Shown here: piece after piece, positions 1 to 52,625 of the stretch
How the letters are laid out: every line of letters begins with the position of its first letter
Position numbering within the stretch: the stretch's first letter is position 1
Assembly: GCA_903889565.1 (NCBI GenBank)
Contig: CAISYC010000012.1
Span: 1 to 52,625 of the forward strand
DNA: 52,625 bases
DNA from: an uncultured beta proteobacterium
GTDB lineage: Bacteria > Pseudomonadota > Gammaproteobacteria > Burkholderiales > SG8-41
Direction: 5' to 3'
Program-made: the position numbers and the translations under genes
Notes under the pieces: generated by a model
Database searches by the model: none
Told to the model about the DNA's origin: nothing
Seen by the model: the letters and a program-made list of their open reading frames with translations, nothing else

Positions 1-228
1 GCCGGCGTAGAAGCCGCTCTCATGGCTGAGATCGAACCCGCCCTGGGCGGCCGGGCTGTGACCGGTTTGGGTCAGGCCACGGAATATGTATTGGCTGAAA
101 ACGCCAAAGTTGCCGGTGAGGGTGTAAGGCGACTTCGCCTCAGGGGCAGGCGCTGCGTCTGCGGCATAGGCTCCGCTCGACGCAATGGCGGCAGCAAATG
201 CGGCTGCCATCAATGTCTTCTTATGCAT
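1..228 (-). CDS. TorF-like (TIGR02001) putative porin, N-terminal part
   Basis: The reverse strand opens a reading frame that runs off the left edge, so only the first 76 codons are visible. It starts with a signal peptide (MHKKTLMAAAFAAAIASS, then a probable cut after AYA) followed by a beta-strand segment with FGVFSQYIFRGLTQTG, which is typical of the TorF/TIGR02001 outer-membrane protein family. The ATG at 228 has AAGGA five bases upstream. A second ATG at 234 in the same frame sits directly against that Shine-Dalgarno and is less likely. In betaproteobacteria this family is often followed by glnK and amtB. Those genes would lie beyond the window, and the sigma-54/NtrC-like sites upstream agree with that. 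The function of the porin itself is not established. Confidence 0.75.
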   Translation of the reverse strand, partial: MHKKTLMAAAFAAAIASSGAYAADAAPAPEAKSPYTLTGNFGVFSQYIFRGLTQTGHSPAAQGGFDLSHESGFYAG

Positions 229-277
229 GGTCATCCTTTCAAGTGGTAACAATTTTTAAGCGATGCGAAGTGTGTTT

Positions 278-293
278 AGCACGGACCGTGCCA
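278..293 (-). promoter_or_regulatory. sigma-54 (-24/-12) promoter for the TorF-like porin
   Basis: Read on the minus strand, the sequence TGGCACGGTCCGTGCT has GG and GC separated by exactly ten bases, which is the hallmark of RpoN promoters (TGGCAC-N5-TTGCW). Only the first base of the -12 block differs. Transcription would start near 267, about 40 bases before the porin start codon. The match was made by eye. Confidence 0.6.
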
Positions 294-370
294 GAAGGTA
301 AATTATTGAACCTTATGATTTTATTGGCAAAGTTTTGGTTCTTCACAGAATCGCCCGCGCACCACAACGA

Positions 371-404
371 TGCACATGATTGGTGCGAGCACCAATTTGG
401 CGCG
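371..404. promoter_or_regulatory. two tandem NtrC-like enhancer sites
   Basis: TGCACATGATTGGTGCG (371-387) follows the NtrC palindrome TGCACY-N4-TGGTGCA at nearly every fixed position. AGCACCAATTTGGCGCG (388-404) is a weaker second copy directly next to it. They lie about 104-137 bases upstream of the predicted sigma-54 start, the usual distance for NtrC enhancers. A third dyad, TACGCA-N4-TGCGTA, follows at 405-420. Control by nitrogen status is inferred. Confidence 0.5.
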
Positions 405-487
405 TACGCACTATTGCGTAGTATGCAAGCTGGCCGGCGCGCCGCGTGGTAGATTCACCGACCGCCGTCAAAACGGAGCAAGTCCAC

Positions 488-730
488 GTGGTTAACGAAA
501 AACTGATCGACGATATCAGCGGGCGTATCAAGGAAGTCATGGCGCGCACGCCGGCTGCCGACATCGAGCGGAACATGCGGGCAATGCTGAATTCGATGTT
601 CACGCGGCTCGATCTGGTGACGCGCGAAGAGTTCGATATCCAGTCTGCCGTGCTTGCGCGCACACGCGAAAAGCTGAGCGCGCTCGAAGCGCGCCTCGCT
701 GAACTCGAGAAAGCCGTCAAGCCAAACTGA
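488..730 (+). CDS. ubiK: UbiK-family ubiquinone biosynthesis accessory factor (BMFP domain)
   Basis: A small, charged, helical protein of 80 residues that matches the UbiK/YqiC (BMFP) family. It has an N-terminal helix (NEKLIDDISGRIKEVMA) and a C-terminal coiled coil rich in Leu, Glu and Arg (LSALEARLAELEKAVK). Family members trimerise through this coiled coil and help the UbiJ/Ubi complex make ubiquinone under aerobic conditions. I chose the GTG at 488 because GGAG lies nine bases upstream and the resulting length fits the family. An upstream GTG at 446 would add 14 poorly conserved residues. It is followed by comM in the same direction, with about 100 bases between. Confidence 0.85.
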   Translation: MVNEKLIDDISGRIKEVMARTPAADIERNMRAMLNSMFTRLDLVTREEFDIQSAVLARTREKLSALEARLAELEKAVKPN

Positions 731-833
731 CCGGCGCTAGGCCTTCCGGTTTAGGCCGGTTTGTCCGCGCGGCGCGCATTCGCTCGTTAGAGCGGCATCG
801 TCACTCGAATCGCAACTGCGATTCAGGTCAAAC

Positions 834-2348
834 ATGTCGCTCGCCGTTCTCTATAGCCGCGCATTGGCCGGCATGCAGGCGCCGATCGTCACTGTCGAGG
901 CCCACCTCGCCAACGGCCTGCCTGCATTTACCATCGTTGGCCTTCCCGAAGCCGAGGTCAAAGAAGCGAAGGATCGCGTTCGCGCAGCACTGGAGACGGC
1001 GAATTTCGAGTTTCCGATGCGACGCATTACGGTCAACCTGGCGCCCGCCGATCTGCCGAAAGAAAGCGGACGTTATGACTTGCCGATTGCACTCGGCATA
1101 CTCGCGGCGTCAGGCCAGATTCCCGGCACAGGCCTCGATCAATTCGAATTCGCCGGCGAACTCGCCCTGACCGGCGAATTGCGACCGGTGCGCGGCATGC
1201 TGGCGCTGGTGTGCGGCGCCAGCGATGCGCAACGCGCATTCGTGGTCCCCGCAGCGAATGCGGCCGAGGCGGTGTTGCCGGCAGGCGCGCGTATCTATGC
1301 GGCGCGCACGCTGCTTGAGGTGTGTGCCCACCTTACAGGTCGCGAACCGCTTGCGCTTTGCGCAGTGACTCCGGTGGAGAGCGCGCAGTCGCATCCCGAA
1401 TGGAGTGACGTCAAAGGCCAGACGCTGGCCAAGCGCGCGCTCGAAATCGCCGCCGCCGGCGCACACAGCCTGCTGATGGTTGGCCCGCCGGGTTCCGGCA
1501 AAACGATGCTGGCGATGCGGTTGCCCGGCATTCTGCCGCCGATGACCGAGCAGCAGGCGCTCGAATCGGTGGCGGTGCAATCGCTAGGCAGCGCCGGCTT
1601 CGATGTGCGCAACTGGCGCCGGCGGCCGTTTCGCGCGCCGCATCACACGGCCTCAGGCGTCGCATTGGTTGGTGGCGGCAGCCTGCCGCGGCCGGGCGAA
1701 ATCTCGATGGCGATGCACGGCGTGCTGTTTCTCGACGAGTTTCTGGAATTCGAGCGTCGCGTGCTCGAGGTGCTCCGCGAACCGCTGGAGTCCGGTCGCA
1801 TCAGCGTGTCGCGTGCTGCACGCCAGGCCGAGTTTCCGGCGCGTTTCCAACTGATCGCAGCGATGAATCCCTGTCCGTGCGGACACCTCGGGCACTACAG
1901 CGGACGCTGTCGCTGCACGCCCGACCAGATCGCGCGTTATCGCGCGCGCATATCCGGCCCCTTGCTCGATCGCATCGACCTGCGCATCGAGGTGCCCGCG
2001 GTGCAACCGCAGGAACTCGCGCGCAATGCGGCCGGCGAGTCCGGCGCCGTCGTGCGGGCCCGCGTCACGCGCGCATTCGAAACCCAGCTTGCGCGTCAGG
2101 GCGTCGCCAATGCGCAATTGCCGACGCGCGAGATCGAAAACCATTGCGCGCTCGACGCGGCGGGCAGCGCAATGCTCAAGCAGGCGATTGCGCGTCTCGG
2201 TTTGTCGGCGCGCGGATATCATCGCGCATTGAAGGTCGCGCGCACGATGCAGATCTTGCCGGCGCCGCGCGCATCGCGCCGGCGCATATCACCGAGGCGA
2301 TCCAGTTCCGGCGATTCGAATAGGCACGCGGCGCGCCGCGGCGCATGA
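834..2348 (+). CDS. comM: ComM/YifB Mg-chelatase-like AAA+ helicase, frameshifted near the 3' end
   Basis: Encodes a YifB/ComM-family protein. The N-terminal Lon-protease-like domain covers about residues 1-170. The Mg-chelatase AAA+ core has Walker A GPPGSGKT at 217-224 and Walker B VLFLDE at 297-302. A Cys-rich CPCGHLGHYSGRCRC segment begins at 347, and the C-terminal helical domain starts near 400. In naturally competent bacteria ComM is a hexameric branch-migration helicase that extends homologous integration of transforming DNA. After VARTM (codon ending 2249) the frame loses family similarity and ends in an Arg/Ser-rich tail. The next frame reads DLAGAARIAPAHITEAIQ and stops at 2323, the expected family ending. 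One base appears to be missing near 2250, either a real mutation or a sequencing error. Confidence 0.9.
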   Translation: MSLAVLYSRALAGMQAPIVTVEAHLANGLPAFTIVGLPEAEVKEAKDRVRAALETANFEFPMRRITVNLAPADLPKESGRYDLPIALGILAASGQIPGTGLDQFEFAGELALTGELRPVRGMLALVCGASDAQRAFVVPAANAAEAVLPAGARIYAARTLLEVCAHLTGREPLALCAVTPVESAQSHPEWSDVKGQTLAKRALEIAAAGAHSLLMVGPPGSGKTMLAMRLPGILPPMTEQQALESVAVQSLGSAGFDVRNWRRRPFRAPHHTASGVALVGGGSLPRPGEISMAMHGVLFLDEFLEFERRVLEVLREPLESGRISVSRAARQAEFPARFQLIAAMNPCPCGHLGHYSGRCRCTPDQIARYRARISGPLLDRIDLRIEVPAVQPQELARNAAGESGAVVRARVTRAFETQLARQGVANAQLPTREIENHCALDAAGSAMLKQAIARLGLSARGYHRALKVARTMQILPAPRASRRRISPRRSSSGDSNRHAARRGA

Positions 2349-2366
2349 AATGACATAATCGGACGC

Positions 2367-3596
2367 ATGTCCGACGCCAATTCCGTGCCGATTGTTAAAC
2401 GCAGCGCGCGTGAATTGGCGCTGTTGCTCGCCGCATTATCGATGCTGGGGCCGTTTTCGATCGACACCTACATGCCGTCGTTTCCGGAAATCGGACAGTC
2501 GTTCGGCGCGACCTCGATGCAATTGCAATTTACGATCAGCGCCTTTCTCGCGCCATTCGCGACCATGGCGTTGTTTCACGGCGCGATTGCGGATTCGTTC
2601 GGCCGGCGGCCGGTGATCCTGATCAATCTTTTGATATTCATTGCGGCCAGCGCCGGCTGCGCGTTGGCGCAGGTTTACCATCAGCTGTTGTGGTGTCGCG
2701 TGATGCAGGGTTTCGCCGGCGGCGCCGGCATGATCGTCGGCCGCGCGATGATCCGCGACCGCTTCGCCGGCGCCGAGGCGCAGCGCATGATGTCGTCGGT
2801 GACCATGATCTTCGGTCTCGCGCCGGCGATTGCGCCGATCATCGGCGGCTGGCTGCAGGCCGCGTTCGGCTGGCGTTCCGTGTTTGTGTTTCTCGTGCTC
2901 TATGCGGCCTCGTTGCTGGTCGTCTGCAGCTGGCGCCTGCCGGAAACACTGCCGCGCCGCGAGCTTCAGCCGTTTGCGGTGCGGCCCTTGCTCGCCAATT
3001 ACGGACGCGTGCTGGGCAGCCTGCGTTTCGGCCTGCTGTCGTCGGCGATCGCGTTCAATTTCGCCGCCTTCTTTCTGTATATCGCGGGCGCACCGACCGT
3101 GATTTATCAGTGGCTGGGGTTGAACGAACGCGAGTTCGCCTGGTTGTTCGTGCCGGGCATCAGCGGCATTGTCATCGGCGCCTTTGTCTCGGGGCGCGTC
3201 GCCGGCCGTCTCGCGGCATGGCAGACCTTGCGCCTCGGTTATGGCGTGATGTTCGCCGCCGTTGTCTGCAACGTCGGTTACCATTTTACCGCGCCGCCGG
3301 CGCTGCCGTGGACCGTGCTCTGCGTCATGCTCTATACCGGCGGCATGGCGATTGCGACGCCGACCCTGACGCTGCAGGCACTAGATTTGTTCCCGCATAA
3401 TCGCGGCATGGCCGCATCGCTGCAGGCGTTTCAGCAGGGTATTTTTACCGCGATCACGGCGGTCGCGATCGTGCCGCATGTCGCTGACTCGGCGCCGGCA
3501 ATGGCGTTGACGGCGGCAACGCTGCTGGCATGCGGCGCGCTGTGCGGACACGGTTTTCTGCGCCGGCCGCGCAACAAGGAGAAACAGCATGCATGA
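2367..3596 (+). CDS. Bcr/CflA-family drug resistance MFS transporter
   Basis: A 409-residue inner-membrane protein with about 12 hydrophobic segments. It carries the major-facilitator motif A after TM2 (GAIADSFGRRPVIL) and an antiporter-type motif C in TM5 (GLAPAIAPIIGGWL). The N-terminus (LSMLGPFSIDTYMPSFP) is diagnostic of the Bcr/CflA subfamily of DHA1 drug:proton antiporters, which export bicyclomycin, chloramphenicol or sulfonamides in characterised members. The substrate here cannot be read from sequence. The gene starts 18 bases after the comM frame, and its last 8 bases overlap the next gene, so it is probably cotranscribed with the VIT-family gene. Confidence 0.9.
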   Translation: MSDANSVPIVKRSARELALLLAALSMLGPFSIDTYMPSFPEIGQSFGATSMQLQFTISAFLAPFATMALFHGAIADSFGRRPVILINLLIFIAASAGCALAQVYHQLLWCRVMQGFAGGAGMIVGRAMIRDRFAGAEAQRMMSSVTMIFGLAPAIAPIIGGWLQAAFGWRSVFVFLVLYAASLLVVCSWRLPETLPRRELQPFAVRPLLANYGRVLGSLRFGLLSSAIAFNFAAFFLYIAGAPTVIYQWLGLNEREFAWLFVPGISGIVIGAFVSGRVAGRLAAWQTLRLGYGVMFAAVVCNVGYHFTAPPALPWTVLCVMLYTGGMAIATPTLTLQALDLFPHNRGMAASLQAFQQGIFTAITAVAIVPHVADSAPAMALTAATLLACGALCGHGFLRRPRNKEKQHA

Positions 3597-4617
3597 AATC
3601 ACCAGCTGGTCCGAGGAACTGCGCGCCGCCTATCTTTATCGCGTGGTTGCGCAAGCCGAAGCAGGCACGCCACGAGAAAAACTTTTTCTCGAACTCGCCA
3701 ATGAGGCCGAGGGGCAGGCCGCGATCTGGGCTGGCAAGGCGCGCGCCGCCGGCGCGATGCTGCCGGAATTCGTGCCCGATATGCGCGCGCGCGTGGTCGC
3801 CGGTCTTGTGCGCAGCCATGGCCCGCGCAAGCTGCGCACAGTGCTGGCGGCGATGAAGGTGCGCGGCATGTCGGTGTATGCATCCAACAGCGCCGGTCAG
3901 GTGATACCGCACCAGCTCGATGATGTCGGTCATCACAGCGGGCTCTCCGGCGGCGGCAATCTGCGCGCGGCCGTATTCGGCATCAACGACGGCCTGATCT
4001 CGAACGCCAGTCTGATCATGGGAGTGGCGGGGGCCAGCGCCAGTGCGGCGACCATATTGCTGACGGGCGCGGCGGGACTCGTCGCCGGCGCGTTTTCGAT
4101 GGCCGCCGGCGAATACATTTCAGTGCGCTCGCAACGCGAAATGTTCGAGTACCAGATCGGCCTCGAACGCGACGAACTCGCCGCCTACCCCGAAGAAGAA
4201 GCGCATGAACTTGCCTTGATCTATGAAGCGCGCGGCATCGCGCCGGCAGAGGCGCGGCGCATGGCGCAGACCGTGATAACCGATCCCGAGCGCGCCCTTG
4301 ATGCACTGGCACGCGAGGAGCTCGGCCTCAATCCCGAAGACCTGGGTTCGCCGTGGGGCGCGGCGATTTTTTCATTTCTGTCGTTCGCAGCGGGCGGCGC
4401 GATTCCCTTGCTGCCATTCGTTTTTCATGCCGGCAGCGCGAGTTTCCCGATCGCTGTTTTGCTCACCGCGATCGCACTGTTCAGCGTCGGGGCCACACTC
4501 TCGTTGTTCACCGGGCGCAATGCGTTGTTAAGCGGGCTGCGCATGCTGGCGATCGGCGCGGCCGCCGGCAGCGTGACTTTTCTGGTCGGCCGTCTGCTTG
4601 GCGTCAGCGTGGGCTAG
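3589..4617 (+). CDS. VIT1/CCC1-family iron/manganese transporter with ferritin-like N-terminus
   Basis: A 342-residue protein. An N-terminal helical domain (about residues 1-95) resembles the rubrerythrin/ferritin-like module found fused to VIT transporters. The VIT domain follows (about 120-342) with the characteristic GINDGLISNASLIMGVAGA in TM1, an EYISVRSQREMFE stretch, and three C-terminal membrane segments. VIT1/CCC1 and bacterial Mbfa-type proteins move Fe(II) or Mn(II) out of the cytosol. In the ferritin-like domain the usual E-x-H ligand pattern reads EGQ, so its metal site may be degenerate. The start codon overlaps the efflux-pump stop by 8 bases, and the gene converges on the rhodanese gene with one base between stops. 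Confidence 0.85.
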   Translation: MHEITSWSEELRAAYLYRVVAQAEAGTPREKLFLELANEAEGQAAIWAGKARAAGAMLPEFVPDMRARVVAGLVRSHGPRKLRTVLAAMKVRGMSVYASNSAGQVIPHQLDDVGHHSGLSGGGNLRAAVFGINDGLISNASLIMGVAGASASAATILLTGAAGLVAGAFSMAAGEYISVRSQREMFEYQIGLERDELAAYPEEEAHELALIYEARGIAPAEARRMAQTVITDPERALDALAREELGLNPEDLGSPWGAAIFSFLSFAAGGAIPLLPFVFHAGSASFPIAVLLTAIALFSVGATLSLFTGRNALLSGLRMLAIGAAAGSVTFLVGRLLGVSVG

Positions 4618-4618
4618 A

Positions 4619-5005
4619 TCAGGTCTGCTCCCACGGCAGGCCGTGGAAGCGCCAGCCACCGCTGTTACCGCGATGATAATGTTCGTCGCGATCGCCCTCG
4701 AATCCTTCTTCTATGTTGTAGACTTTTTTGAAGCCGCTGTTCTCAAGCGCCTGCGCCGCCTCGACCGAGCGCGTGCCGCTGCGACAGATCAGCAGCACCG
4801 GTTGATCGACGCCGGCTTCGGCTTTGACCTGCGCGATGAAATGCGGATTGATCTCCCAGTCGGGCGCCTCACTCCACGCCACGTGGATTGCGCCGAGCGG
4901 ATGACCGACGAACAGAAATTCGACCTCGCTTCGCACATCGATCAGCAGGGCATCGGCGTTCGCCTGCATGAATTCGAACGCCTGTTGCGGTTTCAGGTGT
5001 TGCAT
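4619..5005 (-). CDS. rhodanese-like sulfurtransferase domain protein
   Basis: A single-domain rhodanese of 128 residues with no signal peptide, so probably cytosolic. The active-site loop CRSGTRS places the catalytic cysteine at residue 74, and the substrate-side LIDVRSEVEF motif is intact. Such proteins carry a persulfide sulfur on the cysteine and pass it to acceptors such as cyanide, thiols or biosynthetic partners. The true acceptor is unknown. I chose the ATG at 5005 (MQHLKPQQAF) because family members start there; an upstream frame extension (to 5086) has a basic sequence without similarity. It is divergent from metH. Confidence 0.85.
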   Translation of the reverse strand: MQHLKPQQAFEFMQANADALLIDVRSEVEFLFVGHPLGAIHVAWSEAPDWEINPHFIAQVKAEAGVDQPVLLICRSGTRSVEAAQALENSGFKKVYNIEEGFEGDRDEHYHRGNSGGWRFHGLPWEQT

Positions 5006-5103
5006 TTTCCGTTGGCCCGGTTTGCGTCGTTGCCAGTATAGCCGTGGCCGTGCCGATTGCCCGCGCGGCGCGCGTTTGACAAGCACCGGTGTGACGCGTA
5101 ACC

Positions 5104-5248
5104 TTCTAATTTAGCGCCGATTTCTGCAAAGCTTGCGGGCGCCGCCGGGAACAGGCATCAACCTCCAATCCGGTGGAAAACAAATACGGCTAAGCGGCGT
5201 GACCCGATCGGCACCCGCAGATCGGGTTTTTTGTTTTTTGTGGACGAC
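5104..5248 (+). promoter_or_regulatory. structured metH leader, candidate riboswitch or attenuator
   Basis: The neighbour to the left (rhodanese) is divergent, so this segment can only be the metH 5' leader. By eye it folds into three parts. The first is a hairpin GCGCC (5114-5118)/GGCGC (5138-5142) with an inner GCAA/TTGC. The second is a 7-bp helix CCGCCGG (5142-5148)/CCGGTGG (5170-5176) enclosing GGAACAGGCATCAACCTCC. The third is the terminator hairpin at 5202-5227. TACGGCTAAG at 5186-5195 loosely recalls the ACGGTAA box of cobalamin riboswitches, but the rest does not align convincingly with B12, SAM or SAH classes. A weak promoter, TTGACA (5076-5081) with TAACCT 17 bases later, may start it. 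Confidence 0.5.
5202..5239 (+). terminator. intrinsic terminator inside the metH leader
   Basis: The stem ACCCGATC/GATCGGGT encloses the loop GGCACCCGCA and is followed at once by TTTTTGTTTTTT. It ends ten bases before the metH ATG. No gene transcribed rightward lies just upstream, so its likely role is conditional termination of metH transcription. Confidence 0.75.
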
Positions 5249-8950
<3,702 letters not shown>

Positions 8951-8977
8951 CACACGCCGCTGATCGCCATCGACACC

Positions 8978-10567
8978 ATGTTTCCGGATGCCGCGCGTTA
9001 TCTCGCGCTGGCGGCGCGCGGCCGCAATGCCTGGTGGCGTTATTTGCTGGGCGTGCTGACGGTGACGTTTTTCTTCCAGGTGCTGGGTTATGTGCCCTAC
9101 CGCCTGCTCGAGGAATACAGTGATTTCGATCCGGTGCTGCAGTTTGTCGCGCTCAACCTGAGCGTGCTGGTAGGGTTGATCGGTTTGGCGATCGTGGTAG
9201 TCGGCATTCACCGGCGTAGCCTGCTGAGTCTGGTCACGCCGTATGCGCGCTTCGATTGGCGGCGTGCCGGCACCGGTGCGGCGCTGTGGGCGGGCTTTGC
9301 CGCCGCCGGTTGCCTGGTCGAGGCGTGGCTGTTTCACGGGCGTTACCGTTTTACGTTCAATCCTGACGTGTTCTTCATCTACGCGGCGCTAGCTTTCGTG
9401 TTGACGCCATTGCAGACCGCCACCGAAGAACTGATTTTCCGCGGTTATTTCATGCAGGGACTCGGCCGGTTGATCCGGCGGCCGTGGCCGTTGATTCTGA
9501 TCAGCGCCGCACTGTTTACGCTGCCGCACGCCGCCAATCCGGAAGTGGAGGTGGCGCCGTGGCTGGTGCTGCCGCAGTATTTCATTATCGGCGCGCTGCT
9601 CGCTGCGGTTACTTTGAAGGACGGCCGGCTCGAGCTCGCGATCGGCATCCATGCCGCCAACAATCTGTTTACCGGTCTCGTTGCCAATATCGAGCCGTCG
9701 GTGCTCGGTTCCGAGGCGATTTTCACGTCGCTGTTCGATCCCGCCTACGCGCTGGTGTCGTTGATGGCGGCCAGCGCGGCGACTTACGCGGTGTTGTTTC
9801 GCCGGCGAGGTGATGTTTTTACGGCGGCAGAACTCGCGCAATTCGACAACGACGGTTATGTTGTCGCGCGCGGCCTCGCCGACCCGGTGGCCTGCGCCAT
9901 CATGCTGGGCGATGCGAAACACGCGCTTGGCACCGGCGCGCAACCGCTCGAATATGAAGCGGACACCGGCTATCCAGGCGCGCCCGCGTCTGTCGATGCG
10001 CCGGGCGGCCGCACCGTGCGGCGCCTGCTGCAGGCCTATGCGCGCAGCGCCGCGCTGGCGCGCTGGCTGATATCGCCGCGTCTCGCCAGACGGTTGCGCC
10101 AGTTGCTGGGTCCGCGCGTTGAAATGTCGCAAGCGCATCATAACTGCGTGATGACCAAGAACCCGGGCTACAGCAGCGTCACCCACTGGCATCAGGACAT
10201 CCGTTACTGGTCGTTTGAAAAGCCGGAGCTCGTCTCGGTGTGGACCGCGCTGGTGCGCGAGCACCCGGGCAACGGCTGCCTGTCCGTGTTGCCGGGCACG
10301 CACCGCATGGAATTCGAACGCGACCGTTTCGACGGCGAATTGTTTCTGCGCCCCGAACATCCGGCCAACCGGCCGCTGATCGCGTCGGCGCACGCGGTCG
10401 AGTTGTCGCCTGGCGACGTGCTGTTTTTTCACTGCCGTTTGCTGCATGCGGCCGGCGACAACCGCGAGAACGAAACCAAGTTTTCACTGGTCGCGACTTA
10501 TCACGCGGCCGACAACCGGCCGCTGGCCGGCACGCGCTCGGCGTCGCTACCCGACATACCCCTGTGA
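8978..10567 (+). CDS. fusion of CPBP-family intramembrane protease and PhyH-like dioxygenase
   Basis: One uninterrupted frame of 529 residues joins two unrelated modules. Residues 1-275 form a multi-spanning membrane domain with the three CPBP (CAAX protease/bacteriocin-processing) motifs: EELIFR at 150-155, FTLPH ending at His184, and HAANN at 225-229. Residues 281-529 match the phytanoyl-CoA dioxygenase family of Fe(II)/2-oxoglutarate enzymes. They start with FTAAELAQFDNDGYVV, then HWHQD at 403-407 (iron ligands His405 and Asp407) and a distal histidine near 490 in HCRLLHAAGDN. Both active sites look complete. It lies 27 bases after metH and is likely cotranscribed. Substrate and function are unknown. 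I found no single indel at the junction that would restore two clean genes, so I read it as a true fusion. Confidence 0.8.
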   Translation: MFPDAARYLALAARGRNAWWRYLLGVLTVTFFFQVLGYVPYRLLEEYSDFDPVLQFVALNLSVLVGLIGLAIVVVGIHRRSLLSLVTPYARFDWRRAGTGAALWAGFAAAGCLVEAWLFHGRYRFTFNPDVFFIYAALAFVLTPLQTATEELIFRGYFMQGLGRLIRRPWPLILISAALFTLPHAANPEVEVAPWLVLPQYFIIGALLAAVTLKDGRLELAIGIHAANNLFTGLVANIEPSVLGSEAIFTSLFDPAYALVSLMAASAATYAVLFRRRGDVFTAAELAQFDNDGYVVARGLADPVACAIMLGDAKHALGTGAQPLEYEADTGYPGAPASVDAPGGRTVRRLLQAYARSAALARWLISPRLARRLRQLLGPRVEMSQAHHNCVMTKNPGYSSVTHWHQDIRYWSFEKPELVSVWTALVREHPGNGCLSVLPGTHRMEFERDRFDGELFLRPEHPANRPLIASAHAVELSPGDVLFFHCRLLHAAGDNRENETKFSLVATYHAADNRPLAGTRSASLPDIPL

Positions 10568-10639
10568 GTGCCGCCGCGGCAGGCGGGGCAAGCCGCAAGG
10601 GGGCGCTACAATGCGATCTTTTGCGCGCGAGAGTGCAGC

Positions 10640-10993
10640 ATGAATATCATGACGTCACCGGTGGTGCTGACAGTGATGTTGCTGATCGCATCCAATCTGT
10701 TCATGACCTTCGCCTGGTACGGACACCTCAAGAATCTGCAGGCGAGTCCATGGTACGTGGCGGCGCTGGTGAGCTGGGGCATCGCACTGTTCGAGTACCT
10801 GCTGCAGGTGCCGGGCAACCGCATCGGCTTCGAAGTAATGTCTCTGGGCCAGCTCAAGATTCTGCAGGAGGTGATCACGCTGTCGGTGTTCGTACCCTTC
10901 GCGGTGATCTATATGGACCAGAAACTGACCATGAACTACCTGTATGCCGGCCTGTGCATGGTCGGCGCGGTGTATTTCATTTTCAAAGCTTGA
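10640..10993 (+). CDS. DMT-family DUF486 small membrane protein
   Basis: A 117-residue protein with four hydrophobic helices that matches the DUF486 (COG3169) family. It includes the characteristic FAWYGHLKNL segment after the first helix and an NYLYAGLCMVGAVYFIF C-terminus. These proteins resemble half-size drug/metabolite transporters, but no substrate is known. The ATG at 10640 follows a weak GAGAG. It lies 72 bases after the CPBP-PhyH gene and is followed by a dispersed inverted repeat that fills the gap to mpl. Confidence 0.85.
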   Translation: MNIMTSPVVLTVMLLIASNLFMTFAWYGHLKNLQASPWYVAALVSWGIALFEYLLQVPGNRIGFEVMSLGQLKILQEVITLSVFVPFAVIYMDQKLTMNYLYAGLCMVGAVYFIFKA

Positions 10994-11000
10994 AAAATTT

Positions 11001-11131
11001 AACCACAGAGATCACAGAGGGCACAGAGAAAAGTCGCCGGCGAATTCCAATGGCAAAATCAGCCAGACATCGAAATTCGTGTGTTTCCCGCGTGAGCGGT
11101 TTCTAAGGATTCTCTGTAACCTCTGTGGCAA
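11001..11131. repeat. CTCTGTG-family inverted repeat, copy 1
   Basis: The left arm has three CACAGAG units in a row (11003-11028). The right arm carries the complementary TCTCTGTAACCTCTGTGG (11111-11128). Copy 2 of the same family lies at 35711-35797. This copy takes up nearly the whole gap between the DUF486 gene and mpl and ends 8 bases before the mpl ATG. Such repeats are common in several proteobacterial genomes as dispersed non-coding elements. Confidence 0.75.
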
Positions 11132-11139
11132 ATAGTTAA

Positions 11140-12627
11140 ATGCATATCCATATCCTCGGCATTTGCGGCACTTTCATGGGCGGAATTGCGGCGATCGCCA
11201 AGGCGGCCGGCCATCGCGTGACCGGCTGCGACGCCAATGTCTATCCGCCGATGAGCACCCAGCTCGAGGCGCAGGGTATCGAATTGATCGAAGGCTTTGG
11301 TGCCGATCAGATCAAACTCGCGCCCGATGTTTACGTCATCGGCAATGTGGTGACGCGCGGCAACGCGCTGATGGAGGAAATACTCAATCGCGGCCTGCCC
11401 TATATTTCGGGGCCGCAGTGGCTGGCCGAAAACGTCTTGCGCGGGCGCTGGGTGCTGGCGGTCGCCGGCACTCACGGCAAGACCACCACGACTTCAATGC
11501 TGGCGTGGATACTCGAACACGCCGGACTTGCGCCGGGTTTTCTGATTGGCGGTGTACCGGAGAATTTTGGGATTTCTGCCAGATTGCCGGGAGTACCCCC
11601 CATCCCAACCTTACCCCTCAAGGGGGGAGGGAGTGAAACAGTTGCGCGAAGTGAAGACGGCGGCAAAAAGAATTCCCTCCCCCTGGACGGGGGAGTGCCA
11701 GGGTGGGGGGGCAACGACAGCTCGCCGTTCTTCGTCATCGAGGCCGACGAATACGACACGGCGTTTTTCGACAAGCGCTCGAAGTTCGTGCATTACGCGC
11801 CGCGCACCGCGGTGCTGAACAATCTCGAATTCGACCACGCCGATATTTTTCCGGATGTGGCGGCGATCGAAACGCAGTTCCATCATCTGGTGCGTACCAT
11901 TCCTGCGAACGGTCTGATCGTCGCCAACGGTGCCGAGACTGCGCTCGAGCGCGTGCTGGCGCGCGGTTGCTGGACGCCGGTCGAGCGCTTTGCCGGCACG
12001 GCAGGGTGGCAACGCGGTGTGCAATCGGGCGATGGCCGATTTGCCGTCAGTCTTGACGGCAAGGCGCAGGGCACGGTGCAGTGGGATCTGCTCGGCACGC
12101 ACAATCAGCACAACGCACTGGCGGCCATCGCGGCTGCGCGCCACGCCGGCGTGCCGGTGGCGGCATCGATTGCGGCGCTGGCTGAATTCAAGAACGTCAA
12201 ACGCCGCATGGAGATCCGCGGCGTCGTCAATGGCATTACTGTTTACGACGATTTCGCGCACCATCCAACGGCGATCAAGACCACGCTGGCCGGCCTGCGC
12301 GCCAAGCTGAGCGGCGGCCGCATCCTCGCCGTGCTCGAGCCGCGCTCGAACACCATGAAGCTCGGCGTGATGAAGGATGCGCTGCCCGGCAGCCTTGCCG
12401 ACGCCGACCGCGTGTTTTGCTACAGCGCAAACCTGGGCTGGGATCCGGCCGGCGCGCTGCGTCCGCTCGGCGAGCGCGCCGTCATTGAAGCCGATCTGGC
12501 GACGCTGGTGGAGTCGATTACGCAGGCCGCGCGAACCGGCGATCATGTTCTCGTCATGAGCAACGGCGGGTTCGGCGGCATTCATGACAAACTGCTTGCA
12601 CGTTTGAGACAGGGCCATGGCGGATAA
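11140..12627 (+). CDS. mpl: Mpl: UDP-MurNAc:L-Ala-gamma-D-Glu-meso-DAP ligase
   Basis: A Mur-ligase-family enzyme of 495 residues that recycles cell-wall peptide by joining the tripeptide L-Ala-D-Glu-mDAP to UDP-MurNAc. The N-terminus (MHIHILGICGTFMGGIAAIA) and the ATP loop GTHGKTTTTSM (110-120) are diagnostic, as are FFVIEADEYD, FDKRSKFVHY and NLEFDHADIF in the central domain and the DDFAHHPTAIKTTL motif. The protein is about 38 residues longer than E. coli Mpl. The excess corresponds to a Pro/Gly-rich insert at about residues 153-191, encoded by an inverted-repeat element between GISARLPG and NDSSPFFVIE. Without it the sequence aligns continuously. The gene lacks a clear Shine-Dalgarno because a dispersed repeat ends just upstream. 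It overlaps the next gene by 11 bases. Confidence 0.93.
   Translation: MHIHILGICGTFMGGIAAIAKAAGHRVTGCDANVYPPMSTQLEAQGIELIEGFGADQIKLAPDVYVIGNVVTRGNALMEEILNRGLPYISGPQWLAENVLRGRWVLAVAGTHGKTTTTSMLAWILEHAGLAPGFLIGGVPENFGISARLPGVPPIPTLPLKGGGSETVARSEDGGKKNSLPLDGGVPGWGGNDSSPFFVIEADEYDTAFFDKRSKFVHYAPRTAVLNNLEFDHADIFPDVAAIETQFHHLVRTIPANGLIVANGAETALERVLARGCWTPVERFAGTAGWQRGVQSGDGRFAVSLDGKAQGTVQWDLLGTHNQHNALAAIAAARHAGVPVAASIAALAEFKNVKRRMEIRGVVNGITVYDDFAHHPTAIKTTLAGLRAKLSGGRILAVLEPRSNTMKLGVMKDALPGSLADADRVFCYSANLGWDPAGALRPLGERAVIEADLATLVESITQAARTGDHVLVMSNGGFGGIHDKLLARLRQGHGG
11596..11711. repeat. inverted-repeat element inserted in frame in mpl
   Basis: Two arms of about 37 bases, 11596-11632 and 11674-11710, are near-perfect reverse complements (outer CCCCCCAT/GGTGGGGGG, inner GGGGGGAGGGA/TCCCTCCCCC) around a 41-base centre. 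Such C/G-run repeats occur as dispersed small elements in many proteobacteria. The insertion keeps the mpl reading frame open and adds roughly 39 codons. Confidence 0.75.
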
Positions 12628-14098
12628 TCTCAACGATCTCGCACTCATCATCAAGTCGCATTTCCCGCTGGTGCAGGTGGAGACCAGCGAGGAGGTGCGC
12701 ATGATGCGGCTCCTTGAGCGCATCTCCAATCTGGAAAACTGGCCGCTGTTCGTATGGACGGTGGCCGACGGTCTCAAACGTTTTCCGCGCACCGATGTCG
12801 TGCCGCAAACCTACGAGTTCCGCGATGCGCTGCGCCATATCGACAAGACGCCGCAGAACGGCATCTATGTGCTGCTCGATCCGCAACCCTACTTCGACGA
12901 TCCGGTGAACGTGCGCCTGATCAAGGAGGTCGCGCAGGAATACCAGAAAACGCCGCGCACGCTGGTGTTCGTCAGCCAGCATATCGACGTGCCGGTGGAT
13001 CTGCAGCGCATGTGCGCGCGTTTCGCGTTGCCGCTGCCGACCACGCAGGAGATCCGCGACCTGATCAAGCAGGAGGCGCAGCTGTGGGAGCGCGAAAACG
13101 GCCAGCCGATCAAGGGCCAGCAGCAGGCGGTCGACATGCTGGTGCAGCACCTGTCGGGCATGTGTCAGGACGACGCGCAGCGCCTGATCCGGCAGGCGAT
13201 CCGTGATGACAACGCAATCACGCTCGACGACATCCACCGCGTGCTGCGCTTCAAGCGCGAATCGCTGGGCGAGGGCGGCCTGCTCGATTTCGAAATCGAC
13301 ACCGGCAGCTTTGCCGATGTCGGCGGTCTGAAGAATCTGAAACGCTGGCTCGAGCTGCGGCGTCCTGCGTTTACCGGTGATGCCGCAAAAATGGGTGTCG
13401 ATGTGCCCAAGGGCGTGCTGCTGCTCGGCGTGCAGGGCGCCGGCAAGAGCCTTGCCGCCAAGGCGATTGCCGGCTCGTGGGGCGTGCCGCTGATGCGGCT
13501 GGATTTCGCGGTGCTCTACAACAAGTTCAGCGGCGAGACCGAGCGCAATTTGCGCCAGGCGTTGAAGCAGGGCGACGCGATGTCGCCCTGCGTGCTGTGG
13601 ATCGACGAAATCGAAAAAGGCCTCGCCCAGGACAACGGGGGCGGCGACGGCGGCGTGTCGCGCCGCGTGCTTGGAACTTTGTTGACGTGGATGGCCGAAC
13701 GCAAATCGCGCACCTTTCTCGTCGCCACTTCGAACGATGTGTCGCAACTGCCGCCGGAACTGCTGCGCAAGGGGCGCGTCGATGAAATGTTTTTCGTCGA
13801 TCTGCCCGATTTATCGACGCGCGAAGAAATCTATCGTATCCATCTGCGCAAGCGCAATCATGACCCGGTGAAATTCGATGTACCCAGCCTCGCTGCCGCG
13901 GCCGACGGTTTCGCTGGCGCGGAAATCGAGCAGACGGTGGTGGCCGCAATCTACGAATCGCTGTCCGTCAAGGCGCCGCTGGCGACCGAGCACATCCATG
14001 GCGAAATCCAGCGCACGCGGCCGCTGTCGGTGGTGATGGCGGAGAAAGTCGATAGCCTGCGCGCGTGGGCCGCGGGACGCACGGTCAGCGCGGACTAG
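12617..14098 (+). CDS. Ycf46-like AAA+ ATPase
   Basis: A 493-residue AAA+ protein of the Ycf46 type. The N-terminal 230 residues form the Ycf46-specific domain (ADNLNDLALIIKSHFPLVQV, then a degenerate first ATPase fold). The second half is a canonical AAA module with Walker A GVQGAGKS at 271-278, Walker B VLWIDEIEK, sensor-1 LVATSN and an arginine-finger region LLRKGRVDEMFFVDLP. Cyanobacterial Ycf46 has been linked to inorganic-carbon use; its role in non-photosynthetic bacteria is not established. It overlaps the end of mpl by 11 bases, so the two are translationally coupled, and it is followed by an unrelated catabolic pair. Confidence 0.85.
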   Translation: MADNLNDLALIIKSHFPLVQVETSEEVRMMRLLERISNLENWPLFVWTVADGLKRFPRTDVVPQTYEFRDALRHIDKTPQNGIYVLLDPQPYFDDPVNVRLIKEVAQEYQKTPRTLVFVSQHIDVPVDLQRMCARFALPLPTTQEIRDLIKQEAQLWERENGQPIKGQQQAVDMLVQHLSGMCQDDAQRLIRQAIRDDNAITLDDIHRVLRFKRESLGEGGLLDFEIDTGSFADVGGLKNLKRWLELRRPAFTGDAAKMGVDVPKGVLLLGVQGAGKSLAAKAIAGSWGVPLMRLDFAVLYNKFSGETERNLRQALKQGDAMSPCVLWIDEIEKGLAQDNGGGDGGVSRRVLGTLLTWMAERKSRTFLVATSNDVSQLPPELLRKGRVDEMFFVDLPDLSTREEIYRIHLRKRNHDPVKFDVPSLAAAADGFAGAEIEQTVVAAIYESLSVKAPLATEHIHGEIQRTRPLSVVMAEKVDSLRAWAAGRTVSAD

Positions 14099-14143
14099 GC
14101 TGCCGCCGGCGGTATTTCAATAACAATAATCTTGGAGTCGGGC

Positions 14144-15235
14144 ATGAAGATCGTGGAGGTCAAGACCTATCCGGTGGTCTATCCGGTCAAGGAACCGTTT
14201 TCCAATGGCATGCGGACCACGCGCCAGCGGCCGTTCGGCATCGTTGAAATCATCACGGACAGCGGACTCTCCGGCTGGGGCGAAGGCAGCGGAGTGCCGG
14301 CGCAACGGGCACTCGAATCGCAGGTGATCGGCCGCAGCCCTTTCGATTACGAAGTGATCTGGCAGGGTTTGCAATTGCAGGGTACCGATGCGGGCGCGAT
14401 CAGCGGCGTCGATATCGCACTGTGGGATTTGATGGGCAAGGCGCTCGACAAACCTATTCATCAATTGCTGGGCGGCGCGTTTCGCTACAAGGTCGAAGCC
14501 TATGCCACCGGCCTGTTCCGTCGCGAGCGCAGCGATCCGACCGCGGCGCTGGTTGACGAAGCGCGCGGCTATGTCGATCAGGGCTTCAAGGCGATGAAGA
14601 TGAAGGTCGGCTTCGGCCCCGACTACGACATCAAGAACGTGGCGGCGGTGCGGCGCGCGATCGGCGACGATGTGCTCTTTGCGGTTGATGCCAACTGCGC
14701 GTACGACCGCGGTTCCGCCATCGCGGTCGGTCAACGCCTGGTCGAAAACAACCTGCTGTGGTTCGAAGAGCCGATCAGCTCGGATGATGTCGAGGGCTAC
14801 ATTGAAATCCGCCGTGCGCTGAATGTGCGCATTTCCGGCGCCGAGCAGTTGCGCGGTCACCGCGCGTTTCGCCGCCTGTTTCAGGAGCGCGCGCTCGACA
14901 TTGCACAACCCGATGTCTGCATCTGCGGCGGCTTTACGGAATTCAGAAAAATCGCGGCGATGGCGAGCGCCAATCACGTGCGCGTGATTCCGCACATGTT
15001 CGGCACCGCAATCCGTATGGCGGCGACACTGCAGCTGCTGGCTAATCTTCCGGATGCGCCGCATGCCCAAGTGCCGTTTCCGATGCTGCTCGAATACGAC
15101 ATGAGCGAAAACGCCCTGCGCACCGAGCTCGCGAAAAACCCCGCCGTGCACAAAGACGGTGTGGTGGCGATTCCGCAGGGGCCCGGACTCGGCATTGAAA
15201 TCAACCGCGACCTGCTGAGCCGCTATGCAGCGTGA
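14144..15235 (+). CDS. mandelate racemase/muconate lactonizing enzyme family protein
   Basis: An enolase-superfamily enzyme of 363 residues. It has the N-terminal capping domain and a TIM barrel with all expected residues: the base pair Lys152-x-Lys154 (KMK), metal ligands Asp182 (VDAN), Glu208 (WFEEP) and Glu234 (GAEQ), and the opposing His284 (IPHMFG). These enzymes abstract a proton next to a carboxylate to racemise, epimerise, dehydrate or lactonise acids. The substrate cannot be told from sequence. GGAG lies six bases before the ATG at 14144, which decides the start over an upstream TTG. The adjacent Bug receptor 16 bases downstream suggests its substrate may be an imported organic acid. 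Confidence 0.88.
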   Translation: MKIVEVKTYPVVYPVKEPFSNGMRTTRQRPFGIVEIITDSGLSGWGEGSGVPAQRALESQVIGRSPFDYEVIWQGLQLQGTDAGAISGVDIALWDLMGKALDKPIHQLLGGAFRYKVEAYATGLFRRERSDPTAALVDEARGYVDQGFKAMKMKVGFGPDYDIKNVAAVRRAIGDDVLFAVDANCAYDRGSAIAVGQRLVENNLLWFEEPISSDDVEGYIEIRRALNVRISGAEQLRGHRAFRRLFQERALDIAQPDVCICGGFTEFRKIAAMASANHVRVIPHMFGTAIRMAATLQLLANLPDAPHAQVPFPMLLEYDMSENALRTELAKNPAVHKDGVVAIPQGPGLGIEINRDLLSRYAA

Positions 15236-15251
15236 TGCAGCTGGATGGCGG

Positions 15252-16217
15252 ATGAGTCGGCTGCTGCTTGTTGCGGCCGCACTGTTGTTGCCGGCCGTTC
15301 AAGATGCGGTTGCGGCCGAAGCCTATCCGGTGCGCCCGATCCGCCTGATCGTGCCCTTTGTTTCCGGCGGCGGCACCGACCTGCTGGCGCGGCTGGTCAC
15401 ACCGCGCTTCAGCGAGGCACTGGGGCAGCAGGTGGTGGTGGACAACCGTGGCGGTGCCGGCAGCGTGCTCGGCACGCAACTCGTTGCCAAGGCGACGCCC
15501 GATGGTTATACGCTGGGCATGATCGACACGGCGTTTGCGATAAACCCCTCGCTGGCTGACAAACTGCCGTACGATTCGGAACGCGATTTCAGTTTTGTCG
15601 CGATCGTCGCGACTTCGCCGTCCTTGCTGGTGGCCTACCCCGGCCTCAAGGTGCGCACGCTGCAGGAACTGATTACCGCGGCGAAAAAAAATCCGGGCAA
15701 GATTACTTTCGGTTCGGCCGGGGTCGGCTCCTCGAGTCATCTGTCATCGGAGATGTTCAAGACGGCGGCGAAGATCGATTTGCTCCACATACCGTACAAG
15801 GGCGCCGGCGCCTCCGTGATCGAAGTCATCGGCGGGCATGCCGATCTCACCATTGCTGTGCCGGGCGCCATGCTGCCGCAGATCCAGGCCGGCGCGCTGG
15901 TGCCGCTGGCGATTACCGGCAAGAAATCCTCGCCGCTGCTGCCCAATGTGCCGACCTTTGCCGCCGCCGGATTTCCCAGTGTCAATCCAGAATCGTTCCG
16001 TTTCATCATCGCGCCGGCGGGTTTGCCGGCGGCGGTGCAGGCGACACTGGGCAAGGCGCTCGGTGTTGCGCTGGCATCGTCCGATCTGCAGGCGCGCCTC
16101 ACGGAAAACGGTTTTGATCCGGAACGCCTGACCGATCGCGAAGCACGCGCGTTCGTGCTGCGCGAAATCCAGAAATGGCGTCAGGCGGTGAAGGATTCGG
16201 GCGCCAAAAATAACTGA
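15252..16217 (+). CDS. Bug-family tripartite tricarboxylate transporter substrate-binding protein
   Basis: A periplasmic binding protein of about 321 residues with a clear signal peptide (MSRLLLVAAALLLPAVQDAVA, cut before AEAYP). It has Bug-family hallmarks: YPVRPIRLIVPFVSGGGTD, GQQVVVDNRGGAGSVLGTQ and the ATPDGYTLG motif. Such proteins bind carboxylates for a TctAB-type importer or act as sensors. No tctA or tctB is in the window. GGATGGCGG precedes the ATG at 15252; an upstream in-frame ATG at 15225 would bury the signal peptide. Together with the enolase-superfamily enzyme just upstream it forms a likely two-gene catabolic unit. Confidence 0.88.
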   Translation: MSRLLLVAAALLLPAVQDAVAAEAYPVRPIRLIVPFVSGGGTDLLARLVTPRFSEALGQQVVVDNRGGAGSVLGTQLVAKATPDGYTLGMIDTAFAINPSLADKLPYDSERDFSFVAIVATSPSLLVAYPGLKVRTLQELITAAKKNPGKITFGSAGVGSSSHLSSEMFKTAAKIDLLHIPYKGAGASVIEVIGGHADLTIAVPGAMLPQIQAGALVPLAITGKKSSPLLPNVPTFAAAGFPSVNPESFRFIIAPAGLPAAVQATLGKALGVALASSDLQARLTENGFDPERLTDREARAFVLREIQKWRQAVKDSGAKNN

Positions 16218-16254
16218 GCGGTTGCAAGCATGACGGCCGCCGCTGCGGGGAACG

Positions 16255-17397
16255 ATGATTAAATATTTTTGCGTATTGCTGATGTGCGTATGCGGGTATG
16301 GCCACGCGCAGGCCCCGGTTCTTTCCGCGCAAACGATCCTCGGCCCGGCGGGGCTCGCGCAGTTTTCGCCGCTCTACCAAAAAGCGCTTGATGTTTATTT
16401 CGCGGCCGCTGCGGCTTACCGCAAACAGGACTATCTAGCGGCGCAAAAGCTGCTGCGCGCGCTATGGTCCGAAGTGCCGCACGGCGACCGCGCGTGGAAG
16501 GAATTGCAACGCGAATCGGCTGCCTTGCTGTCGGTGGCGGACTTCGGCACGCCGCCGGCTTATTCGGCGCTGCGTATGCTCACCGATAGCGTGGAATGGC
16601 GGCTGAAAAATGGCGGCCCCGCTTCGCCTGAATCGACGCTGCAGCTCACGGTGGTATTGGTCGGCCGGTCCGCCGGCCCGGAGCCGGATACGCTCGCCGA
16701 ATTCGACCGGCGGGACGGGCGCCTGACCACCAATACGCTGGATGCGGGGCTGGATGGCGCGCGCGGCGAACAAATCATCAACGATGCCTATTGGCTGTTC
16801 GACGAATACATTTTGGCGATCACTGGCGGGCGCACCTGGGTCAAGCGGGTGTTTGTGCGCCTGCCGGATTTCACGCTGCCGGTTGGGCTGCATCAGCGCG
16901 GCATTGAAATCACGCACAATGCGGGCGAGCAGGTCTGGGATGCTGTTCCCGCGAAGATCCGGCGCGACACGGACTGGTGGCACCTGTTTTATCCATCCCA
17001 TGTGCCGAAGGGCGCGGCATTTGCGAACAAGGCTTTTGTCACCGGCGGCATGCGGCGCGGCCCCGCACCCGGCCGCTCGCTGTGTTTTGTCAGCGAAGAT
17101 CTGAAGTTTCTGCTCACGGCCAACCAGAACGGGCGCCGGCCCCTGCGCGAGGTCGAGCGCAGTGTCGCGCTGTCGCAGTGGCTGCAGCACGAGTTTTTTC
17201 ACTACCTGTTTGCGTCCTACCCACAACTGCAGCTCGAAGCGACGTCCCATCAGTGGCACGATCGCAAAACCTGGCCCGCGGATTTCAGCGGCAACGTTGA
17301 AGCCGATTATTATGCGGAGGCCCTGCACAAACGGTTACAGAGCCAGAGTGCCTTGCCTTTGCATGGATTGATCCGGCACGGCGCGCCGGGCCGCTAG
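16255..17397 (+). CDS. secreted protein of unknown family with HExxH motif
   Basis: I do not recognise the family. The 380-residue protein starts with a probable signal peptide (MIKYFCVLLMCVCGYGHAQA), then an Ala-rich helical region (about 40-100) and a mixed domain. At 312-316 it reads HEFFH within WLQHEFFHYLF, the classic HExxH zinc-metallopeptidase signature in a hydrophobic helix. An acidic stretch (NVEADYYAEALHKR) starts about 30 residues later and could supply the third ligand, as in gluzincins. That makes a periplasmic metallopeptidase plausible but unproven. GGGGA sits a few bases before the ATG. It stands 37 bases after the Bug receptor and converges on the gamma-glutamyltransferase gene. 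Confidence 0.6.
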   Translation: MIKYFCVLLMCVCGYGHAQAPVLSAQTILGPAGLAQFSPLYQKALDVYFAAAAAYRKQDYLAAQKLLRALWSEVPHGDRAWKELQRESAALLSVADFGTPPAYSALRMLTDSVEWRLKNGGPASPESTLQLTVVLVGRSAGPEPDTLAEFDRRDGRLTTNTLDAGLDGARGEQIINDAYWLFDEYILAITGGRTWVKRVFVRLPDFTLPVGLHQRGIEITHNAGEQVWDAVPAKIRRDTDWWHLFYPSHVPKGAAFANKAFVTGGMRRGPAPGRSLCFVSEDLKFLLTANQNGRRPLREVERSVALSQWLQHEFFHYLFASYPQLQLEATSHQWHDRKTWPADFSGNVEADYYAEALHKRLQSQSALPLHGLIRHGAPGR

Positions 17398-17424
17398 CCG
17401 TGCAATGCGGGCGCCGGCCGGCGT

Positions 17425-19026
17425 TCAGAAACCGGCGGCGGTGCCGTCGCTGCGCGGATCAAACCCGGCTTCGAGCGTTCCGTCGGCGTGGCGCGCAATC
17501 CCGCCGGCATGACCCATGGTTTCATCCCAGGCCTGCAGCACTTCTACATCGTGACCGCGGCGTTTAAGTTCGTCGATCAATGCCGGATCGAAACGCGATT
17601 CGAGTTTCAGCGTGTCGCTGGCCTGGCCCCAGGTGCGGCCCAACAGCCAGCGCGGCGCGCTGATCGCCTGCTGCATGTTTTGGCCGAACACCGCGTAACG
17701 CGTGAATACCGCCGATTGCGTCTGCGGCTGGCCGTCGCCGCCCATGGTGCCGTAAACGATGACCCGTCCGTCACGCAGCCGCGCCAGCGCCGGATTCAAG
17801 GTGTGAAACGGTTTGCGTCGCGGCTTCAGCAGATTAAGCGCGCGTTCGTCGAGCGAAAAGCTGCAGCCGCGGTTCTGCCAGTTGATGCCGGAACCGTTCA
17901 GCACGATGCCGCTGCCGAACTCGTGATAGATGCTCTGGATCATGCTGACGGCGCGGCCCGCGCTGTCGATGGCGCCCATCCAGACGGTATCGCCGCGTTT
18001 GGCTTGCACACCCCACGGCAGCGCACGCGTGCGCTCGATCGCCGACGCCTGCCCGGCAAGCGCCGCGTCGTCGAGCAGTTGCTGCGGCTCAACTGTCATA
18101 TAGGCGGGATCGGTGACGAAACGGTCGCGCACGAGGAAGGCCTGTTTGGTCGCCTCGACCGCGAGATGCACGTGGTCGGCGCTGTCGGCGGCTACGTTGC
18201 CAAGACCGAGCCGATCGAGGATGCCGAGGATCATCAATGAAATCGTGCCCTGCGTCGGCGGCGCCATGTTGTAGAGCGTGCCGAGACTGTGTTTCAGCAC
18301 GACCGGTGCGCGCAATTCGGCGGCATGGCCTTCGAGATCGGCAAGCGCGACCGGGCTGCCGAGCGCGGCGAGATCGCCGGCAATGCTGCGCGCCAGTTCG
18401 CCGTCGTAGAAATCGTTGAGGCCGTTCTTCACCAGTTGGCGCAGAGTGGCGCCGATGCGCGGTTGTTTCAAAATCGAGCCGCCAGCGGGCGCCTGACCGT
18501 TGACGAGAAAACGTTCGGCAAAGCCCGGAACATTGACCAGCTCGGCGAGTTTGGCCGCTGTGCAACGGGTCTGGCTTTGCGTAACGACCATGCCCTGTTC
18601 GGCGTAGGTGATCGCGTCGTCTAGCAGACGCGAGACGGGCATGCGCGCAGCCCATTGTTGTTTTGCGTAATCCATGGCGAGCGCCCAGCCCGACACCGTG
18701 CTGGCCACCGTGTTGGCGGCGAGTGCGCCGCGCGACGGGATCGCAGAGAGATTCCGGTCGCGATAAAACCCGACGCTGGCGTGCGCCGCGGCGCGGCCGC
18801 AGGCATCGATGGTGATGACATCGCGGTCCGGTTCGTGAATCAGCCAGAAGCTGTCGCCGCCGATGCCGTTCATGTGCGGATAGACCACCGAGATCGTGGC
18901 GGCGGCGGCAACCATGGCTTCGAGCGCGTTGCCGCCTTCGCGCAGCACCGCACAACCGGACTCGGCAGCGGCCGCATGCGGCGCGACGAACATGCCGTGC
19001 TTTGCGTAAGTCGAATTGGCTGTCAT
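17425..19026 (-). CDS. gamma-glutamyltransferase-family N-terminal nucleophile hydrolase
   Basis: A 533-residue member of the gamma-glutamyltranspeptidase family. The N-terminal part (MFVAPHAAAAESGCAVLREG, then GGNALEAMVAAAATISVVYP and NGIGGDSFWLI) is typical. The autoprocessing threonine is expected at residue 347 (GDTVWMGAID), and the small subunit contains the GSGIVLN and GTMGGDGQPQTQ loops. No signal peptide is visible, which differs from periplasmic GGT and resembles the HpxW/oxamate-amidohydrolase-like branch. The exact substrate is uncertain. It is transcribed leftward, with a dispersed repeat in its upstream region and a convergent neighbour downstream. Confidence 0.85.
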   Translation of the reverse strand: MTANSTYAKHGMFVAPHAAAAESGCAVLREGGNALEAMVAAAATISVVYPHMNGIGGDSFWLIHEPDRDVITIDACGRAAAHASVGFYRDRNLSAIPSRGALAANTVASTVSGWALAMDYAKQQWAARMPVSRLLDDAITYAEQGMVVTQSQTRCTAAKLAELVNVPGFAERFLVNGQAPAGGSILKQPRIGATLRQLVKNGLNDFYDGELARSIAGDLAALGSPVALADLEGHAAELRAPVVLKHSLGTLYNMAPPTQGTISLMILGILDRLGLGNVAADSADHVHLAVEATKQAFLVRDRFVTDPAYMTVEPQQLLDDAALAGQASAIERTRALPWGVQAKRGDTVWMGAIDSAGRAVSMIQSIYHEFGSGIVLNGSGINWQNRGCSFSLDERALNLLKPRRKPFHTLNPALARLRDGRVIVYGTMGGDGQPQTQSAVFTRYAVFGQNMQQAISAPRWLLGRTWGQASDTLKLESRFDPALIDELKRRGHDVEVLQAWDETMGHAGGIARHADGTLEAGFDPRSDGTAAGF

Positions 19027-19075
19027 GTGGTTTCCAATGATATGAAAGCGGGTAAAGCTCTAAATGAGTTGCTCC

Positions 19076-19139
19076 CGGGCAGGCGGGGATTCCGTATTCA
19101 AACGAATACCGCTGGATTCCCGCCCTCGCGGGAATGACG
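19076..19139. repeat. GATTCCCGC-family dispersed repeat hairpin
   Basis: GGATTCCCGCCCTCGCGGGA (19114-19133) is the common small dyad repeat of proteobacterial intergenic DNA. It is joined here to a longer imperfect hairpin whose arms GGCGGGGATTCC and GTATTC (19082-19099) pair with GAATAC and GGATTCCCGCC (19104-19124). It lies between the divergent GGT-family and yqiA genes. Only one copy is in the window. Confidence 0.7.
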
Positions 19140-19202
19140 CGGATTTGGTCAGCGACTGCCTGACGCATTATATGTTGCGTGGTGCACGGGTAGAATCGGC
19201 GC

Positions 19203-19775
19203 ATGCATGATGCATTGATTTACATTCACGGTTTCAACAGTTCGCCGGCGTCGTTCAAGGCACGCCTGTTGCAAGAGGTGCTGGCGCAGCGCGCTCCGGC
19301 GATGAAGTTCATCGCACCAACGCTGCCGCACGCGCCGGCGACTGCGGCGCGCCTGCTCGATGCGCTGGCCGAAGCAAACCCGGGCGCGGTGCTTGCCGGC
19401 AGTTCACTGGGCGGTTATTACGCCACCTGGCTGGCCGAGCGTCACGCGCTGCGCGCGGTGCTGATCAATCCGGCGGTGCGTCCGTATGAATTGCTCGACG
19501 GTCATGTCGGCATGCAAAAAAATTTCCACACTGGCGAGGAATATGAATTCACGGCGGCGCATGTCGGGGAACTGCGCCAACTCGAATGCGACGCCGTCAC
19601 GCCGCAACGCTATTTGTTGATGGTCGAAACCGGCGACGAGGTGCTCGATTACCGGCAGGCGGTGGAGCGTTACAGCGGTGCGCGGCAATGGGTCATGGAG
19701 GGCGGCGATCACGGCTTCAGCGACTTTGCCGATCATCTCGATCCCGTCGTCAGTTTCCTCACCGGCGCACCCTGA
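19203..19775 (+). CDS. yqiA: YqiA/YcfP-family alpha/beta-fold esterase
   Basis: A compact 190-residue alpha/beta hydrolase with the family opening IYIHGFNSSPASFKA. The nucleophile elbow GSSLGG holds catalytic Ser68, and the C-terminal histidine loop reads GGDHGFSDF. YqiA-type enzymes hydrolyse short acyl esters (palmitoyl-CoA and similar) in vitro; the natural substrate is unknown. It lacks a signal peptide, so it is cytosolic. It is followed 87 bases later by the RNase II-like gene in the same direction. Confidence 0.88.
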   Translation: MHDALIYIHGFNSSPASFKARLLQEVLAQRAPAMKFIAPTLPHAPATAARLLDALAEANPGAVLAGSSLGGYYATWLAERHALRAVLINPAVRPYELLDGHVGMQKNFHTGEEYEFTAAHVGELRQLECDAVTPQRYLLMVETGDEVLDYRQAVERYSGARQWVMEGGDHGFSDFADHLDPVVSFLTGAP

Positions 19776-19862
19776 GGCCGATTCCGCCGCGTGTTGCATG
19801 CTGGGCTATAATCCGCGCCTTTCTCACGGTCGCACGTTGTGCGGCGCGGACCGGTTTCCCCC

Positions 19863-21731
19863 ATGAATATATTTTACGAAGAGGATGGCGGCTTCAAGGT
19901 CGGCGCCATCCTCGCCGACAACGACAGTTCGCTGCAAGTCGAGGCGCCGCACGGCAAGCGCTCCAAGGTCAAGGCGTCGTCGGTGCTGCTGCGCTTTGAG
20001 CAGCCGGCGTTGTCGGCGTTCATGGATGTCGCGCAAAAGACTGCCGATCAAATTGATATCGATTTCATGTGGCAATGCTGCGGCACCGACGATTTCGAAT
20101 TCAATACGCTGGGCCGCGAATATTATGGACACGCACCCAATGCGCTCGAGGCTGCGGGATTGCTGCTGCGCCTGCACGGCGCGCCGATGTATTTCTACAA
20201 GAAGGGCAAGGGCCGTTACAAGGCAGCACCCGAGGAGGCATTGAGGGCTGCGCTGGCGAGCGTCGAGAAGAAACGCGTGCTCGCCGAGCGCAAGCAGCAG
20301 TACGTCGATGAACTGGTCGGCGGCCGTCTGCCCGCGGCAATGAAGCCGCTCGTATCGACGCTGCTTTACGCGCCGGACAAGAACAGCCTCGAATGGAAGG
20401 CGCTCGAGGCCGCTTGCGAGCAACTGAAACTGATTCCGGCGCGCGTGTTCGAACGCTGCGGCGCGCTTGCCTCGGCGCACGAATACCATCTCAATCATTT
20501 TCTGTTTCAGCATTTTCCGCACGGTGTCGCGTTTACCGATGCGGCGCATGCGGTAGCACCGGCCGATTTGCCGCTGGCCGCGGCAACGGCATTCAGCATT
20601 GATGATGAGACCACCACCGAAATCGACGATGCGTTTTCGGTGGTGCCGCTGGCCAATGGCAATACGCGAGTCGGTATTCATATCGCCGCGCCCGCGCTCG
20701 GCGTCACGCCGGGCTCGCCGCTCGACGTGGCGGCGCGCGCGCGTCTGTCGACGGTGTATTTCCCCGGTGACAAGATCACCATGCTGCCGGCGGAGGCGAT
20801 CACCGCGTTTACATTGCTGGAAGGCGGCGCGCGGCCGGCGTTGTCGCTCTACCTCGAGGTCGATGCCACGGGCGCGGTCGTCAAGACGGAAACGCGTTGC
20901 GAACGCGTAAATATCGCGGCCAATCTACGCCATGGCGAACTGGAAAACCTCTATACCGAAGACGCACTCAGGGGCGGCGCCATCGAACATCGCTTCGGCG
21001 CCGAGATTGCCGCCTTGTGGAAGCTGGCGGGCGCATTGCAGGCCGCGCGCGGCAAAGCCGACCCTGCCAACGAGCAGCAGCGCACCGAATACAATTTTTA
21101 TGTCGATGACGGACGCGTGCGCATTGTCGAGCGCCGGCGCGGATCGCCGATCGACAAGCTGGTCGCGGAAATGATGATATTCGCCAACGCCGAATGGGGG
21201 CGCGCGCTGCGCGAGGCCGGCTATGTCGCCGCCTATCGCGTGCAGACCGGCGGCGTGGCGCGCATGACGACGGCGCCGGGCCCGCACGACGGGCTCGGTG
21301 TGGCGCAGTATGCGTGGGCCAGTTCGCCGCTGCGGCGTTATGTCGATTTGATCAACCAGCGCCAGTTGCTGGCCTTGTTCGCGGCGGCGCCGGCAGTCTA
21401 TCCGCAGGGAGACCAGGAGTTGTTGGCCGCGCTGCGCGACTTCGAACTCGCTTATGACAGCTATGCCGAATTCCAGCGCATGATGGAACGCTACTGGTGT
21501 TTGCGCTGGATCGAGCAGGAGCAGGCCGCTGAACTGGAAGCGACGGTTATTCGCGACAACCTGGTGCGCTTCAACCGGCTGCCGCTGGTGCAGCGGGTGC
21601 CGTCGCTGCACGACGCCGCGGCCGGATCAAACGTGCGTATCGCCTTGTCGCAACTCGATTTCTGGGAGCTTTCAGTGCATTGTGAATACATCTCGCCGCA
21701 GGCACCCGTGGCGTCGGCCAGCGGCCTATAA
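19863..21731 (+). CDS. RNB-domain 3'-5' exoribonuclease (RNase II type)
   Basis: A 622-residue protein with the RNB catalytic domain of RNase II/R in its second half. The metal-binding motif reads TEIDDAFSV, followed by RVGIHIAAPALGVTPGSPLD, DKITMLP and ASSPLRRYVDLINQRQL. The N-terminal part (EEDGGFKVGAILADNDSSLQ) is the variant seen in betaproteobacterial RNase II-like proteins. The C-terminal S1 domain is short or absent. It degrades single-stranded RNA processively in characterised members. I chose the ATG at 19863 over an upstream GTG at 19839 because the family starts there. It heads the rnb-tonB-aroE-mtgA series. Confidence 0.88.
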   Translation: MNIFYEEDGGFKVGAILADNDSSLQVEAPHGKRSKVKASSVLLRFEQPALSAFMDVAQKTADQIDIDFMWQCCGTDDFEFNTLGREYYGHAPNALEAAGLLLRLHGAPMYFYKKGKGRYKAAPEEALRAALASVEKKRVLAERKQQYVDELVGGRLPAAMKPLVSTLLYAPDKNSLEWKALEAACEQLKLIPARVFERCGALASAHEYHLNHFLFQHFPHGVAFTDAAHAVAPADLPLAAATAFSIDDETTTEIDDAFSVVPLANGNTRVGIHIAAPALGVTPGSPLDVAARARLSTVYFPGDKITMLPAEAITAFTLLEGGARPALSLYLEVDATGAVVKTETRCERVNIAANLRHGELENLYTEDALRGGAIEHRFGAEIAALWKLAGALQAARGKADPANEQQRTEYNFYVDDGRVRIVERRRGSPIDKLVAEMMIFANAEWGRALREAGYVAAYRVQTGGVARMTTAPGPHDGLGVAQYAWASSPLRRYVDLINQRQLLALFAAAPAVYPQGDQELLAALRDFELAYDSYAEFQRMMERYWCLRWIEQEQAAELEATVIRDNLVRFNRLPLVQRVPSLHDAAAGSNVRIALSQLDFWELSVHCEYISPQAPVASASGL

Positions 21732-21748
21732 ACCACCTTAAATAAGTA

Positions 21749-21775
21749 TTGCAAATTATTGTGCAATAAGATAAT
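21749..21775 (+). promoter_or_regulatory. AT-rich promoter with dyad upstream of tonB
   Basis: In an unusually AT-rich gap, TTGCAA (21749-21754) and GATAAT (21770-21775) form a -35/-10 pair with a short 15-base spacer. The -35 is one arm of the dyad TTGCA-N8-TGCAA (21749-21766), a possible operator for iron or other control of tonB. The regulator is not identified. Confidence 0.35.
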
Positions 21776-21835
21776 TTAGGCTTATCAGTCGAGGTGTCGC
21801 CAGCATTGTTGGGCGATTCAGGCACGGGTGCCGAC

Positions 21836-22804
21836 ATGAGTGCGATAAGCTTACCGAAGAATATCCAGCTGGGGAGAGGTTTGAACCCGCTCGATCATCT
21901 GCCGCTGGCTAAACGGTGGCAGGCGCTGCAGCGCAAATGGTTTTCTCTCGATTACGAGACGCGCTTTCAGTATGCGGTGCTCGGGTCGATGTTGCTGCAC
22001 ATCGTCGTCCTGTTCGGCATCACCATCCGTCCGCCCGATCTGTCCAAACTTGCCGATTTCGCGCCGGCGCTTGAAATCGTGCTGGTCAATGCGAAATCGA
22101 AGACGCGGCCTACGCACACCGATACGCTGGCCCAGTTCGATCTTGACGGCGGCGGCACCACCGACCTCGATCGCAGCGCCAAGAGCCCGCTGCCGGTCAC
22201 CCCGAGCGACAAGCAGATGAGCGAAGTGGCGATGGAATCGAGCCGCATGCAGCAGCTTGAGCAGGAGGCGCGCAAGCTGATGACCCAGGTGAAGTCGCAG
22301 ACGAAAATCGATTCCGCGACGCCACAGCCGCAGCAGCAGACCGAAACCCGCGTTGCGCCGACGGCGCAGGACATCATGAACAAGAGTCTTGAAATCGCGC
22401 GCCTCGAAGCGCAGGTTTCGAAGGACTGGGACTCCTATCAGAAGCGGCCGCGGCGCCAGTTCGTCGGCGCGCGCACGCGCGAATACCGATTCAGCCGCTA
22501 TATCGACGACTGGCGTATCAAGATCGAACGCATCGGCACGCTGAACTATCCGCCGGCGGCGCGCGATCAGAAGATTTACGGCAGTCTGCAGTTGACCGTT
22601 TCGATCCGTCCCGACGGCAGCGTCGAGAACATCGAGATCAACCGCTCGTCGGGGCAAAAGGTGCTTGACGAGGCGGCCTTGCAGATCGTGCGTCTGGGTT
22701 CGCCCTACGCGGCGTTCCCGCCGGATATCGCCAAGGACACCGATATCCTCAGCATCACCCGCACCTGGATCTTCACGCGCTCCGACCAGCTCGCCACGGA
22801 ATGA
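21836..22804 (+). CDS. tonB: TonB-family energy transducer
   Basis: A 322-residue inner-membrane protein. A cytoplasmic N-terminus is followed by one membrane helix at about 50-65 (YAVLGSMLLHIVVLFGITI), a long polar Gln/Ser/Thr-rich periplasmic linker, and a C-terminal TonB domain (about 235-315). That domain contains LNYPPAARDQKIYGSLQLTVSIRPDG and VLDEAALQIVRLGSPYAAFPP. TonB couples the ExbBD proton motor to outer-membrane receptors. The N-terminal extension ahead of the helix is longer than in E. coli TonB. The ATG at 21836 lacks a strong Shine-Dalgarno. It sits between the RNase II-like gene and aroE, a common betaproteobacterial order. Confidence 0.88.
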   Translation: MSAISLPKNIQLGRGLNPLDHLPLAKRWQALQRKWFSLDYETRFQYAVLGSMLLHIVVLFGITIRPPDLSKLADFAPALEIVLVNAKSKTRPTHTDTLAQFDLDGGGTTDLDRSAKSPLPVTPSDKQMSEVAMESSRMQQLEQEARKLMTQVKSQTKIDSATPQPQQQTETRVAPTAQDIMNKSLEIARLEAQVSKDWDSYQKRPRRQFVGARTREYRFSRYIDDWRIKIERIGTLNYPPAARDQKIYGSLQLTVSIRPDGSVENIEINRSSGQKVLDEAALQIVRLGSPYAAFPPDIAKDTDILSITRTWIFTRSDQLATE

Positions 22805-22857
22805 CCGCGCCGCGGCCGGCAGTAGGACATTCGGTCGCAGCCTTCTAAAATACGGTC

Positions 22858-23676
22858 ATGACCGATCGCTATGCCGTGGTGGGCAATCCCGTCGCCCACA
22901 GCCTCTCGCCCCAGATCCACACTGCGTTCGCGCGTCAGACCGGCGCGGATCTCGTCTACACGCGGCTGTTGGCACCGCTCGATCGTTTTGCCGCCTGCAT
23001 TGCCGAATTCCGCGCCGAGGGCGGCGCGGGCGTCAATGTGACGCTGCCTTTCAAGCTCGAGGCGTGGCGGCTTGCCACCCGGCGCAGCGAGCGGGCCGAG
23101 CAGGCGCAGGCGGTCAACACGCTGCGCTTCGACGGCGGGGTGGTTTTCGGTGACAACACCGACGGCGCCGGCCTCGTGCGCGATATCGAGATCAACTGCG
23201 CCCATGCGATTGCCGGCCGGCGCGTGCTGCTGCTGGGCGCCGGCGGCGCCGCGCGCGGCGTCTTGCTGCCGTTGATCGGCTGCCGTCCGTCCGCGCTCGT
23301 GATCGCCAATCGCAGCATCGACAAGGCGCTGGCGCTGGCGCAGCATTTCAGTCGCTGGGGCGCCTGCCGTGCGTGCAGTTATGCCGAGCTTGCCGCCAAT
23401 ACTTTCGATATCGTGATCAACGCCACCTCGGCCAGCGTCGCCGGCGAACTGCCGCCCTTGCCGGCCGGCGTGTTCGCACCCGGTTCGCTCGCCTACGACA
23501 TGATGTACGGCGCCAGGGCGCTGCCGTTTCTGCAATCGGCGCAGGCGCAGGGCGCGGCGCGCGGCATCGACGGACTCGGCATGCTGGTCGAGCAGGCGGC
23601 CGAAGCGTTTTTTGTCTGGCGCGGCGTGCGCCCGCAAACGGCCCCGGTGATCGCCGCGCTGAAAGAGATCCGTTGA
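22858..23676 (+). CDS. aroE: shikimate dehydrogenase
   Basis: AroE reduces 3-dehydroshikimate to shikimate with NADPH in aromatic amino acid synthesis. The 272-residue protein has every family mark. YAVVGNPVAHSLSPQIH binds shikimate, NVTLPFK carries the catalytic lysine, and NTDGAGL carries the catalytic aspartate. The NADP Rossmann loop is LLGAGGAARGV, followed by ANRS, and the C-terminal GLGMLVEQAAEAFFVWRG is present. It is 53 bases after tonB and 22 bases before mtgA, all in the same direction. Confidence 0.95.
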   Translation: MTDRYAVVGNPVAHSLSPQIHTAFARQTGADLVYTRLLAPLDRFAACIAEFRAEGGAGVNVTLPFKLEAWRLATRRSERAEQAQAVNTLRFDGGVVFGDNTDGAGLVRDIEINCAHAIAGRRVLLLGAGGAARGVLLPLIGCRPSALVIANRSIDKALALAQHFSRWGACRACSYAELAANTFDIVINATSASVAGELPPLPAGVFAPGSLAYDMMYGARALPFLQSAQAQGAARGIDGLGMLVEQAAEAFFVWRGVRPQTAPVIAALKEIR

Positions 23677-23698
23677 TGCGATTGTGCGGGGAGCGGGC

Positions 23699-24397
23699 AT
23701 GCTGGGCATGATCGGTCGCACCATCGGCTATTCGATCCTGGCGGCGCTGATTGCGCTGGTCTTCGTGCAGTTCTGGTTTCTGCTGCACATCTGGTACTGG
23801 GTCGATCATAATCCGGCGACCACCGCGTTCATGGAGGCGCGGCTCGAGCATTTGCGCGAGAAAAATCCGCACGTCAAACTGGAATTCCGCTGGGTGCCTT
23901 ACCAGCGTATCTCGCCGAATCTCAAGCGCGCGATCGTGGTCGCCGAAGACGCCAAGTTTCTCGATCACGACGGGTTTGACTGGGAGGGCATCCAGAAGGC
24001 CTACGAACGCAACCGCGAAAAGGGCCGGATCGTCGCCGGCGGCTCGACCATAAGCCAGCAATTGGCAAAAAATCTGTTTCTCTCCGGCGAACGCACCTGG
24101 TGGCGCAAGGCGCAGGAGGCGGTCATCACCATCATGCTTGAAACCGTGATGACCAAGCGGCGGATTCTTGAGATTTATCTCAACGTCATCGAGTGGGGCA
24201 ACGGCGTGTTCGGCGCCGAGGCCGCGGCGCAATATCATTTCGGCGTCCCCGCCAGCGACCTCGCGCCACCGCAGGCGGCGCAACTGGCGGCCATGGTGCC
24301 AAGCCCGCGGCGCTACCGTCAGGGCACGGAAACACCCTATCTGCTCAAACGCACAGAGATTATTTTGTCGCGCATGGCGGCGGTCGCGGTGCCGTGA
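23699..24397 (+). CDS. mtgA: monofunctional peptidoglycan glycosyltransferase
   Basis: MtgA polymerises lipid II into glycan strands. The 232-residue protein has one N-terminal membrane anchor (IGYSILAALIALVFVQFWFL) and a GT51 domain. The catalytic motif is EDAKFLDHDGFDWEGI, with the first glutamate as base. GGSTISQQLAKNLFLSGERT, RRILEIYLNVIEWG and GVFGAEAAAQYHFG follow. GGGGAG lies five bases before the ATG at 23699, which decides the start over the GTG at 23684. Its stop is followed by a terminator that serves the opposite strand. Confidence 0.95.
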   Translation: MLGMIGRTIGYSILAALIALVFVQFWFLLHIWYWVDHNPATTAFMEARLEHLREKNPHVKLEFRWVPYQRISPNLKRAIVVAEDAKFLDHDGFDWEGIQKAYERNREKGRIVAGGSTISQQLAKNLFLSGERTWWRKAQEAVITIMLETVMTKRRILEIYLNVIEWGNGVFGAEAAAQYHFGVPASDLAPPQAAQLAAMVPSPRRYRQGTETPYLLKRTEIILSRMAAVAVP

Positions 24398-24406
24398 TTG
24401 CGAATC

Positions 24407-24435
24407 CAAAAAAGAAGCCGGCGGTCAAGCCGGCT
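24407..24435 (-). terminator. intrinsic terminator for the small leftward gene
   Basis: On the minus strand the stem AGCCGGC/GCCGGCT with loop TTGACC is followed by TTCTTTTTTGG. The T tract exists only in this direction, so it serves the small gene ending at 24499 and not mtgA. Confidence 0.65.
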
Positions 24436-24498
24436 AAGGGTTAGGGCCGGGAGCCGCGCGTGCGCGCGGGGGCCCTGGGAGGAGACGGTGGGCAGCGC

Positions 24499-24714
24499 TC
24501 AATATTCGTCGTGGCATCCGCGGGTCAGTTCGTTGGCATTGGTTTGCGCTTTGGCATCGTCCGTTTCGATTTCCGGGATGGTATCGATCCAGTCGCCATG
24601 GTCGGCGATGCGATCCAACTGCAGATCATCCATGTCTTCGAGGGTAATCGTCAGTTCCCGCGCATTGGCTTGATTGGAATCATGCGCGCAGCTGTGGACG
24701 GCTAAAGCGGCCAA
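24499..24714 (-). CDS. small acidic protein, possible lipoprotein
   Basis: I do not recognise the family. The 71-residue frame shows the GC-rich third positions of a real gene. It has an acidic, soluble body (LTITLEDMDDLQLDRIADHG, then DWIDTIPEIETDDAK). The start is unclear: no ATG exists in frame after the preceding stop, and the TTG at 24714 is the best choice. Reading a few codons further upstream gives RFPALLAALAVHSC, which looks like a lipoprotein signal with the cysteine as acylation site. The correct start may therefore be CTG or TTG in that stretch. An intrinsic terminator 60 bases downstream on the same strand supports transcription. It is divergent from soxX. Confidence 0.45.
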   Translation of the reverse strand: MAALAVHSCAHDSNQANARELTITLEDMDDLQLDRIADHGDWIDTIPEIETDDAKAQTNANELTRGCHDEY

Positions 24715-24766
24715 CAGCGCCGGAAAACGGGCCTATTTCCGCTGATCAAAACGGAGGCGCGGCGGC

Positions 24767-24793
24767 TTGACCGCGTGCGGTCGCGGGCATAAT
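24767..24793 (+). promoter_or_regulatory. possible promoter of the sox operon
   Basis: TTGACC (24767-24772) and CATAAT (24788-24793) each match the sigma-70 boxes at five of six positions, but the spacer is only 15 bases. The AAGGAGG ribosome site of soxX follows 14 bases after the -10 box, so the leader would be short. Confidence 0.35.
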
Positions 24794-24819
24794 CTGCTGC
24801 CACCGCAAGGAGGGGTGAG

Positions 24820-25296
24820 TTGAGTGGTGAAAAAACGATAAGCCGGTGGTTGCCGGCGTGGCGAGGTGCGCTTGCGGCATTGCCGATATTCGCCGGTGCG
24901 GCCATCGCGCAGGTGCCCGCGCTGGTAGCTTACGAAATCGACGGCGACGAAATCCGCGCGCCGTTTGCTGCAGCCGGCGATGCCGGCCGCGGCCGCGCCA
25001 TCGTGCTCAGCCGCGAGTCGGGCAACTGCTACCTCTGTCATGCGGTGCCCGATGCGGGCGCTGTGCCGGTAGGCAATATCGGGCCGTCGCTGGCCGGCGT
25101 CGGCGCGCGCGCGAGTGCGGCGCAATTGCGTCTGCGTGTGGTCGATTCCTCGCGGATCAATGCCCGTTCGGTGATGCCGGCCTATTACCGCGTCGAAGGG
25201 CTGCGGCAGGTGGCGGCGGTCTACCGCGACAAGCCACTGCTGACGGCGCAACAGGTGGAGGATGTGGTGGCGTATCTTTCGCAATTACGGAACTGA
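24820..25296 (+). CDS. soxX: SoxX monoheme cytochrome c of the thiosulfate-oxidising Sox complex
   Basis: A periplasmic cytochrome of 158 residues that pairs with SoxA to form SoxAX, the enzyme that links thiosulfate oxidatively to the SoxY cysteine. The N-terminus is a signal peptide (cut after AGAAIA), the single heme site is CYLCH (Cys70, Cys73, His74), and SVMPAYYRVEGL supplies the distal methionine. The start is a TTG at 24820, chosen because an excellent AAGGAGGGG ends five bases before it and no ATG fits. soxY follows after one base. Confidence 0.92.
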   Translation: MSGEKTISRWLPAWRGALAALPIFAGAAIAQVPALVAYEIDGDEIRAPFAAAGDAGRGRAIVLSRESGNCYLCHAVPDAGAVPVGNIGPSLAGVGARASAAQLRLRVVDSSRINARSVMPAYYRVEGLRQVAAVYRDKPLLTAQQVEDVVAYLSQLRN

Positions 25297-25297
25297 C

Positions 25298-25786
25298 ATG
25301 AAAAGCATGCTCACGCGAAGAAGCTTCCTGGTGCACATCGCAGTGCTGGCGGCGGCTCCTCTGGCCGTGGTTCGACGCGCGTTCGCGCAGCAGTTCGCAC
25401 AACAAACCGAGGCGCAGACCGCGGCGGTCAACGCCCTGATCGACAAAATCACCGGCGGCGCGCCGCTCGCGCGCGGCCGCGTAAAACTCGACATCCCGAC
25501 GCTGGCGGACAACGGCAATTCGGTCAGTCTGCGCGTGTTGGTGGACAGTCCGATGACCGCGGCTGATCATGTGAAAAGCATTCATCTGTTTGCGCCGCGC
25601 AATCCGCGGCCCGCGGTGGCCGCGTTTTATTTCGGTCCGGGTGCCGGGCGGGCGCAGGTCAGCACGCGCATTCGCCTGTCCGGATCGCAGGGCGTGATGG
25701 CAGTGGCGGCGCTGTCCGATGGCAGTTTCTGGCTGGCCGTCGCCGACGTGGCGGTTACCGTATCCGCCTGCTGGGACGCCAGCTGA
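25298..25786 (+). CDS. soxY: SoxY sulfur-carrier protein with atypical C-terminal tail
   Basis: A 162-residue SoxY, the periplasmic protein whose C-terminal cysteine carries the sulfur intermediates. A Tat signal (LTRRSFLVHIAVLAAAPLAV) starts the protein, as usual for SoxY, which is exported folded with SoxZ. The core (NGNSVSLRVLVDSPMTAADH, then VAALSDGSFWLAV) aligns well. The end differs: the canonical arm GGCGG is replaced by SACWDAS, so the cysteine (158) is kept but lies five residues from the end in a non-glycine context. The stop overlaps the soxZ start (TGATG), so the two are translationally coupled. Confidence 0.9.
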   Translation: MKSMLTRRSFLVHIAVLAAAPLAVVRRAFAQQFAQQTEAQTAAVNALIDKITGGAPLARGRVKLDIPTLADNGNSVSLRVLVDSPMTAADHVKSIHLFAPRNPRPAVAAFYFGPGAGRAQVSTRIRLSGSQGVMAVAALSDGSFWLAVADVAVTVSACWDAS

Positions 25787-26103
25787 TGGCTGCGCGTATC
25801 TCGGTTCCGCAAAACGCGCGCCGCGGCGACAACATCGAAATTCGCGTCGCTATCCAGCATCCGATGGAAACCGGTTATCGCACCGACGACAACGGCACTG
25901 CGATACCGAAAAACGTCATCAACAAGCTGGTCTGCCGCTACAACGGTGTTGAGGTGTTTCGGGCCGAAATGGGTTCCGGCATCGCGGCCAATCCTTACCT
26001 GTCTTTTTTTATTGTTGCCGCGAATTCGGGTGAATTGCGCTTCGACTGGGGTGACGATTCGGGCGCGACCGGTAGCGAACGCGCTTCGATCATCGTCGCG
26101 TAA
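25786..26103 (+). CDS. soxZ: SoxZ, partner of the sulfur carrier SoxY
   Basis: A 105-residue immunoglobulin-like protein without a signal peptide, as usual, since it is exported bound to SoxY. Family motifs are ISVPQNARRGDNIEIRVAIQ, HPMETGY and FFIVAANSGELRFDWGDDSG. SoxZ shields and presents the SoxY arm to the other Sox enzymes. Its start overlaps the soxY stop and its stop overlaps the soxA start (TAATG), which implies fixed stoichiometry by coupled translation. Confidence 0.95.
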   Translation: MAARISVPQNARRGDNIEIRVAIQHPMETGYRTDDNGTAIPKNVINKLVCRYNGVEVFRAEMGSGIAANPYLSFFIVAANSGELRFDWGDDSGATGSERASIIVA

Positions 26104-26891
26104 TGAGCGGGTACCGTCTGCCGCTGATTCTGATCGCCGGTTGGCTGGCGGCGGCGCCGGGCGTGTCCGTCGCGCAAACTGCAGTGCGGCCACAACCATT
26201 GAAGTCGGGCATCGAATTCACCGGACCGGAAGTGCGCGCGCTGCAGGAGGACGAGTTCGCCAATCCGGCCATGTTATGGATCACCCGCGGGGCGGCGCTC
26301 TGGCAACAACCGGTCGGCCCCGCGCAGCAATCCTGCGCGAGTTGTCACGGCGATGTCGCGACGATGAAGGGCGTGGCGACGCATTACCCGCAGATCGATA
26401 AAGGTTCGGCCCGGCTGATCAATCTTGAAGGGCGCATTCAGCAATGCCGCGAGGTCCGACAGCAGACCGCGCCGTTGCGCTACGAGTCGGAGGACTTGCT
26501 GGCGCTGACTGCGCTGGTGCGCATGCAGTCGCGCGGCATGCCGCTCGCGATCGAGATCGATCCGCAGAACCGGCGCCATTTCGAACGCGGCCGCGAACTC
26601 TATTACCGGCGCGTCGGCCAGATGAATTTGTCCTGCGCCAACTGTCATCAGGATAACTGGGGCAAGCGGCTGGGGCCGGAAACCATCAGCCAGGGGCAGG
26701 GCAATCCCTATCCGATTTACCGCCTCGAATGGCAGACCATGGGTTCGCTGCACCGGCGCCTGCGCGCCTGCCTGTCGGGCGTGCGCGCCGAGATGCTGCC
26801 GTACGGCGCGCCCGAGTATCTGGATCTCGAACTGTATCTTGCCTGGCGCAGCGGCGACCTGCCGATCGAGACGCCGGGCGTGCGGCGTTGA
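26103..26891 (+). CDS. soxA: SoxA diheme cytochrome c, catalytic subunit of SoxAX
   Basis: A 262-residue periplasmic cytochrome with signal peptide (LILIAGWLAAAPGVSVAQ). Two heme sites are present: CASCH (Cys78, Cys81) and CANCH (Cys178, Cys181). The latter belongs to the catalytic heme, whose cysteine ligand is expected at Cys223 in LRACLSGVRAEM. This is the diheme version of SoxA. Cys115 (QQCREVRQ) is also conserved in the family. It is the last gene of the sox unit: a strong terminator follows 27 bases later, so soxB and soxCD must lie elsewhere or be absent. Confidence 0.94.
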   Translation: MSGYRLPLILIAGWLAAAPGVSVAQTAVRPQPLKSGIEFTGPEVRALQEDEFANPAMLWITRGAALWQQPVGPAQQSCASCHGDVATMKGVATHYPQIDKGSARLINLEGRIQQCREVRQQTAPLRYESEDLLALTALVRMQSRGMPLAIEIDPQNRRHFERGRELYYRRVGQMNLSCANCHQDNWGKRLGPETISQGQGNPYPIYRLEWQTMGSLHRRLRACLSGVRAEMLPYGAPEYLDLELYLAWRSGDLPIETPGVRR

Positions 26892-26917
26892 TCGACGGCG
26901 GCGAGATGCGGAATCTC

Positions 26918-26959
26918 AAAGATCCGATCAAGTGAAACACTTGATCGGATCTTTCTTTT
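26918..26959 (+). terminator. terminator of soxXYZA with perfect 17-bp stem
   Basis: AAAGATCCGATCAAGTG pairs without mismatch with CACTTGATCGGATCTTT around the loop AAA, followed by CTTTT. It closes the sox operon. The preceding TCTCAAAG gives a weak tract on the other strand, so it may also slow leftward transcription from korB. Confidence 0.85.
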
Positions 26960-26972
26960 AAGGGGCGGTATA

Positions 26973-27024
26973 CAAGGGGGCAGGGTGGGAAAGGAAGAGA
27001 CTCACCCCTTCCCGCGCCCCCTTG
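26973..27024 (-). terminator. G/C-rich hairpin downstream of korB
   Basis: CAAGGGGGC (26973-26981) pairs with GCCCCCTTG (27016-27024), and inner GGGAAAGG pairs with CCTTCCC. It starts 8 bases after the korB stop on the minus strand but lacks a T tract. It could be a transcript-stabilising hairpin, a terminator, or a relic of the C/G-run repeat family seen in mpl. Confidence 0.35.
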
Positions 27025-27031
27025 CAAGAGA

Positions 27032-28087
27032 TTAACGCAGTGCGGCGTTGATTTTGTCGAGTGCTGCGCTGCCCGGGCACAGATCGCCTGCGCCGAATTG
27101 ATTGAGCGGCGCATCGACCGTGTCGATGTGCTGGTGCAGATCCTGCGCTTCGGGATCCACATACAAGAGACCGGTTACCACCTCGCCTTCGGCGGCGCGC
27201 TCCTGCAGATAGTTCATGACCTTGATGCGGTCGGTTGCGTCGTAATCGGCGGCCAGCTTGCGCAAGCGCAGCATGGACCCGTCGTGCTGGCGCACGGTGG
27301 TTACCGTGCCCGGCGCGTAGTCGGCGGTGATTTCCTCGCGGCCGGTGATGAAGTCCAGCCGGTTGACCGCTTCGTTATGCTCGCGCACATAGTCGTAGCT
27401 TTTGGTCGAACCCGGGTGATTGTTGAATGCGACGCAGGGCGAGACGACATCAATAAAGGCCGCGCCCTTGTGCTCGATTGCGGCCTTGATCAGCGGCACC
27501 AGTTGTTTCTTGTCGCCCGAGAAACTGCGCGCGACGAAACTGGCGCCGAGCTGGAGTGCGAGGCCGACCATGTCGATCGGCTCGTCGCTGTTAATGACGC
27601 CGCGCTTGGATTTCGAACCCTTGTCGGCAGTCGCCGAAAACTGTCCCTTGGTCAGGCCGTAGACGCCGTTGTTCTCGACGATGTAGACCATGTTGACGCC
27701 GCGGCGCATGCAGTGCGCGAACTGGCCAAGGCCGATCGAGGCTGAGTCGCCGTCCCCCGAGACGCCGAGATAGAGCAGCTCGCGGTTGGCAAGGTTGGCG
27801 CCGGTTAGCACAGACGGCATGCGGCCGTGCACGCTGTTGAAGCCGTGCGAATTGCCGAGGAAGTAATCCGGTGTCTTCGAACTGCAACCGATGCCGGAAA
27901 GCTTGGCCACCCGGTGCGGTTCGATGTCCTTTTCCCAGCAAGCCTGAATGATGGAAGCGGAGATCGAGTCGTGACCGCAGCCGGCGCACAGCGTCGAGAT
28001 CTTGCCTTCGTAATCGCGGCGGGTATAGCCGACGCTGTTGGTCGGCAGGTCGGGATGATGCAGGGTCGGTTTGGCGATATAGGTCAT
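27032..28087 (-). CDS. korB: 2-oxoacid:acceptor oxidoreductase, beta (TPP-binding) subunit
   Basis: A 351-residue subunit that binds thiamine diphosphate and an iron-sulfur cluster. It has CAGCGHDSISASI and GIGCSSKTPDYF (cluster cysteines) and the TPP signature GDGDSASIGLGQ followed by ENNGVYGLTKGQ. VSPCVAFNNHPGSTKSYDYV is the family's C-terminal segment. With the alpha subunit it decarboxylates a 2-oxoacid (most likely 2-oxoglutarate) to the acyl-CoA, or runs in reverse. Its start overlaps the korA stop by four bases. It is the last gene of a three-gene leftward operon. The choice of 2-oxoglutarate over pyruvate is inferred. Confidence 0.88.
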   Translation of the reverse strand: MTYIAKPTLHHPDLPTNSVGYTRRDYEGKISTLCAGCGHDSISASIIQACWEKDIEPHRVAKLSGIGCSSKTPDYFLGNSHGFNSVHGRMPSVLTGANLANRELLYLGVSGDGDSASIGLGQFAHCMRRGVNMVYIVENNGVYGLTKGQFSATADKGSKSKRGVINSDEPIDMVGLALQLGASFVARSFSGDKKQLVPLIKAAIEHKGAAFIDVVSPCVAFNNHPGSTKSYDYVREHNEAVNRLDFITGREEITADYAPGTVTTVRQHDGSMLRLRKLAADYDATDRIKVMNYLQERAAEGEVVTGLLYVDPEAQDLHQHIDTVDAPLNQFGAGDLCPGSAALDKINAALR

Positions 28088-29922
28088 GACACCACCTTCT
28101 TGAGCGGAACCACGTTACGCGCGGCTGCGTGTTGCGCAATCTGGTCAACGATGTAGCGCGCGGTGATCGGCGTGCCGTCGTAGTGCAGCACCGACAGCAG
28201 GCGCGCCGGATTGATCTTCGCTTCGTTGACCAGCAGTGTTTTCAACTGGGCATCTCGGTTCTGTTCGACCACGAACACCCACGGATGCGAGGCGACAAAA
28301 TCGGCGATCTCGTCCTGGAACGGGAAGGCGCGCACGCGCAGTGCGTTGACGTAAATGCCGCGTTCGGCCAGCACGTCGAGCGCTTCCTGCATGGCCGGGC
28401 TGGTCGAGCCGTAAAAGATCGCGCCGAAGCGCGCCGGTTTCTCCGCCGGGTAGAGCAGCGGCGCCGGCACGTATTTTTTAGCGGTGTCGAATTTGCGCAG
28501 CAGGCGTTGCACGTTGTAGATGTAATCCGGACCGGCTTCGCTGTATTGCGCGTAACGGTTCTTGGTGGTGCCGCGCGTGAAATAGCCGCCGCGCGTCGGA
28601 TGCGTGCCCGGCAGCGTGCGGAACGGAATACCGTCGCCGTCAACATCGTTATAACGGCCGAAATCGCGGCCCGCTTCGAGTTCTTCGTAGGTCATGATCT
28701 TGCCGCGGTCGTATTCGACGCTGTCGTCCCACTCGAGCGGTTCGCACAGCCGCGTGTTCATGCCGATGTCGAGATCGGTCATCACGAAAATCGGGGTCTG
28801 CAGGCGCTCGGCGAGATCGAAGGCCTTGGCGGTCAGCGAGAAGCATTCGCGCGGGTCTTCGGGGAACAGCAGCACGTGTTTGGTATCTCCGTGCGAGGCG
28901 TAGGCGCAGGCCAAAAGGTCGGACTGCTGGGTGCGCGTCGGCATCCCGGTTGACGGGCCGCCGCGTTGCACATCGACAATCACCGCCGGGATTTCGGCGA
29001 AGTAGGCGAGGCCGATGAATTCGGTCATCAGCGAAACGCCGGGGCCCGAGGTGGCGGTGAAGGCGCGCGCGCCGTTCCAGCCCGCACCGATGACCATGCC
29101 GATCGAGGCGAGCTCGTCCTCCGCCTGCACGATCGCGTACTTGTGCTTGCCGGTGGCGGCGTCAACGCGGTATTTCTGGCAGAACTTGATGAACGATTCG
29201 GCCACCGATGAGGACGGCGTGATCGGATACCAGCCGCAAACCGTGGCGCCGCCGTATACGGCACCGAGTGCGGTGGCGTTGTTGCCCTCGAGGAAGACCT
29301 TGTTGCCGACCGCGTCGGCGCGCTTGACCAGCAGGCCGAGCGGGCAGCTCAGGTGCTGCAGCGCGTAATCGCGGCCCAGGCGCAGTGCTTTGACGTTCGA
29401 TTGCAGCAGCGCTTCCTTGCCCTTGTATTGCTCGGAGAACAGTTTCTCGATTTCCGCGGGGTCGATGTCGAGCAGCGCCGACAGCGCGCCGACGTAAATG
29501 ATGTTCTTGAACAACTGGCGCTGGCGCGGGTCCGTGTAGGTAGCGTTGCAGATCTCGGTCAGCGGCATGCCGATGACCGTGATGTCGTCGCGGAACTTCG
29601 ACTTCGGCAACTGTTTGGTGTTGTCGTAGAAAAGGTAGCCGCCCGGCTCGATTTCCTTGACGTCTGCGTCCCAGGTCTGCGGATTCATCGCCACCATCAG
29701 ATCGACGCCGCCGCGGCGCGCCTGATAGCCCGCTTCGGTAACGCGTACTTCGTACCAGGTCGGCAGGCCCTGGATGTTCGACGGGAAGATGTTGCGCGGC
29801 GCCACCGGCACGCCCATGCGCAGAATCGAGCGCGCGAACAGTTCATTGGCGCTGGCGGAACCGGAGCCGTTGACGTTGGCGAATTTGACGACGAAGTCGT
29901 TTGTTGCTTCTATGCGTTTCAT
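28084..29922 (-). CDS. korA: 2-oxoacid:acceptor oxidoreductase, fused gamma-alpha subunit
   Basis: A 612-residue protein made of an N-terminal gamma domain (about 1-190: NVNGSGSASANELFARSILR, then MAMNPQTW-like signature VAMNPQTWDADV) fused to the alpha domain. The alpha domain contains NATALGAVYGGATVCGWYPI, AEDELASIGMVIGAGWNGAR, TSGPGVSLMTEFIGLA and a C-terminal VEQNRDAQLKTLL. The gamma-alpha fusion is the two-subunit Kor arrangement. I place the start at the ATG at 29922 (MKRIEATNDF). The open frame continues upstream into korC but there is only antisense-like sequence. It follows the flavoprotein subunit by 74 bases and overlaps korB. Confidence 0.88.
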   Translation of the reverse strand: MKRIEATNDFVVKFANVNGSGSASANELFARSILRMGVPVAPRNIFPSNIQGLPTWYEVRVTEAGYQARRGGVDLMVAMNPQTWDADVKEIEPGGYLFYDNTKQLPKSKFRDDITVIGMPLTEICNATYTDPRQRQLFKNIIYVGALSALLDIDPAEIEKLFSEQYKGKEALLQSNVKALRLGRDYALQHLSCPLGLLVKRADAVGNKVFLEGNNATALGAVYGGATVCGWYPITPSSSVAESFIKFCQKYRVDAATGKHKYAIVQAEDELASIGMVIGAGWNGARAFTATSGPGVSLMTEFIGLAYFAEIPAVIVDVQRGGPSTGMPTRTQQSDLLACAYASHGDTKHVLLFPEDPRECFSLTAKAFDLAERLQTPIFVMTDLDIGMNTRLCEPLEWDDSVEYDRGKIMTYEELEAGRDFGRYNDVDGDGIPFRTLPGTHPTRGGYFTRGTTKNRYAQYSEAGPDYIYNVQRLLRKFDTAKKYVPAPLLYPAEKPARFGAIFYGSTSPAMQEALDVLAERGIYVNALRVRAFPFQDEIADFVASHPWVFVVEQNRDAQLKTLLVNEAKINPARLLSVLHYDGTPITARYIVDQIAQHAAARNVVPLKKVVS

Positions 29923-29996
29923 TCGAACAGACCCTTTGTTGTTCGTAATTTGCGCGGCGTTGTCTTTACGCGGCGCGCCGTTCCGGTTTGTGCTTT

Positions 29997-31820
29997 TTAT
30001 GCCGCGCGCCTTTGCGGCTTGTTTCGGCAGCCCGGACCTGCGTGCGTCATTTCGAGGAAGAATTTCTGCATGTCCCAGGCGCCGGTCGGGCAACGCTCGG
30101 CGCACAGGCCGCAATGCAGGCAGACGTCCTCGTCCTTGGCCATGATGCGGCCGGTTTTCAGCGTATCCGATACATAGAGCGCCTGTTCGACATTGTCCGC
30201 CGGCGCCTTGAGCTGCGTGCGCAGATCGGTTTCCTCGGCGTTCGGCGTGAAGGTGATGCAGTCCATCGGGCAGATATCGACGCAGGCGTCGCATTCGATG
30301 CACAGCTTGGGCGCGAACACCGTCTGCGCGTCGCAATTGAGGCAGCGTTGCGTTTCGGCCAGCGCGAGTTTCTGGTCGTAGCCGAGCTCAACCTCAACCT
30401 TGATGTTCTTCAGCGCGATCTTCTGATCCTTCATCGGCACCTTGTAACGGTGATCGTTGGAGATCGCGTTGTCGTAGCTCCACTCGTGGATGCCCATTTT
30501 CTGCGACATCAGCGTAACCATCGGCGCCGGTCGCAGCTTCGGGTCTTCACCGCCGCAGAGTTTGTCGATCGAGATGGCCGCTTCGTGACCCTGTGCAACC
30601 GCCCAGATGATGTTCTTCGGACCGAAGGCGGAATCGCCGCCGAAGAATATATTCGGCACGGTCGACTGGAAGGTAACCTTGTCGACCACCGGCAGGCCCC
30701 ATTTGTTGAACTCGACGCCGATGTCGCGCTCGATCCACGGAAAGGCGTTTTCCTGGCCGACGGCGACCAGCACGTCGTCGCATTCGAACAACTGGTCGGG
30801 GCCGCCGACCGGCACCAGTTTGCGCCGGCCTTCGGCGTCATACTCGGCCTTGACCTGCTCGAAGGTCATGCCGGTGAGCTTGCCGTTCTGGTGCACGTAA
30901 GCCTTCGGCACCAGGTAATTCAGAATCGGAATGCCTTCGTGCTGGGCGTCTTCTTTCTCCCACGGGCTCGCTTTCATTTCATCGAAGCCCGAACGCACGA
31001 TCACTTTGACGTCTTCACCACCAAGGCGCTTGGCCGAACGGCAGCAATCCATCGCCGTGTTGCCGCCGCCCAGCACGATGACGCGCCTGCCGATCTTGTC
31101 GGTGTGGCCGAACGACACGCTCGACAGCCAGTCGATGCCGATATGGATATTCTTGGCCGCTTCCTGGCGGCCCGGCAACTCGAGGTCGCGGCCGCGCGGC
31201 GCGCCGGTGCCGACGAAAATGACATCGAATTTGTCGTCGATGACTTTTTTCAGGCTGTCGATTTCAACGCCGCCCTTGAAGGTGACGCCGAGGTTCAACA
31301 CGTAACCGACTTCCTCGTCGATGACTTCCATCGGCAGGCGGAAGCGCGGGATCTGCGACCAGATCATGCCGCCGGCGCGATCATCGCGGTCGTACACGGT
31401 GACGTCATAACCGAGCGGCGCGAGGTCGCGCGCCACGGTCAGCGAGGCGGGGCCGGCACCGATACAGGCAATGCGCTTGCCGTTTTTCTTCGCCGGTGCC
31501 TGCGGCAGACGCGGACGGATGTCGTCCTTGTAGTCGGCGGCGACACGCTTCAGGCGGCAGATCGCAACCGGTTCCGGCTTTTCACCGTTGTTTTCCTCGA
31601 CGCGGCCGCGGCGGCAGGCCGGTTCGCAAGGGCGGTCGCAGGTGCGACCGAGGATGCCGGGAAATACGTTCGAATACCAGTTCACCATGTAGGCGTCGCT
31701 GTAGCGACCGGCGGCGATCAGGCGGATGTATTCGGGCACCGGCGTATGCGCCGGGCATGCCCACTGACAATCGACGACTTTGTGAAAGTAGTCGGGATTG
31801 GAAATATCGGTCGGTTTCAA
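29997..31820 (-). CDS. korC: GltD-like NAD(P)H flavoprotein with two 4Fe-4S clusters (KorC-like)
   Basis: A 607-residue iron-sulfur flavoprotein. An N-terminal cysteine-rich domain (CQWACPAHTPVPEY; CDRPCEPACRRG) is followed by an FAD fold (IGAGPASLTVARDLAPLGYDV near 120) and an NADP fold (VIVLGGGNTAMDCCRSAKRL near 260). At the C-terminus are two ferredoxin-type clusters, CIECDACVDICPMDC and CLHCGLCAERCP. Position and architecture match the KorC subunit of 2-oxoglutarate:NADP+ oxidoreductase known from denitrifying, aromatic-degrading betaproteobacteria. It passes electrons from KorAB to NADP. GAGGAG six bases before the TTG at 31820 decides the start; a GTG at 31838 overlaps that site. Confidence 0.85.
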   Translation of the reverse strand: MKPTDISNPDYFHKVVDCQWACPAHTPVPEYIRLIAAGRYSDAYMVNWYSNVFPGILGRTCDRPCEPACRRGRVEENNGEKPEPVAICRLKRVAADYKDDIRPRLPQAPAKKNGKRIACIGAGPASLTVARDLAPLGYDVTVYDRDDRAGGMIWSQIPRFRLPMEVIDEEVGYVLNLGVTFKGGVEIDSLKKVIDDKFDVIFVGTGAPRGRDLELPGRQEAAKNIHIGIDWLSSVSFGHTDKIGRRVIVLGGGNTAMDCCRSAKRLGGEDVKVIVRSGFDEMKASPWEKEDAQHEGIPILNYLVPKAYVHQNGKLTGMTFEQVKAEYDAEGRRKLVPVGGPDQLFECDDVLVAVGQENAFPWIERDIGVEFNKWGLPVVDKVTFQSTVPNIFFGGDSAFGPKNIIWAVAQGHEAAISIDKLCGGEDPKLRPAPMVTLMSQKMGIHEWSYDNAISNDHRYKVPMKDQKIALKNIKVEVELGYDQKLALAETQRCLNCDAQTVFAPKLCIECDACVDICPMDCITFTPNAEETDLRTQLKAPADNVEQALYVSDTLKTGRIMAKDEDVCLHCGLCAERCPTGAWDMQKFFLEMTHAGPGCRNKPQRRAA

Positions 31821-31929
31821 GTCTTCTCCTCGGTTCACCGGCGACGTCTACGGTCTGTTCGGGTGCGCGGCGTGAAGCGCTCTAACGCGCGAGCGCGGCG
31901 ACGGACTGACGGCGGTTTGGGTGGCGAGT

Positions 31930-31974
31930 ATTTTACGCCTCGATTCCAGCGGTGAAAAGTCTTGAAATTTCAAG
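31930..31974 (-). promoter_or_regulatory. kor operon promoter with adjacent palindrome
   Basis: On the minus strand TTTTCA (31958-31953), a 17-base spacer and TAAAAT (31935-31930) form a reasonable sigma-70 promoter, giving a leader of about 100 bases to the korC start. Directly upstream of the -35 box is the perfect 14-bp palindrome CTTGAAATTTCAAG (31961-31974), a candidate regulator site. Confidence 0.45.
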
Positions 31975-32101
31975 CACTAGGGGTCGAATGCTGCGTTGCG
32001 GTCTGGGCGGCGCTGCGCTGCTGCGCGCTAGTCGAGGGTAACTGCTTAATTTGGCGATGGAAAAGCGCCAACCGGCAGGCTGTGCACGGTGCCGGTGCTC
32101 A

Positions 32102-32135
32102 CCGCACGGGGTGCCGTTTGCGGCACCCCGTGCGG
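32102..32135 (-). terminator. perfect 14-bp hairpin after the small secreted protein gene
   Basis: CCGCACGGGGTGCC pairs exactly with GGCACCCCGTGCGG around a 6-base loop, starting 8 bases after the stop at 32143. No T tract follows in either direction, so it may be a terminator aided by other factors or a 3'-end stabilising hairpin. Confidence 0.4.
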
Positions 32136-32142
32136 CGGGTGG

Positions 32143-32379
32143 TTAACGCCAGCCATGGCGTCCGAAATTTTCGTGACGTTCACGGTATTCGTGATGACGT
32201 TCGAAGAATTCGCGGCGATCGTGCCAGCGCGGTTCGGCGTAGCGGTAGTAGGACACCGGGGTCGGCGCCACCGCCACCTGACGCGGCACACCGATATCGA
32301 AAAACACATCGACACCTGCAAAGGCCGGGGCCGCGCTGATGCAGCACGCCGCTGCCAACAAACCGAGAGTCTTTTTCAT
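32143..32379 (-). CDS. small secreted His/Arg-rich protein of unknown function
   Basis: A 78-residue protein with a clear signal peptide (MKKTLGLLAAACCISAAPAFA). The mature part of about 57 residues starts GVDVFFDIGVPRQVAVAP and ends in a His/Arg/Glu-rich tail (EFFERHHEYRERHENFGRHG) that could bind metal or polyanions. I do not recognise a family. AGGAGG lies six bases before the ATG at 32379, which decides the start against an earlier in-frame ATG at 32412. It stands alone between two hairpins and has a dyad in its upstream region. Confidence 0.75.
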   Translation of the reverse strand: MKKTLGLLAAACCISAAPAFAGVDVFFDIGVPRQVAVAPTPVSYYRYAEPRWHDRREFFERHHEYRERHENFGRHGWR

Positions 32380-32402
32380 GATGGCCTCCTGTTGAATCGA
32401 CG

Positions 32403-32418
32403 CGTGGAACATTCCACG
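32403..32418. promoter_or_regulatory. dyad upstream of the small secreted protein
   Basis: CGTGGAA-CA-TTCCACG is a 7-bp inverted repeat with a 2-base centre, 24 bases before the start codon. It may be an operator or a leader hairpin. No factor can be assigned. Confidence 0.35.
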
Positions 32419-32504
32419 TGATCAGATTAACGGACCGCGCTGTCGCGGCGGCGTTGCTGCGGCGTAACGAGTGTTGCGATTTGTAACGGTTGCGCGGTGA
32501 CGAA

Positions 32505-32534
32505 AAAAAGCCCGCGCGACGGTGCGGGCTTTTT
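32505..32534 (-). terminator. terminator of the LVIVD-repeat gene
   Basis: AAAAAGCCCGC pairs with GCGGGCTTTTT around an 8-base loop, with A and T tracts on both sides, so it can act in both directions. It lies 17 bases after the leftward LVIVD gene. Confidence 0.8.
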
Positions 32535-32551
32535 GCGAAACGACGCGCTGG

Positions 32552-33880
32552 TCAGTTCTTCACCGGCCCCGTGTAACGCAGGATGTAGATGCCCTGCTGC
32601 GCGCCGCCGGTGACGTAGATGTAGCCGCGGCTATCGACAAATACGTCTTCCATGCGCACGTAATTGCCGTATGACTCGATGTATAGCTTTTCCGGCAGGC
32701 CGGCGACGAAGTTGCCGACTTCGCGGGGCAGGCGTTTGTCCGACACGTCGTAGACGCGCAGCCCCGCGTTGAACCACGTCAGATAGGCGAGATTGCCCTG
32801 TTTCTGCACGTTCGGGTTGTATTGCAACTGGTTCATGTTGTGCGGCCCGAAACGTCCGCCCTTGTCGCAGAAATTCTTGTAGGGTAATCCGGGTGGCGGT
32901 ACCGGCACCGGGAAGCGCGATACCGCGAACGGCTTTGCCGGGTTTGATACATCGACAATGGTGGCGTGATCGAGCGGGCCCTTGCACTCGGGAATCACTG
33001 CTTCCGAATTGACGTAGACCAGTTTGCGTTTGAAATCCGGCGACACGGTATGCACGTCGAATTTGTGATGCGGCTGAAACTTGGTTTGCGAAACGAGCTT
33101 CGGCTTTTTTACGTCGCTGATATCGAGTATCACCATGCCGGCGTCGCCGTACGACAGGTACATCAGATTGCCGTCGACGAAGTTGGGATTGTGCAGATTG
33201 ATGTTCGGGTCTTTCTGCGGGGTTTCACCGCCGGCAACATGCTGGCCCGGATACCACCAGCGGCCGGCCTCGACCGGCTTGGTCGGGTCGCTGATATCGA
33301 GAATCACGTAAATGTCGCCGTCGTAACCCTTCATGTCGGCGGCCAGATGCACATAACGGCCGCCCAGATAGGCGTTGCGATGTGTGCCGCGACCTGTGGG
33401 ATTGTCGGTGTGCCAGCGCCCGAGTTCCTTCGGATTGAGCGGGTCCTTGATGTCGATGAGCATCACGCCCGCCTCGTAGGGCTTGTTCGGATCCATGCCG
33501 GTGCCGGCGCGGTTTTCCGGGCGGCCGAGTGCGACGACCATGATGCCGTCGGCGATGTCGACCTGCACGGTGTTGGTGTTGGGCGGACCCGGGATGAATT
33601 TCACCGTTTTCGGATTGCGCGGATCGGTAACGTCGATCACGCTCCAGCCCGGCACGTTGTAATGCGCGGTGATCAGGTACCAGCGGTCGCCGGCGCGAGT
33701 CATCGAGATTTTGAAACCCGGCCGGCCATCCATGATGGTGTAGCCAAGCACTTCCATGTTTTCCGCCGTCCAGCCCGGCGGCACCGGATCGGCGTGCGCG
33801 GGCGGCAGCGCGAGCAGCGCAGCGGCCAGCGCCGCCGCATTCAAAACGTGTTTGAGCGAACCCCCAACGACATGGCGCAT
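32552..33880 (-). CDS. secreted LVIVD-repeat (beta-propeller) protein
   Basis: A 442-residue exported protein with signal peptide (VLNAAALAAALLALPPAHA). The mature part contains repeated strands of the LVIVD type: WSVIDVTDPRNPKTVKFI, VMLIDIKDPLNPKELGRW, IYVILDISDPTKPVEAGRWW, MVILDISDVKKPKLV, ATIVDVSNPAKPFAVSRF and LRVYDVSDKRLPREV. Six such units suggest a beta-propeller that binds ligands or other surface proteins. No catalytic motif is visible and the role is unknown. GGAGG precedes the ATG. It lies 33 bases downstream of lpdA on the same strand, so the two may share a transcript, and it ends at its own terminator. Confidence 0.85.
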   Translation of the reverse strand: MRHVVGGSLKHVLNAAALAAALLALPPAHADPVPPGWTAENMEVLGYTIMDGRPGFKISMTRAGDRWYLITAHYNVPGWSVIDVTDPRNPKTVKFIPGPPNTNTVQVDIADGIMVVALGRPENRAGTGMDPNKPYEAGVMLIDIKDPLNPKELGRWHTDNPTGRGTHRNAYLGGRYVHLAADMKGYDGDIYVILDISDPTKPVEAGRWWYPGQHVAGGETPQKDPNINLHNPNFVDGNLMYLSYGDAGMVILDISDVKKPKLVSQTKFQPHHKFDVHTVSPDFKRKLVYVNSEAVIPECKGPLDHATIVDVSNPAKPFAVSRFPVPVPPPGLPYKNFCDKGGRFGPHNMNQLQYNPNVQKQGNLAYLTWFNAGLRVYDVSDKRLPREVGNFVAGLPEKLYIESYGNYVRMEDVFVDSRGYIYVTGGAQQGIYILRYTGPVKN

Positions 33881-33913
33881 GTTTCCTCCCCGGGAAATTG
33901 ACTGCAGTAAAAC

Positions 33914-35695
33914 TTATTTTTTTGGCATGTAGAGATCGGTGATGCTGCCCTCGGCAATTTCAGCAGCAAAGAACACGGTTTCCGACAGCGTCGGATGCGG
34001 ATGAATGGTGAGGCCGAGATCGGTCATGTCGGCACCCATCTCAAGCGCGAGCACGGTTTCGGCGATCAGCTCGCCGGCGTTGACGCCGACCATGCCGGCG
34101 CCGAGGATACGTTTCGTTTCCCTGTCGAACAGCAGTTTGGTCATGCCTTCTTCGCGGCCGGTGGCCAGCGCGCGGCCGCTGGCCGCCCACGGGAACACCG
34201 CCTTGTCGTAGGCGATGCCCAGTTTTTCCGCCTGCGTTTCGGTGAGGCCCATCCACGCCAGTTCCGGATCGGTATAAGCCACCGACGGAATGGTGCGCGC
34301 GTCGAACTGGACTTTATGGCCGGCGATCACCTCGGCGGCGAGTTTGCCTTCGTGCGTCGCCTTGTGCGCCAGCATCGGTTCGCCGACGATGTCGCCGATG
34401 CCGAAGATATGCGGCACATTCGTGCGCATTTGTTTATCGACGGGGATGAAACCGCGCTCGCTGACCGTCACGCCGGCCGCTTCGGCCTTGATCTCGCGGC
34501 CGTTGGGACGGCGGCCGACCGCCATCAGCGCATAGTCGAAGGTATCCACGGCGTTGGTGGCGCCTTCAAAGGTCACTTTGAGGCCGTCCTTCACCGATTC
34601 GATTTTCGCGACCTTGGTTTTCAGCAGAATTTTTTCGTAACGCTTTTCCAGGCGTTTGGCGAGCGGGCGCACGACATCGCGATCGGCGCCGGGTACCAGG
34701 CCGTCCATCAGTTCGACCACCGTGATTTTCGAACCCAGCGCGTCGAACACCGTCGCCATTTCCAGGCCGATGATGCCGCCGCCGATGACGAGCAGGCGCT
34801 TGGGTATTTCCGGCAGCGCCAGCGCGCCGGTCGAATCGATCAGGCGCGAATTGTCGTAGGGGAATCCGGGAATGCGCGCTACGCTCGAACCGGCGGCGAT
34901 GATGCAATAGTCGAAGGAAACGGTTTTGACGCCGTCTTTTGTTTCGACGCGAATCATGTTCGGCGACGCAAACTCGCCGCGGCCTTCGACTACGGTGACT
35001 TTGCGCTGTTTGGCGAGGCCGGACAAGCCTTTGGTCAGTTTGCCGATCACGCTGTCCTTCCAGCCGCGCAGCTTGTCGAGGTCAATCTTCGGCGCGCCGA
35101 AGGTGATGCCGTGCGCACTCATTTCACCGGCTTCGGTGATGACCTTGGCGACGTGCAGCAGCGCCTTCGACGGGATGCAGCCGACATTCAGGCAAACGCC
35201 CCCAAGCGAGGGATAGCGCTCGATCAAAACGGTTTTCTTGCCGAGATCGGCGGCACGGAAGGCCGCGGTGTAACCGCCGGGGCCGGCGCCGAGTACCACC
35301 ACTTCGGCGTGGATGTCGCCCTTGGGGCCGCTGTAGGGCGCGGCAACCGGTGTGCCGGCGGCGGCCGGCGCCGGGGCGCTGACAGCTGCGGCCTTGGCTG
35401 GCGCGGCGGCTGCCGCTGGCGTTGCCGGCGCCGCCGCTGCAGGGGCATCCGCGGCGTCGGGCTCCAGCGTCAGAATCAGGGTACCCATCGAAACTTTGTC
35501 ACCGACCTTGAGCTTGAGCTCTTTCACGGTGCCGGCGCCGGGGGCCGGCACTTCCATCGTCGCCTTGTCGGATTCGAGTGAGAGCAGCGGATCTTCCGCG
35601 CTGACGTGGTCGCCCGCTTTGACCAGAACTTCGATCACCGGAATGTTCTTGAAGTCGCCGATGTCCGGGACGTTGATTTCGATTTCTTTACTCAT
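33914..35695 (-). CDS. lpdA: dihydrolipoyl dehydrogenase with N-terminal lipoyl domain
   Basis: A 593-residue E3 enzyme that reoxidises dihydrolipoamide with NAD. The N-terminal lipoyl domain (about 1-80) carries the lipoylated Lys44 in [10 protein letters not shown]. An Ala/Pro-rich linker (85-125) connects it to the FAD enzyme, with [17 protein letters not shown], the redox disulfide [16 protein letters not shown] site [19 protein letters not shown] and C-terminal HPHPTLSE with the active-site histidine. The lipoyl extension is typical of the E3 encoded with the pyruvate dehydrogenase complex of betaproteobacteria, but aceE and aceF are not here. The whole gap to proA upstream is filled by a dispersed repeat. 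Confidence 0.94.
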
Positions 35696-35710
35696 TGCGA
35701 AAACCCCTTA

Positions 35711-35797
35711 AGCCACAGAGGGCACAGAGAACACAGAAAAACCCCGGGAATAGAAAGTTTTTCTTTTGCTCTGTGACCTCTGTGTTCTCTGTGGCAA
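35711..35797. repeat. CTCTGTG-family inverted repeat, copy 2
   Basis: The left arm GCCACAGAGGGCACAGAGAA (35712-35731) continues with CACAG. The right arm (35769-35794) has the complementary CTCTGTG units. It is the same family as the copy at 11001-11131 and fills nearly all of the 107-base gap between proA and lpdA. Confidence 0.75.
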
Positions 35798-35802
35798 AGA
35801 TT

Positions 35803-37059
35803 TCAGGTTCTGATCTGGCCGTCGCCGAACACAACCCATTTGAGCGACGTCAGTCCTTCGAGCCCGACCGGGCCGCGCGCATGCAGCTTGTCTGTCGAGA
35901 TGCCGATCTCGGCACCCAAGCCGTATTCATAACCGTCGGCGAAGCGTGTCGATGCATTGACCATCACCGAACTCGAATCGACTTCGCGCAGAAAGCGCTG
36001 CGCATGCGCGGTGTTTTCGGTGACGATGGCGTCGGTGTGTTGCGAGCCGTAGGTGGCGATGTGTTCGATCGCCTGATCGAGTCCGTCCACCACGCGTACC
36101 GCGAGAATCGCATCGAGATACTCGGTGCGCCAGTCTTCCTCGGTCGCCGCCTTCATGTCGGGCACAATTTTGCGCGCAGCGTCGTCGCCGCGCAGTTCGA
36201 TGCCCTTGCTTTTGTAGACGGAGGCGAGTTTGGGCAGGATGGTCGCCGCGACTGGTCGCGCAACCAGCAGCGTTTCCATCGTGTTGCAGGTGCCAAGGCG
36301 CTGCGTCTTCGCGTTGTCGGCGATGCGGATCGCTTTGGCCTCGTCAGCCGCATCGTCGATATAAACGTGGCAGATGCCGTCGAGATGCTTGATCATCGGG
36401 ATGCGCGACTCGTTCATCACGCGTTCGATCAGGCTCTTGCCGCCGCGCGGCACCAGGATATCGACCGAATCGTTCATGTGCAGCAGGATGCCGACCGCGG
36501 CGCGGTCGGTGGTATTGACGACCTGCACAGCGTCTTCAGGCAATCCCGCGCCGCGCAAACCTTCATGCACGCACACCGCGATCGCCTGGTTTGAATGAAT
36601 CGATTCGGAACCGCCGCGCAAAATGCAGGCGTTGCCCGACTTGAGGCAGAGCCCGGCGGCGTCGGCGGTAACGTTCGGCCGCGATTCGTAGATGATGGCG
36701 ATCACGCCCAGCGGCACGCGCATGCGGCCGACCTTGATGCCGGTGGGGCGCTCCTTGAGTTCGCTGATTGCGCCGACCGGGTCGGGCAGACTGGCGATCT
36801 GGCGCAGGCCGTCGGCCATGGCTGCAACGGTTTTTTCCGTCAGCGTCAGCCGGTCGATCGCGGCCGCATCCAGTTTGGCTAGGCGCGCGGCAGCGACGTC
36901 CCGGGCATTGGCTTCGATCAACCGTGCGCCGGCGTGTTCGATGGCGTCCGCAGTCAAATTCAGCGCCCGGTTTTTGGTCGCGGCATCGGCTTTGGCGAGC
37001 CAACGCGATGCGGCACGCGCACGGCGGCCCAGATCATGCATGTAGGTTTCGAGTTCCAC
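35803..37059 (-). CDS. proA: gamma-glutamyl phosphate reductase
   Basis: ProA reduces gamma-glutamyl phosphate with NADPH in proline synthesis. The 418-residue protein shows the family opening ([20 protein letters not shown]), then [44 protein letters not shown] and the catalytic-cysteine segment [32 protein letters not shown] closes the protein. The GTG at 37059 gives the usual family length and N-terminus; the open frame extends further upstream without similarity. It follows holA on the same strand by 85 bases. Confidence 0.95.
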
Positions 37060-37144
37060 CTGCGGATGATACCGTGATTCCCGACGGCGCCTGAAGCGCT
37101 GCGGATGCAGAAACGGCGCAGTCGGCTGCTTGTGGTGCGCGCGG

Positions 37145-38173
37145 CTAGGCGGCTCTGGCGGATTTTGCGGGGCGGCCGGTGAAGCGCAGCCCGAGTTGCA
37201 GCAACTCGTCCCACACATCGCCTTTGGCCAGACCCTTGCTTATGCGGTCGATACGCGCCGCGTGCAGCAGTGCCGCCTCGACCTGTTTTTGCGTGAGGCG
37301 GTTGATGTGTTTTTGCAGCAGATTCTGGCGCGGCCCCCAGATGCGCAGATCGCGCAGTGCCTGCTGCACTGGTTGTCCACTACTCATGGCCGCAAGCAGG
37401 CGGCCGGCGATACGGATTTCCTCGCTCATTGCCCACAGCACCAGTTGGGGCGCGACGCCTTCGCCATCGAGACCGTCGAGCGTGCGTGCAAGGCGCGCGG
37501 CATCGCCGGCGAGCACCAGCGCACCGAGATCGAATACGTCGAAACGCGCAACGTCGAGCACCGCATCCTTGACCTGCTCGAAAGCCAGCGCGCCCGGTGG
37601 AAACAGCAGCGCCAGCTTCTGCACTTCCTGAAACGCTGCGAGCAGATTGCCCTCGACCTTGCCGGCGATGAATTCGAGCGTGGCCTCGTCGGCGCTTTGC
37701 TGTTGCAAACGCAGCCGCCCGGCAATCCATTTCGGCAGTTGTTCGAGCTTGACTGCAGCCGCTTCGACCATGGTACCGGCGGCTTCGAGCGCGCCGAACC
37801 ATGACGATTTGCGTGCGCGCCAGTCGATCTCCGGCAACTGGATCAAGGTCACCGTGTCGGATGGCAGCTGCGCGCTGTATTCCTGCAGCGCCTTGCCGCC
37901 TTCGACGCCGGGTTTGCCGTTGGGGATGCGCAGCTCGAGCAGGCGTTGCGATGCGAACAGCGATTGCGACAACCCGCTCGCGCGCAGGCGCGACCAGTCG
38001 AAATGCTGCTCGGCAATGAGAACTTCGCGTTCGCCGTAGCCGCGTTCCCTTGCGCTGGCGCGGATGCGGTCGGCCGCCTCGATGATCAGCAGCGGCTCGT
38101 CGCCGTATACAGTGTAGAGCGGCGCGATGCCGCGTTTGAGATGAGGCCCGAGTTCCTCGCTGGAAATCGGCAC
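37145..38173 (-). CDS. holA: DNA polymerase III delta subunit
   Basis: HolA, the clamp-loader subunit that opens the beta clamp. The 342-residue protein has the family pattern of a degenerate AAA+ module without Walker motifs ([39 protein letters not shown]) and a C-terminal helical collar ([20 protein letters not shown], then [19 protein letters not shown]). It lies 8 bases after lptE on the same strand, in the usual leuS-lptE-holA order. Confidence 0.92.
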
Positions 38174-38181
38174 GGTGCGCG

Positions 38182-38733
38182 TCAGCGGTCTTGCGGTTTT
38201 GCGGCCGGCGCCGGTTCGAGGCGTGCCACTTGCAGGCGGCGCACCACCTGTTGCACGGCGTCGTTGCGCATGTCGCGGTAGAGCAGTTGTTCCTCCTGCT
38301 CCTTGCCCAGCACGTCGGTATCGTTGTAGCTCAGATCGCGTTTCAACTGAACCTCGGTGGTCGGCAGCAGCTCACGGTTTTCGCGGTCGGTCACCCGATA
38401 GGAAATCCTGTAGCGCAACTGGACTTCACGCACCCGTCCGGTGGTTCCCGACAGCGACAGGATCACGCGCTCGTTGAGTTCGTTCGTGATCTGCAGCGTG
38501 ACCTCGGCGTCCTTTTTGTCGGCGACGACGCGGGTAGTGCTGCCGGCGCGGATGGCACGCGCGATCTGGTTGCTGAACACCGGCGAGCCGGCCACGTACA
38601 TCGTGTCGAACGGCAGCTTGGCCTCGCCGCGCAGCTGGAAGCCGCAGGCCGGGAGCAGAGCGCACAATGCAACGCCGAGCGCGAACCGCGCCGGGCGGGT
38701 CAGTTGGTTGCGCAGGCTCCAGTTCGGTATCAC
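38182..38733 (-). CDS. lptE: LPS-assembly lipoprotein LptE
   Basis: An outer-membrane lipoprotein of 183 residues that plugs the LptD barrel and guides lipopolysaccharide to the surface. The signal peptide ends in the lipobox LPAC with the acylated Cys30, followed by the diagnostic GFQLRGEAKLPFDTMYV. YRISYRVTDRENRELLPTTEV and the Gln/Glu-rich C-terminal helix are also typical. Its position between leuS and holA supports the call. It is 61 bases downstream of leuS. Confidence 0.93.
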   Translation of the reverse strand: MIPNWSLRNQLTRPARFALGVALCALLPACGFQLRGEAKLPFDTMYVAGSPVFSNQIARAIRAGSTTRVVADKKDAEVTLQITNELNERVILSLSGTTGRVREVQLRYRISYRVTDRENRELLPTTEVQLKRDLSYNDTDVLGKEQEEQLLYRDMRNDAVQQVVRRLQVARLEPAPAAKPQDR

Positions 38734-38794
38734 GCTGATTCTCCTTGACCGTTCGTGCTTGCCGTTGTCCGGGGCACGGCCCCGATTGCGGTCA

Positions 38795-41437
38795 TTACAC
38801 TACCACGTTGATCAGGCGGCCGGGAACGACCACCACTTTCTTGACGGTCTGGCCGGCGATGTGTTTCTGCACGTTGGCGTTCTGCATGGCGAGGCGCTCG
38901 ATTTCGGCGCGGTCGGCGCTTTTCGCCACACGCAGGCTGCCGCGCAGTTTGCCGTTGACCTGCACCACGAGTTCAACTTCGTCGGCGTCGAGCGCGGCGG
39001 CATCGGCCGCCGGCCATGGCGCGGCAAGCACATCCTCGCCGAAACCGAGGTCTTGCCACAGCGCGTGGGCGATATGCGGCGTGATCGGCGCCAACAGGCG
39101 CAGCAGGATGCCAGTGGCTTCCGTGATGAGGCGCTGCCATTCGCCGGCGGTCTTGGCGTCTGCGGGCGGGGCGGCGGCGAAGGCGCTTGCCGCATTGAGA
39201 ATTTTCATCGCCGCGGAAACGACGGTGTTGAACTGGAATTTGGCGAAATCGAAATCGGCCTGCTTCAATATGGTGTGGATTTCACGGCGGAAATCCGCGT
39301 GTGCCGAAAGCGCCGGTTTCCAGCCTTCGGCAACCGTTGCGCCGTGCTCGCGCAGGCCGGCCGCGATGACCGCCTGCTGGTCGTGGGCAAAGCCCCACAG
39401 GCGTTTCAGAAAACGCGACGCGCCTTCGACGCCGGAATCCGACCATTCGAGCGTCTGCTCCGGTGGGCTGGCGAACATCATGAACAGGCGCGCGGTGTCG
39501 GCGCCGTACTCCTCGATCAGCGATTGCGGATCGACCCCATTATTCTTCGACTTCGACATGGTGCCGATGCCGCCCGATTCGACCGGCTGGCCGTCGGCTC
39601 TCAATGTGACGCCGGTGCGCTTGCCGTTGGCATCGACCGCGATATCGACTTCAGTCGGGTTGTAATAGACGATGCGTCCGCTTTCAGGTTTGCGGAAAAA
39701 GATTTCATTCAGCACCATGCCCTGCGTCAGCAGGTTGGCGAAGGGCTCGTCGAGCGTGACGAGCCCCAAGTCACGCATGACCTTGGTCCAGAAACGCGAA
39801 TAGAGCAAATGCAGAATCGCGTGTTCGATGCCGCCGATGTACTGATCGACCGGCAGCCAGTATTTGACGCGCGCGTCGACCATCGAGTTTTTTTGATCGG
39901 CGCAGGCAAAACGCGTGTAGTACCACGACGAATCGACAAAGGTGTCCATGGTGTCGGTTTCGCGCCGCGCTTTTTTGCCGCACTTCGGGCACGTGCAGTC
40001 GAGGAAATCGGCGCGCTTGTTGAGCGGATTGCCGGCGCCGTCGGGCACGCAGTCTTCGGGCAGCACCACCGGCAGTTGATTGTCGGGCACCGGCACTGCG
40101 CCGCAGTCACTGCAGTGAATCAGCGGGATCGGCGTGCCCCAGTAACGCTGGCGCGAAATGCCCCAGTCGCGCAGGCGCCACATCACCTGTTTGTCGCCGA
40201 GGCCTTTGGCTTTGAGGTCGGCGGCCACCGCATCGACCGCCTGCATGTATTTAAGGCCGTCATATTTGCCGGAATTGACGCAAATGCCGTGTTCCTTGTC
40301 GGCGTACCACTCCTGCCAGGCATCGGTACTGAACGGTTTGCCGTCGACCGCGATCACCTGCGGAATCGGCAGCCCGTAGACCTTGGCGAAATGGAAGTCG
40401 CGCTCATCGTGCGCCGGCACGCCCATCACCGCGCCGTCGCCGTAGCTCATCAGCACGTAGTTGCCGACCCATACCTCGACTTTGGCGCCAGTCAGCGGAT
40501 GATCGACATGGATGCCGGTGGGCATGCCCTTCTTCTCCATCGTCGCCATGTCGGCTTCGATCACGCTGCCGTGTTTGCATTCGTCGATGAAGGCGGCGAG
40601 CTTGGGGTTGTTCTGCGCCGCGTGGGCAGCGAGCGGATGCTCGGCGGCTACCGCGCAGAAGCTGACGCCCATGATGGTGTCGGCGCGCGTGGTGAAGACC
40701 CACAGTTTCTCTGCTTTGCCGTCAAGCGTATACGGAAACGCAAAACGCACGCCGTAGCTCTTGCCGATCCAGTTCGCCTGCATGGTCTTCACGCGCTCGG
40801 GCCAGCCCGGCAGCGTGTCCAGCGCGGACAACAATTCGTCGGCGTACTGGGTGATCGCCATGTAGTACATCGGGATCTCGCGCTTTTCGACCAGCGCGCC
40901 GGTGCGCCAGCCGCGGCCGTCGATCACCTGTTCGTTGGCGAGCACGGTCTGATCGACCGGATCCCAGTTGACGGTGCCGGTTTTTTTATAGACGAGGCCT
41001 TTTTCCAGCATGCGCAGGAACAGCCACTGGTTCCAGCGGTAGTAATCCGGTTTGCAGGTGGCGAGTTCGCGCTCCCAGTCGATCGCAAAACCGAGCGACT
41101 GCAGCTGCTTCTTCATGTAGGCGATGTTGTCGTACGTCCACTGCGCCGGCGGCACGCCGTTGGCCATTGCCGCGTTCTCGGCGGGCAGGCCGAAAGCGTC
41201 CCAGCCCATCGGCTGCAGCACGTTGTATCCGCGCATGCGGTGGTAACGGGAGAGCGCGTCGCCTATGGTATAGTTTCGCACGTGCCCCATGTGCAATTTG
41301 CCCGACGGGTAGGGGAACATCGACAGGCAATAATATTTGCGTTGGCCCGGGATTTCTTCGGCGCGGAATGAACGCTTTTCGTTCCAATACGCCCGCACTT
41401 TGGGCTCAATCTCGTGGGCGTTGTATTTGCTCTGCAT
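38795..41437 (-). CDS. leuS: leucyl-tRNA synthetase
   Basis: A class I synthetase of 880 residues that charges tRNA-Leu. The HIGH motif is HMGH at 49-52 in [20 protein letters not shown], and the KMSKS motif is TMSKS at 626-630. The CP1 editing domain in between contains [20 protein letters not shown] and [15 protein letters not shown], so editing should be intact. A Zn-ribbon-like C-x2-C pair occurs in [12 protein letters not shown] good -10 box TATAAT lies 33 bases upstream of the start. It heads the leftward leuS-lptE-holA-proA series. Confidence 0.97.
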
Positions 41438-41469
41438 ATCTGGCTGAATATTTGCAGCAAAAAACGCAA

Positions 41470-41475
41470 ATTATA
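41470..41475 (-). promoter_or_regulatory. leuS -10 box
   Basis: A perfect TATAAT on the minus strand, 33 bases before the leuS start. No good -35 box is seen at 16-18 bases upstream, so the promoter assignment rests on the -10 alone. Confidence 0.35.
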
Positions 41476-41545
41476 CCCGCAACGCATCCAATAACCCCTG
41501 CCGAGCGTATATGCTTCCAAAGCCGGAACATTTGAGGAGCCGCCC

Positions 41546-42430
41546 ATGAACATTCGCGCCTTTTTCGCCGCATTGCTGATGCTGGCTGCAACGTCCGTGC
41601 CGGCTGCCGATAGTCCGCTGATCGTAGTCGAGGGCGTGCAGATGCCCGGCTGGGTTGAACATGCCAGCGGAGCGCGCGATCCGCTCGCCATCGGCAAGCG
41701 GCTGGTCGACAGCGACCGCATCTACACCGGGCCCGGCGCGCGCGCGCTGCTGCGGCTCGCTGACGGCAGCCTCGTCAAGCTCGGCGAAAACGCGATTCTT
41801 GCGCTGGACGACCTTGGCAGGAAAAAAGTCAACATGAGAGATCTCGTCACCGCTTCGCTCGATGTGGTCAAGGGCGCCTTTCGCTTTACCACCCAGGTGC
41901 TCTATAAATTCCGCGGTGATCGTGATGTCAGGGTGCGCATCGCTACCATCACCACCGGCATACGCGGCACCGATCTGTGGGGCAAGGCCGACGACAACCG
42001 CGATCTCGTTTGCCTGATCGAAGGCAAGATCACGGTCATCCGCGCCGAGGAAGCGTTCACGATGGACCAGCCGATGTCGTTTTACGTTGCGCCGAAAAAC
42101 AAACCGGCCGAACCGGTGGCCAAGGTTTCGCAGAAGCAATTGGACGATTGGGCCACCGAAACCGAGATTGCCGCCGGCAAGGGCGCCATCCGCAAGGGCG
42201 GCAAGTGGCGCGTGTATCTGGCCGAAGTCGGCACGCAGGATGAGGCGTTGAAAATTTACGACGATCTGCGCACCGGCGGCTACGCCGCCGAAATTCGCCC
42301 GCTGAGAAAAGAGGATGCGACGACCTTCCGCGTGCGCATCTCCAACCTGATGAGCAAACCTGAAGCGGCGGCGCTCGGCGACGCGCTCAAGGGCCGGTTC
42401 GGCATTACGAAGTTCCGCGTTTCGCAGTAA
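41546..42430 (+). CDS. exported FecR-domain protein with C-terminal SPOR domain
   Basis: A 294-residue protein with signal peptide (MNIRAFFAALLMLAATSVPAA). Residues 45-170 form a FecR domain (IYTGPGARALLRLADGSLVK, LGENAILALDD, then IATITTGIRGTDLWGK). The C-terminal SPOR domain (about 215-294) starts WRVYLAEVGTQDEALKIYDD and ends in GRFGITKFRVSQ. SPOR domains bind denuded peptidoglycan at division sites; this type of FecR domain occurs in periplasmic proteins unrelated to iron. Function is unknown. GAGGAG lies seven bases before the ATG. It is divergent from leuS and ends at a terminator. Confidence 0.85.
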   Translation: MNIRAFFAALLMLAATSVPAADSPLIVVEGVQMPGWVEHASGARDPLAIGKRLVDSDRIYTGPGARALLRLADGSLVKLGENAILALDDLGRKKVNMRDLVTASLDVVKGAFRFTTQVLYKFRGDRDVRVRIATITTGIRGTDLWGKADDNRDLVCLIEGKITVIRAEEAFTMDQPMSFYVAPKNKPAEPVAKVSQKQLDDWATETEIAAGKGAIRKGGKWRVYLAEVGTQDEALKIYDDLRTGGYAAEIRPLRKEDATTFRVRISNLMSKPEAAALGDALKGRFGITKFRVSQ

Positions 42431-42452
42431 CATTGGTGGCGACCCCGCGGCA

Positions 42453-42483
42453 ACGGCCGGCTGCATGCCGGCCGTAGTTTTTT
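42453..42483 (+). terminator. terminator between the FecR-SPOR gene and uvrD
   Basis: ACGGCCGGC pairs with GCCGGCCGT around TGCAT, followed by AG and six T. It ends the FecR-SPOR transcript, so uvrD needs its own promoter, for which I see no clear candidate in the remaining 41 bases. Confidence 0.85.
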
Positions 42484-42524
42484 GCGCCGCCGGCCGCATC
42501 GCGCGAACTTTATAAAAGCATGAG

Positions 42525-44747
42525 ATGAATCCGGAATTTCTGGCGGGACTGAACGATCGGCAGCGCGAGGCCGTTACGCTGCCGCACCAGTCGGCGCTGA
42601 TTCTTGCCGGCGCCGGCAGCGGCAAGACACGCGTGCTGACCACCCGCATTGCATGGCTGATCCAGACCGGTCAGGTCAGCCCCGCCGGCCTCCTTGCGGT
42701 GACCTTCACCAACAAGGCGGCGAAGGAGATGCTGTCGCGCATCAGCGCAATGCTGCCGATCAACACCCGCGGCATGTGGGTCGGCACCTTTCACGGCCTG
42801 TGCAACCGTCTGTTGCGCGCGCATGCCCGCGACGCCGGCCTGCCGGCGACGTTTCAAATTCTCGACAGTCAGGACCAGCTTGCGCTGGTCAAGCGTTTGT
42901 TGAAAGCGGCCAACGTCGATGAAGAACGATTCCCGGCGCGCCAGGTTGCGTGGTACATCAACAATCACAAGGATCAGGGCCGGCGCGCCGCCGATGCCGA
43001 CGCTTACGATGGCGACACGCGGCGCAAGCAGGAGTTCTACGCCATTTACGACGAACAGTGCCAGCGCGAAGGCGTGGTCGATTTCGCCGAACTGCTGCTG
43101 CGTTGTTACGAACTGCTGTCGCGCAACGAGGTCCTGCGCCTGCATTATGGCGAGCGTTTCCGCCATATCCTCGTCGATGAATTCCAGGACACTAACCGTC
43201 TGCAGTACCAGTGGCTGCGCCTGCTCGCGGGCGGCGAGAACGCCGTGTTCGCAGTCGGCGACGACGACCAGTCGATCTATGCCTTCCGCGGCGCTTCGGC
43301 CGCCAACATGGGCGAACTGCAGAAGGATTTCGGGATCGAGACGGTGATCAAGCTGGAGCAGAACTACCGCTCGCACGGTCACATTCTCGACGCCGCAAAC
43401 GCGCTGATCAAACACAACGAGCGCCGGCTCGGCAAGGAGCTGTGGACGGAAGAGGCCAAGGGCGAGCCGCTGCGCGTCTATGAAGCCGACAGCGACATGG
43501 ACGAAGCGAGTTTCATTGTCGGCGAGGTCAAGTCGCTGGTGGACGACGGCGTGCGGTTGTCGGAGATCGCGCTGCTGTATCGATCCAACGCGCAGTCGCG
43601 CGTGCTCGAACACGCGCTGTTCAATTCGGCCATCGCCTACCGCGTCTACGGCGGGTTGCGCTTTTTCGAGCGCCAGGAAATCAAGCACGCGCTGGCTTAT
43701 CTGCGTCTGCTGGCGAGCGACGAGGACGATGGTGCTCTGTTGCGCGTGATCAATTTTCCGGCGCGCGGCATCGGCAACCGCTCACTCGAACAATTGCAGG
43801 AGGCGGCGCGCGCCGCCGGTGTGAGCCTGTGGGCGGCGGCGAAGACGATGGCTGAGGCGCGCGCGCCGAAATTGGCCGGCTCGGCAGAGGTGATTGCCCA
43901 CCCTGCCTCGTTGAAGGGCATACCCGCCTTCGTTGCGTTGATCGCGCAGATGCGTAGCGCCACCGCGTCGCTGCCGCTCCCGGAGATCATCGAGCATGTA
44001 ATCGAGCACAGCGGACTCAAGCAGCATTACCAGGGCGAGCGCGAGGGCGCCGATCGCCTCTCGAACCTTGATGAATTGATCAACGCCGCCGCCGGCTTCG
44101 TCGCCGACGAAACGATCGAGGACAGCAGTCTTGCCGGCTTTCTTGCCCACGCCTCGCTGGAGGCCGGCGACAATCAGGCGCAGGCCGGCAGCGACGCCTT
44201 GCAGTTGATGACGGTGCATTCGGCGAAGGGGCTCGAATTCCACACGGTGTTCATCAGCGGCCTTGAAGAGGGCCTGTTTCCGCATGAGAACAGCCTGTCC
44301 GAAGCCGACGGCAAGGAGGAGGAGCGGCGCCTGATGTACGTGGCGCTGACGCGCGCGCGCCGGCGGCTCTATCTGTCGATGGCGCAGAGCCGCATGCTGC
44401 ACGGGCAGGTGCGCTACAACATCGCATCGAGTTTTTTCCGCGAGATCCCGGAGCCGTTGCTCAAGCGCATCAATCGCGCGCGCACCTTCGTGCCGCAGGC
44501 GCAATCGCCGCGCCCGGACTACGGCGATTACGCGCGTCGCAGTGCACCTCAGGTCGTGCGCGAAGCCGGCATTGCCGACACATCTTCACCGTGGCGCGTC
44601 GGCCAGAACGTGACGCATCCGAAATTCGGCGCCGGCGTCATTATCAGCGCCGAGGGGCGCGGCGCCGATGCGCGCGTGCAGGTGAATTTCCATCGCAACG
44701 GCAGCAAATGGCTGGCGCTGGAATACGCCAAACTTGAACCGGCCTGA
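42525..44747 (+). CDS. uvrD: UvrD/Rep-type superfamily 1 DNA helicase (helicase II)
   Basis: A 740-residue 3'-5' helicase of nucleotide-excision and mismatch repair. All SF1A motifs are present: LNDRQREAVTLP (Q motif), Walker A GAGSGKT at 29-35, FTNKAAKEM (Ia), ILVDEFQDTN (II), VGDDDQSIYAFRGA (III), QNYRSHGHIL (IV), LMTVHSAKGLEFHTVFISGL (V) and EEERRLMYVALTRARRRL (VI). The C-terminal tail (WRVGQNVTHPKFGAGVI) is the UvrD Tudor-like domain that binds RNA polymerase, which favours UvrD over Rep or PcrA. It converges on the BPSS1780-family gene. Confidence 0.94.
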   Translation: MNPEFLAGLNDRQREAVTLPHQSALILAGAGSGKTRVLTTRIAWLIQTGQVSPAGLLAVTFTNKAAKEMLSRISAMLPINTRGMWVGTFHGLCNRLLRAHARDAGLPATFQILDSQDQLALVKRLLKAANVDEERFPARQVAWYINNHKDQGRRAADADAYDGDTRRKQEFYAIYDEQCQREGVVDFAELLLRCYELLSRNEVLRLHYGERFRHILVDEFQDTNRLQYQWLRLLAGGENAVFAVGDDDQSIYAFRGASAANMGELQKDFGIETVIKLEQNYRSHGHILDAANALIKHNERRLGKELWTEEAKGEPLRVYEADSDMDEASFIVGEVKSLVDDGVRLSEIALLYRSNAQSRVLEHALFNSAIAYRVYGGLRFFERQEIKHALAYLRLLASDEDDGALLRVINFPARGIGNRSLEQLQEAARAAGVSLWAAAKTMAEARAPKLAGSAEVIAHPASLKGIPAFVALIAQMRSATASLPLPEIIEHVIEHSGLKQHYQGEREGADRLSNLDELINAAAGFVADETIEDSSLAGFLAHASLEAGDNQAQAGSDALQLMTVHSAKGLEFHTVFISGLEEGLFPHENSLSEADGKEEERRLMYVALTRARRRLYLSMAQSRMLHGQVRYNIASSFFREIPEPLLKRINRARTFVPQAQSPRPDYGDYARRSAPQVVREAGIADTSSPWRVGQNVTHPKFGAGVIISAEGRGADARVQVNFHRNGSKWLALEYAKLEPA

Positions 44748-44759
44748 GATTCCGCAGGT

Positions 44760-45512
44760 TCAGGCGACCGGCGGGGTGCGCACGAAAATATCGCGATAGC
44801 TGGCGTAGATTGACGGCACCAGCAGCGGCGCCAGCAGCCACAGACCAAGATCGATCTGGTGCACCACGAGACCGATGCGCGTAAAGACAAACAGCGGGAT
44901 CATCAGGATCACGCCGTAGACCAGCAGCGGCCGCATGTTCTTGATGCAGGCGATCAGACTGAGATAGAGCGCCGGCAGCGGTTTGATGTCGTCGAAAAAA
45001 ACCAGCAGCGGCGCATACCAGGTTGCCATCATCAGCGGCAAAGAGACGGCAAAGCCAGACAGCATCGCCATCATCATGCGCGGCACCGCCGCCTGCATCG
45101 CGCGCAGGTTGTCCGGCGTGGCACCGCCGTCGGCCATCGATTTTGAAACGTCGCTGAAAGCGTCGCCGCCAACGACGGCGATCACCATCAGCGTCAGCAA
45201 CTGGCCGAGCAGCGAGATCCCGCCAATCGTGACCAGCGGCGCGGCGTTGCGCAGAAAACCGCTGAACAGGTAACCGTTGCGCAGCGGTTTGTTTTGTTCG
45301 AGCGCCTGCGCGCCGTGCGCGAGGCCGGCGAGAAAATGGGGGGCCACCAGCGCGATTAAAAGCGGCGCGAAGGGAATCATGAACAGCACGCGACTGGCGA
45401 CGAACAACGTGCCGATCAGCAGCAGCCATTGCGCCGGATTGCGGCGGAACAACAGCATGCCGGCGGTAATCCAGCGCCAGCCGTAGGCGGCGTCTACGCT
45501 GCGGATGTTCAT
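44760..45512 (-). CDS. BPSS1780-family membrane protein
   Basis: A 250-residue inner-membrane protein with about six hydrophobic segments that matches the betaproteobacterial BPSS1780 family. Recognisable stretches are VDAAYGWRWITAGMLLFRRN near the start, then PFAPLLIALVAPHFLAGLA and MMATWYAPLLVFFDDIKPLP. No function is known for the family. Its start overlaps the thrB stop by four bases, so the two are translationally coupled, and it converges on uvrD. Confidence 0.85.
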   Translation of the reverse strand: MNIRSVDAAYGWRWITAGMLLFRRNPAQWLLLIGTLFVASRVLFMIPFAPLLIALVAPHFLAGLAHGAQALEQNKPLRNGYLFSGFLRNAAPLVTIGGISLLGQLLTLMVIAVVGGDAFSDVSKSMADGGATPDNLRAMQAAVPRMMMAMLSGFAVSLPLMMATWYAPLLVFFDDIKPLPALYLSLIACIKNMRPLLVYGVILMIPLFVFTRIGLVVHQIDLGLWLLAPLLVPSIYASYRDIFVRTPPVA

Positions 45513-46462
45513 GGCGCGAGCAGTCCGGCCGAACCGGCGGCGCTGGCGATGCGGTTTTCGAGCACGCGCTGGAAGTGGCGCGGATCCTTGGCGTGCGTCA
45601 GTTCTCCGGAGCGCGGCAGATACTTATCGTAGAGCCGCGACACCCAGAAGCGCAACGCGCCCGCGCGCAGCAGCGCCGGCCACGCCGCGCGTTCGGCGGC
45701 AGCGAGCGGACGCACCCGCTGGTAGGCTTGCAGCAGGGCGCGCGCGCGCGGCACGTCGAGCGATTGATCGGCCGCACCGCACCAGTCGTTGACGGTGATG
45801 GCAACGTCATAGAGCAGCGCGTCGTTACAGGCGAAATAGAAATCGATGATGCCGCCGACGCGGGCGCCGTCCCACAATACGTTGTCGCGAAACAGATCGG
45901 CGTGGATGACGCCGCGCGGCAGCGCGTCGAAACGCTGGGCCGCCTGGAAACGCACTTCGGCCTGCAGCAGCACTGCGGCCTGCGCGTTCAGAAAAGGCAG
46001 CACGTTTGGCATCGCCTCCGTCCACCATGCGGCGCCGCGCGGATTGGCCATCGGCAGGGAATAACTTTGTCCGGCGAGATGCGTCTCGGCCAGCAGCGCG
46101 CCGATGGTCGCGCAATGCGCCGGCTCGACCTCGGCGAGATCGCGCCCCGGCACGCAGCTCACGATGGCGGCCGGCTTGCCGTTGAGCGTGCCGAAGAGGG
46201 CGCCTGCATCGTCGGCGACCGGTTGCGGGCAGGGCACGCCGCGGCCTGCGAGATGCGCCATCAGGCCGAGGTAAAACGGCAGCTCCTGCGGCGACAGCTT
46301 TTCAAACAGCGTGAGCACGTAACGCCCGCGCGAGGTGGTGACGAAGTAATTGGTGTTTTCAATGCCGGCGGCAATGCCCTCAAGGCCGGCGAGTTCGCCC
46401 AGCGGATAGCGGCGCAGCCACTCGGCGAGTTGTTCGGGCGTGACGGTGGTAAAGACGGACAT
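45509..46462 (-). CDS. thrB: homoserine kinase (ThrB2 / APH-like type)
   Basis: A 317-residue kinase of the aminoglycoside-phosphotransferase fold, the betaproteobacterial type of homoserine kinase in threonine synthesis. It has the N-terminal MSVFTTVTPEQLAEWLRRYP, the ATP loop ENTNYFVTTSRGRYVLTLFE, the catalytic loop HADLFRDNVLWD and the metal-binding IDFYFACND. It follows a DUF2782 gene, and this order with polA nearby is usual in this class. Its stop overlaps the BPSS1780 start. Confidence 0.93.
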   Translation of the reverse strand: MSVFTTVTPEQLAEWLRRYPLGELAGLEGIAAGIENTNYFVTTSRGRYVLTLFEKLSPQELPFYLGLMAHLAGRGVPCPQPVADDAGALFGTLNGKPAAIVSCVPGRDLAEVEPAHCATIGALLAETHLAGQSYSLPMANPRGAAWWTEAMPNVLPFLNAQAAVLLQAEVRFQAAQRFDALPRGVIHADLFRDNVLWDGARVGGIIDFYFACNDALLYDVAITVNDWCGAADQSLDVPRARALLQAYQRVRPLAAAERAAWPALLRAGALRFWVSRLYDKYLPRSGELTHAKDPRHFQRVLENRIASAAGSAGLLAP

Positions 46463-46572
46463 GGGGGTCGACGCGTCGAACGGCGTGGCGAAATCAGAAC
46501 TGCGGCATTACGAAAAGGTTCGGCGGGTATTGCATGACCGGCGGATGCCGAAGCCGCCGTGGACTGCGCTTG

Positions 46573-46905
46573 CTACCAGGAATGAATCACCCACATCGGC
46601 GGGCGCACGCCGCTGTCGAAGCTGTCCTGGCGCGTCATTTTGCCGTCACCTTTTTCATCGACCAGGTAATACGATGCGCCGGTCGCCGGCGTGACCTTCA
46701 GCATGTAGAGCTTGCCGCTGACGCGGTATTCCTCGACGGTGTCGGTGCCGCGCTTGATGATGGTGACCTGCGGCTCAAGCGCAGGGTCGAGGCTGAAGTC
46801 CGGCGGCGGCGGCAGATCGGGCGCCGGTTGCAGATTGGACGGGCGCTCCGCGGCGGCTGCAGGCAGCGCGATGGTGATCAGCAGTATGGCAAGCAGGTTG
46901 CGCAT
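46573..46905 (-). CDS. DUF2782 secreted protein
   Basis: A 110-residue protein with signal peptide (MRNLLAILLITIALPAAAA), a Pro-rich spacer (PAPDLPPPP), and the DUF2782 core VTIIKRGTDTVEEYRVSGKL, YMLKVTPATGASYYLVDEKG, ending PPMWVIHSW. No function is known. Its neighbourhood between polA and thrB is conserved in betaproteobacteria. The gap of about 110 bases to thrB holds nothing I can identify. Confidence 0.88.
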   Translation of the reverse strand: MRNLLAILLITIALPAAAAERPSNLQPAPDLPPPPDFSLDPALEPQVTIIKRGTDTVEEYRVSGKLYMLKVTPATGASYYLVDEKGDGKMTRQDSFDSGVRPPMWVIHSW

Positions 46906-47022
46906 GGCGGTTCCTTGGTTTCCGGCGGCTATTATCGGCTTTCCGGCCGAAAATATAAAGGCATGCGGCCGCCCGCTCGCCGCCGCCCCGGCGCAACCTG
47001 CGGCTGCCGGATTGCCGGGGCG

Positions 47023-47742
47023 TCAGAGATTAAGCAGCACCTCGCGCTCGGCCTCCGACGGCTCGAAGCCGCGTTTCTCGTGGTGGTCGAAAATCGCCTC
47101 GACGACCGCCTGCGGATCGTCGATCACGCGCAGCAGATCGAGGTCTTTTTTGTCGATCATGCCGTTGGCTACCAGCGCGTCGCGCAGCCAGTCGAGCAGC
47201 CCGCGCCAGAACGGCGAGTGGACGAGGATGATCGGCATGCTGCGCGTTTTGCCCGTCTGCACCAGCGTCAGCGCCTCGAACAGTTCGTCAAGCGTGCCGA
47301 AGCCGCCGGGCAGCACGACATAGGCCATCGCGAATTTCACGAACATGACCTTGCGCGCGAAGAAATGATGAAAGGTATGGCTGATGTCCTGATAGGGATT
47401 GGACTGCTGCTCGCGCGGCAATGCGATGTTAAGCCCGACGCTCGGCGACTTGCCGAAGTAGGCGCCCTTGTTGGCGGCTTCCATGATGCCGGGGCCGCCG
47501 CCGGAGATCACGCTGAAGCCGGCATCCGACAGACGCCGCGAAATTTGTTCGGCCAGCATGTAATACGCGTGATCAGGCGGAATCCGCGCGCTGCCGAACA
47601 CGCTGACGGCGGGACGGATCTCGCTCAGACGGTCGGTGGCCTCGACAAATTCTGACATAATGCCGAACGTCCGCCACGACTCGCGCGCCGACCACTGGCG
47701 GTCGGGGGCGACGCGGCCCGGCAACTTATCTGGATGGCTCAT
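47023..47742 (-). CDS. TIGR00730-family Rossmann protein (LOG-like)
   Basis: A 239-residue protein of the LOG/'lysine decarboxylase-like' family. It has the nucleotide-binding motifs GGGPGIMEAANKGAY and PGGFGTLDELFEALTLVQTG; PGGxGTxxE is the diagnostic catalytic motif. LOG enzymes release cytokinin-type bases from nucleoside monophosphates; bacterial versions act on AMP or similar nucleotides. The substrate here is unknown. GGGAG six bases before the ATG at 47742 decides the start. It is head-to-head with polA, with only ten bases between the two start codons. Confidence 0.9.
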   Translation of the reverse strand: MSHPDKLPGRVAPDRQWSARESWRTFGIMSEFVEATDRLSEIRPAVSVFGSARIPPDHAYYMLAEQISRRLSDAGFSVISGGGPGIMEAANKGAYFGKSPSVGLNIALPREQQSNPYQDISHTFHHFFARKVMFVKFAMAYVVLPGGFGTLDELFEALTLVQTGKTRSMPIILVHSPFWRGLLDWLRDALVANGMIDKKDLDLLRVIDDPQAVVEAIFDHHEKRGFEPSEAEREVLLNL

Positions 47743-47752
47743 TTCTACTCCC

Positions 47753-50533
47753 TTGAATAATCCGACGGCAAAAGGCAAGTTGCTGTTGCTGGTCGATGGA
47801 TCGTCGTACCTGTATCGGGCGTTTCACGCGATGTCGCAATCCGATCTGCGCAACAGCCGCGGCGAACCGACCGGCGCGATTTACGGCGTATTGAACATGC
47901 TGCGGCGGTTGCACAAGGATTATGCGGCCGATTATAGCGCCTGCGTTTTTGACGCCAAAGGCAAGACGTTCCGCGACGACGCCTATCCCGAATACAAGGC
48001 GAACCGCCCGCCGATGCCGGACGATCTCGTGCAGCAGATCGAGCCCTTGCATGAAGCGATCCGCGCGATGGGCTGGCCGTTATTGATGATTACCGGCGTC
48101 GAGGCCGACGACGTGATCGGCACGCTGGCGCGCGCAGCGACCAGTCGCGGCATGCGTACCGTGATTTCGACCGGCGACAAGGACATCGCGCAGCTGGTCA
48201 ACGCCGATGTCACGCTGGTCAACACGATGTCGAATGAAATGCTCGATGTCGCCGGTGTTGAAAAGAAGTTCGGCGTGCCGCCGGAGCGGATTGTCGATTA
48301 CCTCGCGCTGGTCGGCGACGCGGTCGATAATGTGCCGGGCGTGCCCAAGTGCGGCCCCAAGACGGCGGTCAAATGGCTGGCGCAATATCATACGCTCGAC
48401 AACCTGATGGCGCACGCAGGCGAGATCGGCGGCGTGGTCGGCGAAAACCTGCGCCAGACGCTCGACTGGCTGCCGAAGGCGCGCGAACTCGTGACGATCA
48501 AATGCGACGTCGAACTGCCGGTGGCGATCGAAGGCCTCGCCCACGACAAACACGACGAGGCGAAGCTCGCCGAACTCTACAGCCGCTTCGAATTCAAGAC
48601 CTGGCTGCGCGAATTGCAGGGCGGCGACGCGGCGCCGGAAGCGGCCGGCAAGGCGGTGGCCGAAGCCGCCGCGGCGGCGCCTGCGGCAACCGCGGCGCCA
48701 ACCGCCGCGCCAACCGCCGCCAACATGACGCGCGATTACGAAACGATCCTGACCGAAACGCAGCTTGAGCAGTGGCTGCAGAAAATCAGCGCCGCGCCGT
48801 TGACCGCGGTTGACACCGAGACGACCAGTCTGGAACCGCTGCGCGCGCGCATTGTCGGCATTTCGCTCGCCGTTGAACCCGGTCACGCCGCCTATATTCC
48901 GCTCGATCACCGCTACGCCGGCGCGCCGCAACAGCTCGGTCTCGACGCCGTGCTGGCGAAACTGAAACCCTGGCTGGAAAACGCGCAGGCGCCCAAGCTC
49001 GGCCAGAACCTGAAATACGATACGCACGTCTTCGCCAATCACGGTGTTCAACTCGCCGGCATCCGGCATGACACCCTGCTGCAGTCGTACGTGCTGGAGA
49101 GCCATCACCGCCACGATATGGACAGCCTGGCCTCCCGCCATCTCGGCATGAAGACCATCACGTTCGAAGAAGTGGCCGGCAAGGGCGCCAAGCAGATTTG
49201 TTTTGACCAGGTCTCGGTCGAACGCGCGGCGGAATATTCCGCCGAAGACGCCGACATCACGCTGCAATTGCATCACGCGCTGTATCCGCAAATTGAGGCC
49301 GACGCCAAGCTCGCCAGAATCTACGGCGAGCTCGAAGTGCCGGCGATGGTGGTGCTGCAGAAAATGGAGCGCCACGGCGTGCTGATCGATACGCGCCTGC
49401 TCACAATTCAAAGCGGCGAGCTCGGCGCCAAGATGCAGGAACTCGAAGCCAGGGCGCACGAGCTGGCGGGCCAGCCGTTCAATCTCAATTCGCCCAAGCA
49501 GATCCAGGAAATCCTCTTCGTCAAACAGGGCATCAAACCGGTCAAGAAGACGCCGACGGGTGCGCCCTCCACCGACGAGGATGCGCTCGAACAACTGGCG
49601 CAGGATCATCCGCTGCCGAAGCTGCTGCTCGAGTATCGCGGCATTGCCAAGTTGAAATCGACTTACACCGACAAGCTGCCGCGCATGGTGAATCCGGACA
49701 CCGGGCGCGTGCATACCAATTACGCGCAGGCGGTGGCGATCACCGGTCGGCTCGCCAGCAATGATCCCAATCTGCAGAACATTCCGGTGCGCACCGCGGA
49801 AGGCCGGCGCATTCGCGAAGCGTTCATCGCGCCTGCGGGCAGCCACATTGTGTCGGCCGACTATTCGCAGATCGAACTCAGAATCATGGCGCATATTTCG
49901 CGCGACGCCGGCTTGTTAAAGGCGTTCGAAGCTGGCGAAGATATTCACCGCGCGACGGCCGCCGAGATTTTCGGCGCGGAACCGTCAGCCGTCGATGCCG
50001 AGCAGCGGCGTTACGCCAAGGTCATCAACTTCGGTTTGATCTACGGCATGTCGGCCTTCGGGCTGGCAGGCCAGCTTGGCATCGAGCGCGCCGCCGCGCA
50101 GCAGTACATGGAACGCTACTTCGCCCGTTATCCGGGGGTGGCCGAATACATGCGGGTGACGCGCGAACAGGCGCGCGTGCAGGGCTATGTCGAGACCGTA
50201 TTCGGCCGCCGCCTGTGGCTGCCGGAAATCAGGAGCAGCAACGGCGCGCGGCGGCAGGGTGCGGAGCGCGCGGCGATCAATGCGCCGATGCAGGGCACCG
50301 CTGCCGACCTGATCAAGATGGCGATGATCGCCGTGCAGGGCTGGCTGGAACAGGGTAATTACACGAGCAAGCTCATTATGCAGGTGCACGACGAACTGGT
50401 GCTCGAAGTGCCGGACGGTGAACTCGACGCGATCAAACGCGAACTGCCGGGATTAATGTGCGGTGTGGCCGAACTCGCGGTGCCGCTGGTGGTGGATGTC
50501 GGCGTCGGGGCAAACTGGGATAAAGCCCACTGA
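47753..50533 (+). CDS. polA: DNA polymerase I
   Basis: A 926-residue PolA with all three activities intact. The 5' nuclease domain starts LLLLVDGSSYLYRAFHAM. The proofreading domain has exo I DTETTSLE (Asp354), exo II NLKYDTHVFANHG and exo III YSAEDADITLQLH. The polymerase has motif A DYSQIELR, motif B RRYAKVINFGLIYG and motif C VHDEL. An Ala/Pro/Thr linker made by a 12-base tandem repeat (about 48650-48725) joins nuclease and Klenow parts. No ATG fits; the TTG at 47753 gives the family length, although no clear Shine-Dalgarno precedes it. The gene converges on the small unknown gene at 50573. Confidence 0.95.
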   Translation: MNNPTAKGKLLLLVDGSSYLYRAFHAMSQSDLRNSRGEPTGAIYGVLNMLRRLHKDYAADYSACVFDAKGKTFRDDAYPEYKANRPPMPDDLVQQIEPLHEAIRAMGWPLLMITGVEADDVIGTLARAATSRGMRTVISTGDKDIAQLVNADVTLVNTMSNEMLDVAGVEKKFGVPPERIVDYLALVGDAVDNVPGVPKCGPKTAVKWLAQYHTLDNLMAHAGEIGGVVGENLRQTLDWLPKARELVTIKCDVELPVAIEGLAHDKHDEAKLAELYSRFEFKTWLRELQGGDAAPEAAGKAVAEAAAAAPAATAAPTAAPTAANMTRDYETILTETQLEQWLQKISAAPLTAVDTETTSLEPLRARIVGISLAVEPGHAAYIPLDHRYAGAPQQLGLDAVLAKLKPWLENAQAPKLGQNLKYDTHVFANHGVQLAGIRHDTLLQSYVLESHHRHDMDSLASRHLGMKTITFEEVAGKGAKQICFDQVSVERAAEYSAEDADITLQLHHALYPQIEADAKLARIYGELEVPAMVVLQKMERHGVLIDTRLLTIQSGELGAKMQELEARAHELAGQPFNLNSPKQIQEILFVKQGIKPVKKTPTGAPSTDEDALEQLAQDHPLPKLLLEYRGIAKLKSTYTDKLPRMVNPDTGRVHTNYAQAVAITGRLASNDPNLQNIPVRTAEGRRIREAFIAPAGSHIVSADYSQIELRIMAHISRDAGLLKAFEAGEDIHRATAAEIFGAEPSAVDAEQRRYAKVINFGLIYGMSAFGLAGQLGIERAAAQQYMERYFARYPGVAEYMRVTREQARVQGYVETVFGRRLWLPEIRSSNGARRQGAERAAINAPMQGTAADLIKMAMIAVQGWLEQGNYTSKLIMQVHDELVLEVPDGELDAIKRELPGLMCGVAELAVPLVVDVGVGANWDKAH

Positions 50534-50572
50534 GGGCGCACTCAGGACGCAGGGTTGCGCCGCGTGATGCGG

Positions 50573-50947
50573 TCAATCCATCCAGTTCTTCGCGTAGAAC
50601 TCGCAGACTACGCGTTTTTCCGCATCGTAGGCGAGACCCTCGCCGGATTTGAGTTCGGCCACCGTGAACGAATGGTGTTCGACGCCGAGATGGTTGACCA
50701 GCGTCTGCATCACGTCGTTGAGCCGCGCGTCGAGCGAAAACAGCCACGAGTACTTCGACAACTGTTTGCGCTTGGTGGCGTCGCGGTTCAATGCCAGCAT
50801 GGCCGCCTTGTAACGCTCCAGTGGTTTGCCGTCCTGTCCCGAGAACGACAACTCGACGGCAACGACGAAGTTGCCCTCGGTGGTGACGTTGGCGGCTTTC
50901 CAGAGTTCCTTTTCGCCGTCTTCGAGTCCGATGTAAAAGCGTGGCAT
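50573..50947 (-). CDS. small protein of unknown function
   Basis: I do not recognise the family. The 124-residue protein has no signal peptide or membrane segment and begins MPRFYIGLEDGEKELWKAAN. It alternates beta-strand-like and charged helical stretches (SFSGQDGKPLERYKAAMLAL, then LDARLNDVMQTLVNHLGVEH) and ends CEFYAKNWMD. It looks like a soluble cytosolic protein with normal codon use. It lies 21 bases after the DUF4197 gene on the same strand and may share its transcript, and it converges on polA. Confidence 0.7.
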   Translation of the reverse strand: MPRFYIGLEDGEKELWKAANVTTEGNFVVAVELSFSGQDGKPLERYKAAMLALNRDATKRKQLSKYSWLFSLDARLNDVMQTLVNHLGVEHHSFTVAELKSGEGLAYDAEKRVVCEFYAKNWMD

Positions 50948-50968
50948 GGTGGTGATCGCTGAAAAATT

Positions 50969-51652
50969 CTATTTGAGCGCGCCGAACACTTTTTGCACAA
51001 TGCTGCTGGCGGCGCCGACCGGATCCTGGCGCAGGGCCTTTTCCTCTTCGGCAATCATCACGTAGAGGCCGTCGAGCGTTTTTTGCGTCACGTATTGCTC
51101 GATGCTGGCCTGGCTGGTGTCGATCAGGCCGAGTTGCGCGCCGTTGCCGGCGATCGCGTTGTATTTTTGCGCGAGGCCGACTTTGGCCGTCGCTTTCTTC
51201 ACGATCGGCAGGAATTTTTTCGCCAGCGGATCGGCGGTCTTGCGGCGGAAGTAATCGGTCGCCGCCGTGTTACCGCCCGAGAGTATGCCCTTGGCGTCAT
51301 CGATGCTCATCGATTTTACGGCATTGACCAGCAGCGGCTTCGCCTCGCTAACCGCGCTCTCGGCTGCGCGGTTCATGGTCAATTCAAGTTCATCGGCCTG
51401 GCGCTTCATGCCCATTGCGCGCAGCAGTCCTTCGACTTTTTGCAGCGAATCCGGCAGCGGGATTTTCACCTTGGCATTGCCAAAGAAACCGTTTTCGACG
51501 CCGAGCTTTTCGATCGCCGCCGCCGAACCGTCGGTGAGCGCCTGTTTGAGACCGGCGACGGCATCCTTGTTGGTGATATCGGTGAGGCCGAGTGCGAAGG
51601 CCGGCACGGTGGACAGAAAAAAAAGCATCAAGGCTGGCAGGCGGTAGCGCAT
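50969..51652 (-). CDS. DUF4197 exported protein
   Basis: A 227-residue protein with signal peptide (MRYRLPALMLFFLSTVPAFA). The mature part matches the DUF4197 family: GLKQALTDGSAAAIEKLG, VKIPLPDSLQKVEGLLRAMG, AKGILSGGNTAATDYFRRKT and the C-terminal LDGLYVMIAEEEKALRQDPV. It is predicted to be helical and periplasmic; no function is known. GGGGA precedes the ATG at 51652. It follows lipA by 16 bases on the same strand, so lipA, this gene and the small unknown gene probably form one transcript. Confidence 0.9.
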   Translation of the reverse strand: MRYRLPALMLFFLSTVPAFALGLTDITNKDAVAGLKQALTDGSAAAIEKLGVENGFFGNAKVKIPLPDSLQKVEGLLRAMGMKRQADELELTMNRAAESAVSEAKPLLVNAVKSMSIDDAKGILSGGNTAATDYFRRKTADPLAKKFLPIVKKATAKVGLAQKYNAIAGNGAQLGLIDTSQASIEQYVTQKTLDGLYVMIAEEEKALRQDPVGAASSIVQKVFGALK

Positions 51653-51668
51653 CGGATTTCCCCGGTTG

Positions 51669-52619
51669 TTAAACCGCACCGGCAAGTTCTGCCTGCCGGT
51701 CGGCGTGATAACTCGATCGTACCATCGGTCCGCAGGCAGCGTGCGAAAAGCCGAGTGTCTCGGCGTCGCGCGCGAACTCTTCAAACACCGCCGGCTTGAC
51801 ATAACGCTCGACGCGCAGATGATCCTTGCTGGGCTGCAAATACTGGCCGAGGGTCAGCATTTCGACATCGTGCGCGCGCAAATCGCGCATGACCTCGAGA
51901 ATTTCAACATCGGTTTCGCCGAGACCGAGCATCAGGCCGGATTTGGTCGGCACCTGCGGCACCCGCGCCTTGAACTGTTTGAGCAGCTGCAGCGAATTCG
52001 TGTAGTCGGCGCCGGGACGCGCCTGTTTGTAAAGCCGCGGCACGGTTTCGAGATTGTGGTTCATGACGTCGGGCGGCATTGCGGCCAGAATATCCAGCGC
52101 TTTGTCGAGCCGGCCGCGGAAATCCGGCACCAGGATTTCAATCCGGGTGGCGGGCGACAATTCGCGCACTGCGCGGATGCACTCGGCAAAGTGGCCCGCG
52201 CCACCGTCGCGCAAATCGTCGCGATCGACGCTGGTGATGACGACGTAACGCAGTTTCAGCGCGGCGATGGTGCGCGCGAGATTCGCCGGTTCCGCTGCAT
52301 CCGGCGGTTGCGGCCGGCCGTGGCCGACGTCGCAGAACGGGCAGCGTCGCGTGCACAGGTCGCCGAGGATCATGAAGGTGGCCGTGCCCTTGCCGAAGCA
52401 TTCGCCGATATTCGGGCACGAGGCTTCTTCGCACACCGTGTGCAGTGAATGCTCGCGCAGAATCTGCTTGATGTCGGCAAAGCGCTGCGAATTGCCGGCC
52501 TTGACGCGAATCCAGTCCGGCTTCTTCAGGCGCTCGACCGGCACGATCGGAATCGCGCCCTTGCCATGGGCGCGCGCCGTCTTCGCCGCGCCTTTTTGTT
52601 TTTCGCCGGGTTCGCTCAT
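51669..52619 (-). CDS. lipA: lipoyl synthase
   Basis: A radical-SAM enzyme of 316 residues that inserts two sulfurs into protein-bound octanoyl groups to make the lipoyl cofactor. The auxiliary cluster cysteines are Cys63, Cys68 and Cys74 ([12 protein letters not shown]). The radical-SAM cluster is Cys89, Cys93 and Cys96 (CTRRCPFC). The C-terminal RSSYHAD holds the serine ligand of the auxiliary cluster. An N-terminal basic extension of about 35 residues precedes the core. lipB commonly lies upstream and would be outside the window. It supplies the cofactor used by enzymes such as the lpdA product's complex. Confidence 0.96.
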
Positions 52620-52625
52620 GGTGGA

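Follow-up and report, generated by a model that had tools for sequence, protein, structure and literature searches.

The metH locus

The window, the whole stretch of 52,625 nucleotides analysed here, carries the gene for B12-dependent methionine synthase, metH, and a short leader in front of it. From 5′ to 3′, this leader consists of a promoter-like motif, a hairpin (P1), an inserted hairpin (P3), a ligand strand and an intrinsic terminator, followed by the metH ATG (Table 1). An earlier note on this DNA had described a strong terminator ten bases before metH and the lack of a rightward gene directly upstream, and both observations hold. The terminator stem lies at 5201-5228, and its U tail, which runs to 5239, stops ten bases short of the start codon at 5249. 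Upstream, the leader is flanked by a leftward rhodanese-domain ORF, and the closest credible rightward gene (3589-4617) ends at 4617. A rightward ORF at 4598-5041 in the mechanical ORF list is antisense to the rhodanese ORF and was taken as spurious. Beside metH in some relatives, ORFs resembling the rhodanese ORF (4619-5086, minus strand) were recognized by eye.

Table 1. Features of the metH leader and its flanking genes, in window positions
Feature	Position	Strand	Basis
Rhodanese-domain ORF, divergent from metH	4619-5086	-	Pfam PF00581, 57.3 bits
Putative sigma-70 promoter TTGACA-N17-TAACCT	5076..5104	+	Read in sequence; start site expected about 5110-5113, just before P1
P1 hairpin, GCGCC (5114-5118) / GGCGC (5138-5142)	5114..5142	+	R2 alignment; compensated pair in G012
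Possible antiterminator 5′ arm, complementary to 5209-5220	5133..5144	+	11/12 pairs including G-U
Inserted hairpin P3, stem 5143-5149/5169-5175, variable in sequence	5143..5175	+	Folding of inserts
AAAU stack, P2 3′ strand and ligand strand, ACGGCUAAGC / AAAUACGGCUAAGC	5182..5195	+	R2 alignment
Intrinsic terminator, stem 5201-5209/5220-5228 (9-bp outer stem), U tract to 5239	5201..5239	+	Sequence and folding
metH, B12-dependent methionine synthase	5249..8950	+	NCBIfam TIGR02082, 1714.6 bits, and PRK09490, 2140 bits, both above cut-off

Architecture of the aptamer

The two helices that had been pointed out before the terminator (5114-5142 and 5142-5176) coincide with P1 and the inserted hairpin P3. 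The loop of P1 holds a third strand, AUUU (5120-5123), and the 5′ strand of a second helix, P2, GCUUGC (5131-5136). P2 is read as a pairing of 5131-5137 with 5187-5195, and TACGGCTAAG (5185-5194) forms the pseudoknot and ligand strand. In the alignment to R2, a covariance model described below, the P1 and P2 pseudoknot with conserved AUUU, CUUGC and GCUAA is that of a SAM-II riboswitch. The P3 inserts differ widely in sequence among the 53 that were folded, of which 35 beat 95% of their dinucleotide shuffles (mean z -2.4); against such shuffles the P3 of the window leader gives z -1.8 and p 0.055.

The folding energy of the window leader is no better than chance (z -1.1, equalled by 27 of 200 shuffles; z -0.5 and 61 of 200 in a second run). 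It is conservation, in a second genomic copy and in copies in relatives, and not folding energy, that sets the leader apart from chance. The minimum-energy fold, a three-way junction pairing GCGCCG with CGGCGU, was rejected as the functional structure; this pairing is lost in G010 and competes with the conserved P1.

The covariation test of the helices that the earlier note had called for gives good support to P3, one pair in P2 and no variation in P1 within the alignment used, A2. This alignment was picked by a pattern requiring GCTAAAG, so that its invariance at that site is by construction, and one weak row (L081:1331-1403) was removed before it was built. P1 is invariant within A2 and so shows no covariation there; in the metH leader of G012 it is kept through a compensated pair, GCGCU/AGCGC. 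P2 shows a single double change, G-C to A-U in L062, and 13 of 500 shuffles do equally well. An extension of P2 on its 5′ side (columns 21-111 of A2) is paired only in part and is not claimed.

Assignment to the SAM-II family

An Rfam scan of the window leader returned no family at the gathering threshold, and relaxing E to 10 added nothing but a miRNA match on the opposite strand that looks like chance; the RF00521 (SAM-II, SAM_alpha) gathering score was not reached, and that model gave no match even at E up to 10. R2 was built from 59 leaders with an intact GCTAAAG core, the six metH variants being left out, and matches the window at 5110-5200 on the plus strand with 46 bits (E 5.3e-13), the second-best match in the window scoring 10.7 bits. 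The five other intact metH variants score 39.7-45.8 bits. As the training leaders of R2 include insert-free forms, the window leader is connected to RF00521 members through intermediates. Because R2, which contains no GCUAAGC leader, finds it, the window leader is by homology a SAM-II (RF00521) riboswitch and not a new class, though it fails the RF00521 score. Rfam probably misses it owing to the inserted hairpin and a one-base deletion in the core.

RF00521 recognizes many sister leaders. In the family to which the genome belongs, 73 of 74 genomes match at E <= 1 and 43 of 74 exceed the cut-off, and the over-cut-off matches coincide, where compared by eye, with insert-free places found by the model R1 (see below). 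The 14 control genomes gave no match over the gathering score, with sub-threshold matches in 7 of 14 in a permissive search. Class-wide, 71 of 274 genomes match at E <= 1e-4 and 24 of 274 lie over the cut-off, against 0 of 14 controls. In a permissive Rfam scan of 19 related loci, only the insert-free L014 reached SAM_alpha (32.0 bits, cut-off 36), and its RF00521 alignment places GAUUUGA, GCUUGC and GCUAAAG.

The earlier note had recognized a structured leader with a terminator, had thought a riboswitch plausible, and had listed SAM among the possible ligands and divergence among the options, all of which agrees with this assignment. Its statement that the layout matches no known SAM class is overturned, since a SAM-II pseudoknot appears once the inserted hairpin is allowed for (R2 and the RF00521 sisters). 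The Rfam check that it had suggested thus gave a divided answer: no clear match for the window copy, and clear matches for the sister leaders counted above.

Other copies in the genome and in relatives

A DNA search detected a second copy in the same genome (72% identity, E 3.3e-11). R2 places copies in this genome before the O-succinylhomoserine sulfhydrylase gene metZ (80.4 bits) and before metX (63.1 bits); metX, metZ and metH encode three steps of one pathway. RF00521 scores 33.9 and 25.9 bits on two other copies of the genome (cut-off 36). Matches at E <= 0.01 occur in 18 of 60 genomes searched, the window's own included, and the clear ones precede metH, metZ-like or related genes, or metX. 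R1, a covariance model from 21 related leaders, matched 74 of 74 family genomes and 220 of 300 sampled from the order (own genome included). Elements read from R1 hits precede metX, metZ, a cystathionine gamma-synthase-family gene (L010), metH (L043 and L071, where the metH fragments are partial and below the whole-protein cut-off) and metK (L085); some further gene names come from protein starts only.

Tandem SAM-II copies may be common. Two aptamers at L184:163-222 and L184:318-376 (G000:C50) score 63.0 and 36.3 bits and lie about 95 bases apart; the first has its own terminator, and the pair precedes a 108-aa ORF that matched neither NCBIfam nor Pfam. Separately, weaker second SAM-II-like elements were observed beside the main ones in three other genomes (L213:13-72, L232:18-92 and L081:1331-1403, all on the minus strand).

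Promoter, terminator and proposed switching

The earlier note had not remarked on the putative promoter. Its TTGACA is common to all seven metH leaders compared; a stricter promoter scan called none in the window leader. A simple terminator scan found one terminator against 1.0 expected. Since promoter, aptamer and terminator follow one another in that order, the leader is likely an OFF switch acting by transcription termination. A methionine/SAM pathway gene downstream and a terminator platform are both as in SAM-II; the direction of control is presumed for the window copy and is better founded for the metZ leader of the same genome. There, the aptamer contains 11 nt complementary to the terminator (p 0.001), and in silico the antiterminator gives way to P1, P3 and the terminator as the last 3′ bases are added.

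An antiterminator in the window copy is possible. Its complement is interrupted, with a longest Watson-Crick run of 6 (p 0.14, not significant), and the fold is 7 kcal/mol weaker than the terminator fold. The complement reaches 10-11 nt in the metH leaders of G013 and G007 (0 of 1000 shuffles each) and is interrupted in those of G012 (p 0.056) and G010 (p 0.19). Applied to 67 leaders, a generic antiterminator test gave mixed results (mean z -1.3, 23 of 67 below -2, the six metH leaders between -1.6 and 0.0); it used mononucleotide shuffles, and several of its rows are unreliable, an early T run inside the terminator having been taken.

In the mechanism proposed, the RNA would start just before P1, and the emerging aptamer would fold as an H-type pseudoknot, first through P1 and then through P2, which would span the inserted P3. 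With ligand bound, GCUUGCGGGCGC would stay paired inside the aptamer, the terminator at 5201-5239 would form and metH would be off. Without ligand, part of the GCUUGCGGGCGC strand would pair with the terminator sequence, and possibly the 5′ strand of P1, GCCGAU, would also pair with AUCGGC of the terminator arm, so that RNA polymerase would read through. The ligand would be SAM, the end product of the pathway, its amino-acid end being held by altered contacts because the equivalent of A50 is absent.

The altered ligand core

The SAM-V structure, with a core that can be superposed on that of SAM-II, shows how SAM is held: U47 forms a pair with its adenine, the U20:A48.U9 triple lies opposite the sulfonium, and A50 contacts the amino-acid end; replacement of A50 by inosine severely reduced SAM binding (PMC6061858). 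Aligned to R2, the window core GCUAAGC differs from the canonical GCUAAAG by a one-base deletion. By alignment, U5191 takes the place of U47, the base of SAM-V that binds the adenine. Equivalents of A48 and A49 are also present, and the base that would match A50 is absent between A5193 and G5194. Within the core, the adenine and sulfonium half (AUUU, CUUGC, U5191 and AA) is intact.

To get around the built-in invariance of A2, 68 sources were realigned to R2 and gave 70 matches, 60 of the regions having been drawn from better R1 hits. All 62 comparison matches retain GCUAAA, and the 8 chosen variants read GCUAAGC. The A50-equivalent A, characteristic of SAM-II, is absent in the window, in 5 other metH leaders and in 2 Oxalobacter metX leaders. 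Neighbouring positions change as well. The GA after UUU, preserved in 60 of the 62 comparison matches, is altered in all 8 variants (in those of Oxalobacter through the A alone). The A before GCUUGC, preserved in all 62, is altered in 6 of the 8, the exceptions being the window leader and G005. Without the deleted A, GCUUGC can form six pairs with GC(U)AAGC around a bulged U, as read in all 8. A search of 84,980 species genomes with the variant-core pattern, whose spacing limits may miss other variants, gave 16 hits. Six precede methionine genes: four are metH leaders of betaproteobacterial MAGs, and two are Oxalobacter leaders of metX, a gene identified through NCBIfam; the other 10, 3 of which were displayed, were judged chance. 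The single hit among 399 genomes of the order (G148, without an R1 match) was likewise judged chance, and the gap limit of that pattern excludes the window copy itself.

Conservation and decay within the genus

Six metH leaders in the genus, that of the window included, carry the GCUAAGC core. Their aptamer and terminator are better conserved than the fourfold metH sites. Compared with the window, the five others are 83-100% identical in the 5′ half of the aptamer, 86-100% in its 3′ half and 88-100% in the terminator; the insert reaches 54-72% and the fourfold sites 51-71%. Absence from close relatives, which the earlier note would have counted against a regulatory leader, is found in part. 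The metH leader was read in 13 of the 15 genus members, all but G009 and G011, the latter without a metH match. Six leaders are intact, the one in G003 is degenerate, G001 and G006 keep the terminator only, and G002, G004, G008 and G014 have none. In G003, a close relative with a metH 86-87% identical, it is the core that is degenerate (R2 13.6 bits). Outside the genus, 23 metH upstream regions of 230 bases each yielded one element, with a canonical core (G016). An R2 match of 10 bits in L015 lies on the strand opposite metH and was judged chance.

The G001 and G006 leaders (L088 and L089) retain promoter and terminator; where the aptamer would be, they have unrelated sequence that includes a GCCAGTAAAGCTGGC hairpin ahead of the terminator. 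The metH proteins of the genus form two groups that share about 68-69% identity over their first 250 aa. The window type more closely resembles the proteins of genera g9 and g7 (mostly 82-88%), in which the regions read showed no leader. Because both protein groups carry the same variant leader, the sequences suggest gene replacement behind a conserved leader.

Alternative readings

The reading favoured here, and held to be somewhat probable, is that a SAM-II-family riboswitch controls metH by premature termination, with SAM most likely as ligand. Family membership, conservation and layout are direct results, whereas SAM, the OFF direction and the antiterminator of the window leader are presumed. 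Copies before metX and metZ in the same genome argue for it, so that the logic of end-product control would be common to these genes. Several observations weigh on the other side. The missing A is the very base whose inosine replacement impaired SAM-V (PMC6061858); a close relative, G003, is degenerate, G001 and G006 lack the aptamer and four more members lack the leader; the window antiterminator is interrupted, P1 does not vary within A2, covariation in P2 is slight, and the RF00521 score is not reached. That the leader is instead a different riboswitch or a protein attenuator (cobalamin, SAH, T-box or other) is highly improbable. The dependence of MetH on B12 would fit such an element, and in Comamonadaceae MetH has been described as belonging, in a taxon-specific way, to SAH riboswitch regulons (PMC4239095). 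Against it stand the SAM-II homology at E 5e-13 and the Rfam scans, which besides the outcome given above showed no match of the window leader to cobalamin, SAH, SAM/SAH or T-box families, at gathering or at E up to 10. The SAM-V model (RF01826) gave none under the same settings, nor any in the permissive scan of the 19 related loci, and the platform here is a terminator and not translational.

The ligand of the window leader is probably still SAM. A tentative proposal is that the leader derives from SAM-II by deletion of the gripping A and accompanying changes at nearby near-invariant positions, in what look like separate events in betaproteobacterial metH and Oxalobacter metX, and that it has either a changed specificity or a new hold on SAM. 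Stated as a shift in specificity, with the amino-acid end of the pocket re-shaped for another adenosyl compound (decarboxylated SAM, methylthioadenosine or similar) or for SAM by other contacts, the idea appears unlikely. It would account for an intact adenine and sulfonium half beside another half that changes together, for the recurrence of the core in two lineages and for conservation above fourfold sites; metH and metX are nevertheless ordinary targets of SAM feedback, and no comparative feature favours another ligand. Quite unlikely, too, is a decaying relic whose aptamer no longer binds and whose terminator gives a fixed low read-through. The imperfect window antiterminator is compatible with decay, as are the three of 13 genus leaders that are degraded or reduced to a terminator and the four without any. 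Six leaders nonetheless share the altered core although their fourfold sites are only 51-71% identical to the window, and the same core recurs in Oxalobacter metX.

Relation to known elements

SAM-II has been placed in betaproteobacteria before, with Bordetella in a 2005 alignment (Corbino 2005, PMC1273637) and a 2009 paper calling it common in alpha-, beta- and gammaproteobacteria (PMC2704228); the excerpted text of a 2014 study reports SAM_alpha only in Rhizobiales and Rhodobacterales (Leyn 2014, PMC4239095). Like the window leader, RF00521 members have a P1 hairpin loop with GAUUU and CUUGC, a P2 pseudoknot to GCUAA, a promoter just before P1, in many members a terminator downstream, and methionine genes (PMC1273637). 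The window leader differs in its inserted P3 of about 33 nt, in its core (GCUAAGC in place of GCUAAAG), in being undetected by RF00521 and in its gene, metH not being named among SAM_alpha targets in the excerpted PMC1273637. SAM-V shares a nearly identical binding core and a P3 hairpin between P1 and the AAA strand, but is translational and has A50 (PMC6061858).

A third relative is the 'metXZ' element of Leyn 2014. It was introduced as new, with a pseudoknot and a terminator-antiterminator, in betaproteobacterial metX and metZ leaders (PMC4239095). Because gene context, the pseudoknot (of regions 1-4 and 2-6) and taxon fit, metXZ is very probably the same SAM-II family, compared here by its published description. 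The excerpted account differs from the window leader in covering metX and metZ only and in naming no ligand. A literature search found metXZ and riboswitch together only in PMC4239095, and one for SAM-II with betaproteobacteria or variants returned no description of the core deletion, which is no proof of its absence in print. As read from sequence, the metH leader is a SAM-II element that carries an inserted hairpin and lacks one ligand-contact base. It is now assigned to a riboswitch class, and metXZ as a probable SAM-II element suggests a common SAM feedback for metX, metZ, metK and metH in this betaproteobacterial group. Two lineages in which the same contact base is missing also offer a natural experiment on the SAM-II pocket, for which the canonical metZ leader of this genome is a control.

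Two further observations concern earlier records. A SAM-II element lies before metK at L085:1502-1559 on the plus strand (TIGR01034, 621 bits, over cut-off), a gene for which the excerpted 2014 survey gives no known regulator in betaproteobacteria (PMC4239095). Bp2_287 (RF02424), a Burkholderia sRNA family, gave sub-threshold matches of 18.0-29.5 bits (cut-off 70) at 5 of the 19 related loci (L002, L019, L021, L022 and L023), on the strand opposite the element, and may be the SAM-II leader recorded on the wrong strand.
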